Shown: positions 1 to 39,620 of the stretch, one piece after another
How the letters are laid out: each line of letters opens with the position of its first letter
Position numbering within the stretch: the first letter of the stretch is position 1
Position numbers and translations under genes: made by a program
Notes under the pieces: model-generated
What the model saw: the letters and a program-made list of their open reading frames with translations, nothing else
The model's database searches: none
Told to the model about the DNA's origin: nothing
Source: an uncultured Prevotella sp.
GTDB lineage: Bacteria > Bacteroidota > Bacteroidia > Bacteroidales > Bacteroidaceae
NCBI GenBank assembly: GCA_905236815.1
Contig: CAJOPE010000112.1
Coordinates: forward strand, 1 to 39,620
Length of the DNA: 39,620 nt
Reading direction: 5' to 3'

Positions 1-235
1 ATCCCCAATCCCCAATCCCCAATCCCCAATCCCCAATCCCCAATCCCCAATCATCAAAAATCAATCATCAAAATCAATCCCCAATCATCAAAAATCAATC
101 CCCAATCATCAAAAATCAATCATCAAAATCAATCATCAAAATCAATCCCCAATCATCAAAAATCAATCATCAAAATCAATCATCAATCATCAAAATCAAT
201 CATCAATCATCAAAATCAATAATCAATCATCAAAA
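1..235. repeat. Low-complexity tandem repeat: (CCCCAAT)n, about 7 copies, grading into ATCATCAAAATCA-type units
   Basis: CCCC at 3-6, 10-13, 17-20, 24-27, 31-34, 38-41 and 45-48 with a 7-nt period, then repeated aatcatcaaaa(a)tcaatc words to about 235. Left side truncated by the window edge. Confidence 0.95.
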
Positions 236-263
236 AAAAGGAAGGCAAAAGCCTTCCTTTTTT
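232..263 (-). terminator. Rho-independent terminator (A/T-flanked, possibly bidirectional) downstream of tRNA-Arg
   Basis: ggaaggc-aaaa-gccttcc perfect 7-bp stem flanked by A8 and T6. Confidence 0.8.
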
Positions 264-268
264 ACAGT

Positions 269-339
269 ACTCCGACCGGGAATCGAACCCGGATCAAAGG
301 TTTAGGAAACCTCCGTTCTATCCATTGAACTATCAGAGC
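269..339 (-). tRNA. tRNA-Arg (anticodon CCT)
   Basis: Reverse complement folds: GCTCTGA/TCGGAGT acceptor, GTTC/GAAC D stem, GAGGT-TTCCTAA-ACCTT anticodon arm, CCGGG-TTCGATT-CCCGG T arm. No encoded CCA. Confidence 0.95.
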
Positions 340-462
340 AGACGATATTGATTGTGAATCGTATGCAAAGGTAGTAAAAAAATAACGAAATCAAAATTTT
401 TTCAGTAATTTTGCACCTCGGAAATTAAACTATTCAACTTAGACAACGTCAAATAAAGAGTT

Positions 463-2997
463 ATGAAACGATTTATAGTCTATATGCTGCTTGCTGTGTG
501 CAGCGTGGCAGCTTTCGCACAAGGTCAGGTAAAGGGTACAGTTTTGGATAAAAATTCCGACGAGCCACTCAGCTTTGTTGGACTTAAAGTAACTCCCCAA
601 GGTAAAACCACTTTCATTAAAGGCGCCAATTCGGATCTCGATGGTAACTTTACGATTACGGGCTTAAGCAATGGTAAGTACACGCTTACAATTTCTTATG
701 TCGGTTATAAAACTGCTACCCGTAACTTTGAGATCACTGACAAAAATCATTCTGTTAGATTCCCTTTTATTCATCTTTCTGAAGACTCTAAGATGCTGAA
801 GGAAGTCACCGTCACAGGACAGAAATCGAACATGAAACTTGAAGTGGATAGAAAGAGCTTTGATGTAAGCAATGCTATCAATAGTCAGGGTCTTTCTGCT
901 TCTGAGGTTCTTGAGAATGTTCCTTCTGTCGAGGTGGACAATGATGGTAATGTATCACTTCGTGGTAACGAGAGTGTGGAGGTTTGGATCAATGGTAAGG
1001 CAAGTGGTTTGACCAGTGATAACCGTGCGCAGATTCTGCAGCAGTTGCCAGCTGAGAGCATCGATCATATCGAAATTATAGACAATCCATCTGCTAAGTT
1101 CTCTGCAGAGGGAAGTGCAGGTATCATCAATATCGTGCTCAAGAAAGACCGTAAGGCCGGTTACTATGGATCGCTTCAGGCTGGTGCAGACACTCGTGGT
1201 GGTGCGAATACAAGCTTCAATATCAACTATAACAGTGGTTTGCTAGATGCCTATTTCAATATAGGCTATCGTCATCGCCAGAATGAAGGTAAGAGTGAAA
1301 GCCATCAGGTTTATTTAGACGCCCCACAGCGCTATCAGGATTATAGCACTCGTAATACAGATATCGGTAATAATCTCTTCTCTCGTGCAGGAATTACTCT
1401 GCATGCTACTGACAAGGATGACTTCAGTGTGAGTGGTATGATGATGAAAGGAAAACACCATTCCTGGAGTACTACACCTTATTATAATGGTATCTTAAAT
1501 AATGGTGTTCAGCAACTGACATCCATCCAGACTCGTAAGAGCAAGACAGGTATGGATATGAATATGCTCTATGGCGAATTCAACTATCGCCATAATTTCA
1601 GTCCTACCCATTATCTTGATGTTGTGCTTGATTATCGCCGTTGGAAAGGTGATGATGATAACTACTATTGTGATTCTGTCGATTATGCGGATGATGCCCC
1701 AACAACATATAGCTATCAATCACGACCACTTCACATGAACAATCGTTCATGGGAGGCCAAGATTGATTACGAGAATCAAATTAGTAAGAACTTTAAGTTG
1801 CAGATGGGTTACCAGGGTGAATTCTCTCATGAGAATACACCTCAGGAATCCTTTGATGCCAAGAACTGGGAAGGTCTAAATCTTGAAGAAGATAAATTCT
1901 TTTACAACCGATTCATCTACGATATGGATCTTCATGCACTCTATGCTACAGGTTCCCTGAAATTAGGTAACCTTGGTATTATGGGTGGATTGCGCGGTGA
2001 GTACTGGAAGGTAAATACCGAGAGCTATTCTTATGACCAGGAATATGATGCCAGCAAACGTGATAAGCCTTTCAAGAAGGATTATTTCGAGCTCTTCCCT
2101 AGTTTGTTTATGAGCTATCAGCTCACAGAAAACGACCAGTTGCAGTTGAACTATACCCGTCGCTTACGTCGTCCTTGGGGTGGTCAGCTTAACAACTTCA
2201 AGAATACTAGAGATGCTACCATGATTTCTTATGGTAACCCACAGCTGACACCTGAGTTCTCTAACTCTTTCTCGCTGAATTATCTGAAGACTTGGACAGA
2301 GCATTCTCTCCTTATCAGTGCCTACTATCGTCCAACTTACGATGTAATGCAGCGCATCAGCTTCAAGGGTATCTATACTGATCCTACAACAGGTGCAGAA
2401 ACTGAGACAATGTATCAGACAACTTTCAATGTTGCCAAGAGTACAAGCACTGGTGTTGAGGTGACATTGAAAAATAAGTTCTTCCGCATTATGGATCTTA
2501 CCACCAATGTAAATGGTTATTATTATAAGATAGATGACTTTAGGTTTGATGTTGGTGATGGCCAGATTGTTTATGGTGAAGGAAACCATAACTTTACCTG
2601 GAATGCCCGTATGATGGCAAGCTTTACTCTGCCATACGATATCAGTATTCAGACAAGCGGTAGATATCGTAGTCGTCAGTCTATGGCACAGGGTTATCGC
2701 AAATCGATCTTCATGATGGATTTCGGACTTCGCAAGAACTTCTTCAACAAGGCACTCTCACTTTCTATCAACTGCCGAGATTTGTTGGATAGCCGTAAGT
2801 TCGAGACCTTTACTTTCAACGATACTTTCGAGCGCTATCAGGTTCGTCGTCGTGGAGGAAGAAGTGTTAACTTCACTCTCACCTGGAACTTCGGTAATGC
2901 TAAGGCAAAGAAGAGACCAGGCAAGCCAGGAGAGCAAGGTCAGGGCCAGGAAGAAGGCGGTATAGAACAGCAGTATAGTGGCGGTGGTGAAGAATAA
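463..2997 (+). CDS. Outer-membrane beta-barrel / TonB-dependent receptor-like protein with N-terminal CarboxypepD_reg-like domain
   Basis: 844 aa; signal peptide; GQVKGTVLDKNSDEPLSFVGLKV; plug-like region (VDNDGNVSLRGNESVEVWINGK); aromatic-rich barrel; TAATTTTG promoter-like box at about 407-414. Confidence 0.88.
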   Translation: MKRFIVYMLLAVCSVAAFAQGQVKGTVLDKNSDEPLSFVGLKVTPQGKTTFIKGANSDLDGNFTITGLSNGKYTLTISYVGYKTATRNFEITDKNHSVRFPFIHLSEDSKMLKEVTVTGQKSNMKLEVDRKSFDVSNAINSQGLSASEVLENVPSVEVDNDGNVSLRGNESVEVWINGKASGLTSDNRAQILQQLPAESIDHIEIIDNPSAKFSAEGSAGIINIVLKKDRKAGYYGSLQAGADTRGGANTSFNINYNSGLLDAYFNIGYRHRQNEGKSESHQVYLDAPQRYQDYSTRNTDIGNNLFSRAGITLHATDKDDFSVSGMMMKGKHHSWSTTPYYNGILNNGVQQLTSIQTRKSKTGMDMNMLYGEFNYRHNFSPTHYLDVVLDYRRWKGDDDNYYCDSVDYADDAPTTYSYQSRPLHMNNRSWEAKIDYENQISKNFKLQMGYQGEFSHENTPQESFDAKNWEGLNLEEDKFFYNRFIYDMDLHALYATGSLKLGNLGIMGGLRGEYWKVNTESYSYDQEYDASKRDKPFKKDYFELFPSLFMSYQLTENDQLQLNYTRRLRRPWGGQLNNFKNTRDATMISYGNPQLTPEFSNSFSLNYLKTWTEHSLLISAYYRPTYDVMQRISFKGIYTDPTTGAETETMYQTTFNVAKSTSTGVEVTLKNKFFRIMDLTTNVNGYYYKIDDFRFDVGDGQIVYGEGNHNFTWNARMMASFTLPYDISIQTSGRYRSRQSMAQGYRKSIFMMDFGLRKNFFNKALSLSINCRDLLDSRKFETFTFNDTFERYQVRRRGGRSVNFTLTWNFGNAKAKKRPGKPGEQGQGQEEGGIEQQYSGGGEE

Positions 2998-3000
2998 TAC

Positions 3001-3984
3001 CTAATACTGGAATCGGGCAACAAGCGGCAAATGATCGCTGAAGCCATTCTGATATCTAGGACCAAGATAACAACGGCGGGGTTTTACTCCGCCGTATTTT
3101 GTATCCTCCTCCAGCAGAAATTCCAAATCACCAATATAACATTCTTTATTTCTTCGGGTAGTAGCAGGGCTAGACAGAATTTGGTCAAGGCTGCCCCATT
3201 CGCCGTGATAGCGATAGGTTCCTTTCGCTCCACGGCTTCCTTTTGCATCGGCGGATACATTTGTCAACTGATGCTTATAAAGACTGTCTAACGCAGGAGA
3301 ATCCTTATAATCGTTGAAATCTCCGGCAATTATAATATGTGCAGAGTCTTCTAGAGCGTAAATAGAGTCGACAGCAGCTGCTAAATAGCGCTGGACAAGC
3401 ATTCGGTTAGGGCGTGAGGCTTTCTCGCCTCCAGAGCGACTAGGTGCATGAACAACAAAAACATGCAGTGAGTCATCGCTTAACAAGCGTCCCTTTACAT
3501 AGAGAATATCACGTGTGGGTTTCATCCCGGCACGAGGAATGATGCGAATAGAATGATGGGTTATCGGTTGAAAGGTCATAGGATTGTACATCAGGGCAAC
3601 ATCAATTCCTCGCTGATCAGGTGAATTTGTCATCAGGTATTCATAGCGTGCCTTTCGAAGCAGTGAACGCTTTGTCAAATCCCGCATCACCGTATCATTC
3701 TCCACCTCGCATAGAGCCACCAAATCAGGCAAACTCCATTCAAAATGAGTTTTAGAAGCAGAATACATCTCCCCTTCGGGGAGGCTTGGTGGGGTTCCCA
3801 GCGCAATAATTTCCTGTGAAATATGGTTGAGTTTCCGCCAATAGCGCGTACGAGTCCAATGGTAATTACTTTCGGGTGTAAACTCGATATCGTTTTTTAG
3901 CGAATCGTGTTGGGTATCGAAAAGATTCTCGCAATTCAGTTCTACAAAAGTAAGCAGACTTGCTGCCAATATAGCTAATGACAT
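3001..3984 (-). CDS. Endonuclease/exonuclease/phosphatase family protein
   Basis: 327 aa; ELNCENLFDT, VALCEVEN, IIIAGDFND, GFSDHLPLVARF motifs. Confidence 0.9.
   Translation of the reverse strand: MSLAILAASLLTFVELNCENLFDTQHDSLKNDIEFTPESNYHWTRTRYWRKLNHISQEIIALGTPPSLPEGEMYSASKTHFEWSLPDLVALCEVENDTVMRDLTKRSLLRKARYEYLMTNSPDQRGIDVALMYNPMTFQPITHHSIRIIPRAGMKPTRDILYVKGRLLSDDSLHVFVVHAPSRSGGEKASRPNRMLVQRYLAAAVDSIYALEDSAHIIIAGDFNDYKDSPALDSLYKHQLTNVSADAKGSRGAKGTYRYHGEWGSLDQILSSPATTRRNKECYIGDLEFLLEEDTKYGGVKPRRCYLGPRYQNGFSDHLPLVARFQY
3769..3797. repeat. REP-like palindrome (type A) inside a coding sequence
   Basis: ctccccttcggggaggcttggtggggttc; the same word occurs reverse-complemented at 14505-14535 and in diverged form at 19169-19199. 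Confidence 0.85.
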
Positions 3985-4016
3985 TATAATTATAAATGAT
4001 TATATATATAAATAAA

Positions 4017-4060
4017 AATGCGTCACAGCAACCTGCCATCGGCAAGTGCTGTGACGCATT
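4017..4060 (-). terminator. Terminator downstream of metG
   Basis: aatgcgtcacagca...tgctgtgacgcatt perfect 14-bp stem followed on the minus strand by a T-rich run. Confidence 0.85.
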
Positions 4061-4082
4061 GTTTTTATCTAGGATTGCTGAA

Positions 4083-6158
4083 TTAGCCTACCTGTGAGCC
4101 TGGTTTTACACCGCTGAGGGTGGTAGTAACCGTAAGTGAGTCGTCGAAGTTGACAGCGCTCAGAATCATTCCCTGACTTTCGATGCCCATCATCTTGCGT
4201 GGAGCAAAGTTGGCAACGAAAAGAACATCCTTTCCAATAAGGTCGGCTGGTTCATAGAACTTAGCAATACCAGAAAGAATAGTACGGTCGGTACCAGTTC
4301 CATCATCGATAGTGAACTGCAACAATTTGTTGCTCTTCTTTACCTTTACACAGTCTTTGATGTGACCTACTCGGATATCCAGTTTCTCGAAGTCATCGAA
4401 AGAAACAGTTTCCTTGATGGGCTTTGCCTTGTACTCAGCAGCAGCCTTTGCAGCTTCGTTAGCCTGCTTGGTTGCCTCGAGCTTATCAAGCTGAGCCTGG
4501 ATAGTCTCATCCTCAATCTTTTCGAAGAGAAGATGAGGTTCTGCCAACTGGTGACCTGCTTCAAGTAAATCGGTTCTACCGAGCTCTTCCCATTCGAACT
4601 TATCAAGGTTGATCAACTCACGAAGATCCTTGCTGGAGAATGGAAGGAATGGTTCGAAGGCGATGGCCAAGTTGGCAACCAACTGCAAAGAGATATTGAG
4701 AATAGTCTCAACACGCTTAGGATCAGTCTTCCAAACCTTCCAAGGCTCGCATTCTGTGATGTATTTGTTACCGATACGGGCAAGGTTCATAGCTTCCTTC
4801 TGTGCCTCACGGAACTTATAGACATTCAGATAACTTTCTACCTTATCCTTAACATCCTGGAATTCCTGGATAGTTTGCTTATCCACTTCCTGTAATTCAC
4901 CGCAAGCAGGAACGACGCCATCCCAATACTTCTTAGTGAGCTGAAGAGCACGGTTTACGAAGTTTCCATAGATAGCTACCAACTCAGAGTTGTTGCGCTC
5001 CTGGAAATCCTTCCAAGTGAAGTTATTATCCTTGGTTTCTGGTGCATTGGCTGTCAATACATAGCGCAATACATCCTGTTTGCCAGGGAAGTCACGCAAG
5101 TATTCGTCGAGCCATACTGCCCAGTTGCGTGAAGTTGAAATCTTGTCATTTTCCAAGTTGAGGAACTCGTTGGCAGGTACATTATCTGGAAGAATATAGT
5201 CGCCGTGTGCCTTCAACATAGTAGGGAAGATGAGACAGTGGAATACGATGTTGTCCTTACCGATGAAGTGAACCAGACGAGTCTCAGGATCCTTCCACCA
5301 CTGTTCCCAGTTACCAAACTTCTCAGGCTGTGCATCGCAAAGCTCCTTAGTGTTTGAGATGTATCCGATAGGGGCATCAAACCAAACATAGAGCACCTTA
5401 CCGTCGGCACCCTCTACAGGAACAGGAATACCCCAGTCGAGGTCACGAGTCATTGCACGTGGCTGGAGATCCATATCAAGCCAACTCTTGCATTGTCCGT
5501 AAACATTTGGACGCCATTCCTTATGACCCTCCAAAATCCAATTCTTGAGCCACTCCTGATAGTCGTTGAGAGGCAAATACCAGTTCTTGGTACTCTTAAC
5601 GATAGGCTTTGCACCAGAAATGGTAGAATGAGGTTCGATGAGTTCCATAGGACTCAAGTCGCTACCGCACTTCTCGCACTGGTCGCCGTAAGCATTAGGG
5701 TTGCCGCAGTGAGGGCAAGTACCCATAATATAGCGGTCGGCAAGGAACTGCTTAGCCTCAGGATCGTAATATTGCTCACTTTCCTTCTCAATCAGTTTGC
5801 CATCCTCGTAAAGCTTCTTGAAAAAGTCTGAAGCCAACTTGTTATGAGTATCAGAAGTTGTACGACTATATACATCAAAGCTGATACCGAATTCCTCGAA
5901 GGAATCCTTGATGATCTTGTGATATCTGTCGCAGACATCCTGAGGGGTGATACCCTCCTTCTTAGCACGGATAGTGATAGGCACACCATGCTCGTCAGAA
6001 CCTCCGATAAAGACTACGCTTTGCTTCTTCAGACGAAGATAGCGTACATAGATGTCGGCAGGAACATATACACCAGCCAAGTGGCCGATATGAACGCCAC
6101 CATTTGCATAAGGCAAAGCCGCAGTAACGGTGGTACGCTTGTAATTTTTCTCTTCCAT
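4083..6158 (-). CDS. metG: Methionyl-tRNA synthetase with C-terminal tRNA-binding domain
   Basis: 691 aa; [22 protein letters not shown], zinc-knuckle CPHCGN...[16 protein letters not shown] (KMSKS-equivalent), C-terminal DIRVGHI domain. Confidence 0.97.
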
Positions 6159-6181
6159 TAAATCTATATTATTTTTACCTT

Positions 6182-7336
6182 TTATTCTCCAAGTTGTGCT
6201 TTCTTCTTGGCAACATATTCGCCAAATACCTTATCGAGAGCACTGCGCTGCTCAGCATCCAATCCACTCTGTGCTTTCATCAAACCACGATAGTAGCCCT
6301 TTATTTCCTTTGTCAAGCCACTGGTCTTGGTGCCGTCGAGATATGGCTGGAATATTTTGTCCAAATCCTTATATAAGGCAGGCTTCATATCATTGAGGAA
6401 GGCCATCTTGTCTCCGCTGGTTTCTGTAGCATCACTAGGAAGATCGGTAGAAGTATCCTTTGGTGCTGCAGTCTCTGTACCTGGGTTCTCTGTTGATTCC
6501 TCTACAGGAGCTACCTGGGTAGAATCGGTGGTAGTTTCTGTCGTTGCAGGAGCACTTTCCGTGCTGTCTGTATTGCTGAAGATTACGAATGCAATAATAG
6601 CAGCTGCAATAGCAATGACAATAATGGCGATGAGTGATTTGTGAGATCCTTCAGAGCGCTCACCATGCTCAAGTGCCTCCAATAATTCGTCGGTATCAGC
6701 ATAACGGTCGTTTCTACCATATCCTGCGCATTTCTTTATAACTGGCTCATAGGTGAGTGGAAGATTCATCTCTCGCATGATAACGCCGAGAGAGAAAATA
6801 TCCGAACGGCCATCTGGTTGAACAGTTCCATCCTTCAATTCAGGAGAAAGATACTTTAGTGTTCCTGCTGTTTCCTTTGAATCCTGGAAGAACTCAGGAC
6901 GGAAATCTATGAGTTTTACCTGATTGCCATTCTTTGTGATAAGAATATTTTTTGGCGTGAGGTTGTTGTGGCAGAAGTGCTTGCCATGGATATAGCTTAG
7001 AGCGCCTGCAATCTGCTCAATAATGTCAAGCAGTTCCTCCTCGGAGTGGAACTCTTGAAGATATTCCTTGAGTGAGCGCCCTTCGATGTATTCTTCAACA
7101 ATGCATTTGCCAAATTCCTCGGTCTCAATAAAGTCGAGATATTTTACAATATTCTGATGGTCAAGTTCATTGCCGATTTTGAACTCCTTTTTGAGTTGGT
7201 TCTGATTACGTGGACTGTTGCGGAATTCTTCCTTTAATCCCTTTAAAATCACCCACTTATCTTCTTTGCGTGCTTTTACGATAAGAAAGGCACCACTTGA
7301 CTTGATTTTAGTGAAATCTGTATATTCGTTGGACAT
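6182..7336 (-). CDS. Membrane-anchored Ser/Thr kinase-like protein (predicted pseudokinase)
   Basis: 384 aa; kinase-fold N-lobe, [26 protein letters not shown], then a TM helix ([20 protein letters not shown]) and an extracytoplasmic tail. Confidence 0.85.
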
Positions 7337-7449
7337 AAATGCTTGTTTGTTAAATTGATAGGCAAATATAGCTATTTTTCACGACAATGCCAAAAAAAGA
7401 GGATTTATTTTGTAGCGTTTGCTATTATTTATCTTGTTAAGATACTATC

Positions 7450-8997
7450 TTATATTCCTCTTTCTGCCCAGTCTCCTCTGTCGAGTGCTCGATAACTGAT
7501 AGCTTCTGCGATATGTTCGGAACTTACTTGCTCCGAATTTGCGAGGTCGGCGATGGTTCGTGCGACCTTCAAAATTCGGCTGTAAGCACGGGCAGAGAGA
7601 TTTTGGCGTTCCATAGCAATGCGCAGAAGCTCAAGTCCCTGTTCATCGGGTTCCGCGTATTTATGAATCATTCGCTCCGTCATTTGGGCATTGCAGTGGA
7701 TAGCCTTAATATCCTTGAATCTTTCAGTTTGAATGGCTCGGGCAGCAATTACTCTTTTCCTGATCTCTGCAGAAGGTTCACCTGGCTGTGCCTTACTAAT
7801 GTCCTTGAAGGGGAGGGCTGAAATTTCGCACTGAATATCAATGCGATCCATTAAAGGCCCTGAGATCTTATTCATATAGCGCTGGATTTGTCCTGGCGAG
7901 CAAACACAATGATGGGTTGGATCGCCATAATATCCGCATGGACAAGGATTCATACTGGCAATGAACATAAATGAACATGGATATTCTACCGAATATTTAG
8001 CTCGGCTGATAGTTATGGTTCTGTCCTCTAATGGTTGACGGAGAACCTCAAGTGTATGTTTGTTGAACTCGGGAAGCTCGTCACAAAAAAGAACACCATT
8101 ATGCGCAAGGGATATTTCTCCTGGCATAGGATTAGATCCGCCGCCAACTAAAGCAATTTCTGAAATTGTATGATGGGGTGCCCTGAAAGGACGTTTCGCT
8201 ATGAGCGAAGTTCCATTCTCTAGTTTTCCTGCAATGGAATGTATCTGGGTTGTTTCCAAACTTTCAGATAGCGTGAGTGGCGGAAGTATGGATGGTAATC
8301 GCTTGGCCATCATTGACTTGCCACTTCCTGGAGGGCCGACCATAACCAAATTATGGCCTCCTGCGGCAGCAACTTCCAAAGCTCTCTTAACATTTTCCTG
8401 TCCTCTAACATCTGCATAATCCAAGTCGTCTTTGCTCTGATGATCGTAGAATTCCTTTCTCGTGTCAACGATAGTTGGATCAAATATTTGTTTGTCGGAA
8501 AGAAATTGGATAACGTCGAAGAGGTTCGTCATTCCGTAAACCTCGAGATTATTTACGACAGCAGCCTCACGTTCATTCTCTTTAGGAACGATAAGTCCTC
8601 TGAAATGTTCTGCTCTCGCTTTGATGGCGATAGGGAGCGCACCTTTAATAGGTTGTAACTTTCCATCCAATCCAAGTTCGCCCACCATCATAAATTCGTT
8701 GAGATGGTCTTCTGGGATATTTCCGTTTGCTGCCAGAATGGCGATGGCGAGCGGTAAGTCGAAACTGCTGCCCTCTTTTCTTAGGTCGGCTGGCGCTAAG
8801 TTAACGGTGATGTCTGCTATCGGAAAACGAAAACCATTGTATTGCATAGCAGATGCAATACGGTCTCTACTCTCTCTTACAGATTCGTCGCCAAGACCTG
8901 TAAGATGATACATTACGCCTTTGTTAAGGTTTACTTCAATAGTTACTGTGGTCACTTTTAATCCGTTGACCGCAGCACAAAAGGTTTTTACAAGCAA
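7450..8997 (-). CDS. YifB/ComM family Mg-chelatase-like AAA ATPase
   Basis: 515 aa; GPPGSGKSMMAKRLPSILPPL, FRAPHHTIS, GEISLAHNGVLFCDELPEF, ASMNPCPCGYYGD. Confidence 0.96.
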   Translation of the reverse strand: MLVKTFCAAVNGLKVTTVTIEVNLNKGVMYHLTGLGDESVRESRDRIASAMQYNGFRFPIADITVNLAPADLRKEGSSFDLPLAIAILAANGNIPEDHLNEFMMVGELGLDGKLQPIKGALPIAIKARAEHFRGLIVPKENEREAAVVNNLEVYGMTNLFDVIQFLSDKQIFDPTIVDTRKEFYDHQSKDDLDYADVRGQENVKRALEVAAAGGHNLVMVGPPGSGKSMMAKRLPSILPPLTLSESLETTQIHSIAGKLENGTSLIAKRPFRAPHHTISEIALVGGGSNPMPGEISLAHNGVLFCDELPEFNKHTLEVLRQPLEDRTITISRAKYSVEYPCSFMFIASMNPCPCGYYGDPTHHCVCSPGQIQRYMNKISGPLMDRIDIQCEISALPFKDISKAQPGEPSAEIRKRVIAARAIQTERFKDIKAIHCNAQMTERMIHKYAEPDEQGLELLRIAMERQNLSARAYSRILKVARTIADLANSEQVSSEHIAEAISYRALDRGDWAERGI

Positions 8998-9007
8998 TGT
9001 TAAATCC

Positions 9008-10015
9008 TTATTTTAGTAAACTGTTGAGTTTATCCTGAAGTTCACGTGGGTTCAAACTGCGAGCGATAATTCGTCCGTTTTGAAGCACCAGGTTATCAGG
9101 TACTGCAGTTAATCCAAGTTTCTTTATTGTGTTGCATTCCAACATCATTCCGTCGCATATCGTCGGAGCTTTGATGGAATCGCGCTTCATCGTATTTTTA
9201 CAATCTTGCTGGTTGCCTTCTGCACAAATACCAAGTAATGCCAGCTTGCCTGCCGACTTTCGCTGAAGGTTCTTCAAGTCTCTTTGCATCTGCTGACTCT
9301 CGTAGTTCCAGTTACTCCATACATAAATGACAGCAAATGGAGAATTGGTCAATGTGTTGTTAGATACAGGTTGGCCATTAATATCTTTAGCAGAAAAGGT
9401 AGGAATGCTGTTTCCGATTGCAGAAGCAGCTAGATTTTCTGTCTGCTGCTTTAAACGTTGCAGCTGGCCATTTTTATCTTGCTCCTTCAACATCAAGTTG
9501 ATAAGGCTAAGTGCTTTCTTGTAATCAGGTTGATAACCCTGAATGAAGTACTTGCGGACGAGATAGGTGGATACAATAGAACCCGGATTCTCTTTGATGA
9601 AAGTTTCAGCAACTTGTCTTTCCTCAGGGGGAGAAACCTTGTTGAGCTGCATTCTCACATCTGTCATATCCTCATTGGCATCGGTACCTTTAACTTGCAA
9701 CTCCTTAAGATGAGAGGCATCAGCCTTAATATCAATAGAACCACCTGATTCAACAAAGATAGGAACTTCCGAGAAATTTGGGAATACCAGCATTAGAGTA
9801 CCCTCTTCCTGGCAAGGAATCTCATAGGCAAATCTACCACCTTCAACCTTGATAGTATCCATGCCCTGAATAGCTCCATCAGTGCTGTAAACATAGAATT
9901 CACCTTGATTCATATGAAGAAATTTGCCTTCAATTTTGAAATTTCCTTTGCTTGCTCCACAAGAGGTGAGAACCAAAGAAATAATAAAGACTATGAAATA
10001 AGCTATTTTCTTCAT
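9008..10015 (-). CDS. DUF4369/thioredoxin-like-fold lipoprotein lacking CxxC
   Basis: The ORF track starts at 10069 inside tRNA-Leu; ATG at 10013-10015 (MKKIAYFIVFIISLVLTSCG lipobox) is a better start. C-terminal TlpA/ResA-like region. Confidence 0.85.
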   Translation of the reverse strand: MKKIAYFIVFIISLVLTSCGASKGNFKIEGKFLHMNQGEFYVYSTDGAIQGMDTIKVEGGRFAYEIPCQEEGTLMLVFPNFSEVPIFVESGGSIDIKADASHLKELQVKGTDANEDMTDVRMQLNKVSPPEERQVAETFIKENPGSIVSTYLVRKYFIQGYQPDYKKALSLINLMLKEQDKNGQLQRLKQQTENLAASAIGNSIPTFSAKDINGQPVSNNTLTNSPFAVIYVWSNWNYESQQMQRDLKNLQRKSAGKLALLGICAEGNQQDCKNTMKRDSIKAPTICDGMMLECNTIKKLGLTAVPDNLVLQNGRIIARSLNPRELQDKLNSLLK

Positions 10016-10027
10016 GTTGAGAAAAGT

Positions 10028-10112
10028 GCCGCGGACGGGACTCGAACCCGTACAGCCGTTACTGGCCAAGGGATTTTAAGTCCCTCGTGTCTACCAATTC
10101 CACCACTGCGGC
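10028..10112 (-). tRNA. tRNA-Leu (anticodon TAA)
   Basis: Reverse complement: GCCGCAG...CCGCGGC acceptor (one mismatch), anticodon arm GGGACTTAAAATCCC, long variable arm, T arm ACGGGTTCGAGTCCCGT. No encoded CCA. Confidence 0.93.
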
Positions 10113-10127
10113 ATCCATTTTATTGGA

Positions 10128-10199
<72 letters not shown>

Positions 10200-10282
10200 A
10201 TGAAATCTAAAAGACGAATGCAAAGGTAGTCTTTATTATTGGAACTGCCAAATAATTTACATATTTTAAGGAATAAAAGTTC

Positions 10283-10843
10283 TTAATTATGTACATTCAG
10301 CACACTTCCACGGCCAGAATAGGCCACAATATAGCGCATAAGGCTATTATTTTCGTCTTTTGCCCCACTTACAATTCCACCTGTATTCAAGTCGTAAACC
10401 CTTCCGCAGCGATCACATTTCACTTGGGTGGCATTATTAGTCCAGGATAGTTCTGGATTTCCATTGCAGTTTGGACAAGTTCCATCATAGGCCAGAATAC
10501 CATTAAAACTTGTCTGTCCGATGATGAGCAGATTTCCTGCACCGAGATGAATACCATTTGTATAGGCGTAATTTTCCTTGTCGGTTGTTAGGGTTACTAC
10601 CTCGGTATTGCCATAATTGTCACTTGAGTTTACCTGATAGACACCTCCGCGCGAAGATACACTTACTTTTGTGAAGTGATTGGATTCATCGAGCGCCTGT
10701 ACAAGTTTACAGGTGAGATGTAAAGCGGTATTAAGAACAAAAGAGCAGGGATATTTTCTACTGACATAGTTCTCTGCTTCGCAGCTAGTCAGCAGAAAAT
10801 AACAGCATATAGAGGCTGTTATCAGTAATCCTGCTCTTCTCAT
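10283..10843 (-). CDS. Lipoprotein with Rieske-like/zinc-ribbon-like C-terminal region
   Basis: 186 aa; lipobox LLTSC; CPNC...CDRCGRVYDLNTGG. Confidence 0.75.
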   Translation of the reverse strand: MRRAGLLITASICCYFLLTSCEAENYVSRKYPCSFVLNTALHLTCKLVQALDESNHFTKVSVSSRGGVYQVNSSDNYGNTEVVTLTTDKENYAYTNGIHLGAGNLLIIGQTSFNGILAYDGTCPNCNGNPELSWTNNATQVKCDRCGRVYDLNTGGIVSGAKDENNSLMRYIVAYSGRGSVLNVHN

Positions 10844-10871
10844 TATAATTTCTTTAATGTATGTCTCCGAA

Positions 10872-12209
10872 TTATTTCAGGAGTTCCTTTTCAGCTTCCT
10901 CCACGTTCTCGAAGTGGAATCCCTTGATGTTTTCCTCCATCAAAGCCTGAATCTTGTCATTGCATAAGTTGCCGATAGATCCTTCGTGTGTATGATGGAT
11001 GTTCTTGTCGGCCTTGAAGGTTCCTGCCTCGATTTCGAGTCCCACCTGCTTGTAGGCATCGCGGAATGGAGTGCCAGATGCAGCTAGGTTGTTTACTTCC
11101 TCTACAGAGAACATAGGGTCGTACATAGGATTGTCGAGGATATGCTCGTTAACCTCCATCTTATTAATAATGTAAGAAGCCATTTGCAAGCAGTCCTCCA
11201 ACTCACCGAAAGCAGGGAGGAATACCTCCTTGATGATCTGAAGGTCGCGGAAATAGCCACAAGGCAGATTGTTCATAATGAGCATTACCTGCTGAGGGAG
11301 CCCCTGCAGTTTGTTGCTCTTGGCGCGAATCAGCTCGAAGACATCCGGATTCTTCTTATGAGGCATAATGCTTGAACCAGTGGTGCACTCCTTAGGAAGC
11401 TTTACGAAGCTGAAGTTCTGACAATTGAACATACATGCATCGAAGGCCATCTTGGCAAGGGTGCCGGCTACAGTGGCGATGGCAAAAGCAACATTGCGCT
11501 CCATCTTGCCTCGTCCCATCTGTGCATATACCACATTGTAATCCATAGAGTCGAAGCCCAGCAACTTTGTGGTGAGCGAGCGGTTCAAAGGGAAACTGCT
11601 TCCGTAGCCGGCTGCACTTCCCAATGGATTGCGGTTGGTCATCTTGTAGGCTGCCTGCAAGAAGAGCATATCGTCTGTAAGGCTCTCGGCGTAAGCGCCA
11701 AACCAGAGGCCAAAGCTAGAAGGCATGGCAATCTGGAGGTGAGTATAACCTGGCATCAATACATCTTTGTATTGGTTGCTCTTCTGAATGAGTTCGTCGA
11801 AGAGAATCTTCACATGCTCAACCACTTCCTTCAACTCATTTCGAGTGAAGAGTTTCAGGTCGAGAAGCACCTGGTCGTTTCGGCTTCTGCCGGAGTGAAT
11901 CTTCTTTCCGATGTCACCCAGTTTTCGGGTAAGCATCACTTCCACCTGGGAATGAACATCCTCTACATCTGGCTCGATAACGAATTCGCCTCGTTCGCAG
12001 ATAGCGTAGATATTCTTGAGTTCAGCCAGAAGTTTCTCGAGTTCCTCCTTCTCGAGGAGGCCGATAGATTCCAGCATGGTGATGTGGGCCATAGAGCCGA
12101 TAACATCATATTTAGCCAGATAGAGGTCCATTTCGCGATCGCGTCCTACTGTGAAACGCTCTATCTCCTTATTTACTTCAAAGTTCTTTTCCCAAAGTTT
12201 GTTTGCCAT
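10872..12209 (-). CDS. argH: Argininosuccinate lyase
   Basis: 445 aa; GSSIMPHKKNPDVFELIRAK signature, HSGRSRNDQV, MPGYTHLQ. Confidence 0.97.
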   Translation of the reverse strand: MANKLWEKNFEVNKEIERFTVGRDREMDLYLAKYDVIGSMAHITMLESIGLLEKEELEKLLAELKNIYAICERGEFVIEPDVEDVHSQVEVMLTRKLGDIGKKIHSGRSRNDQVLLDLKLFTRNELKEVVEHVKILFDELIQKSNQYKDVLMPGYTHLQIAMPSSFGLWFGAYAESLTDDMLFLQAAYKMTNRNPLGSAAGYGSSFPLNRSLTTKLLGFDSMDYNVVYAQMGRGKMERNVAFAIATVAGTLAKMAFDACMFNCQNFSFVKLPKECTTGSSIMPHKKNPDVFELIRAKSNKLQGLPQQVMLIMNNLPCGYFRDLQIIKEVFLPAFGELEDCLQMASYIINKMEVNEHILDNPMYDPMFSVEEVNNLAASGTPFRDAYKQVGLEIEAGTFKADKNIHHTHEGSIGNLCNDKIQALMEENIKGFHFENVEEAEKELLK

Positions 12210-12230
12210 ATCTCTCTTATTTTCTCTTAT

Positions 12231-12641
12231 TTATTCATACGGAATGATAGCCATCACATCGGCGATCTTTTCGATAGCCTCCTGCAGTGGCTTCTTCACC
12301 ATACCCTTGATAAATGGGTTCAAGTCTGCCTTGAGGGTGAGTTTCAACTTACTGCTGCTTTCTGTTACAGGCAGCATCTGAATCCAGAAGTTGAAAGGAA
12401 GAGGACTGTCCTCTGCCTCGAATTTGATTTCCTTTGGAGCCTCGCGGTTGATGATGCGCATCTTCACTGCTCCCATAGGAGAAGAGATAGAGATGCTGTC
12501 GCTATCGAACTGGAGATCCTTGATTTTGTCTTCAGGCAGCTTGTCCTTGATTCTTTCCAGATTGCTCAGGTCGCTGAGCATATTATAAACAGATTCCTGT
12601 TTGTAAGGAATCTGTTTGATTGAACTTTCAAATGTTGACAT
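12231..12641 (-). CDS. SRPBCC-family protein
   Basis: Likely start MSTFESSIKQIPYKQ at 12641; the upstream ORF extension runs into pyrE. Polyketide-cyclase-like fold pattern. Confidence 0.75.
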   Translation of the reverse strand: MSTFESSIKQIPYKQESVYNMLSDLSNLERIKDKLPEDKIKDLQFDSDSISISSPMGAVKMRIINREAPKEIKFEAEDSPLPFNFWIQMLPVTESSSKLKLTLKADLNPFIKGMVKKPLQEAIEKIADVMAIIPYE

Positions 12642-12651
12642 AAATTTGATC

Positions 12652-13284
12652 TTACTTATTCCAATTAGCAGGATCCTTGCGCCAGTCGTGGAGCAGTTCG
12701 ACATCCTCCTCGGCGATATAGCCAGTCTCGAGAGCCTGAGCTACTACATGCTCATAGTCGGTGAGGGTTACCAACTTCACGTCAGCATCCTTGAAAGCCT
12801 TCTCGGCAACAGGGAAGCCATAAGTGAAAGAAGCTACCATACCAACCACTTCGCAGCCATCCTTACGGATAGCCTCGACAGCCTTCAAAGAAGAAGCACC
12901 TGTAGAAATAAGATCCTCGACTACAGCCACTTTCATGCCTGGTTTCAGCTCACCCTCGATGAGGTTCTCGAGTCCGTGATCCTTTGGTTTGCTGCGAACA
13001 TAAACGAAAGGCAAGTGGAGCTCTTCTGCTACCAGCGCACCCTGAGCGATAGCACCTGTTGCAACACCTGCTACGGCTTCAGCCTCTGGGAAGTTCTCGA
13101 GGACAGCATGTACAAGCTCGAGCTTTACATAGCTGCGGAGATCGGCATAAGATAAAGTCTTACGGTTATCGCAATAGAAAGGCGATTTCCAACCTGATGC
13201 CCATGTGAATGGATTGTTAGGCTGAAGTTTGATAGCCTTTACTTTCAACAACTTTTCTGCAAATACTTTCTTTAATTGATCCAT
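12652..13284 (-). CDS. pyrE: Orotate phosphoribosyltransferase
   Basis: 210 aa; VAVVEDLISTGASSLKAVEAI PRPP motif, FTWASGWKSPFYCDNRKT. Confidence 0.96.
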   Translation of the reverse strand: MDQLKKVFAEKLLKVKAIKLQPNNPFTWASGWKSPFYCDNRKTLSYADLRSYVKLELVHAVLENFPEAEAVAGVATGAIAQGALVAEELHLPFVYVRSKPKDHGLENLIEGELKPGMKVAVVEDLISTGASSLKAVEAIRKDGCEVVGMVASFTYGFPVAEKAFKDADVKLVTLTDYEHVVAQALETGYIAEEDVELLHDWRKDPANWNK

Positions 13285-13313
13285 GATAGAAAATGAATTA
13301 AAATATATTCGTG

Positions 13314-13321
13314 CAAAGATA
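13314..13321 (-). promoter_or_regulatory. Bacteroidota -7 box (TATCTTTG) for pyrE
   Basis: Reverse complement gttagTATCTTTGCAcg about 30 nt upstream of the pyrE ATG; abuts the comF-like gene's stop codon. Confidence 0.6.
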
Positions 13322-14017
13322 CTAACTTTTGGCGAAACCGAGCGCTAAAACACTAATTTTAACATCGCCGGCCTTACTTAGTGCTTTTGCACATTCTGTG
13401 ATAGTGGCACCGGTGGTTACCACATCATCAATTATGAGTACATGTTTATTGTATATTCTCTCACTGTCAGCTAGTTCGAAGGCATCTTTCACGTTCTCGG
13501 CACGCTGCCATTTATCTTTATGAGTCTGACTGGTGAGGAAGGTTTTTCGCTTCAGCACTTTGTCCTCGATGGGGAGGTGGGTGATTTCGGCCACTCCCAG
13601 TGCGATTTCCATACTTTGGTTGTAGCCTCTTTGCTTCAATCGCTTCTTGGCGAGTGGGGCAGGAATGATGCAGTCGATATCCTCGAAGAAGTCCTCTTGC
13701 TGAAAGGATGCTGCGGCCATTTTGCCGAGATAGATTCCGATATCTCTGCGGTTGTGGTATTTCAAATCGTAGATGAGATTGCTGGGACCAGCTCCTGCCT
13801 GATAGTAGAAGAGGGCGGCGGCCCGCTGGATGTTGAAGCGATGCCAGAAAAGGCGGGCCATCTCGTTGTCCATCGGTGTGGATGCGAAATTGGTGAGGGG
13901 AAGGTTCATATTGCAGGATGCACAAAGTATTTCCTCCTCGGCGGCTAGTCTTGCCCCACAAACTGCACAGGCTCTTGGGGCGATGAGGTCGATAATTCTT
14001 CCAAGCAGACTAATCAT
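13322..14017 (-). CDS. ComF family phosphoribosyltransferase
   Basis: CAVCGARLAAEEEILCASCNMNLP zinc motif; VLIIDDVVTTGATITECAKAL PRPP motif. Start MISLLGR overlaps the recX end. Confidence 0.93.
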   Translation of the reverse strand: MISLLGRIIDLIAPRACAVCGARLAAEEEILCASCNMNLPLTNFASTPMDNEMARLFWHRFNIQRAAALFYYQAGAGPSNLIYDLKYHNRRDIGIYLGKMAAASFQQEDFFEDIDCIIPAPLAKKRLKQRGYNQSMEIALGVAEITHLPIEDKVLKRKTFLTSQTHKDKWQRAENVKDAFELADSERIYNKHVLIIDDVVTTGATITECAKALSKAGDVKISVLALGFAKS

Positions 14018-14501
14018 CGTCGAAGTCTCCCATCTCGTCAATATCCGCCTCCAGGCATTTTCGAATTTGTTGCATGTCGAAACCTCTTCCAAGGGCAAAC
14101 TTAATGAGTTTCATGTTCTTCTCATATTCCGACTTCGCCTTTACGGTCTTTGCCTTGCTTCGCAGAAGTGGCTGCAATACCTCCATATACGATTCGTCCT
14201 CGATTTCCTCGAAGATAGGGTTGGAGATATCCTTGGAGATGTGCTTTAGATAGAGCGCCTGCTCAACCTTCCGACGGCCCCATTTATTATATTTTATCTT
14301 ATCCTTGATAAAGAATCGTGCATATCGTGCATCATCCACATATTTCTCCTTGATGAGATATTCCATCACTTTCGCCTGAAGCTCCTCTGGAATTTCCCAT
14401 TTCTTCATCTTGTCGAGCATTTCCTGCGAACAATGCTCGGCTGTAGAACACATCGATGTTAGTTTGAACAGCACCTGCTGCTCGCTCATTGGTCTTTTCA
14501 T
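14010..14501 (-). CDS. recX: Regulatory protein RecX
   Basis: 163 aa; EYLIKEKYVDDARYARFFIKDKIKYNKWGRRKVEQAL. Confidence 0.92.
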   Translation of the reverse strand: MKRPMSEQQVLFKLTSMCSTAEHCSQEMLDKMKKWEIPEELQAKVMEYLIKEKYVDDARYARFFIKDKIKYNKWGRRKVEQALYLKHISKDISNPIFEEIEDESYMEVLQPLLRSKAKTVKAKSEYEKNMKLIKFALGRGFDMQQIRKCLEADIDEMGDFDDD

Positions 14502-14504
14502 AAA

Positions 14505-14537
14505 AACCCCACCAAGCCTCCCCGAAGGGGGAGGATG
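14505..14537. repeat. REP-like palindrome (type A)
   Basis: aaccccaccaagcctccccgaagggggaggatg; reverse complement matches 3769-3797 and 19169-19199. Confidence 0.85.
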
Positions 14538-14721
14538 TTTTTTTATTGTTGTTTATATTTCTGCTGACTCAGATTTTAGTCAGTTTTTTCTTTTTTGTAG
14601 GATATCTTGTTTGGCGAGTTTGAGGCTCACTTTGCAATCTCCTGCTATATTTGTTTGCTCATTGCAAAATTTGATATCTTTTTGCCCAAAACTAAAAATG
14701 ATATGGGCTTTCTCCAGCATT

Positions 14722-14852
14722 TCTCCCCCGCTTGCGGGGGAGATCAAAGAGAGGGTATGCCACGAGCAAGGTTTATTTGCTGATTAATAATAGCCTCAGA
14801 GCCTAATTTAGTGGCATACCCTCTCTCTTATCTCTCCCACAAGTGGGGGAGA
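14722..14852. repeat. BIME-like 131-bp near-palindrome: two REP cores (type C) in inverted orientation
   Basis: Arms 14722-14763 and 14811-14852 are inverted copies (about 37/42 matches by hand), each containing its own ctccc...gggag hairpin. Confidence 0.92.
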
Positions 14853-14996
14853 AGATCTTTTATCACCCTCAAGTAGTATTTATCTTATAAATTATCTAGG
14901 CTAATTCAAAAATGAAACCCCTAATTATATTTTTTTTTTGAGGCATCTTTTTGTTTCCTATAGCTCTACTCTATTAGGGGGCAATGTATAGGGGTA

Positions 14997-15905
14997 TTAG
15001 CTTCGAATCGATTTGGTAAATCTCTGCTTTCCGAATTGGTCCTCCAATAGCTCCGTATCCTTATATCCTTCCTCTTCCAGCATAGCTTTCATTTCCTCGG
15101 CATAGAGGGGATTTATTTCGAAATAGAGCTGTCCTTCCGGTTTAAGGGCATATTTGCCCACTTTTGCGATTGCCCGATAGAAACGGAGAGGGTCATCATC
15201 AGGCACGAAAAGAGCGATGGATGGCTCGTAGTCGAGCACATTCCTTGACATATCTTTTGCTTCCTTCTCGGCTATATAGGGAGGATTGGAAACGATAATG
15301 TCGAATACCTCAGGCTCAAGGCAGAACGTTTTTGGCTCGATAGTAGAATCTGGATTGGCTGATAAATTGCGATTAACCGATAATATCTCGGCTACTTCCA
15401 AAATGTCGTGCTGTTCGAATTTTACCTTTGCCCCAAGCAATTCCGCATTGCCCTTTGCGATGCGAAGCGCATCCTCGCTGATATCCCATGCCTCTACCTC
15501 GGCATTCGTGAAATCGAGGGCGGTGGAGATGGCGATGCAGCCACTTCCGGTTCCGATGTCGAGCACCCGATAAGGCTGGTCGCCTGCTACTTTCAGATGA
15601 GGAATCAACTCTGCAGTCTCGGGCCTTGGAATGAGCACCCCAGGTTCCACATGGAAGGTATGTCCATCGAAATCGGCCTCGCCAAGCACATACTGCACCG
15701 GCTCGCCTTTTTCCAGTCGTTGCATAATTTCCTCCAGCGATAGTTGCTCGTCTTCGGATAATTCACTAACTTTGCCACAAACTATATCGGTATAGGTCAT
15801 TCCAAAGCGGATTTCAAGGACCAGGCGTACAATAGCTGTGGCCTCGCTCCATCCTTCAGAGGGATAAACCTTCTCCAGTCGTTTGCAGAGTTCTCGATAA
15901 TTCAT
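14997..15905 (-). CDS. prmC: Peptide chain release factor N5-glutamine methyltransferase
   Basis: 302 aa; VLDIGTGSGCIAIS, FDIIVSNPPYI. Confidence 0.96.
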   Translation of the reverse strand: MNYRELCKRLEKVYPSEGWSEATAIVRLVLEIRFGMTYTDIVCGKVSELSEDEQLSLEEIMQRLEKGEPVQYVLGEADFDGHTFHVEPGVLIPRPETAELIPHLKVAGDQPYRVLDIGTGSGCIAISTALDFTNAEVEAWDISEDALRIAKGNAELLGAKVKFEQHDILEVAEILSVNRNLSANPDSTIEPKTFCLEPEVFDIIVSNPPYIAEKEAKDMSRNVLDYEPSIALFVPDDDPLRFYRAIAKVGKYALKPEGQLYFEINPLYAEEMKAMLEEEGYKDTELLEDQFGKQRFTKSIRS

Positions 15906-15938
15906 GCTGAATAGTTTTTATGCAAAAGTAAGAAAAAT

Positions 15939-16967
15939 ATGTTGAAAGAAGAAATATTGAACCCAAAATCACAGCAGGAAGTCGATGCCTTCTATATGCG
16001 CCGATGCCTTCAGATTGCCAGCAACGGCTTGCAGAATGCTAAGCCGAATCCCTCTGTAGGAGCTGTGATTGTGGCTGCTGATGGCCGCATCATTGGCGAG
16101 GGTTATACTTCGGCCTATGGTGGTGCTCATGGCGAGGTGAATGCCTTTGCCTCGGTAAGGCCCGAGGATGAGGCCTTGCTCAAGGAGGCTACCATCTATG
16201 TGTCGCTCGAGCCTTGCTCGCACTATGGAAAGACTCCTCCTTGTTGCGATCTCATCATCCGCAAAGGAGTGAAAAGGGTGGTGTGTGGATGCGTTGATCC
16301 TTTCTCGAAAGTGCAGGGACGGGGTATTCAGAAAATTCGCGAGGCAGGTATTGAGGTGACGGTAGGTGTGCTTGAGCAGGAATGCTTTGAGAGCAACAAG
16401 CGCTTTATGGTGTATAATATGTATAAGCGCCCATACATTATCCTGAAGTGGGCGCAGACCTTGGAGGGCATTATCGCCAATCCTCATCGGGAGGGGGAGC
16501 CTTATCAGCCTCTCCACATTTCTTCGCCTTTCACGCAAATGCTGGTGCATAAGCTTCGGGCCGAGAATGATGCCATATTAGTGGGACGCTCTACCTATGA
16601 ACTCGATAAACCTCAGCTCAATGTGCGGGAGTGGTCGGGTAGAAATCCTGAGCGAATTCTTCTCACTTCTGATAAGCAACTGAAGCCTGAGGGGTGGAAT
16701 GTTTTTGCGACGATAGAGGAGGCGCTCGACCATCTTTATGCCGAGAAGAAACAATCGCTCATTGTTGAGGGGGGAGCCAAGACGCTGCAGGAATTCATCG
16801 ATAAAGACCTCTGGGATGAGATACGTGTGGAATACAATACCCAAATGGGCCATTTAGAGGGTGTAAACGGGCCATTTAGACTGCCTAAATGTACGCTTTC
16901 TAAAAAAGAGCAATTTGGTGATAATATAATAGTAACTTACGAAAGAAATAGAAATGCCAACAAATAG
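15939..16967 (+). CDS. ribD: Bifunctional riboflavin biosynthesis deaminase/reductase RibD
   Basis: 342 aa; NPSVGAVIVAADGRIIGEGYT, GAHGEVNAF, YVSLEPCSHYGKTPPCCDLII. Confidence 0.96.
   Translation: MLKEEILNPKSQQEVDAFYMRRCLQIASNGLQNAKPNPSVGAVIVAADGRIIGEGYTSAYGGAHGEVNAFASVRPEDEALLKEATIYVSLEPCSHYGKTPPCCDLIIRKGVKRVVCGCVDPFSKVQGRGIQKIREAGIEVTVGVLEQECFESNKRFMVYNMYKRPYIILKWAQTLEGIIANPHREGEPYQPLHISSPFTQMLVHKLRAENDAILVGRSTYELDKPQLNVREWSGRNPERILLTSDKQLKPEGWNVFATIEEALDHLYAEKKQSLIVEGGAKTLQEFIDKDLWDEIRVEYNTQMGHLEGVNGPFRLPKCTLSKKEQFGDNIIVTYERNRNANK
16846..16892. repeat. 47-bp hairpin repeat, copy 1 (within ribD 3' coding end)
   Basis: CATTTAG-ACTGC-CTAAATG hairpin; reverse complement of 17169-17222 is about 79% identical over about 47 positions. 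Confidence 0.75.
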
Positions 16968-17115
16968 ATTTACTTCGCGATTGAGCGAGACAGATGATTA
17001 CAAGCGTACAAGACTCATTCAGAAGATTGAGCATGCTTTGGAGAAAATGACACTTGGAGAACTCGAGGCGGTGAGCTACGATCTCTTCACGAAAGGCTAT
17101 ATCGAGGATATTTAA
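16954..17115 (+). CDS. Small protein, 53 aa, overlapping the ribD end (below the ORF-track length cutoff)
   Basis: MPTNRFTSRLSETDDYKRTRLIQKIEHALEKMTLGELEAVSYDLFTKGYIEDI*; 14-nt overlap with ribD in another frame; well-behaved helical composition. Confidence 0.7.
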   Translation: MPTNRFTSRLSETDDYKRTRLIQKIEHALEKMTLGELEAVSYDLFTKGYIEDI

Positions 17116-17168
17116 GCTAGTTCGGGAAGGCTGCAAAAACTCCCGCGCAAATGTTAAAAAAGCTAACT

Positions 17169-17222
17169 CCACTGTTTAGGTGGTCTAAACCGACGGTTTA
17201 CGACCTCTAAATGGTGCATTTA
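17169..17222. repeat. 47-bp hairpin repeat, copy 2 (intergenic, inverted)
   Basis: gtttaggtggtctaaaccgacggtttacgacctctaaatggtgcattta; contains TAAACCG-A-CGGTTTA and GTTTAG-GTGGT-CTAAAC. Confidence 0.75.
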
Positions 17223-17317
17223 CGTTGGCTATCTCAACTGTTTCCATTAATCACCAAATTTCTCAAACAGTTATATTTCGCCGAACTCTCGTTTATTAGC
17301 TTTGCTGCTTAATTTTG

Positions 17318-17371
17318 TGGCACATCCTCTCACAGCCTCCCCCACAAGCGGGGGAGAGAATACTTTTGGCG
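17318..17371. repeat. REP-like element (type C)
   Basis: gtggcacatcctctcacagcctcccccacaagcgggggagagaatac; matches 14811-14852 in sequence and order. Confidence 0.85.
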
Positions 17372-17420
17372 TACCCCAACTTGTATCGTAAAGCTATCCC
17401 ATAATTTATTTCAGCTAAGA

Positions 17421-17926
17421 AATCCTCGTTTTTGGGGATAAATCTCAAATCTCAATTTCATTTTTCGGGGTTTTTGAGATTTTATGGCTTGTTGATAATT
17501 TGTCTTCTGTTTCTAAATGGCTGATAATTAGTAATTTATATAATTATCTACTATTTTAATATATAAAATATAGTGTAAAATAGAAGAAAAATCTAATAAA
17601 AACAAGGCATAATTTTATGTTTTTCTTCATTATTTCTCTAAAAAAAATGGGATAATGAAGTATATTGTATAAAGAAATATAACTATATAGTATTTATATT
17701 CTTTACCAATGAATTCAAGAAAATAAGCAAAAATAGCCCAATTTGAGATTTGGGATTTGAGATTTATGCTAAAATCTAGCTATATTTGCTTTTGTTTTGG
17801 TGGATGTGGTCTTTGTAAAATGCTGTTAGATAGATGGTTATGTGTAACTTTGGAAATTTGGAATTAGTACATCAAAAATGAGATTATACTGTTTTCTAGG
17901 AAAATTATCCCCAAAAAACACGAATT
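17421..17926. repeat. AT-rich block of about 506 bp with imperfect terminal inverted repeats (possible MITE-like element)
   Basis: aatcctcgtttttggggataaa (17421-17442) versus reverse complement of 17904-17926 (aattcgtgttttttggggataat); nested inverted aaatctcaaatctcaattt / aatttgagatttgggatttgagattta. Confidence 0.4.
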
Positions 17927-18035
17927 ATTCCTTGATTATCCCCAATTCCAGCATAATAAATTGAAATTATGCTCAAATTTCAAATCAATTGGCATTTTAC
18001 AGAAGTGATAATTATATAATAAAGAAGGGGAATAT

Positions 18036-18144
18036 TCTAGCCTGGATAATTCAAAGATATCATTCTTAAGGGTGATTAAAAAAAATCTCCACGAGTGGGA
18101 GAGAAGCAGTGGAATAACTTTTTCTATGGATTATCCAGGCTAGA
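18036..18144. repeat. 109-bp composite REP element bounded by perfect 15-bp inverted repeats
   Basis: tctagcctggataat (18036-18050) / attatccaggctaga (18130-18144), enclosing tctccacgagtgggaga. Confidence 0.88.
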
Positions 18145-18210
18145 TAATTCATAAAGACTTTTATCCAGAATTTTCTCCCTAATGAGTGTGTATCCAATGA
18201 TATAATCAAT

Positions 18211-18246
18211 AGCCCTCTCCCTGAAGGGGAGAGCGGGGAGAGAGGC
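18211..18246. repeat. REP-like element (type B)
   Basis: agccctctccctgaaggggagagcggggagagaggc; 35-nt exact copy at 37604-37638. Confidence 0.93.
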
Positions 18247-18253
18247 TTTTTTT

Positions 18254-19153
18254 TTATTTTCTACCGAAATCGGCAGGAATCTCACCCCATTTCTTAGTTT
18301 CCCATTTCAGAATAGGAGTTGTTACATTATGAGTCTGCAGCCAATGCTCACCTCGGGCGATAATCTGATAGAGCTCCTCGGTTTGCGCATTGCGCTCCAA
18401 TTTTGTCTTGCATTTCTTGTTGTTCACCCAAATGGCAGCATTCACACTATCAGAATAAATCACCTTGTCGGTAATTCCCTTCTGCTGCATCAATGCCAAA
18501 GCGTGAACAATGGCGAGAAATTCGCCGATGTTATTCGTGCCGTGAACCGGACCAAAATGAAATACCTGAGTGCCAGTAGAAAGGTCGATGCAGCGATACT
18601 CCATTGGACCAGGATTGCCCGAACAAGCGGCATCCACCGCCCATGCATTCCGCTTCACCTCCATAGGGAAAGAGCGCATAGCTGTGCCTGCCGGCTTTGA
18701 GGCAACTCCAGAAGGAGATGCAGCTGAAGTCGACTGAGTTTGTGGATTCTGACTAGCAAATGATACTTTCATTTTTTGAATAACTCCTTTAATCTGATAG
18801 CCCACTTTGTGGATGTTTGTCATCACTTCGCCTTCGGAGAAGCAAATGACAGTATATCCCATTCTGTTGAGATCAGCCGTTCTTTGTTCTTCAGAGACCG
18901 GCTGATCTCCCTTGAAATGGTATTTGCCTTCTACCTCTACCACTAATTTGTGGTTAGAACTAGCAAAGTCGGCAATATAGTCACCAATAATCTGCTGGCG
19001 CTTGAATTTCTCGCCGATGTAGGTATTGGTTCTAAGAAAATTCCAAAGCGCTCTTTCGGCATCGGTCATAAACAGTTTGTTTTCCTCGGCATACTGCTTC
19101 AGCTGTTCATAATCCACTCCTTCTGAGGTCGCATTGAAATTCTTCTTCGTCAT
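18254..19153 (-). CDS. DUF559-like endonuclease-fold domain fused to RNase HI
   Basis: Start MTKKNFNATSEG at 19153. N-term LWNFLRTNTYIGEKFKRQQIIGDYIADFASSNHKLVVEVEGKYH...; C-term AVDAACSGNPGPMEYRCID, NNIGEFLAIVHALALM, KVIYSDSVNAAIWV. Confidence 0.88.
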   Translation of the reverse strand: MTKKNFNATSEGVDYEQLKQYAEENKLFMTDAERALWNFLRTNTYIGEKFKRQQIIGDYIADFASSNHKLVVEVEGKYHFKGDQPVSEEQRTADLNRMGYTVICFSEGEVMTNIHKVGYQIKGVIQKMKVSFASQNPQTQSTSAASPSGVASKPAGTAMRSFPMEVKRNAWAVDAACSGNPGPMEYRCIDLSTGTQVFHFGPVHGTNNIGEFLAIVHALALMQQKGITDKVIYSDSVNAAIWVNNKKCKTKLERNAQTEELYQIIARGEHWLQTHNVTTPILKWETKKWGEIPADFGRK

Positions 19154-19168
19154 AATCGTTAAATAAAA

Positions 19169-19199
19169 CATCCTCCCCCTTCGGGGAGGCTTGTTGGGA
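19169..19199. repeat. REP-like palindrome (type A)
   Basis: catcctcccccttcggggaggcttgttgggat. Confidence 0.85.
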
Positions 19200-19201
19200 T
19201 A

Positions 19202-21019
19202 TTACATTCTCTCAGGAACCTCGATACCGAGCAATGCCATACCGTTCTTGAGGATCTTAGCCACATTGTCGGCGATAACCAAACGGGTAACCTTCTCCTC
19301 TTCCTTCTCAGCATTCAAAATGCTGTAGTCGTGGTAGAACTGGTTGAAGTCCTTAGTGAGCTCATAGCAATAGTTTGCAATACCACCAGGGTTATAGTTG
19401 TTGCCTGCATCCTCAACCGCAGCACCGAAAGCGTTCATCTTCTGAACAAGCTCGATCTCCTTCTCGTTGAGAGGAGCATTCTCGCTGAGGCTTGCAGGGA
19501 GAGTGATGTTCTGGTCGGCAGCCTTACGCATGATAGAGCGGATTCGAGCATAGGTATACTGGATGAAAGGACCAGTATTACCATTAAAGTCGATACTCTC
19601 GGCAGGGTTGAACATCATATTCTTACGAGCATCCACCTTGAGGATGAAGTACTTCAAAGCACCCATACCAACGATGCGTGCAATCTCATTCTTCTCTTCC
19701 TCGCTCATATCCTTGAATTTGCCCAACTCATCCGATGTCTTGCGAGCATCATCCACCATTGAAGCAATCAAATCATCAGCATCTACAACAGTTCCCTCAC
19801 GGCTCTTCATCTTACCGCTAGGAAGGTTCACCATACCATAAGAGAAGTGAACAAGGTCCTTACCCCACTTGAAGCCAAGACGGTCGAGGAGGATAGAGAG
19901 CACCTGGAAGTGGTAGTTCTGCTCATTACCCACAACATAAATCATCTTGTCGATAGGGAAGTCCTTGAAACGCAGGTCGGCAGTACCGATATCCTGAGTC
20001 ATGTAAACCGAAGTACCATCCTTGCGGAGCAGCAACTTCTGGTCGAGTCCCTCGTTGGTGAGGTCGGCCCAAACAGAACCATCCTCCTTGCGGAAGAATA
20101 AGTTTTTAGCGAGACCTTCCTCTACCTTCTTCTTTCCCTCGAGGTATGTATTACTTTCGTAATATATCTTGTCGAAGCTTACGCCCATAGCCTTGTATGT
20201 CTCATCAAAGCCGGCATAAACCCAATTATTCATCTTTTCCCAAAGGCCACGGATCTCTGGGTCTCCTGCTTCCCACTTCACGAGCATCTCGTGAGCTTCC
20301 TGGATGAGTGGAGACTCTTCCTCAGCCTTCTTCTTAGCAGCTTCCTCATCAAGACCTTCAGCGATGAACTTCTTCTCAAGCTCAGCACATTCCTCCTTGT
20401 AGTGCTTGTCGAAAGCAACATAGAAATCGCCGATGAGGTGGTCGCCCTTCTTACCGGTAGATTCTGGAGTGCATCCCTCGCCCCACTTAATCCAAGCAAG
20501 CATAGACTTCATGATGTGGATACCACGGTCGTTGACAATATTTGTCTTGATAACCTTGTTGCCGTTGGCAGCCATAATCTGAGCCAAAGACCATCCCAGG
20601 AGGTTGTTGCGAACATGGCCCAGGTGGAGAGGCTTGTTGGTGTTAGGAGAAGAATACTCGATCATTACGAGAGGAGAGTTTTCGGTAACTTTCTTCTCGC
20701 CAAAGAGAGGGTCAGCATTGATGTCGTTGAGAAGCTCTACCCAAGCGGCAGGAGCGATAGTGAGATTAAGGAAACCCTTAACCACATTGAATTTCTCAAC
20801 AGCCTTGCAGTTGTTCTGCAGATACTCGCCGACTTCCTGGGCAGTATCCTCAGGCTTCTTCTTCGAAATGCGAAGGAATGGGAAAACAACGAGTGTGAGG
20901 TTGCCCTCGAAAGTATCCTTGGTCTTCTGGAGTTGTACCAAGTTTGCTGGCACGTCCTGGCCATACAATTCCTTTACAGCAGCAATGGCTGAACTGCAAA
21001 TTTGATCTTCAATCTTCAT
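19202..21019 (-). CDS. argS: Arginyl-tRNA synthetase
   Basis: 605 aa; EYSSPNTNKPLHLGHVRNN, NDRGIHIMKS, MVNLPSGKMKSREGTVVDADDLI. Confidence 0.97.
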   Translation of the reverse strand: MKIEDQICSSAIAAVKELYGQDVPANLVQLQKTKDTFEGNLTLVVFPFLRISKKKPEDTAQEVGEYLQNNCKAVEKFNVVKGFLNLTIAPAAWVELLNDINADPLFGEKKVTENSPLVMIEYSSPNTNKPLHLGHVRNNLLGWSLAQIMAANGNKVIKTNIVNDRGIHIMKSMLAWIKWGEGCTPESTGKKGDHLIGDFYVAFDKHYKEECAELEKKFIAEGLDEEAAKKKAEEESPLIQEAHEMLVKWEAGDPEIRGLWEKMNNWVYAGFDETYKAMGVSFDKIYYESNTYLEGKKKVEEGLAKNLFFRKEDGSVWADLTNEGLDQKLLLRKDGTSVYMTQDIGTADLRFKDFPIDKMIYVVGNEQNYHFQVLSILLDRLGFKWGKDLVHFSYGMVNLPSGKMKSREGTVVDADDLIASMVDDARKTSDELGKFKDMSEEEKNEIARIVGMGALKYFILKVDARKNMMFNPAESIDFNGNTGPFIQYTYARIRSIMRKAADQNITLPASLSENAPLNEKEIELVQKMNAFGAAVEDAGNNYNPGGIANYCYELTKDFNQFYHDYSILNAEKEEEKVTRLVIADNVAKILKNGMALLGIEVPERM

Positions 21020-21118
21020 ACCGGTATTGTAAATTCTAGAAATTATGAGTGCAAAGGTAGTGAAATTAATTCAGAATTCATAATTCGTAATTCATAATTT
21101 TGTTTCTTTGCCAACTTT

Positions 21119-22198
21119 TTAGTTGCGTTCTACGACTTTTCCCTTGTAATAGTCGTGCATACCATCCGAGGCGTAGCCGTTTCCCTTGTAATAGAAGTCT
21201 TTCAGATTCTGTACATTTCTGATTTTCTTGCCTTTATAATAAGCATGCTTCTTGTCTTTGGTATAGCCTCCGCCAAGATCGGTGACATCCCCTTCGTCCT
21301 CCCAAAAGGCTGAGGCTTCAGCTATTGTCATGTTAGTATTGAGCCTATTCAACTTGTCGTGAGCAACATTGCCGGTAGTGGGAGGGTTGAGGAAGAATTC
21401 TGCCACTAGATGGTCGATTTCGCCTGTATGATTGCTGAATCCGTGATCCATGCCCATCATTAGATGGAATTCGGCATGTTTCATTTGCTGCTTGAAGCGT
21501 TCGCCGTAGGTGTAAGGAACCACTCGGTCGGCCTTTCCATGTATGACATAGGCTTCGCCCTCATATTTCATGGCCGTTTCGTAGATAGGCAGATCGATAG
21601 CCGTCTTCACAAAGTTGCCTCCCAACACCACATTTCCAAAGAGTGGAATCTCTGCAGGTGGATTCTCAGGATCGTACATCTTTCCAAAGGTATTTCCTCT
21701 GAGTGCATCATCGCGAAGAGCTGCTGCAGGAGCCATAAGTGCAATAGCCTTGATTTTGCTGTTACCCATTTCTCCTGCCGTCATAGCGGTAACTACTCCG
21801 CCTTGCGAATGGCCGGCCATATAGATGTCGCTTACATAGTTGAGTTTGCTGGCATAATCGTATACCTTCTTGGCATCTACGATTTCGTTCAGAACGGTCA
21901 TATCCTGAAATCTTCCCTCGCTTTTTCCATGACCGTTGAAGTCGAAGCGGATGCTGGCGATGCCTCTCACCTGCAAGCTGTCGGCAAGTCCTTTTAGCAA
22001 AGGTTCGTTCTTGTTGCCCGAGAAGCCATGGCAGATAATCACCAACGGTATTTTCTGCCCCTTGTTCACAAGAGGCGTTTGAAGGATGGCATCGAGTTTT
22101 CCATGATCGCCATCAATTTTGATATTCTCCTCTACTGCACTTGCGTTGAGTGCCATCATCGAGCAGAAAGCAGCAATAATTATCTTTATTCTTTTCAT
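21119..22198 (-). CDS. Secreted alpha/beta hydrolase with C-terminal DKNYY-type repeats
   Basis: Start MKRIKIIIAAFC at 22198; VIICHGFSGNKNE, MAGHSQGGVV, GMDHGFSNH; C-term YTKDKKHAYYKGKKI...DYYKGK. Confidence 0.9.
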   Translation of the reverse strand: MKRIKIIIAAFCSMMALNASAVEENIKIDGDHGKLDAILQTPLVNKGQKIPLVIICHGFSGNKNEPLLKGLADSLQVRGIASIRFDFNGHGKSEGRFQDMTVLNEIVDAKKVYDYASKLNYVSDIYMAGHSQGGVVTAMTAGEMGNSKIKAIALMAPAAALRDDALRGNTFGKMYDPENPPAEIPLFGNVVLGGNFVKTAIDLPIYETAMKYEGEAYVIHGKADRVVPYTYGERFKQQMKHAEFHLMMGMDHGFSNHTGEIDHLVAEFFLNPPTTGNVAHDKLNRLNTNMTIAEASAFWEDEGDVTDLGGGYTKDKKHAYYKGKKIRNVQNLKDFYYKGNGYASDGMHDYYKGKVVERN

Positions 22199-22237
22199 TG
22201 TCGTGAATGTTTGAGGCAAAATTACTAAAAAAAGTAG

Positions 22238-22245
22238 TAACTTTG
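22238..22245 (+). promoter_or_regulatory. Putative -7 box (TAACTTTG) for dinB
   Basis: TAACTTTGCACC immediately before ATG at 22251. Confidence 0.55.
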
Positions 22246-22250
22246 CACCA

Positions 22251-23345
22251 ATGACCCAAAGAAAAATCATACATGTGGATATGGATGCCTTCTTTGCCAG
22301 TGTAGAGCAGAGAGATCATCCTGAGCTGAAAGGCAAACCGATTGCTGTCGGATATGATGGCGAGAGGGGAGTGGTATCTACTGCCAGCTATGAGGCCCGC
22401 AAGTATGGGGTACATTCCGCTATGGCGGTCTCTATTGCTAAACGTCGTTGTCCGGAACTCATTGTTGTGAGGGGTGATTATCATAATTATTCCGAGATTT
22501 CTCGGCAGGTTCACGAAATCTTTCAGGAATATACCGACAAGATAGAGCCTATTAGTATCGATGAGGCTTTCTTGGATGTTACTGAGAATAAAAAAGGAAT
22601 TGATATGGCAGTGGACATCGCCAAGGAAATAAAGGAGCGTATCAAGGAGAAAGTTAATCTTACAGCCTCTGCGGGTGTTTCCTATAATAAATTCCTGGCA
22701 AAAATAGCATCGGAATATCGGAAACCGGATGGCCTTTGTACAATTCATCCAGACAAGGCCTTGGAGTTTGTTGCTCAACTTCCTGTCGAGGATTTTTGGG
22801 GAGTAGGTCCAAAAACGGCTAAACGAATGCATCACATGGGTATCTTTACGGGAGCTGATCTTCGCAAGGTATCCTTAAACCATCTGATTGAGGTGTTCGG
22901 AAAGGCAGGACCAATTTTTTATAACTTTGCCAGAGGTGTTGATGATCGACCTGTAGTAACGGAACGAGTTAGAAAGTCGGTGGGATGCGAAACCACTTTT
23001 ATGGAAGATATCAGTATAAAGTCGACGGTTATCATCGAGCTTTATCATACAGTATTGGAATTGGTGGAGCGTATAGCTAAAGGAGATTTCGAGGGCAAGA
23101 CCTTGACTTTGAAGATAAAATATGGTGATTTCTCCCAAATTACCCGAAGTATTACCCAAAAGAAGGTTCTGAAGGATAAAGATACCATCTTACCTCTAGC
23201 TAAACAGCTATTAGCTCAGATAGAATATAGTGCCACTCATCCTATTCGTTTGATGGGCCTTTCTGTATCCAATCCTTCCGAAGAGGAAGAACTGGATAAC
23301 GGGCCAGAATGGATAGAGGGGTATCTGGAGTTTGAGGAGATTTAG
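22251..23345 (+). CDS. dinB: DNA polymerase IV
   Basis: 364 aa; HVDMDAFFASVEQRDHPELKGKPIAVG, SIDEAFLDVT, SAGVSYNKFLAKIASEYRKPDG. Confidence 0.96.
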   Translation: MTQRKIIHVDMDAFFASVEQRDHPELKGKPIAVGYDGERGVVSTASYEARKYGVHSAMAVSIAKRRCPELIVVRGDYHNYSEISRQVHEIFQEYTDKIEPISIDEAFLDVTENKKGIDMAVDIAKEIKERIKEKVNLTASAGVSYNKFLAKIASEYRKPDGLCTIHPDKALEFVAQLPVEDFWGVGPKTAKRMHHMGIFTGADLRKVSLNHLIEVFGKAGPIFYNFARGVDDRPVVTERVRKSVGCETTFMEDISIKSTVIIELYHTVLELVERIAKGDFEGKTLTLKIKYGDFSQITRSITQKKVLKDKDTILPLAKQLLAQIEYSATHPIRLMGLSVSNPSEEEELDNGPEWIEGYLEFEEI

Positions 23346-25010
23346 TTATCTCTTGTTGATGAGAATGAATCCTCCCTTTTTTGATGGACTAGGAGAAGCT
23401 ACAATGCCCTTATAATTTTTTCCAACCTTCTGTCCTGCTAAGTTATATAGGGCATTGCCTGAACCTTGATTTTTCTCAATATTATGAATTCCATTCGTAT
23501 TCTTTCCAATATCGGAACTTGTACCAATTGTAAGCTCAAGATCATTGGCAATATCCTGCTTTTCCTCTCCATAGAAATTGATGTCTCCAAGTAAGCTAGG
23601 CATCAAATTTGGATAGATGATTGAAATCCAATATGCTTCGTCAAGAATATCGTTAGTTCTTTTTAGATTCTCATTACCTTCGGCATGGGTGAGGAATGCT
23701 TTAGATAGAGGAGAGTAGAGAGAAGTGAGACCTCGATTTTCCAGTTGTTTGAGAACTGCTTTGGCAAGGCGATTGCGTGCCATAGTGAGAAAGTTGGATG
23801 TGCTTTTTACTTCATTGATGAGTCCCGTGTGGATATTCATTACAGTGTTATTACTGTTGATAGTTATCCATCTATAGTGGCTGGGATAAGTGATAAGCGA
23901 ACCAGTAGTTACATCATATAATTCCTTTCCTGTCTGCTCGCCTGGATCTTTAGCTATGTCGGTGGTGTGAAAGTGGCCAGTAAAAACAACCTTGATACCT
24001 GCTTCCATCAATTGTTTTCTGATATTATCTGCATCGCTAACTGCAGAAGTACTGGATAATAGCATCTCATCAGAGAAATGTTCCATTATCGGATGGTGCA
24101 TCATGGCAATCACCTTGTAGCCTTCATGTCGGGCTTCCTTAGCCCGATCGGTCACCCATTGCAAAGTACTGGTTGAAAGTGAACCACTTTTAGAGTCGAT
24201 AGCTAGCAATTTTACGCCCTTTGCTATTTTCACAATATAACTGAGCGAGGAGGCATCCTGCTCTATGTTCCTGGCATAACCATGATCAGCATAGAGAGTC
24301 TTAAATTCTTCTTCGGAGATAGTTGCAGCCTTCTCCTTGTTACTGCCATTGTAATAAACGGCATTAGTGTTGTTAATATCATGGTTGCCAGGAATCACAA
24401 AGCTCTGGATGCCTGCCTCGCGAAGTTTCTTTAGTCCTTTTACTACTACCTCATGACTTAGCCGCTCACCATCTTTTGTGAGGTCGCCTGGAATCAGAAC
24501 AACCTCAGGTTTTCTTTTTAGAATAGAGTCGATAGCAGCCTGATAGAGTTCATAGCTGTAGTCTTCTAGTTTTCTGTCATTTTCAAGATAACTTTGCCAA
24601 GCACTTCCATCCTTCTTTATCAAGTCTGGGCTCATCACATGAATATCCGTCATCAAGAAAATATTCTTGCTGTTATGGTCGAAGTTATAGTTGATTCGAA
24701 AAGAATAAGATTTTGCATTCTCCTGGTTGTTCTTAATGCTCTTTACAGTATAGAGTCCTGGTTCGAGGGCAGATTTCATAGCAAATACTCCATTCTTGTT
24801 TTTCACGTCGAGAGAATCGAGCATAGGCTGGGATGCATTATCCTTATATAAAAGGATGGTTGAGCCAGAAGGAATATTCGAATATTGAATATCCACCAAT
24901 TCCCCAAAATTATAGTTCAACTTCTCTGTAGAGAAAGATTGAGCCGATAATTTTGTGTTGGTTAGAGCTAAAGTTGTAATTGCAAATAAGTAAATCCAAA
25001 ACTGTTTCAT
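23346..25010 (-). CDS. Secreted calcineurin-like metallophosphoesterase with C-terminal YNLAGQKV tail
   Basis: 554 aa; LMTDIHV, LIPGDLTKDGE, VIPGNHDINN, MMHHP, FTGHFHTTD. Confidence 0.92.
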   Translation of the reverse strand: MKQFWIYLFAITTLALTNTKLSAQSFSTEKLNYNFGELVDIQYSNIPSGSTILLYKDNASQPMLDSLDVKNKNGVFAMKSALEPGLYTVKSIKNNQENAKSYSFRINYNFDHNSKNIFLMTDIHVMSPDLIKKDGSAWQSYLENDRKLEDYSYELYQAAIDSILKRKPEVVLIPGDLTKDGERLSHEVVVKGLKKLREAGIQSFVIPGNHDINNTNAVYYNGSNKEKAATISEEEFKTLYADHGYARNIEQDASSLSYIVKIAKGVKLLAIDSKSGSLSTSTLQWVTDRAKEARHEGYKVIAMMHHPIMEHFSDEMLLSSTSAVSDADNIRKQLMEAGIKVVFTGHFHTTDIAKDPGEQTGKELYDVTTGSLITYPSHYRWITINSNNTVMNIHTGLINEVKSTSNFLTMARNRLAKAVLKQLENRGLTSLYSPLSKAFLTHAEGNENLKRTNDILDEAYWISIIYPNLMPSLLGDINFYGEEKQDIANDLELTIGTSSDIGKNTNGIHNIEKNQGSGNALYNLAGQKVGKNYKGIVASPSPSKKGGFILINKR

Positions 25011-25102
25011 GTAAAAATTATTAACCTTCTGTAAAGGTATGTATTTCTCGTAATTGCTATGGGGTATATTTTGTTGAAAAATCTAGAAAAGGGTGGAAAA
25101 AA

Positions 25103-25142
25103 CGTTACGAGGCATATTCCCGAAAGAATATGCCTCGTAACG
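25103..25142 (-). terminator. Strong intrinsic terminator after small peptide 2
   Basis: cgttacgaggcatatt/aatatgcctcgtaacg perfect 16-bp stem followed by T6 on the minus strand. Confidence 0.9.
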
Positions 25143-25162
25143 CTAGATAAGTCGGATGAGAA

Positions 25163-25369
25163 TTAATCATCCCAAAAACTTCCGCCACCATTTTTGTCAG
25201 AATTACCCCATCCTGAGTTATTCTGCTTAGCATCTCCCCATTCACCTTCCTCACCAATGGTGATACCACCAGTGCTTACAGAACCTGTTCTTGAGTCTTC
25301 CAGTAAACAGCTTGCACCTTCAACAGATGTATAGGAAATAATTTCTGGCTTTGAATATATTTTTTTCAT
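25163..25369 (-). CDS. Small WDD-tail peptide, 68 aa
   Basis: MKKIYSKPEIISYTSVEGASCLLEDSRTGSVSTGGITIGEEGEWGDAKQNNSGWGNSDKNGGGSFWDD; 12 nt after the preceding CDS; no signal peptide. Confidence 0.8.
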   Translation of the reverse strand: MKKIYSKPEIISYTSVEGASCLLEDSRTGSVSTGGITIGEEGEWGDAKQNNSGWGNSDKNGGGSFWDD

Positions 25370-25381
25370 ATCTATATTATT

Positions 25382-26476
25382 TTAGTCCTTTATAATATAT
25401 TTCTTTCCGTTATGTATGAACATACCCTTCTTAGGTGCTGCAATTTTCTTTCCGTCCATAGAGTAGAAATTGCCATCTTCTTGAGTGGATACGTTTGTCT
25501 TTGCTGAATTAACCTCAGTAATCTCGTCTTCAATTGAGATGTTTGAGAACAGTAAACCTGTTTTAGCAGAGACTGAATTGTCCCATAAGCGTGCAGGAAC
25601 AACTAAATAGGCGCCATTCTTTTTAATACCTGTACACACATTTACTTTTTTAGTCTTTCCTCCTGCAATATAGACAAAAACGGAATCGTCAGGCTGATTA
25701 GCCTCCCATATATAATCACTTTTTTCCGTTTGTGTTCTCATCAGATTTGCATAATAGAAATCTGGCTCATACTGAGTTTCACGGAAAACAACTTTAGCGC
25801 CTGGTGTGCCAATGATCACCATACCTGTGTTTGAAGGAGCAAATCCGTCAAGGAATGTAGTATATTCAAATCCCAATTTACTATTAAAAGAGGTAATTGT
25901 ACCTACTTTTACATTTACTCCTGTTTTTACTAAATGTAATGGTTTGCTGTTGGAATAAGTAGAAATACCAGAACTAGCTATTGTTACTGTGTCGTATGTA
26001 TTGATGTACTTTGCTGGAATTTCCAAGTAGGCTCTATTCTCTCTCATATTCGCATATTGATTGAGAATACGCCATTTTCCATTTGCTAGATATAGCCATT
26101 TGTAACCAGAAGGTACGTCTCTTTCATAAATTTGGCCTCGTTCGACGTTTGGCTTTAATAAATTTGCATATGCATAATCAGGCTCTTTATCTATATCTTC
26201 AAACACTAATGTAGTATTTGCTGATCCTTGGATAAAAATACCTGTGTATGAAGGTATTGAATCACCATGAAATTTAGTCAATTCATATCTGTCATTCATA
26301 CCATCGTAACCTTTTATGGCGCTGAGTACAACATCTTTTGATGCAGATTTTAATCGCACAGGGGTGTCGTACGAAGCAACTCCCACACTTTGTGTCAAAG
26401 TATAAATGTATTCTTTTGCGAAACCAATGCTTGCTGAAAAGAGTGTTATTGCGAAAATCGCTAATTTCTTAAACAT
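25382..26476 (-). CDS. Exported protein of unknown function with C-terminal YSMDGKKI...NGKKYIIKD tail
   Basis: Start MFKKLAIFAITLFSASIGFA at 26476 (signal peptide); two internally similar halves (TGIFIQGSANTTLVFEDIDKEPDYAYANLL / TGMVIIGTPGAKVVFRETQYEPDFYYANLM). Confidence 0.85.
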   Translation of the reverse strand: MFKKLAIFAITLFSASIGFAKEYIYTLTQSVGVASYDTPVRLKSASKDVVLSAIKGYDGMNDRYELTKFHGDSIPSYTGIFIQGSANTTLVFEDIDKEPDYAYANLLKPNVERGQIYERDVPSGYKWLYLANGKWRILNQYANMRENRAYLEIPAKYINTYDTVTIASSGISTYSNSKPLHLVKTGVNVKVGTITSFNSKLGFEYTTFLDGFAPSNTGMVIIGTPGAKVVFRETQYEPDFYYANLMRTQTEKSDYIWEANQPDDSVFVYIAGGKTKKVNVCTGIKKNGAYLVVPARLWDNSVSAKTGLLFSNISIEDEITEVNSAKTNVSTQEDGNFYSMDGKKIAAPKKGMFIHNGKKYIIKD

Positions 26477-26539
26477 AATTGTAAAGTATTTATTGTAAAG
26501 ATACCTAAACAAATGATTTTGTTCATTCTTAGTCAAGTG

Positions 26540-26547
26540 CAAAGTTA
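26540..26547 (-). promoter_or_regulatory. Putative -7 box (TAACTTTG) for 25382-26476
   Basis: Reverse complement ttatTAACTTTGCACttg. Confidence 0.5.
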
Positions 26548-26639
26548 ATAATAAAGAACTATGCTTTCTTTCGTTTTGTAAAATTTTGCTAGTATTATAA
26601 CATTATTTAACTTTGTGTATCTACGTTTTTAATAAAAAA

Positions 26640-26670
26640 GAGGGTTACGACAAATTTAGACGCAACCCTC
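26640..26670 (-). terminator. Intrinsic terminator after small peptide 1
   Basis: gagggttacg...cgcaaccctc 10-bp stem with one wobble, followed by CTTTTTTATT on the minus strand. Confidence 0.85.
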
Positions 26671-26691
26671 TTCTTCTTAATTTATTGACGA

Positions 26692-26859
26692 TTAGTCGTC
26701 CCAAACGTTATAGTTTTTCCAACTTTTGTCGTTTTCCTTGGCTTCACCCAAACTAGCATCTACCTTTTCGTTTTCGATTGCTAGAGATTCTGTAGCCATT
26801 AGATCTTCTTCATCAATTGATGTTGTATTAATTTGGGGGCTATTATATATCTTCTTCAT
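26692..26859 (-). CDS. Small WDD-tail peptide, 55 aa (absent from ORF track, below cutoff)
   Basis: MKKIYNSPQINTTSIDEEDLMATESLAIENEKVDASLGEAKENDKSWKNYNVWDD*; paralogous to 25163-25369; 13 nt after the preceding CDS. Confidence 0.82.
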   Translation of the reverse strand: MKKIYNSPQINTTSIDEEDLMATESLAIENEKVDASLGEAKENDKSWKNYNVWDD

Positions 26860-26872
26860 TTTGCTGATGTTT

Positions 26873-29401
26873 TTATTTTACAACGATTTTTTTACCATTC
26901 ATAATATATATACCTGCTGGAACTGAATTGAGATTGCCTTTGATCTTGATTCCCTGTAAGTTATATAATGTGGTATTTTCATTATTTGCAGTCTTAGTCT
27001 CATCGAGGCTTTCAATGTTTGTAGTTTCATTGTCATCCCAATTGATAATCAGACTCTTTGCGGCACTTGTTGAAAGATAAGGGATGCTAAGATATGCCTT
27101 GTTTGCCTGGATGGTTGAACCATCAACAATTGGATGGAATGCACCCTGATAGAGCACATAATTATTATTAACTCCGTTGTTTGAAGTTAATTTTGCAGCA
27201 TTACATCCTGATGTAGATTTTAACCAAGTTTCGCTGTAGGTTGATTCTGCTCTGTCGTTAGGATTGAAATAATAGGTAACCTCGCCTGCTTCATTGCTTG
27301 TACCTTTTATAATCACACCATTTCCATAGGTTGTACTTGCTGCAAACTTCAGGTCCTTGTTATCTGCATTTAGGGCTTCAACTTTTATTCTGTTTGCTTC
27401 AATTTCGTCAGAAACGATACCATAAACAGTAAAGTTTTTGCTTACAGAGAAAATCTTTGGAGAAGCAAATGTAGCATAACCAGATTCAGGCATAGTTATA
27501 CTTGCTGATACTCTACCGTTATAGTTGTAAGATGTGAAAAGGTTTAATGTTGTATTGCTAATCTCTTTTACGTGGAGATTTGCAAATGAACCATTAACAC
27601 TTTCAGATGTGAATGAAGGGAGGCTGTTGCCTGCAAAAGTAATATCAACATCCCAGTTTGAAGGATAGTTATATGGGTCATAGCCTGCATGATATAATGA
27701 ATTTACACCAAGACTTTTTACTGATGCAGGTATTGTTGCAGATGCTTTTCTTCCTGGATAGCAAACTAGTTTGGTTCCATCAGCAGAATAAACAATTCCA
27801 TCGATTGACTTGTATGCACTGTTATTGGATGCAACGTTGATAGCCTGAAGATTACTGCAACCTAAGAAGAAAGGATTGCTTTTTGTAATATCAATATTCT
27901 TTACTGTTGAAGGTATTGTAACCGTCTTGATGTTTAGGTTACTGCTAAATAAAGGACATGAAATCTTTGTCACAGCGATATTACCAATTTTGCTTGGAAG
28001 TACTAAATCCTCGCCGAAGGAGCTATCTTGTTTTGAATTTATAGTGATAGAAGAATAATCATTAGCTACATTTATACTAAGAGGGTATGGGTGAGCTGCA
28101 TCTTTAGTTGAATTCAACGAACTGCTACCTGTACCTATATAAAATGTCATATTTCCAGTTGTAGTGAAACTTGTAATGGTTAGTTTACCATTTAACCAGG
28201 AATATGTGTTATCTGCATTTATATTACCAAAACGCTTGTAGTTTTCGCCAATATATGTAACTTCAGCGGTTACGCCCTCCCATGCGTTAAGTGAATCAGT
28301 TAACAAAGGAGTAGAGAAACCTCCTAAGTTTATTGTAGATAGTTTAGTACAACCTGCTGCAAGGGAGTTTATTGATTTTAATTGTTTTACGTTAAGTTGG
28401 TTTAAAGGGAGGCTTGTAATATTTGTTCCTTTGAACCAATTTGCAATAGTTGTTGGTGAATAGTTGCCAAAATGGCTGAAATCAACACTAGTGATATCAC
28501 TTGCGTGTTCTGTAATCCAGCCTGGTATTTCATTATCTGTGTTTAGATCATAAGTAAATGAATAATTAGCTCTATCATTGTCTTGATGGAACTCCAAAAT
28601 ATTGTTTACTACTGCTGCATAGACAGGAAGTTGAGCTACAGCCAATGTGAAATAACCATCTCTCCAATTATAAGTGTTGTCGGATAATTTATTGAAAACC
28701 TGTGTATTAAGTGAAGAACTTGCCTTGAGTTTAAATGGTTTTTCAGAAGTTCCTGTTCCACTAAAGAAACCATCAGATTTGGTAATGGAAGTGAAATTGA
28801 AATCACCTACATTTAATTCTTCCAAATCTGAACAATCTGCAAATGCATTTTTGGCAGTTGCATTTTTGTCAGTTTCTATATTAGAATTTTTTAAGAAACT
28901 GACGTTTATTGTTTTGAAGTGAGAACCTCTAAAAATATTGTCGATATTTGTTATTTTACTTCCGTTGATAGATGATAAGTCTATTTGATTAAGTGGGGCA
29001 GTTGAAGAACCACAATTTTCAAACATACCCTCTAATGAAGTTACGTTTTCTGTATTAAGATTTTCTAAGCCTTGTATTTCTTTAAGATTAGTCAAACCTG
29101 AGAAGAAATCTTTGAGAGTAGAAGGTGACCAGCCATTTATTGATTTGTCGAATATAATTGTAGTAATAGCTGTATTTCCTTTCCATTTTGGCTTACCTGA
29201 AGTTGCTTCAGGCATACTGAAAAATTTATCTCCATTCTTGTAGTGTGAGATCAGTTCAGTATTCTGTACAAATGTGATTGTGTCTCCATCTTTGGAGAGT
29301 AATCCGTAAGTCGAGGTTACTGTTTGAGCCGACAACATTGCCGGAAGCCCAATCAGCATCACCATGATGCATAAAAGCTTAGAAAATAAATTCTTTCTCA
29401 T
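26873..29401 (-). CDS. BspA-like leucine-rich-repeat surface/secreted protein with C-terminal YNLQGIKI tail
   Basis: 842 aa; signal peptide; repeated TSLEGMFENC, LEELNVGDF, ISCPLFSSNLNIKTVTIPSTVKNI; tail LYNLQGIKIKGNLNSVPAGIYIMNGKKIVVK. Confidence 0.9.
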   Translation of the reverse strand: MRKNLFSKLLCIMVMLIGLPAMLSAQTVTSTYGLLSKDGDTITFVQNTELISHYKNGDKFFSMPEATSGKPKWKGNTAITTIIFDKSINGWSPSTLKDFFSGLTNLKEIQGLENLNTENVTSLEGMFENCGSSTAPLNQIDLSSINGSKITNIDNIFRGSHFKTINVSFLKNSNIETDKNATAKNAFADCSDLEELNVGDFNFTSITKSDGFFSGTGTSEKPFKLKASSSLNTQVFNKLSDNTYNWRDGYFTLAVAQLPVYAAVVNNILEFHQDNDRANYSFTYDLNTDNEIPGWITEHASDITSVDFSHFGNYSPTTIANWFKGTNITSLPLNQLNVKQLKSINSLAAGCTKLSTINLGGFSTPLLTDSLNAWEGVTAEVTYIGENYKRFGNINADNTYSWLNGKLTITSFTTTGNMTFYIGTGSSSLNSTKDAAHPYPLSINVANDYSSITINSKQDSSFGEDLVLPSKIGNIAVTKISCPLFSSNLNIKTVTIPSTVKNIDITKSNPFFLGCSNLQAINVASNNSAYKSIDGIVYSADGTKLVCYPGRKASATIPASVKSLGVNSLYHAGYDPYNYPSNWDVDITFAGNSLPSFTSESVNGSFANLHVKEISNTTLNLFTSYNYNGRVSASITMPESGYATFASPKIFSVSKNFTVYGIVSDEIEANRIKVEALNADNKDLKFAASTTYGNGVIIKGTSNEAGEVTYYFNPNDRAESTYSETWLKSTSGCNAAKLTSNNGVNNNYVLYQGAFHPIVDGSTIQANKAYLSIPYLSTSAAKSLIINWDDNETTNIESLDETKTANNENTTLYNLQGIKIKGNLNSVPAGIYIMNGKKIVVK

Positions 29402-29469
29402 TGTGCTATGTTTTTAATTTTGTTTATGATTCGATTTTATGATTTTTAATGTGGACATTACATTGCAGG

Positions 29470-29477
29470 CAAAGGTA
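29470..29477 (-). promoter_or_regulatory. Putative -7 box (TACCTTTG) for the LRR gene
   Basis: Reverse complement agacTACCTTTGCC with TTG about 20 nt upstream. Confidence 0.55.
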
Positions 29478-30066
29478 GTCTATTTTTTTATATATTACAA
29501 GTAATTTTTTTAAAAACAGACTTTATTTAATTAAAAATCATATAATTAAGTCGATTTTTGTTTCTTTTTGTGCAAAAGTATCTGCTTTCTTGCTTAATAA
29601 TTTTACTTGAGATATTTTACGCTTATTTTCTGAAAATGCTTTAGCGATAGAATTTTTCTGTACAATTTGTCTGTGCTAGGTTGTTCAGAATTAGATGGTT
29701 GGAAAGATATAGTGTATCATGATTTAATTTCTAGTTGTACAATTTGGAATGATTGTAATTAGTTGATTATTAAACAGTTTTGAATGTTTGTATAAGAAAT
29801 TCTGATGTTTTGTAAATATTCTTGTTTTAGCTGACTGCTTTATTAAGGAAATTAAGAATAATACGATATATTTATACATCTATAACCTATTGATTGTTAG
29901 ATAAAATATTCTGTTTGTTATGTTTTTCACCTAAATGGGTGTGTATTCTTTTTTTTATGAAAATCCTTTTAATGAAAATGATTGGATTAGTTTTCTTGTA
30001 ATTTATTATTACTAAATGGGAAGATTCTATGAAATGTTGTAGATAGGTATACTTTGTGGAATAACA

Positions 30067-31401
30067 TTATATGACCTTCTTGAGATGCCGAAAAAGCAGA
30101 ATGAAGGCCGGAATAAGGAATATATCTGCCATCACCCAGGCAAATGGATCGCCAAGGCAGACACCAAGGAAATGGAAGGTTGGTACCAACCAGATGCTTA
30201 CGCCACATCGTGCTATCATCTCCATCACACCGCTCAGCATACTCAGGTTGCTGTAACCAAGTCCTTGAATGCTATAGCGGAAGATGGTGAGCAATCCTAA
30301 AACCGGATAAAAATAGTTGGCTATTCTCATAAACATAGCTGCATTTTGTACTACTTCCTGTTCGCCTGAGTCAACGAAAAGCATCATCATATTATCGGCA
30401 AAAGGGTAGATGATGAGGAAAGTCAAGGCGAAATATACAACCATGATCTTGATGGCAGAAAAGATGCCTTTCTTGATTCTGCCGAGTTGTTTGGCTCCTA
30501 TATTTTGTCCGCAGTAGGTAGCCATTGCTACTCCGATATTCTCAAATACGCAGGTAAAGAGGTATTTGATGCGCATACTAGCTGTAAAAGCCGCTACATA
30601 CGTTGTGCCGAGGGCATTGTTGGCACTTTGAAGCATAATGATACCAATAGCGGTAATCGAGAACTGTAGCCCCATCGGGACACCATTGTTGAGTAATATC
30701 GATATCCGTTTGTTGTTGTATGCTTTTTCCTCACCTTTCGGTATCAGAATATCCATTTTCTTTCGGATATACATAAAGCATAAACATGCTGAAAATGCCT
30801 GGGAGAGTAAGGTGGCAATGCCTGCTCCTGCTACTCCTAGCCCCATCCATAATATTAAAATAATATCTAGGATAATATTTACAAAAGAGGAGGCGATGAG
30901 GAAATAGAATGGTTGTTTAGAATTTCCTAATGCCCGAATGAGACTCGCTTGTAAATTGTAGGCGATGGTAAATGGAATTGCCAGAAACTGAAGCATCAGA
31001 AAGAAGTAAGCATCGTTGTAAATATCCGTAGGCGTATTGACAATCTTCAATACCCTTCCACAAAGCATACAACTTAAAAACGTGATTGCAATCGCAAAGA
31101 CTATCGAGATGCGAATAGCATTACTTACATAGCTTCGCATCTTGCTAAAGTCTTTGGCACCAAAGGCTTGCGAAACAGGAATTGCAAATCCTGCAGTGGT
31201 ACCATTGCAGAATCCCATGATGAGAAACATGATACTCGAGGAGGTTCCTACTGCAGCAAGGGCATCCACACCAATCCATCTTCCCACAATAGCAGCATCG
31301 ATGATGAGATACATCTGTTGAAGGATGTAGCCGAAAATCAAAGGCAAGGCAAAATGGATGATGCCTTTGGTGGGAGAACCGGTTGTTAATTCGTAATTCA
31401 T
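30067..31401 (-). CDS. MATE family efflux transporter
   Basis: ATG at 31401 (MNYELTTGSPTKGIIHFALPLIFGYILQQMYLIIDAAIVGRWIG); 12-TM pattern. Confidence 0.94.
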   Translation of the reverse strand: MNYELTTGSPTKGIIHFALPLIFGYILQQMYLIIDAAIVGRWIGVDALAAVGTSSSIMFLIMGFCNGTTAGFAIPVSQAFGAKDFSKMRSYVSNAIRISIVFAIAITFLSCMLCGRVLKIVNTPTDIYNDAYFFLMLQFLAIPFTIAYNLQASLIRALGNSKQPFYFLIASSFVNIILDIILILWMGLGVAGAGIATLLSQAFSACLCFMYIRKKMDILIPKGEEKAYNNKRISILLNNGVPMGLQFSITAIGIIMLQSANNALGTTYVAAFTASMRIKYLFTCVFENIGVAMATYCGQNIGAKQLGRIKKGIFSAIKIMVVYFALTFLIIYPFADNMMMLFVDSGEQEVVQNAAMFMRIANYFYPVLGLLTIFRYSIQGLGYSNLSMLSGVMEMIARCGVSIWLVPTFHFLGVCLGDPFAWVMADIFLIPAFILLFRHLKKVI

Positions 31402-31447
31402 AATTCGCAATTCATAATTATGATGCCTTGTGAGAATGAATGATTTA

Positions 31448-32401
31448 TTAAATACCCTTTTTGTCTAATATTTCATCATTATTAGCATTGGCGAATATTC
31501 TGGCAACTATTGCTCCACTAAGGTTATGCCATACAGAGAAGATAGCACCAGGAACCGTTGCCATCGGATACATTGCGAAATGAACGGTTGCAAGCGAGGA
31601 GGCGAGACCAGAATTCTGCATGCCTACCTCGATGCTGATTGCTGAACGTTTCTTGTGATTCAGGCCTAAAAGCTTGCCGACGAGATAGCCAAGTGACAAT
31701 CCGCAAATGTTATGCAACATCACCACAAGGATAATCAAAGCACCACCCACCAGTAGTTTGGTGGAGTTGGCGGCAACAATGCAACCTACGATGAGGGCGA
31801 CCATCAGTGATGAAAACGCTGGTAGATAAGGAGTAACCCTTTGAGTAACGCTAGGTAGATATTTCTGAACGAGAAATCCTATGATGATAGGCGCTATCAC
31901 TACTTCCACGATGCTCAAGAACATTCCAAGGGCATCTACTTCCACTCTTGCTCCTGCAAAGAAAAGGGTCAATAATGGAGTGAGAAATGGTGCCAGAACG
32001 GTACTTACAGCTGTCATTCCTACGGATAATGCGAGATCGCCTTTGGCGAGATAAGTCATTACGTTAGAGGCTGTTCCACCAGGACAGCATCCAACGAGAA
32101 TGACACCAATGGCAAGTTCGTCGGGCAATCCGAATGTTTTACTCAAAGCCCATGCTATAGCTGGCATAATCGTGAATTGAGCGATGCTTCCTGTAATAAC
32201 ATCTTTTGGGCGGGAGAATACTATCTTGAAGTCGTTTGGGTTGAGCGTAAGTCCCATGCCAAACATTACTAATCCAAGCATTGGTGATATCCAGGCGGTT
32301 TTGCACCAACTGAAAGATGCAGGTATAAATAGTGCTAAGGCTGCGATAATCAATACGATAGCAGCCATGTGCTTGCTGATGAAATTACAAATTACTTTCA
32401 T
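31448..32401 (-). CDS. Bile acid:sodium symporter family protein
   Basis: 317 aa; GLVMFGMGLTLNPNDFK, VGCCPGGTASNVMTYLAKGDLALSV, EVGMQNSGLA. Confidence 0.94.
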   Translation of the reverse strand: MKVICNFISKHMAAIVLIIAALALFIPASFSWCKTAWISPMLGLVMFGMGLTLNPNDFKIVFSRPKDVITGSIAQFTIMPAIAWALSKTFGLPDELAIGVILVGCCPGGTASNVMTYLAKGDLALSVGMTAVSTVLAPFLTPLLTLFFAGARVEVDALGMFLSIVEVVIAPIIIGFLVQKYLPSVTQRVTPYLPAFSSLMVALIVGCIVAANSTKLLVGGALIILVVMLHNICGLSLGYLVGKLLGLNHKKRSAISIEVGMQNSGLASSLATVHFAMYPMATVPGAIFSVWHNLSGAIVARIFANANNDEILDKKGI

Positions 32402-32403
32402 AT

Positions 32404-34308
32404 TTAATAATTATCAACCTCCAATTCCTTAATATATTCCCAAAGTTTCTTGTAGAATGGATGCTTGGTGAGCGTATCCTTACTTCCTAGGATGATGAGT
32501 TTCATTCTGGCTCGAGTGATAGCGACATTCATTCTTCGAAGATCGCGAAGGAAGCCGATTTGTCCCTCATCGTTTGAGCGAACCATTGAGATGAGAATTA
32601 CATCACGCTCCTGTCCTTGAAATCCATCCACGGTATTAACAGTAATCAATCTCCGATATGGTTTGAAAAATTCGCGTTTGCGAATCAACTTTCGAAGATA
32701 CTGAACCTGTGCGCGATATGGCGATATAATTCCTACATCGATGCGTTCCTCGAGAATGCGATGCTTACCGATTTTGGTGAAATATTTCTCAAGGGTATCG
32801 AGGGTCATCTCTGCCTCGTCCTTGTTTACGCGTCCGAACGACTCGCCAATAAAAGCTTCCTTAAACTCCTGTTTGGCTTCCTCTCCTTCGGGAAGTTCAG
32901 GAGGGGTTACCCAAATAATCGGATGGTCATAGTCGAGGATGCCGCGATATTTTATCTGAGGGGCTGTTTCCACCATTCCTTGATAGAAGTAGTCGCTCGA
33001 GAAGCGCATAATCTGCTCATTCATTCGGTATTGCACTTTCAGCAATGTCACCACCTCTGGCTTGTTCTCCACAATCCGCTCCATCAGTGTCTTTCCCAGT
33101 CCCGCTTTCAGGGCGGCAATGCTCTTTACGGTTGGGGGCAGCTGACAATGGTCGCCTGCCAGAATCACTCTCGAAGCTCTTCGCATAGGTATCCAGCAGG
33201 CTGCCTCAAGGGCTTGGGCGGCCTCGTCGATGAAGAGTGTTCCAAATTTCTGTCCTTCAAGAATTCGGTTGGCCGAACCTACTAAGGTTGAGGCGATTAC
33301 ACGGGCCTCGCCAAAGAGTTCGGCATTAATGCGAATCTCTATTTCGGCTGCTCTCGACTTTAGTCGCTCTAGCTTCTGATGATAGCCATCGCTTCTCTTT
33401 TTTCCTCTTCGCAATTCTCGGATAGCCTTCCGGATAGCCCAGAGTTGGGGGTAGTCGGGATGTGCCTCGAAGCGACGCTCATAGGTGAAGGAGAGCATCT
33501 GATCGTTCACTTTGGTTGGATTTCCAATGCGCAAAACATTGATGCCTCTATCTACTAGCTTCTCGCAGATCCAATCTACCGCCATATTACTTTGCGCGCA
33601 TACAAGTACCTGACTTTCACGCATTAAGGTTTCGTTGATAGCCTCGACGAGGGTAGTGGTCTTTCCCGTTCCTGGAGGTCCATGAACCACTTCCACGTCC
33701 TTCGCCCAGAGCACTTCGTTCACAGCTTTCTCCTGCGATGGGTTGAGCCATGGAAACTTGGTTGCCTCGAAGCTGAAGTGCTGAGCTGGCATTTTCGAAT
33801 AGAAAAGGTCGCGAAGATAAGCCAGACGGTTGTTCTTGGCATTCGTTACTCGGTCGAGAGCCTCAAACATCAGCTTGTAGCTGGTTTCATCGAAGAAGAG
33901 CTGGATGCCTACCGGATTCTCACAACTCTGCACATCGATGATATGTCCATTGTCAGGAACGACAATCACCATGCGATTTCCATCGACATAGCTCACCGTA
34001 CCTGTGAAATTGAAATACGAGATTTTATTATCTTTACTTTGGAAAAAGGCGACAGGACGACCGAATTCGAAGTTATGCTCGATTTCCTCATCGCTCGTTC
34101 GAGTTACCTCGAGTGTCATCTGATTGAGCGAGTTATAGTAGCTTTTGCCAACTTTCAGCGGAAACCAGGCATCTCCTCTTTTCACTTTTCGCATCAATCC
34201 CATTGACTCGGTTTGCTTGCGGAAAGCTTCTTTCTCGGCATAATACTCAATCTGAAGGAGCATTTTCTGTCGTTGTAAAGCTTGTATTGGAGATTCTTGC
34301 TGGACCAT
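32404..34308 (-). CDS. Upf1/SMUBP2-like superfamily 1 helicase
   Basis: 634 aa; VVHGPPGTGKTTTLVEAI, LFIDEAAQALEAACW, LAGDHCQLPPTV, VNTVDGFQGQERDVILISMVRSN, NVAITRARMKLIILG. Confidence 0.95.
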   Translation of the reverse strand: MVQQESPIQALQRQKMLLQIEYYAEKEAFRKQTESMGLMRKVKRGDAWFPLKVGKSYYNSLNQMTLEVTRTSDEEIEHNFEFGRPVAFFQSKDNKISYFNFTGTVSYVDGNRMVIVVPDNGHIIDVQSCENPVGIQLFFDETSYKLMFEALDRVTNAKNNRLAYLRDLFYSKMPAQHFSFEATKFPWLNPSQEKAVNEVLWAKDVEVVHGPPGTGKTTTLVEAINETLMRESQVLVCAQSNMAVDWICEKLVDRGINVLRIGNPTKVNDQMLSFTYERRFEAHPDYPQLWAIRKAIRELRRGKKRSDGYHQKLERLKSRAAEIEIRINAELFGEARVIASTLVGSANRILEGQKFGTLFIDEAAQALEAACWIPMRRASRVILAGDHCQLPPTVKSIAALKAGLGKTLMERIVENKPEVVTLLKVQYRMNEQIMRFSSDYFYQGMVETAPQIKYRGILDYDHPIIWVTPPELPEGEEAKQEFKEAFIGESFGRVNKDEAEMTLDTLEKYFTKIGKHRILEERIDVGIISPYRAQVQYLRKLIRKREFFKPYRRLITVNTVDGFQGQERDVILISMVRSNDEGQIGFLRDLRRMNVAITRARMKLIILGSKDTLTKHPFYKKLWEYIKELEVDNY

Positions 34309-34504
34309 ATTGGGTGCAAAGATACTTATTTTTAATCAGAAAAGAGTAATTGGGATTTAGTATTTATGATTTGTTTTCTCATGATTTAATTGTTGCAGGA
34401 TGTTGCAGCGTGATAGCAAGGTTTGGCAATAAGGCTGCAAATTTCTTCAAGAAATCGAAGAATTTCTTGCCTGGAAAATTCATGGAATGGTAATCTTACC
34501 ATAC

Positions 34505-34528
34505 TTCTCCCCCCGCTTGCGGGGGAGA
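34505..34528. repeat. REP-like element (type C)
   Basis: ttctccccccgcttgcgggggagaa; flank resembles 36180-36214 in reverse complement. Confidence 0.85.
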
Positions 34529-34581
34529 AATGCAGGATAATAAGCCTTCTATGAATTATTCTTGTTAGGTGGACAATACGA

Positions 34582-35307
34582 TTACCCCTCAATCGCCTCT
34601 TGTATTTCTTTTTCCACTTCGGCTTTTTCCACTAGATGCAAGCCTTCTGCATCCATTTTCCAAAGGTTGTCGGCTAAGCGAACAGCCAACTCTAAATCAT
34701 GGGTGGAGAGCAGAATGGTCTTATCCATTTCGTGTGCCAGACGATGGAGAAGTTTGAGCATTTCCACTTTGCTAGGGAAGTCGAGGAAAGCTGTAGGCTC
34801 ATCTAGAAGGATGATGGGAGTTTGTTGGGCGAGAGCCTTTGCTATCATCACTTTCTGTCGTTCGCCATCGCTCAAAGAATGAATCATTCTGCCCTTTAAA
34901 TGCTGAATGCCGACAAGTGTAATCGACTCATCTACAATGCTTTTGTCGTTATCTGAAAGTCGACCGAAGAAACCTGTGTAAGGCGATCTTCCCAATCCAA
35001 TCATTTCCTCGATAGACATATTGCGAACATCCGGCTTGCCTGTAAGTACCACACTTACTTCCTTGGAAAGTTCGGCAGCGGTATAGTTGTCTAGAGTGCG
35101 ACTTTCTATGTAAACCTCTCCATCGAGTGCTGGTTGAAAGGCTGATAAAGTGCGGAGCAGTGTTGACTTTCCTACACCATTGGAGCCTATCAGACATGAG
35201 AGTTCCCCACTTCGGAATGTGGCATTCAGATGCTGCATCACCACCCTGGAATTGGATTTCCCTTGCTTATAGCCAGTTGAAAGATTTACGATTTGTATTG
35301 TGTCCAT
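34582..35307 (-). CDS. ABC transporter ATP-binding protein (iron-siderophore/cobalamin FecE/BtuD type)
   Basis: 241 aa; LIGSNGVGKSTLLRTL, LSDGERQKVMIAKALAQ, IILLDEPTAFLD. Confidence 0.92.
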   Translation of the reverse strand: MDTIQIVNLSTGYKQGKSNSRVVMQHLNATFRSGELSCLIGSNGVGKSTLLRTLSAFQPALDGEVYIESRTLDNYTAAELSKEVSVVLTGKPDVRNMSIEEMIGLGRSPYTGFFGRLSDNDKSIVDESITLVGIQHLKGRMIHSLSDGERQKVMIAKALAQQTPIILLDEPTAFLDFPSKVEMLKLLHRLAHEMDKTILLSTHDLELAVRLADNLWKMDAEGLHLVEKAEVEKEIQEAIEG

Positions 35308-35314
35308 CTTTGAT

Positions 35315-35358
35315 AATTAGTAATTAGAAGTTAGGAATTAGTAATTGTGATTACCTTT
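35315..35358. repeat. AT-rich repeat aattagtaattgtgattaccttttt (copy 1)
   Basis: About 26 nt identical to 39554-39579; contains GTAAT-TGTG-ATTAC. Confidence 0.8.
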
Positions 35359-35548
35359 TTTTGAAATCTGTGACAGAAGACATGATGGGTGATGCTCCTG
35401 CATTTCTAATTCCTTATTTCCCCATGCAAAGGTAGAAATAATTTATTAAATATTACTTTGGTTTATTCATAAAAGTGACTTCGATTATTTGTGATTGAAG
35501 ATGCTTCATGAATCGATGAAGCATATATACTTATGAGTGTTGCCTATA

Positions 35549-35603
35549 TCAAAGATACATCAAAGAGGCATCAAAGATACAACAAAGAGGCAACAAAGAT
35601 GCA
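35549..35603. repeat. Five tandem 11-bp repeats (tcaaagataca/tcaaagaggca)
   Basis: TCAAAGATACA TCAAAGAGGCA TCAAAGATACA ACAAAGAGGCA ACAAAGATGCA, uninterrupted. Confidence 0.93.
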
Positions 35604-35829
35604 ACTCTTTTGCCTTAAAGTTGCCTCCATTTTCGGATTGCATATATAAGAACGCGCATTGCGCAAGCGCGCAAGATATAGATATAGATATATATTTCTT
35701 CTAAAGAAGAAAATAAATATAAATTATGCGCAAAGGTTGGAAACGATTTCCGTTCCACCTCAGCACATTTTGCAGAAAAGACAAACGAAAAGTTGGGACG
35801 TGTTATTTTCATATATTGCCTGCAAGATA

Positions 35830-35939
35830 ATTGCAGGTCACTTGCATTATCATTGCAGGTCACCTGCATTACCATTGCAGGTCATCTGCAATGTGATTGG
35901 AGATCATCTGCATTATGATTGCAGGTCACTTCCAATTCA
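35830..35939. repeat. Five tandem 22-bp repeats, consensus ATTGCAGGTCAYCTGCATTATN
   Basis: attgcaggtcacttgcattatc / attgcaggtcacctgcattacc / attgcaggtcatctgcaatgtg / attggagatcatctgcattatg / attgcaggtcacttccaattca. Confidence 0.95.
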
Positions 35940-35988
35940 TCCACTAGCTGTCAATCCCAAAAGTTATACCGTTTGTTATACCGACAAA

Positions 35989-36020
35989 TTTGCTTTTTGG
36001 TGAAGAATGCTGTATCTTTG
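35989..36020 (+). promoter_or_regulatory. Bacteroidota promoter (TTTG-20 nt-TATCTTTG)
   Basis: TTTG at 35989-35992, TATCTTTG at 36013-36020; preceded by direct repeats GTTATACCG (35963-35971 and 35975-35983). Confidence 0.7.
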
Positions 36021-36056
36021 CAGACAGTTAGTTCAACCCACAAATTACACTCGACA

Positions 36057-36155
36057 ATGAATTTATATCAGATTACTTCCTATCGTTACTTCAGAATTGA
36101 ATACTGCATTCGCATAAATGCCTTATCGGGAAACCGTTCAAAAGTTGGTACATAA
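36057..36155 (+). CDS. Possible 32-aa ORF downstream of the 35989-36020 promoter
   Basis: MNLYQITSYRYFRIEYCIRINALSGNRSKVGT*; REP element follows the stop directly. May be a gene remnant. Confidence 0.35.
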   Translation: MNLYQITSYRYFRIEYCIRINALSGNRSKVGT

Positions 36156-36157
36156 AA

Positions 36158-36214
36158 TCCTCTCCCCTACGAGTGGGAGGAAGTAGTATGGTAAAGTTAT
36201 CCATGAATTATATG
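36158..36214. repeat. REP-like element (type C) with conserved tail
   Basis: tcctctcccctacgagtgggaggaagtagtatggtaaagttatccatgaattatatgc. Confidence 0.8.
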
Positions 36215-36287
36215 CGTTATATGAGAAAAAAGCTAAAATGGCAATCATATTTACAATCTACTAAGTGATAAATCCTAATTAAAATTG

Positions 36288-36295
36288 TATCTTTG
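36288..36295 (+). promoter_or_regulatory. Putative -7 box (TATCTTTG)
   Basis: attgTATCTTTGCaag, 15 nt before the ATG at 36311; overlaps the ORF track's TTG start at 36293. Confidence 0.55.
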
Positions 36296-36310
36296 CAAGA
36301 AAATAGTGAT

Positions 36311-36679
36311 ATGGGAAGAAATAAGTTTTCTAGAGACGAGGTAATAAAAATCGGTCGATTATTGAAATTGAAGAATGCGGGTAATCGCTTTCAGCAGAAG
36401 CAGGTACGCCATGATTTGCGTACAGAATTCGAATTCAATATCTCTGATTTCAATGAGCCTGGAAAGGCCTTCGGACCAGATGAACTCATTGCTGCTATCC
36501 AGCGTGGAGCGATTGTTATCCTCGACGACCAGACGATTGCTGATATGAAGGCGAAACGTGCTCGTGATAAGGCTCGCGACCAGGCTGAGGCTGAGAAAAT
36601 GGCGATTGAAACTGGCGAGCAGACCGACTGGAAGCAGGCGCTCGATGAGTGGAATGAATGGGAAAACAGTCAGAAATGA
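36311..36679 (+). CDS. Conserved hypothetical protein, charged C-terminus
   Basis: MGRNKFSRDEVIKIGRLLKLKNAGNRFQQKQVRHDLRTEFEFNISDFNEPGKAFGPDELIAAIQRG...; start moved from TTG 36293. Confidence 0.8.
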   Translation: MGRNKFSRDEVIKIGRLLKLKNAGNRFQQKQVRHDLRTEFEFNISDFNEPGKAFGPDELIAAIQRGAIVILDDQTIADMKAKRARDKARDQAEAEKMAIETGEQTDWKQALDEWNEWENSQK

Positions 36680-37560
36680 TCGATATCTGTTGTATCGGAC
36701 ATATTACCAAGGATAAAATTGTAACCCCTCGAGCTGAGGTCTTTATGAATGGAGGCACTTCTTTCTATTTCGCCTCTGCCATTCATCGACTTCCGGAACG
36801 AGTGAACTTCTCATTGGTGACCTCGATGCATCCATCTGATATGCAGATAGTTGAGAGATTCCGAAAGCATGGAATCAATGTAACGATGTTTCCATCTCGA
36901 CATACGGTATTCTTTGAAAATATCTATGGAGAGAATTCGGATGATCGCCGTCAGAATGTATTGGCGAAAGCTGATCCTTTCACAATCGAACAAATGAAGA
37001 ATATCGATGCAACTGTCTATCATTTAGGGAGTTTGCTAAGTGATGACTTCTCAGTCGATCTGGTGGAATATCTCGCCCAAAAGGGTAGGGTTTCGATAGA
37101 TGCCCAAGGTTATCTTCGCGAAGTAAGAGAGGGCAAGGTTTATGCCATAGACTGGAAGGATAAACTTCGCATCTTGAAACACACCTATTATATAAAGGTG
37201 AACGAAGTGGAAATGCAAACGCTAACCGGATTGAGTGATCCTTATTCTGCTGCCCGCAAATTGCATGAGTGGGGAGTGAAGGAGGTCTGCATCACTTTGG
37301 GAAGCGAAGGAAGTCTGGTATTTATCGATGATTCCTTCTACGAAGTTCCTGCTTATTCACCAAAGGAAGTCGTAGATGCCACAGGATGTGGCGATACCTA
37401 TTCGGCTGGTTATCTGTGGAGTCGCCAACAAGGAATCTCTCCCCTTGAAAGTGGAAAGATTGCAGCAGCAATGTGTACTATAAAATTAGAGCATAACGGA
37501 CCTTTTGAGGGAAGCTTTGAAGAGGTCGAGAAGATTATAGAAAGCTACGAGAAGGCGTGA
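36676..37560 (+). CDS. PfkB-family carbohydrate kinase
   Basis: MIDICCIGHITKDKIVTP...; VDATGCGDTYSAGYLW signature. ATGA overlap with the preceding gene makes 36676 the preferred start. Confidence 0.92.
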   Translation: MIDICCIGHITKDKIVTPRAEVFMNGGTSFYFASAIHRLPERVNFSLVTSMHPSDMQIVERFRKHGINVTMFPSRHTVFFENIYGENSDDRRQNVLAKADPFTIEQMKNIDATVYHLGSLLSDDFSVDLVEYLAQKGRVSIDAQGYLREVREGKVYAIDWKDKLRILKHTYYIKVNEVEMQTLTGLSDPYSAARKLHEWGVKEVCITLGSEGSLVFIDDSFYEVPAYSPKEVVDATGCGDTYSAGYLWSRQQGISPLESGKIAAAMCTIKLEHNGPFEGSFEEVEKIIESYEKA

Positions 37561-37603
37561 TGCAGCAAAGTACAATATCAAGTTGAATTAGATGCTAAAG
37601 AAA

Positions 37604-37638
37604 AGCCCTCTCCCTGAAGGGGAGAGCGGGGAGAGAGG
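37604..37638. repeat. REP-like element (type B)
   Basis: agccctctccctgaaggggagagcggggagagagg; identical to 18211-18245. Confidence 0.93.
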
Positions 37639-37639
37639 T

Positions 37640-38524
37640 CTATCCCCTATATTCCTCAGGAGTCATTCCCACCACTTTAATAAAAAGCTGTCGGAATCTT
37701 CCTGCCGTACAGAATCCCAATCTATTAGCTATTTCCTTATCATTAATCTCTCCTTCGAGAATCATCTGTTTGGCAATGTCGATGCGTCTCAGCGAGATAT
37801 ATTCGTTAAAATCCTTTCCTGTTTCGTGCTTCAGCAAATCGTTGAAATAAGCACTCGACATATTTAATTTCTGTGCAAACTGACAGGGACAAGGCTGTTT
37901 GCAGTCACTTGTTTTCTCGCTTTTTAGATAAGTATCTATAGCAGAAGTAATCTTGTGGATAGCTTCATCATTGGCATCATGACGGGTAATGAACTGACGA
38001 TGGTAGAACCTCAGACAATAATTCAGGAATAGTTCCAGTTTATTGCATATCAATATCTGGGTGAATCTATCCACACCCCATTTTAATTCGTTTTCAATTT
38101 CCTCAAGTCCACGTTGAAAGATCGTCTTTTCGCGAGCAGAGATATGTAGAGATTCTTTCTCTTTGTATTTAAAGAATGAATACTGCTTAATCTTCTCCCC
38201 AAGGGCAGTTCCGCAAAGCAAGTCAGGATGAAATACCAGCATATAGCCCTTGTTCGGACGGCAGCATTTGCAATGAATATCGACAGCTTTATCGGGTGAA
38301 TGAAAAACTAATACCCCTTCATTGAAATCATATTTCTCTTTACCATAATCACAGCCGTTGATAGGGTGATGCAAAAGCATAATAGAGTAGCATCCCAATC
38401 TGATATCTTCATCTTCATCGGCCTTGGAAAAGTCGATGATGCTAATCAGAGGGTGTAATGTCTTTTCGTTGAATAACTTATTGCAGGAACAAACTGTATC
38501 TATATGTTTTGTATTTGTTGTCAA
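37640..38524 (-). CDS. AraC-family transcriptional regulator, cysteine-rich paralog, TTG start
   Basis: 294 aa; C-terminal two-HTH domain (FAQKLNMSSAYFNDLLKHETGKDFNEYISLRRIDIAKQMI...GMTPEEYRG); first codon TTG overlapping the upstream TGA. Confidence 0.9.
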   Translation of the reverse strand: MTTNTKHIDTVCSCNKLFNEKTLHPLISIIDFSKADEDEDIRLGCYSIMLLHHPINGCDYGKEKYDFNEGVLVFHSPDKAVDIHCKCCRPNKGYMLVFHPDLLCGTALGEKIKQYSFFKYKEKESLHISAREKTIFQRGLEEIENELKWGVDRFTQILICNKLELFLNYCLRFYHRQFITRHDANDEAIHKITSAIDTYLKSEKTSDCKQPCPCQFAQKLNMSSAYFNDLLKHETGKDFNEYISLRRIDIAKQMILEGEINDKEIANRLGFCTAGRFRQLFIKVVGMTPEEYRG

Positions 38525-39429
38525 AGCGCTTTGCGATATTGGTTAGGGGTCATTCCTGTATTTCGCTTGAAATAACGGTTGAAATGCTGTGAATACTCAA
38601 ATCCTAGTTCGTAGGAAATCTCATTAACGGTTTTCTGTGAACTTGCCAGTTCCTCTTTGGCAAGATCGATAATCTTGTTTTGGATATATTCCTGAGGGGT
38701 GCGGCCTGTTTCCTTTTTCACTAAGTCGCCGAAATAGTTTGGTGATAGGAAACACTCACTGGCGAAATATTTCACGCTTGGGAGTCCTTCCTGTTTTGGG
38801 CGATCGCCAACGAAATATTCATCAAGCAGGCGCTCGAACTTATCCAGAACATCCAGATTGGCTGTTTTGCGAGTAACAAACTGACGTTCATAGAAGCGCA
38901 TACAGTAGTCGAGCAGCAGCTCTATATTTCTGCAAATCAACTTCTTGCTGTGATTGTCGATAGGATGATCCAACTCCATACTTATTTTGTTGAGACAGTC
39001 CTTGAAGATAGTCTTTTCATCCTCACTCAAATGGAGTGCCTCTCGGGAGGAATAAGAGAAGAAATCATATTGTTTGATGTCATGTCCCAATGAGGTACCT
39101 CGGATGAGATCGGGGTGAAACATCAAACCAAGAGCTTGCGGTTTATAGTCGGCATGTGGCTTGAAGTGTACCACCTGACCTGGTGCGAAAGAAGTGACGG
39201 TACCCTCTTGATAATCATAAGGTTGACGGCCATAAGTGATATCACCGCAAATAGCCTGCTTGAGCCAGATGGAATATACACCATATTCGAAAGTTGCCTC
39301 TTGACATGCCATAGCCAGATCGGCATCCTCCATATTAAAAACAGTAATAAGTGGATGCTTGGTCTCAAAACCCATCAAACGGTTATAGTCGTCAATGGAG
39401 TCAATTCTTCTGATAATTTCTTCAGCCAT
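38521..39429 (-). CDS. AraC-family transcriptional regulator
   Basis: 302 aa; FASECFLSPNYFGDLVKKETGRTPQEYIQNKIIDLAKEEL...GMTPNQYRK; same architecture as 37640-38524. Confidence 0.93.
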   Translation of the reverse strand: MAEEIIRRIDSIDDYNRLMGFETKHPLITVFNMEDADLAMACQEATFEYGVYSIWLKQAICGDITYGRQPYDYQEGTVTSFAPGQVVHFKPHADYKPQALGLMFHPDLIRGTSLGHDIKQYDFFSYSSREALHLSEDEKTIFKDCLNKISMELDHPIDNHSKKLICRNIELLLDYCMRFYERQFVTRKTANLDVLDKFERLLDEYFVGDRPKQEGLPSVKYFASECFLSPNYFGDLVKKETGRTPQEYIQNKIIDLAKEELASSQKTVNEISYELGFEYSQHFNRYFKRNTGMTPNQYRKAL

Positions 39430-39535
39430 AATTGTGTCTGTTTATTCGTTTGCAAATTTAGTGATTAATCCTTAAATCAGCAATACCTTATTTACGGATT
39501 AATGGATATTAATTACTTACCAGCAATTAACAATT

Positions 39536-39579
39536 AGTAATTATCAATTAGAAATTAGTAATTGTGATTACCTTTTTTC
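39536..39579. repeat. AT-rich repeat aattagtaattgtgattaccttttt (copy 2)
   Basis: Matches 35315-35358. Confidence 0.8.
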
Positions 39580-39620
39580 TTCTGTATTATCAATTGAAAT
39601 ATTGGAGTTATTTGCATATC

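Follow-up and report, generated by a model that had tools for sequence, protein, structure and literature searches.

An in-frame dispersed palindromic repeat in an endonuclease/exonuclease/phosphatase-family gene of an uncultured Prevotella and a possible relation to DUF559 nuclease genes flanked by inverted repeats

The window analysed here (the whole stretch of 39,620 nucleotides from an uncultured Prevotella sp., contig CAJOPE010000112.1) contains an intact gene of the endonuclease/exonuclease/phosphatase (EEP) family. Its product matches the Pfam family PF19580 (Exo_endo_phos_3; E 3e-63) and has kept the catalytic motifs NCEN, EVEN, GDFND and SDHLP, which are invariant across 60 aligned homologues. 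Within this minus-strand reading frame (3001-3984) lies the palindromic repeat CTCCCCTTCGGGGAGGCTTGGTGGGGTT, an exact 28-nt match to positions 3769-3796 of the plus strand. An earlier note made from the sequence alone had described a REP at 3769-3797, in frame in a gene of this family and with further copies at 14505 and 19169. The family assignment, the intact reading frame and the dispersal of the repeat bear this out and both further copies are real and intergenic; only the end of the palindrome has to be set one base earlier, at 3796. Read on the minus strand across 3765-3796 the repeat yields ...IIALG-TPPSLPEGEM-YSASKTHFEWSLPDLVALCEVEN, with (G)TPPSLPEGEM as the REP-derived peptide and GTPPSLPEGEMYSASK as the peptide across the insert. 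One consensus C is missing from this copy (ACAT-CTCCCC versus ACATCCTCCCC), and since it is one base short, insertion may have been followed by a repair of the frame. That REPs recur genome-wide and that the window also holds a DUF559 gene between REPs goes beyond what had been described before. The features are collected in Table 1.

Table 1. Genes and palindromic repeats located in the window
Feature	Position	Strand	Basis or remark
EEP-family host gene, intact, 327 aa	3001..3984	-	ORF; PF19580; kept invariant residues; AlphaFold
In-frame G-type REP in EEP gene	3765..3796	+	stem CTCCCC/GGGGAG, tail GCTTGGTGGGGTT
Intergenic G-type REP ACATCCTCCCCCTTCGGGGAGGCTTGGTGGGGTT	14505..14538	-	
A-type REP CTCTCTCCCCGCTCTCCCCTTCAGGGAGAGGGC	18212..18244	-	33/33 vs A-type consensus
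DUF559 (Vsr-like nuclease) fused to ribonuclease H domain	18254..19171	-	PF04480 E 9e-27; NF046109 E 6e-52
Intergenic G-type REP, directly upstream of DUF559-RNase H gene	19168..19201	+	
Probable decayed in-frame G-type REP, peptide TPPELPEGEE	32876..32908	+	no homologue comparison
A-type REP, same sequence as 18212-18244	37605..37637	-	

With up to two mismatches allowed the 15-nt core of the repeat has six matches in the window against 0.02 expected, and none of 100 shuffles reached six. Genome-wide the core with at most one mismatch was found at 29 places, mostly intergenic, and the reversed pattern used as control at none. Copies were read from individual loci and stretches of this genome, and their alignment gives a consensus of about 33 nt, here denominated G-type (AACATCCTCCCCTTCGGGGAGGCTTGGTGGGGTT), with flanks at background level. 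A second type from the same genome (A-type) has the consensus CCTCTCTCCCCGCTCTCCCCTTCAGGGAGAGGGC. With 29 G-type and 19 A-type copies the repeats satisfy the usual description of hairpin repeats of 20-40 nt that occur in many copies and also as inverted pairs, A-type examples of the latter being present in contigs C7, C74 and C134. The G-type consensus is open in all six reading frames, as are 4% of random 33-mers from the window. A search against Rfam returned tRNAs only.

The insertion becomes visible by comparison with homologues. In 195 distinct sequences, mostly of the same genus, the spacer between the motifs RYW and PDLVALC was measured: it comprises 20-29 residues in 179 and exactly 25, the modal length, in 112 of them, but 39 in the protein of the window. 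In the nearest homologue, which comes from G184 and shares 69% identity across the aligned protein, this spacer counts 26 residues, so that the net insertion amounts to 13-14 residues. An insertion had thus been correctly proposed in the earlier note, its extent of 15-20 residues being somewhat too large. The same note had named as refutation the presence of these residues in orthologues without the REP; TPPSLPEGE was absent from all of about 225 homologues searched. Its suggestion of a loop agrees with the AlphaFold model, which has the standard EEP fold and a mean pLDDT of 91.6. Residues 68-81, connecting helix 45-61 to strand 88-94, form the only internal segment below 50, and in this model the insert-bearing segment is a flexible loop. 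Because the insert is in frame, lies in this low-confidence loop and leaves the conserved motifs untouched, the enzyme is apparently intact.

This loop is tolerant of length, with spacers of 31-57 residues in 16 of the 195 homologues; some carry long unrelated inserts there and most only a short acidic loop. In two related species (loci L058 in G200 and L064 in G201) the palindrome CTCCCTCCCTAAGnAGGG..GGCCGGGGTGGGTCT is found at the same position. It differs from the G-type but shares its general build, is dispersed in both genomes and is read the opposite way to the window copy, stem first, as ETPSLSREGRGGSPPSW. The L064 insert is a composite of about 101 nt, and a second copy at another place in G201 matches it at 95% identity. 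As a different REP in opposite orientation occupies the same loop, insertion has occurred at least two times independently; the L058 and L064 insertions together count as one event at most. Inserts at this loop in L133 and L013 look REP-like and were set aside, as they were not shown to be repeated in their own genomes. Another species (L296, contig C15 of G097) has a tandem (AMLSQQRGG)n expansion there. That a mobile palindrome was inserted into the EEP gene is nearly certain in our view, even though its boundaries cannot be given precisely, as closely related strains that have the site empty are not available and even the closest homologue shares no more than 69% identity.

The EEP gene is one of many hosts. 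Among 57 REP places found in this genome about 14, the EEP copy included, are inside conserved genes. A helicase of 1311 residues (contig C7) has four in-frame REPs, a VirE/DUF3987-like protein (C74) three, two adjacent glycosyltransferases of families GT2 and GT4 (C54) one each and an RNA pseudouridine synthase (C134) an inverted pair, and two copies of DUF5675 carry in-frame REPs as well. Alignment with orthologues showed that these lack the inserts of the helicase; outside the EEP and helicase genes the evidence consists only of Pfam matches and the reading frame. In the window a DNA2/UPF1-like helicase gene (32404-34308, minus strand) is the host of the probable decayed copy, which agrees with the EEP copy in 24 of 33 bases and shares its reading frame; the low quality of the UPF1 alignment in this region is further evidence for it. 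A suspected in-frame REP at 23346-25010 (ASPSPSKKGG) was dropped since no good palindrome was present. Seven of eight in-frame G-type copies that were read, the decayed one included, use the frame encoding TPPxLPEGED. That one frame prevails although six are open suggests, by inference, selection for a hydrophilic reading. REPs also form C-terminal tails, namely in a sugar transporter (L336:2321-3965, TPPNLPEGEEL*) and a membrane protein (L337:1663-2983, TPPSLPEREDV*).

In-frame REPs are not confined to this genome: in G116, an unrelated genome of the genus that consists of a single contig, four of seven REPs read in a 400-kb sample lie inside long ORFs. Its dapF gene (L435:3-860; TIGR00652, E 2e-60) contains the two in-frame REP peptides LSTPLPHREGQGVG and ATPLPSERAGEAF, and an inverted REP pair is located inside an ABC-2 permease gene.

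The 1311-residue helicase mentioned above (contig C7, L333:2372-6305 in the genome of the window, G000) contains, besides one more A-type REP and one of G-type, inverted A-type REPs that flank a complete in-frame DUF559 domain (PF04480, E 9e-30). This REP-DUF559-REP block of about 146 residues sits between Walker A and the next helicase motif, and about 60 orthologues without it align as separate pieces, 33-768 and 915-1308. One orthologue (L346, contig C34 of G036) has a REP-DUF559-REP block of its own at the same site, and the block is absent from nearly all others aligned. On sequence evidence, the common site may reflect either site-specific homing or one old insertion. The DUF559-RNase H gene of the window also has a REP on either side, but as these belong to two different types the gene does not form a clean unit of this kind. 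Fusions of DUF559 with RNase H occur in L387, L400 and L403 too, in some with a REP-like peptide at the joint.

PF04480 was found in 36 of 60 genomes of the genus. Arms were scored by the best inverted repeat formed between the 350 bases that precede the DUF559 domain and the 300 bases that follow it, with a threshold of at least 16. By this measure inverted REP arms accompany 38 of 53 DUF559 loci in the genus, and at the remaining 15 no matching arms were found. Cross-pairs between loci reached the threshold in 5% of cases, control windows of the same genus in 1 of 216, random G116 windows in none of 2000 and positions of the window in none of 1934. In build the arms follow the G-type, being REP hairpins whose tail is GGGG-rich. 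At L468 and L471 the arms on the two sides (e.g., ACATCCCTCCCTTTGGGAGGGCTTGGGTGGGCT) agree with the G-type in 24-25 of 33 bases (shuffled arms in at most 20). No DUF559 locus of this genome has true G-type arms. In G116 each DUF559 locus has its own arm sequence, and the wider REP superfamily is present in that genome (six copies versus none in shuffles). The arm of L385, considered as a dispersed repeat, was rejected because it is not dispersed in 400 kb of G116.

Across the phylum DUF559 was detected in 78 of 148 genomes, with arms of score 16 or more at 8 of 30 loci. This weaker link is partly due to divergence of the arms, though REP-like peptides persist at the junctions and stand at most joints between DUF559 and host protein in Bacteroidota. 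Several conserved proteins of this phylum, some of them essential, contain DUF559 or are fused to it: LeuRS (in frame in L406, L408 and L430), MetH (L419, L424), ABC-F (L381), all three by Pfam, and IspF, guanylate kinase and a GDP-mannose-dehydratase-like epimerase (L391). In L416 the domain is in frame in a protein read, without Pfam support, as a type I methylase subunit. Outside the phylum 4 of 10 DUF559 loci on plasmid-collection records (Cyanobacteria, Deinococcus, Alphaproteobacteria) have matching arms. A perfect 40-nt inverted repeat flanks the DUF559 gene of a Pseudanabaena plasmid (L474, NZ_AP017561.1; a cyanobacterium). No link of DUF559 to REPs or palindromes was found in titles and abstracts, subscription papers being outside the scope of this search.

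Intragenic REPs are known from Rickettsia (Rickettsia palindromic elements, RPEs) and other bacteria (PMC3733652). Di Nocera 2013 sorted REPs by their GTAG or CGTC tags and noted intragenic copies, with Prevotella not mentioned (PMC3733652). GTAG REPs are moved by RAYTs in other bacteria (PMC2817692, PMC3733652), and CGTC REPs are stated to have no dedicated transposase; the CGTC tetranucleotide at one end is also the mark of RPEs (PMC3733652). The repeats described here resemble GTAG/CGTC REPs in being short, located mostly downstream of genes, sometimes inverted in pairs and in some cases in frame, often in genes of DNA metabolism. They differ in that this genome's two types have neither tag in their consensus and that a RAYT (Y1 transposase, PF01797) had no match in G000, a draft genome that is 92% complete, although control genomes gave matches. 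A GTAG is present in the tail of G199 REPs.

The likeness to RPEs proposed in the earlier note can be kept as an analogy. Both are palindromic and dispersed, occur between genes as well as in frame within unrelated coding genes (the defining property of RPEs met here), are tolerated by surface-type loops and have an unknown mobiliser. Membership cannot be upheld, since the CGTC tag is missing; moreover the sequence and phylum are different, the length is about 33 nt and there is a candidate nuclease partner. With neither tag present the G- and A-types are filed neither as RPEs nor as RAYT-REPs, and that they work like RPEs remains no more than an analogy. In REPtrons and REPINs (PMC2817692, PMC3116915) a nuclease gene likewise lies between inverted REPs, solo or paired REPs being non-autonomous derivatives, but there the gene encodes an HUH tyrosine transposase instead of the Vsr/PD-(D/E)XK-like DUF559, and in-frame insertion of the units is peculiar to the latter. 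Vsr-like EDxHD homing endonuclease genes share with DUF559 a Vsr-related nuclease within conserved genes, and the common site of L346 and the C7 helicase is a further likeness. One condition for homing, that the nuclease gene interrupts a conserved gene which most relatives have in continuous form, is fulfilled for the C7 helicase and, by Pfam, for LeuRS, MetH and ABC-F. In contrast with EDxHD genes, DUF559 units end in REP palindromes and are translated within the host protein, and Pfam revealed no intein or intron in these hosts.

Our preferred explanation is that a dispersed mobile REP of about 33 nt has entered the EEP gene in the loop that joins helix 1 to strand 2, where it is tolerated because it has no stop in six frames, offers the hydrophilic TPPxLPEGED frame and meets a loop of already variable length. 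Its position, frame, absence from homologues, independent recurrence and location in a loop rest on direct observation. The segment is inferred to be harmless and without function in the enzyme. Solo REPs would then most likely be MITE-like derivatives of REP-DUF559-REP units, in which a Vsr/PD-(D/E)XK-like nuclease gene between inverted REPs itself inserts in frame into genes. The paired architecture and the in-frame units were observed; from this arrangement we infer that the nuclease may cut or nick at or near the palindromes, thereby spreading the composite units, and may act in trans to move solo REPs. We consider this explanation as a whole (REP insertion, neutrality and derivation of solo REPs from DUF559 units) somewhat better than evenly supported, while the role of DUF559 as mobiliser, which is inferred only, stands at even chances or slightly below.

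Some other explanations have to be weighed. The extra EEP residues could be a native loop that resembles a REP by chance or convergence, given that this loop varies in length and composition and has long unrelated inserts in some homologues. Exact identity over 28 nt with a repeat present dozens of times, a peptide that no homologue possesses and the recurrence of its frame in unrelated proteins of this genome speak against this; we regard the native loop as already refuted by the sequence identity and assign it practically no weight. The segment could also have been kept for function, as an expression-tuning mRNA hairpin or a new interaction surface. The REP does form a hairpin on the mRNA strand (-10.5 kcal/mol, z -1.9) and many different genes hold intragenic REPs, but nearly all homologues of the family work without this segment and it is disordered in the model, which makes a retained function improbable.

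More serious, though still unlikely in our judgement, is that the REP was inserted in frame by a RAYT or another transposase that is unassembled or lost, DUF559 being merely a captured hitchhiker. RAYTs are the movers of GTAG REPs elsewhere, REPs are so common that a gene can be caught between two of them, and at 92% completeness of the genome an unseen transposase is possible. Against a RAYT stand the missing PF01797 match and the missing GTAG tag. Capture by chance fits poorly with arms that match within one DUF559 locus far more often than across loci, and with the fact that REPs enclose DUF559 again and again, in many genera as well as in 4 of the 10 cyanobacterial, Deinococcus and alphaproteobacterial loci.

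If the preferred relation between solo REPs and DUF559 units holds, REP-DUF559-REP would represent a distinct and widespread class of mobile DNA in bacteria, with a Vsr-like nuclease in place of a transposase spreading the palindromic ends. It could be the missing mobiliser of RPE-like or RAYT-less palindromes, units and solo REPs both inserting in frame, essential genes included. This proposal is tentative and we rate it a little under an even chance. The mover of RAYT-less REPs is still an open question, which becomes directly testable with DUF559 located between inverted REPs. For DUF559, a nuclease of unknown function, we describe a position between inverted REPs in most loci examined and in-frame entry into LeuRS and MetH. 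For annotation it should be considered that short Pro/Gly-rich peptides in Bacteroidota proteins (e.g., TPPSLPEGED, ALSLKGRAGRE or SPLPEGE) are often translated mobile DNA.

Further variants of the repeats were seen. G-type copies with extra tandem tail repeats of 10-13 nt (cttggtggggtt) occur in L082, L092, L095, L098 and L103. In L338:1174-3193 and L334:4494-6849 inverted A-type pairs enclose in-frame tandem repeats (e.g., EASTDNKASKIILQESLA) within coding genes.

Follow-up and report, generated by a model that had tools for sequence, protein, structure and literature searches.

The two small ORFs studied here probably encode precursors of a dispersed, cargo-linked RiPP system of Bacteroidota that resembles the linear polyphosphorylated peptides (LPP) and is acted on by an RRE-kinase-protease module, as judged from sequence comparison, structure models and analogy. 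They lie in a window of 39,620 nt (the whole stretch of DNA analysed) from an uncultured Prevotella sp. Both peptides genuinely belong to a large family of putative precursors, whose genes adjoin those of surface proteins in Prevotella and its relatives. Table 1 lists the features of the two transcription units. In each unit the peptide gene follows the gene of a large exported partner after a gap of 13 nt (unit 1) or 12 nt (unit 2), and the coordinates, strands, gaps, promoter boxes and terminators all agree with an earlier note on this DNA. The two hairpins are absent from the output of a simple terminator scan and were seen by folding energy. The window holds 44 matches to TAnnTTTGY, with 15.3 expected; TAnnTTTG is thus a general promoter element here, and the boxes are not special to the two peptide units.

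Table 1. Features of the two peptide-encoding transcription units and the gene that follows them.
Feature	Position	Strand	Remarks
TAnnTTTG promoter box, unit 1 (TACCTTTGC)	29469..29477	-	about 68 nt 5' of start codon
Unit 1 partner, 842-aa exported LRR-like protein (DUF285), short T9SS C-terminal signal	26873..29401	-	
Short CTD of unit 1 partner (LYNLQGIKI...AGIYIMNGKKIVVK)	26876..27019	-	tail profile; motifs B, D, E as in the available passages of PMC11969387
Peptide 1, 55 aa, putative RiPP precursor; leader MKKIYNSPQI...LMATES, C-terminus NVWDD	26692..26859	-	leave-out profile E 9.4e-8
Predicted RRE-binding leader of peptide 1, through conserved Ser (S25)	26785..26859	-	leader profile minus window rows, E 2.2e-5
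Intrinsic terminator, unit 1	26634..26676	-	hairpin -24.4 kcal/mol, z -7.8
TAnnTTTG promoter box, unit 2 (TAACTTTGC)	26539..26547	-	
Unit 2 partner, 364-aa exported protein, short T9SS CTD, no known domain	25382..26476	-	
Short CTD of unit 2 partner (FYSMDGKKIAAPKKGMFIHNGKKYIIKD)	25388..25513	-	tail profile
Peptide 2, 68 aa, putative RiPP precursor; MKKIYSKPEI...CLLEDS, C-terminus SFWDD	25163..25369	-	leave-out profile E 1.3e-4
Intrinsic terminator, unit 2	25101..25144	-	hairpin -31.3 kcal/mol, z -8.8
Metallophosphoesterase, next gene; third gene in a row with a CTD-like tail, no peptide behind it	23346..25010	-	

Outside their tails the two partners are unrelated, as had been noticed before: one is a DUF285 LRR-like protein and the other matches no family. 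The tail that they share is the known "short" T9SS C-terminal signal. A tail profile built without the window partners retrieves both (E 8e-10 and 3e-12), and both tails carry the motifs B (Y..xG), D (GxY/I) and E (basic) that the available passages of PMC11969387 define for short-CTD T9SS cargo of Prevotella intermedia. No adjoining peptide gene was found in those passages or in the literature searched. The signal peptides of the partners were judged by eye; PorU and the T9SS are present in the window's genome.

The paralogy of the peptides, also claimed in the earlier note, was borne out by profile search. Direct pairwise similarity between the two is weak (E 3). A family profile built only from the 16 other members in the genome, and so without the window pair, placed exactly this pair on top of 847 ORFs (E values in Table 1; next ORF, 5.2), and a leader-only profile made without the pair retrieved the same two ORFs. 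The WDD ending on which the claim had partly relied is present in both window peptides, but it is not invariant across the family. The constant elements are a Tyr, a Pro, a Ser about 19-20 residues past the Tyr, and a C-terminal Trp accompanied by acidic residues. A Trp lies within the last 12 residues in 83% of the peptides, and an AK...W motif and a C-terminal W(D/E)D are conserved.

Next to which genes are the peptides found? The window's genome contains about 57 CTD (T9SS cargo) genes, and 18 of them are followed, after 4-100 nt, by a gene for a YxxP...W(D/E)D peptide, so that tail and peptide do not always occur together; one further peptide lies 236 nt behind its tail gene. The motif search behind CTD genes had given 20 matches, two of which (L026 and L030, both with TTG starts) were removed as spurious. 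All of the first 11 members that were found in this genome by sequence alone sit behind CTD genes (11/11). Homologs also occur beyond this locus: the family is present in 67 of the 121 genomes of the taxonomic family, placed behind T9SS cargo or just 5' of exported lipoproteins. Among 50 matches from other genomes that were found by sequence only and have readable context, 29 follow a CTD gene and 10-11 immediately precede the gene of an exported protein or lipoprotein; L109 was scored by a crude hydrophobicity rule as having an exported product downstream, probably wrongly. The peptides are very short and Pfam and NCBIfam scans gave no family for them, as might be expected of chance ORFs or decaying gene fragments; this reading has a negligible probability and is already contradicted by fixed motifs and a placement kept in many genomes and genera.

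The tight placement behind CTD genes could also mean that the peptide is a T9SS-specific cytosolic accessory for the co-encoded cargo (chaperone, pilot or quality control), the YxxP leader being incidental. In its favour, PorU was found in 63/67 peptide-positive vs 23/54 peptide-negative genomes (p 5e-10), a strong association that is, however, confounded by phylogeny. No peptide follows about two thirds of the CTD genes, and many peptides stand in front of lipoproteins that have no CTD, which disfavours a secretion adaptor for the tail; the leader also occurs in RRE/kinase/protease clusters without T9SS cargo, and this further weakens a T9SS-only function. We consider such an accessory quite improbable. 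Immediate co-transcription, and the position of the peptide 5' of the surface gene in some genomes, would suit a regulatory small protein or a nascent-chain regulator of the adjoining surface-protein gene. The peptide, however, is mostly 3' of its partner and in the window is followed by a terminator, no DNA-binding or arrest motif was seen, and the RRE leader would be left unexplained; regulation is therefore very unlikely. The earlier proposal of a modular accessory role thus stands in part: a similar small ORF does follow unrelated T9SS cargo across many genera and a peptide precursor role is supported, but a secretion adaptor, a regulator or an immunity factor is not. The precursor role is favoured because of the RRE-type YxxP leader, the conserved Ser, and co-occurrence and linkage with an RRE/kinase/signal-peptidase-like module.

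The N-terminal consensus KxYxxPx[IV]...LLxxS is that of an RRE-type leader, in which the Tyr and Pro were the selection criteria of the set; after them, V/I, I/L and LL are strongly preferred. A Ser is found 18-21 residues past the Tyr in 63/69 peptides, vs 20 expected. The window's genome encodes a single PqqD protein, the predicted RRE at L198:7393-7662, grouped with genes for a kinase and a signal-peptidase-like protein. This module occurs once, away from the precursors; its neighbours include an rpoD-like sigma factor gene but neither an ABC exporter nor an NTP-transferase. The lack of linkage between precursors and enzymes in this genome, and of these last two genes beside the module, counts against the explanation that we prefer. 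PqqD is present in 109/121 genomes of the taxonomic family, and the PqqD/kinase/signal-peptidase-like operon in most genomes sampled. Of 80 kinase loci, 73 have an S26 gene nearby and 67 an RRE.

Single-sequence searches of the PDB with the RRE or the kinase gave nothing useful, and profiles were needed. With an RRE profile the plausible PDB matches are lasso and LPP RREs only (TfuB1, 9e-7; PbaB1, 7e-4; TbiB1, 0.017; LppB, 0.048), and the best fold matches of the predicted RRE model are TbiB1 and TfuB1 with leader. Residues N35, Y63 and D73, invariant in 28 RREs, align to N33, Y60 and D70 of LppB, which contact YxxP (9x8z, 9x90). The kinase has an invariant SGTGKST (Walker A) and an AF2 model (pLDDT 94.7) of PEPCK/HPr-kinase fold; its sequence match to HprK models is weak. 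The protease is archaeal-type signal-peptidase-like with conserved SMxP, HR and GDGN; its match to TIGR02228 is weak, as are the LexA/signal-peptidase matches of its profile in the PDB.

In an order-level sample the kinase occurs in 5/5 leader-positive genomes and 29/197 overall (p 5e-5). Within the family, PqqD is found in 65/67 peptide-positive vs 44/54 peptide-negative genomes (p 0.006), a modest association because PqqD is nearly universal. In a sparse phylum sample, only the window's own genome and G141 have the leader, and both have the kinase. Co-occurrence partly reflects shared ancestry. Physical linkage was observed in other genomes: at L373 (Prevotellaceae) two tandem precursors lie directly 5' of kinase-protease-RRE-ABC, at L302 the order is precursor-kinase-protease-RRE-NTase-ABC, and precursor and enzyme genes are further linked at L225, L224, L237, L347 and L339 and in Fibrobacter (L368, L372). 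An NTP-transferase and an ABC exporter are part of clusters L302, L225, L224 and L347.

We suggest that the N-terminal ~24 residues (KxYxxPx[IV]xV...LLxxS) would serve as leader for the cell's discrete PqqD-type RRE, which, from sequence and fold, may grip the Tyr, the Pro and the next hydrophobic residue. The RRE would then hand the peptide to the HprK-like kinase for phosphorylation of the conserved Ser, by analogy with LppK, and to the signal-peptidase-like protease, which, like LppS, might cut the leader beside that Ser. The predicted product is an acidic peptide of ~30-50 residues with a W(D/E)D end, and a single enzyme set encoded elsewhere in the genome would serve all precursors. Such a scheme gives no part to the conserved W(D/E)D and AK...W motifs. 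They could point to precursors with another chemistry, where the RRE serves a different modification (e.g., of the C-terminal Trp/Asp) and the kinase and protease act elsewhere; long YxxP precursors are paired with a radical SAM enzyme at the related loci L218-L220. We regard this as unlikely, given that the kinase, protease and RRE genes tend to occur together and that no further maturase is regularly present with them. Returning to the LPP-like scheme, each peptide is co-produced with the surface protein of its transcription unit, and it may therefore act beside that protein, at the cell surface or close to it, which is the least certain part of the proposal. More tentatively still, the Prevotella clade might possess a genome-wide tagging or signalling layer, in which selected T9SS cargo and surface lipoproteins are each co-expressed with a dedicated companion peptide. 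This peptide would be phosphorylated, freed of its leader and exported, and would cooperate with its partner or be attached to it; we think this possible but rather doubtful.

LPPs and their lpp clusters have been reported as restricted to Bacillota, where LppK phosphorylates Ser3, 18 residues past the leader Tyr, and LppS cleaves at -1 (PMC13381572). The system described here resembles them in its precursors, with a constant YxxPx[V/I]...S N-terminus and a variable C-terminus, in a discrete RRE with an Asn/Tyr/Asp YxxP pocket, in the HprK-like kinase and archaeal-type signal-peptidase-like protease beside it, in the NTP-transferase and ABC exporter of several Bacteroidota and Fibrobacter genomes, and in a variant located in exopolysaccharide loci. 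It differs in that the precursors are mostly scattered, up to ~20 per genome, beside T9SS cargo or lipoprotein genes, that the leader consensus lacks the segment HQxIxFET of the full LPP consensus (YxxPxVLxHQxIxFETxxS), that no NTase/ABC exporter lies beside the enzymes of the window's genome, and that phosphorylation is here proposed by analogy. Lasso peptides, including paeninodin, have the RRE fold and YxxP/WxxP leader recognition in common with it, and paeninodin clusters contain an HprK-like kinase, but the precursors here are unclustered; in the module neighbourhoods that were inspected by eye, neither a macrolactam synthetase nor a B2-type cysteine peptidase was seen.

If the proposal is true, LPP-like RiPPs reach beyond Bacillota to Bacteroidota and Fibrobacter, one central enzyme set serves many scattered precursors, and a RiPP pathway is tied to T9SS cargo and surface lipoproteins in bacteria that abound in the gut, the rumen and the mouth. 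The proposal offers a testable function for a sizeable set of small proteins that lack annotation and for the PqqD/kinase/signal-peptidase-like operon, and the operon partners of the precursors might be a way into the biological role of LPPs.

GG-leader RiPPs and bacteroidetocins (PMC10352776) are likewise leader-core peptides of Bacteroidales. The GG-leader RiPPs have a GG motif, a C39 peptidase transporter and rSAM/YcaO enzymes, whereas a YxxP leader and an RRE/kinase/signal-peptidase-like module are found here. A GG-type leader with a C39 transporter was considered for the window peptides and dropped, since the YxxP motif, together with the RRE/kinase/protease module, gives a better account of the leader.

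Both units of a large partner and a small peptide lie exactly where the earlier note had placed them, and each of the terminators claimed behind them is a strong hairpin. TAnnTTTG boxes do stand upstream as proposed, though matches to this element abound across the window (44 vs 15 expected). Paralogy of the two peptides is borne out by a profile of the genome's 16 other family members, the window pair excluded, which scores these two best among all 847 ORFs of the window (E 9.4e-8 and 1.3e-4; third-best 5.2); the direct pairwise similarity is weak. The large partners indeed have the C-terminal tail (CTD) as their sole common part.

Features of the two units and of other loci read in the same genome (L, locus; G000, the window's own genome)
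Feature	Location	Strand	Length
LRR-like partner, unit 1	window 26873-29401	-	
Peptide 1	window 26692-26859	-	55 aa
Exported partner, unit 2	window 25382-26476	-	
Peptide 2	window 25163-25369	-	68 aa
Metallophosphoesterase with CTD-like tail	window 23346-25010		
RRE, protease and kinase genes	L198:7393-9026 (G000:C16)		
S9 dipeptidyl peptidase	L198:5190-7382		
YxxP peptide (MKKSKYIRPSILVVKIEATSCMTAS...)	L014 (G000:C8:3559)		

In this genome about 57 genes code for a protein with the tail, whose motifs run Y.L.G.K, GIYI, NGKK-V-K. These are the motifs of the "short CTD" type IX secretion (T9SS) signals of Prevotella intermedia, a species with 48 predicted signals and five determined cleavage sites (PMC11969387). 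Since the genome also encodes the T9SS sortase PorU, the unit partners are predicted to be T9SS cargo. The metallophosphoesterase is the third CTD-tail gene in succession in the window, has no peptide gene behind it, and carries a KGIVASPSPSKKGGFILINKR end in place of the usual IxNGKK.

In the same genome, 18 of the tail genes are followed at a distance of 4-100 nt by a peptide gene, and for one further pair the distance is 236 nt. Two more motif matches downstream of tail genes were discarded as spurious. The earliest 11 members, found from sequence alone, all stand behind CTD genes. Chance placement behind such genes is excluded by a calculation that assumes ~2800 genes per genome. Peptides occur in 67 of 121 sampled genomes of the taxonomic family (19/30 genera). 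Among 50 sequence-only matches with readable context in other genomes, 29 lie behind a CTD gene and 10-11 directly upstream of an exported protein or lipoprotein; elsewhere in the order, further families show both placements. An enlarged set of at least 13 related peptides lies upstream of lipoproteins in one genome from the genus. Paralogous expansion (MRKKQxKKxYSAPxCMIIQV...W(E)D) is seen in genomes G111 (L128-L142) and G003 (L050, L057, L064), where the downstream lipoproteins have YWSSS-rich ends. At L162 (G101) a single CTD gene is followed by a tandem pair of peptides, and the peptide at L014 has no CTD gene upstream and is convergent with another family peptide.

The leader consensus of 71 non-redundant peptides is KxYxxPx[IV]xV[VI]x[IL]E....LLxxS. 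Tyr and Pro are not independent evidence, because the selection pattern held both, plus one hydrophobic position; the remaining consensus was unselected. A Ser stands 18-21 residues past the leader Tyr in 63/69 peptides (20 expected). At the C-terminus the family's motif is W(D/E)D. [Y/W]xxPx[hydrophobic] is the motif bound by discrete RiPP-recognition elements (RREs) of lasso and linear polyphosphorylated peptide (LPP) pathways, and in LPPs the phosphorylated Ser3 lies 18 residues past the leader Tyr, with the leader cut just upstream of it (PMC13381572).

The genome has one PqqD-type RRE, whose gene forms a module with those of a signal-peptidase-like protein and an HprK-like kinase, adjoining an rpoD-like sigma factor gene. 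LPP clusters have five core genes, and the module comprises three of them. The three genes are grouped in most genomes read. Against PDB the RRE profile matches TfuB1, PbaB1, TbiB1 and LppB, the last at E 0.048 only, and the predicted structure has TbiB1 and TfuB1 as nearest folds. Invariant across 28 RREs, N35, Y63 and D73 correspond to LppB N33, Y60 and D70, whose contacts are with Tyr and the Pro region of the leader. In the kinase SGTGKST is invariant, and its structure model, a confident one, shows the PEPCK/HPr-kinase fold. The protease matches NCBIfam TIGR02228 weakly and retains the archaeal signal-peptidase pattern SMxP, HR and GDGN. At L198 the RRE gene, about 10 nt after the dipeptidyl-peptidase gene, runs towards the protease and kinase genes from the opposite strand; kinase-protease-RRE share a single strand in nearly all other genomes, and the convergent arrangement reflects either an inversion at this locus or an artefact of assembly. 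The dipeptidyl peptidase matches the lasso isopeptidase model NF033523 at E 3e-13, well under the cut-off.

Within the family, PqqD is found in 65/67 peptide-positive vs 44/54 peptide-negative genomes (p 0.006), an association weakened because PqqD is nearly universal there (109/121). Across the order, all five leader-positive genomes other than the window's have the kinase, against 29/197 overall (p 5e-5); four are independent, since two share one genus. Physical linkage in other genomes is the strongest evidence joining peptides to enzymes. In L373 (uncultured Prevotellaceae) a tandem precursor pair (MKKEYMKPTMDVVEIKGTTLLT[TG]S...) lies directly upstream of kinase, protease, RRE and ABC transporter, and in L302 precursor, kinase, protease, RRE, NTP-transferase and ABC transporter are consecutive. 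Similar sets occur at L225, L224, L237, L347, L339 and Fibrobacter L368 and L372. In L224 and L237 precursor, lipoprotein and RRE cluster are successive, which joins the surface-protein arrangement to the enzymes.

The RRE would bind the peptide leaders and, by analogy with LPPs, the conserved Ser would be phosphorylated and the signal-peptidase-like protein would take off the leader; a role at the cell surface together with the operon partner is suggested with low confidence. LPPs were described in 2026 as restricted to Bacillota (PMC13381572). We found no account of a Bacteroidota LPP-like system or of T9SS-linked peptides in a literature search that covered chiefly open-access papers. Since the exact LPP leader consensus is absent here and the precursors are dispersed, unlike those of LPPs, we call the system a new variant working like LPP, not an LPP proper.

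In the Fibrobacter loci, outside Bacteroidota, YxxP precursors stand in tandem and are accompanied by NTP-transferase, HprK-like kinase and protease. In exopolysaccharide loci (L221, L228, L231, L234, L303) RRE, NTP-transferase and HprK-like kinase recur as second copies, an arrangement resembling that of Bacillota LPP clusters sited in capsule loci. In L218, L219 and L220, possibly a second RiPP branch, RRE-kinase-protease is close to longer YxxP precursors (about 130-150 aa, MKKIYEKPAMQAEAFVANTYCA..) and a radical SAM enzyme.
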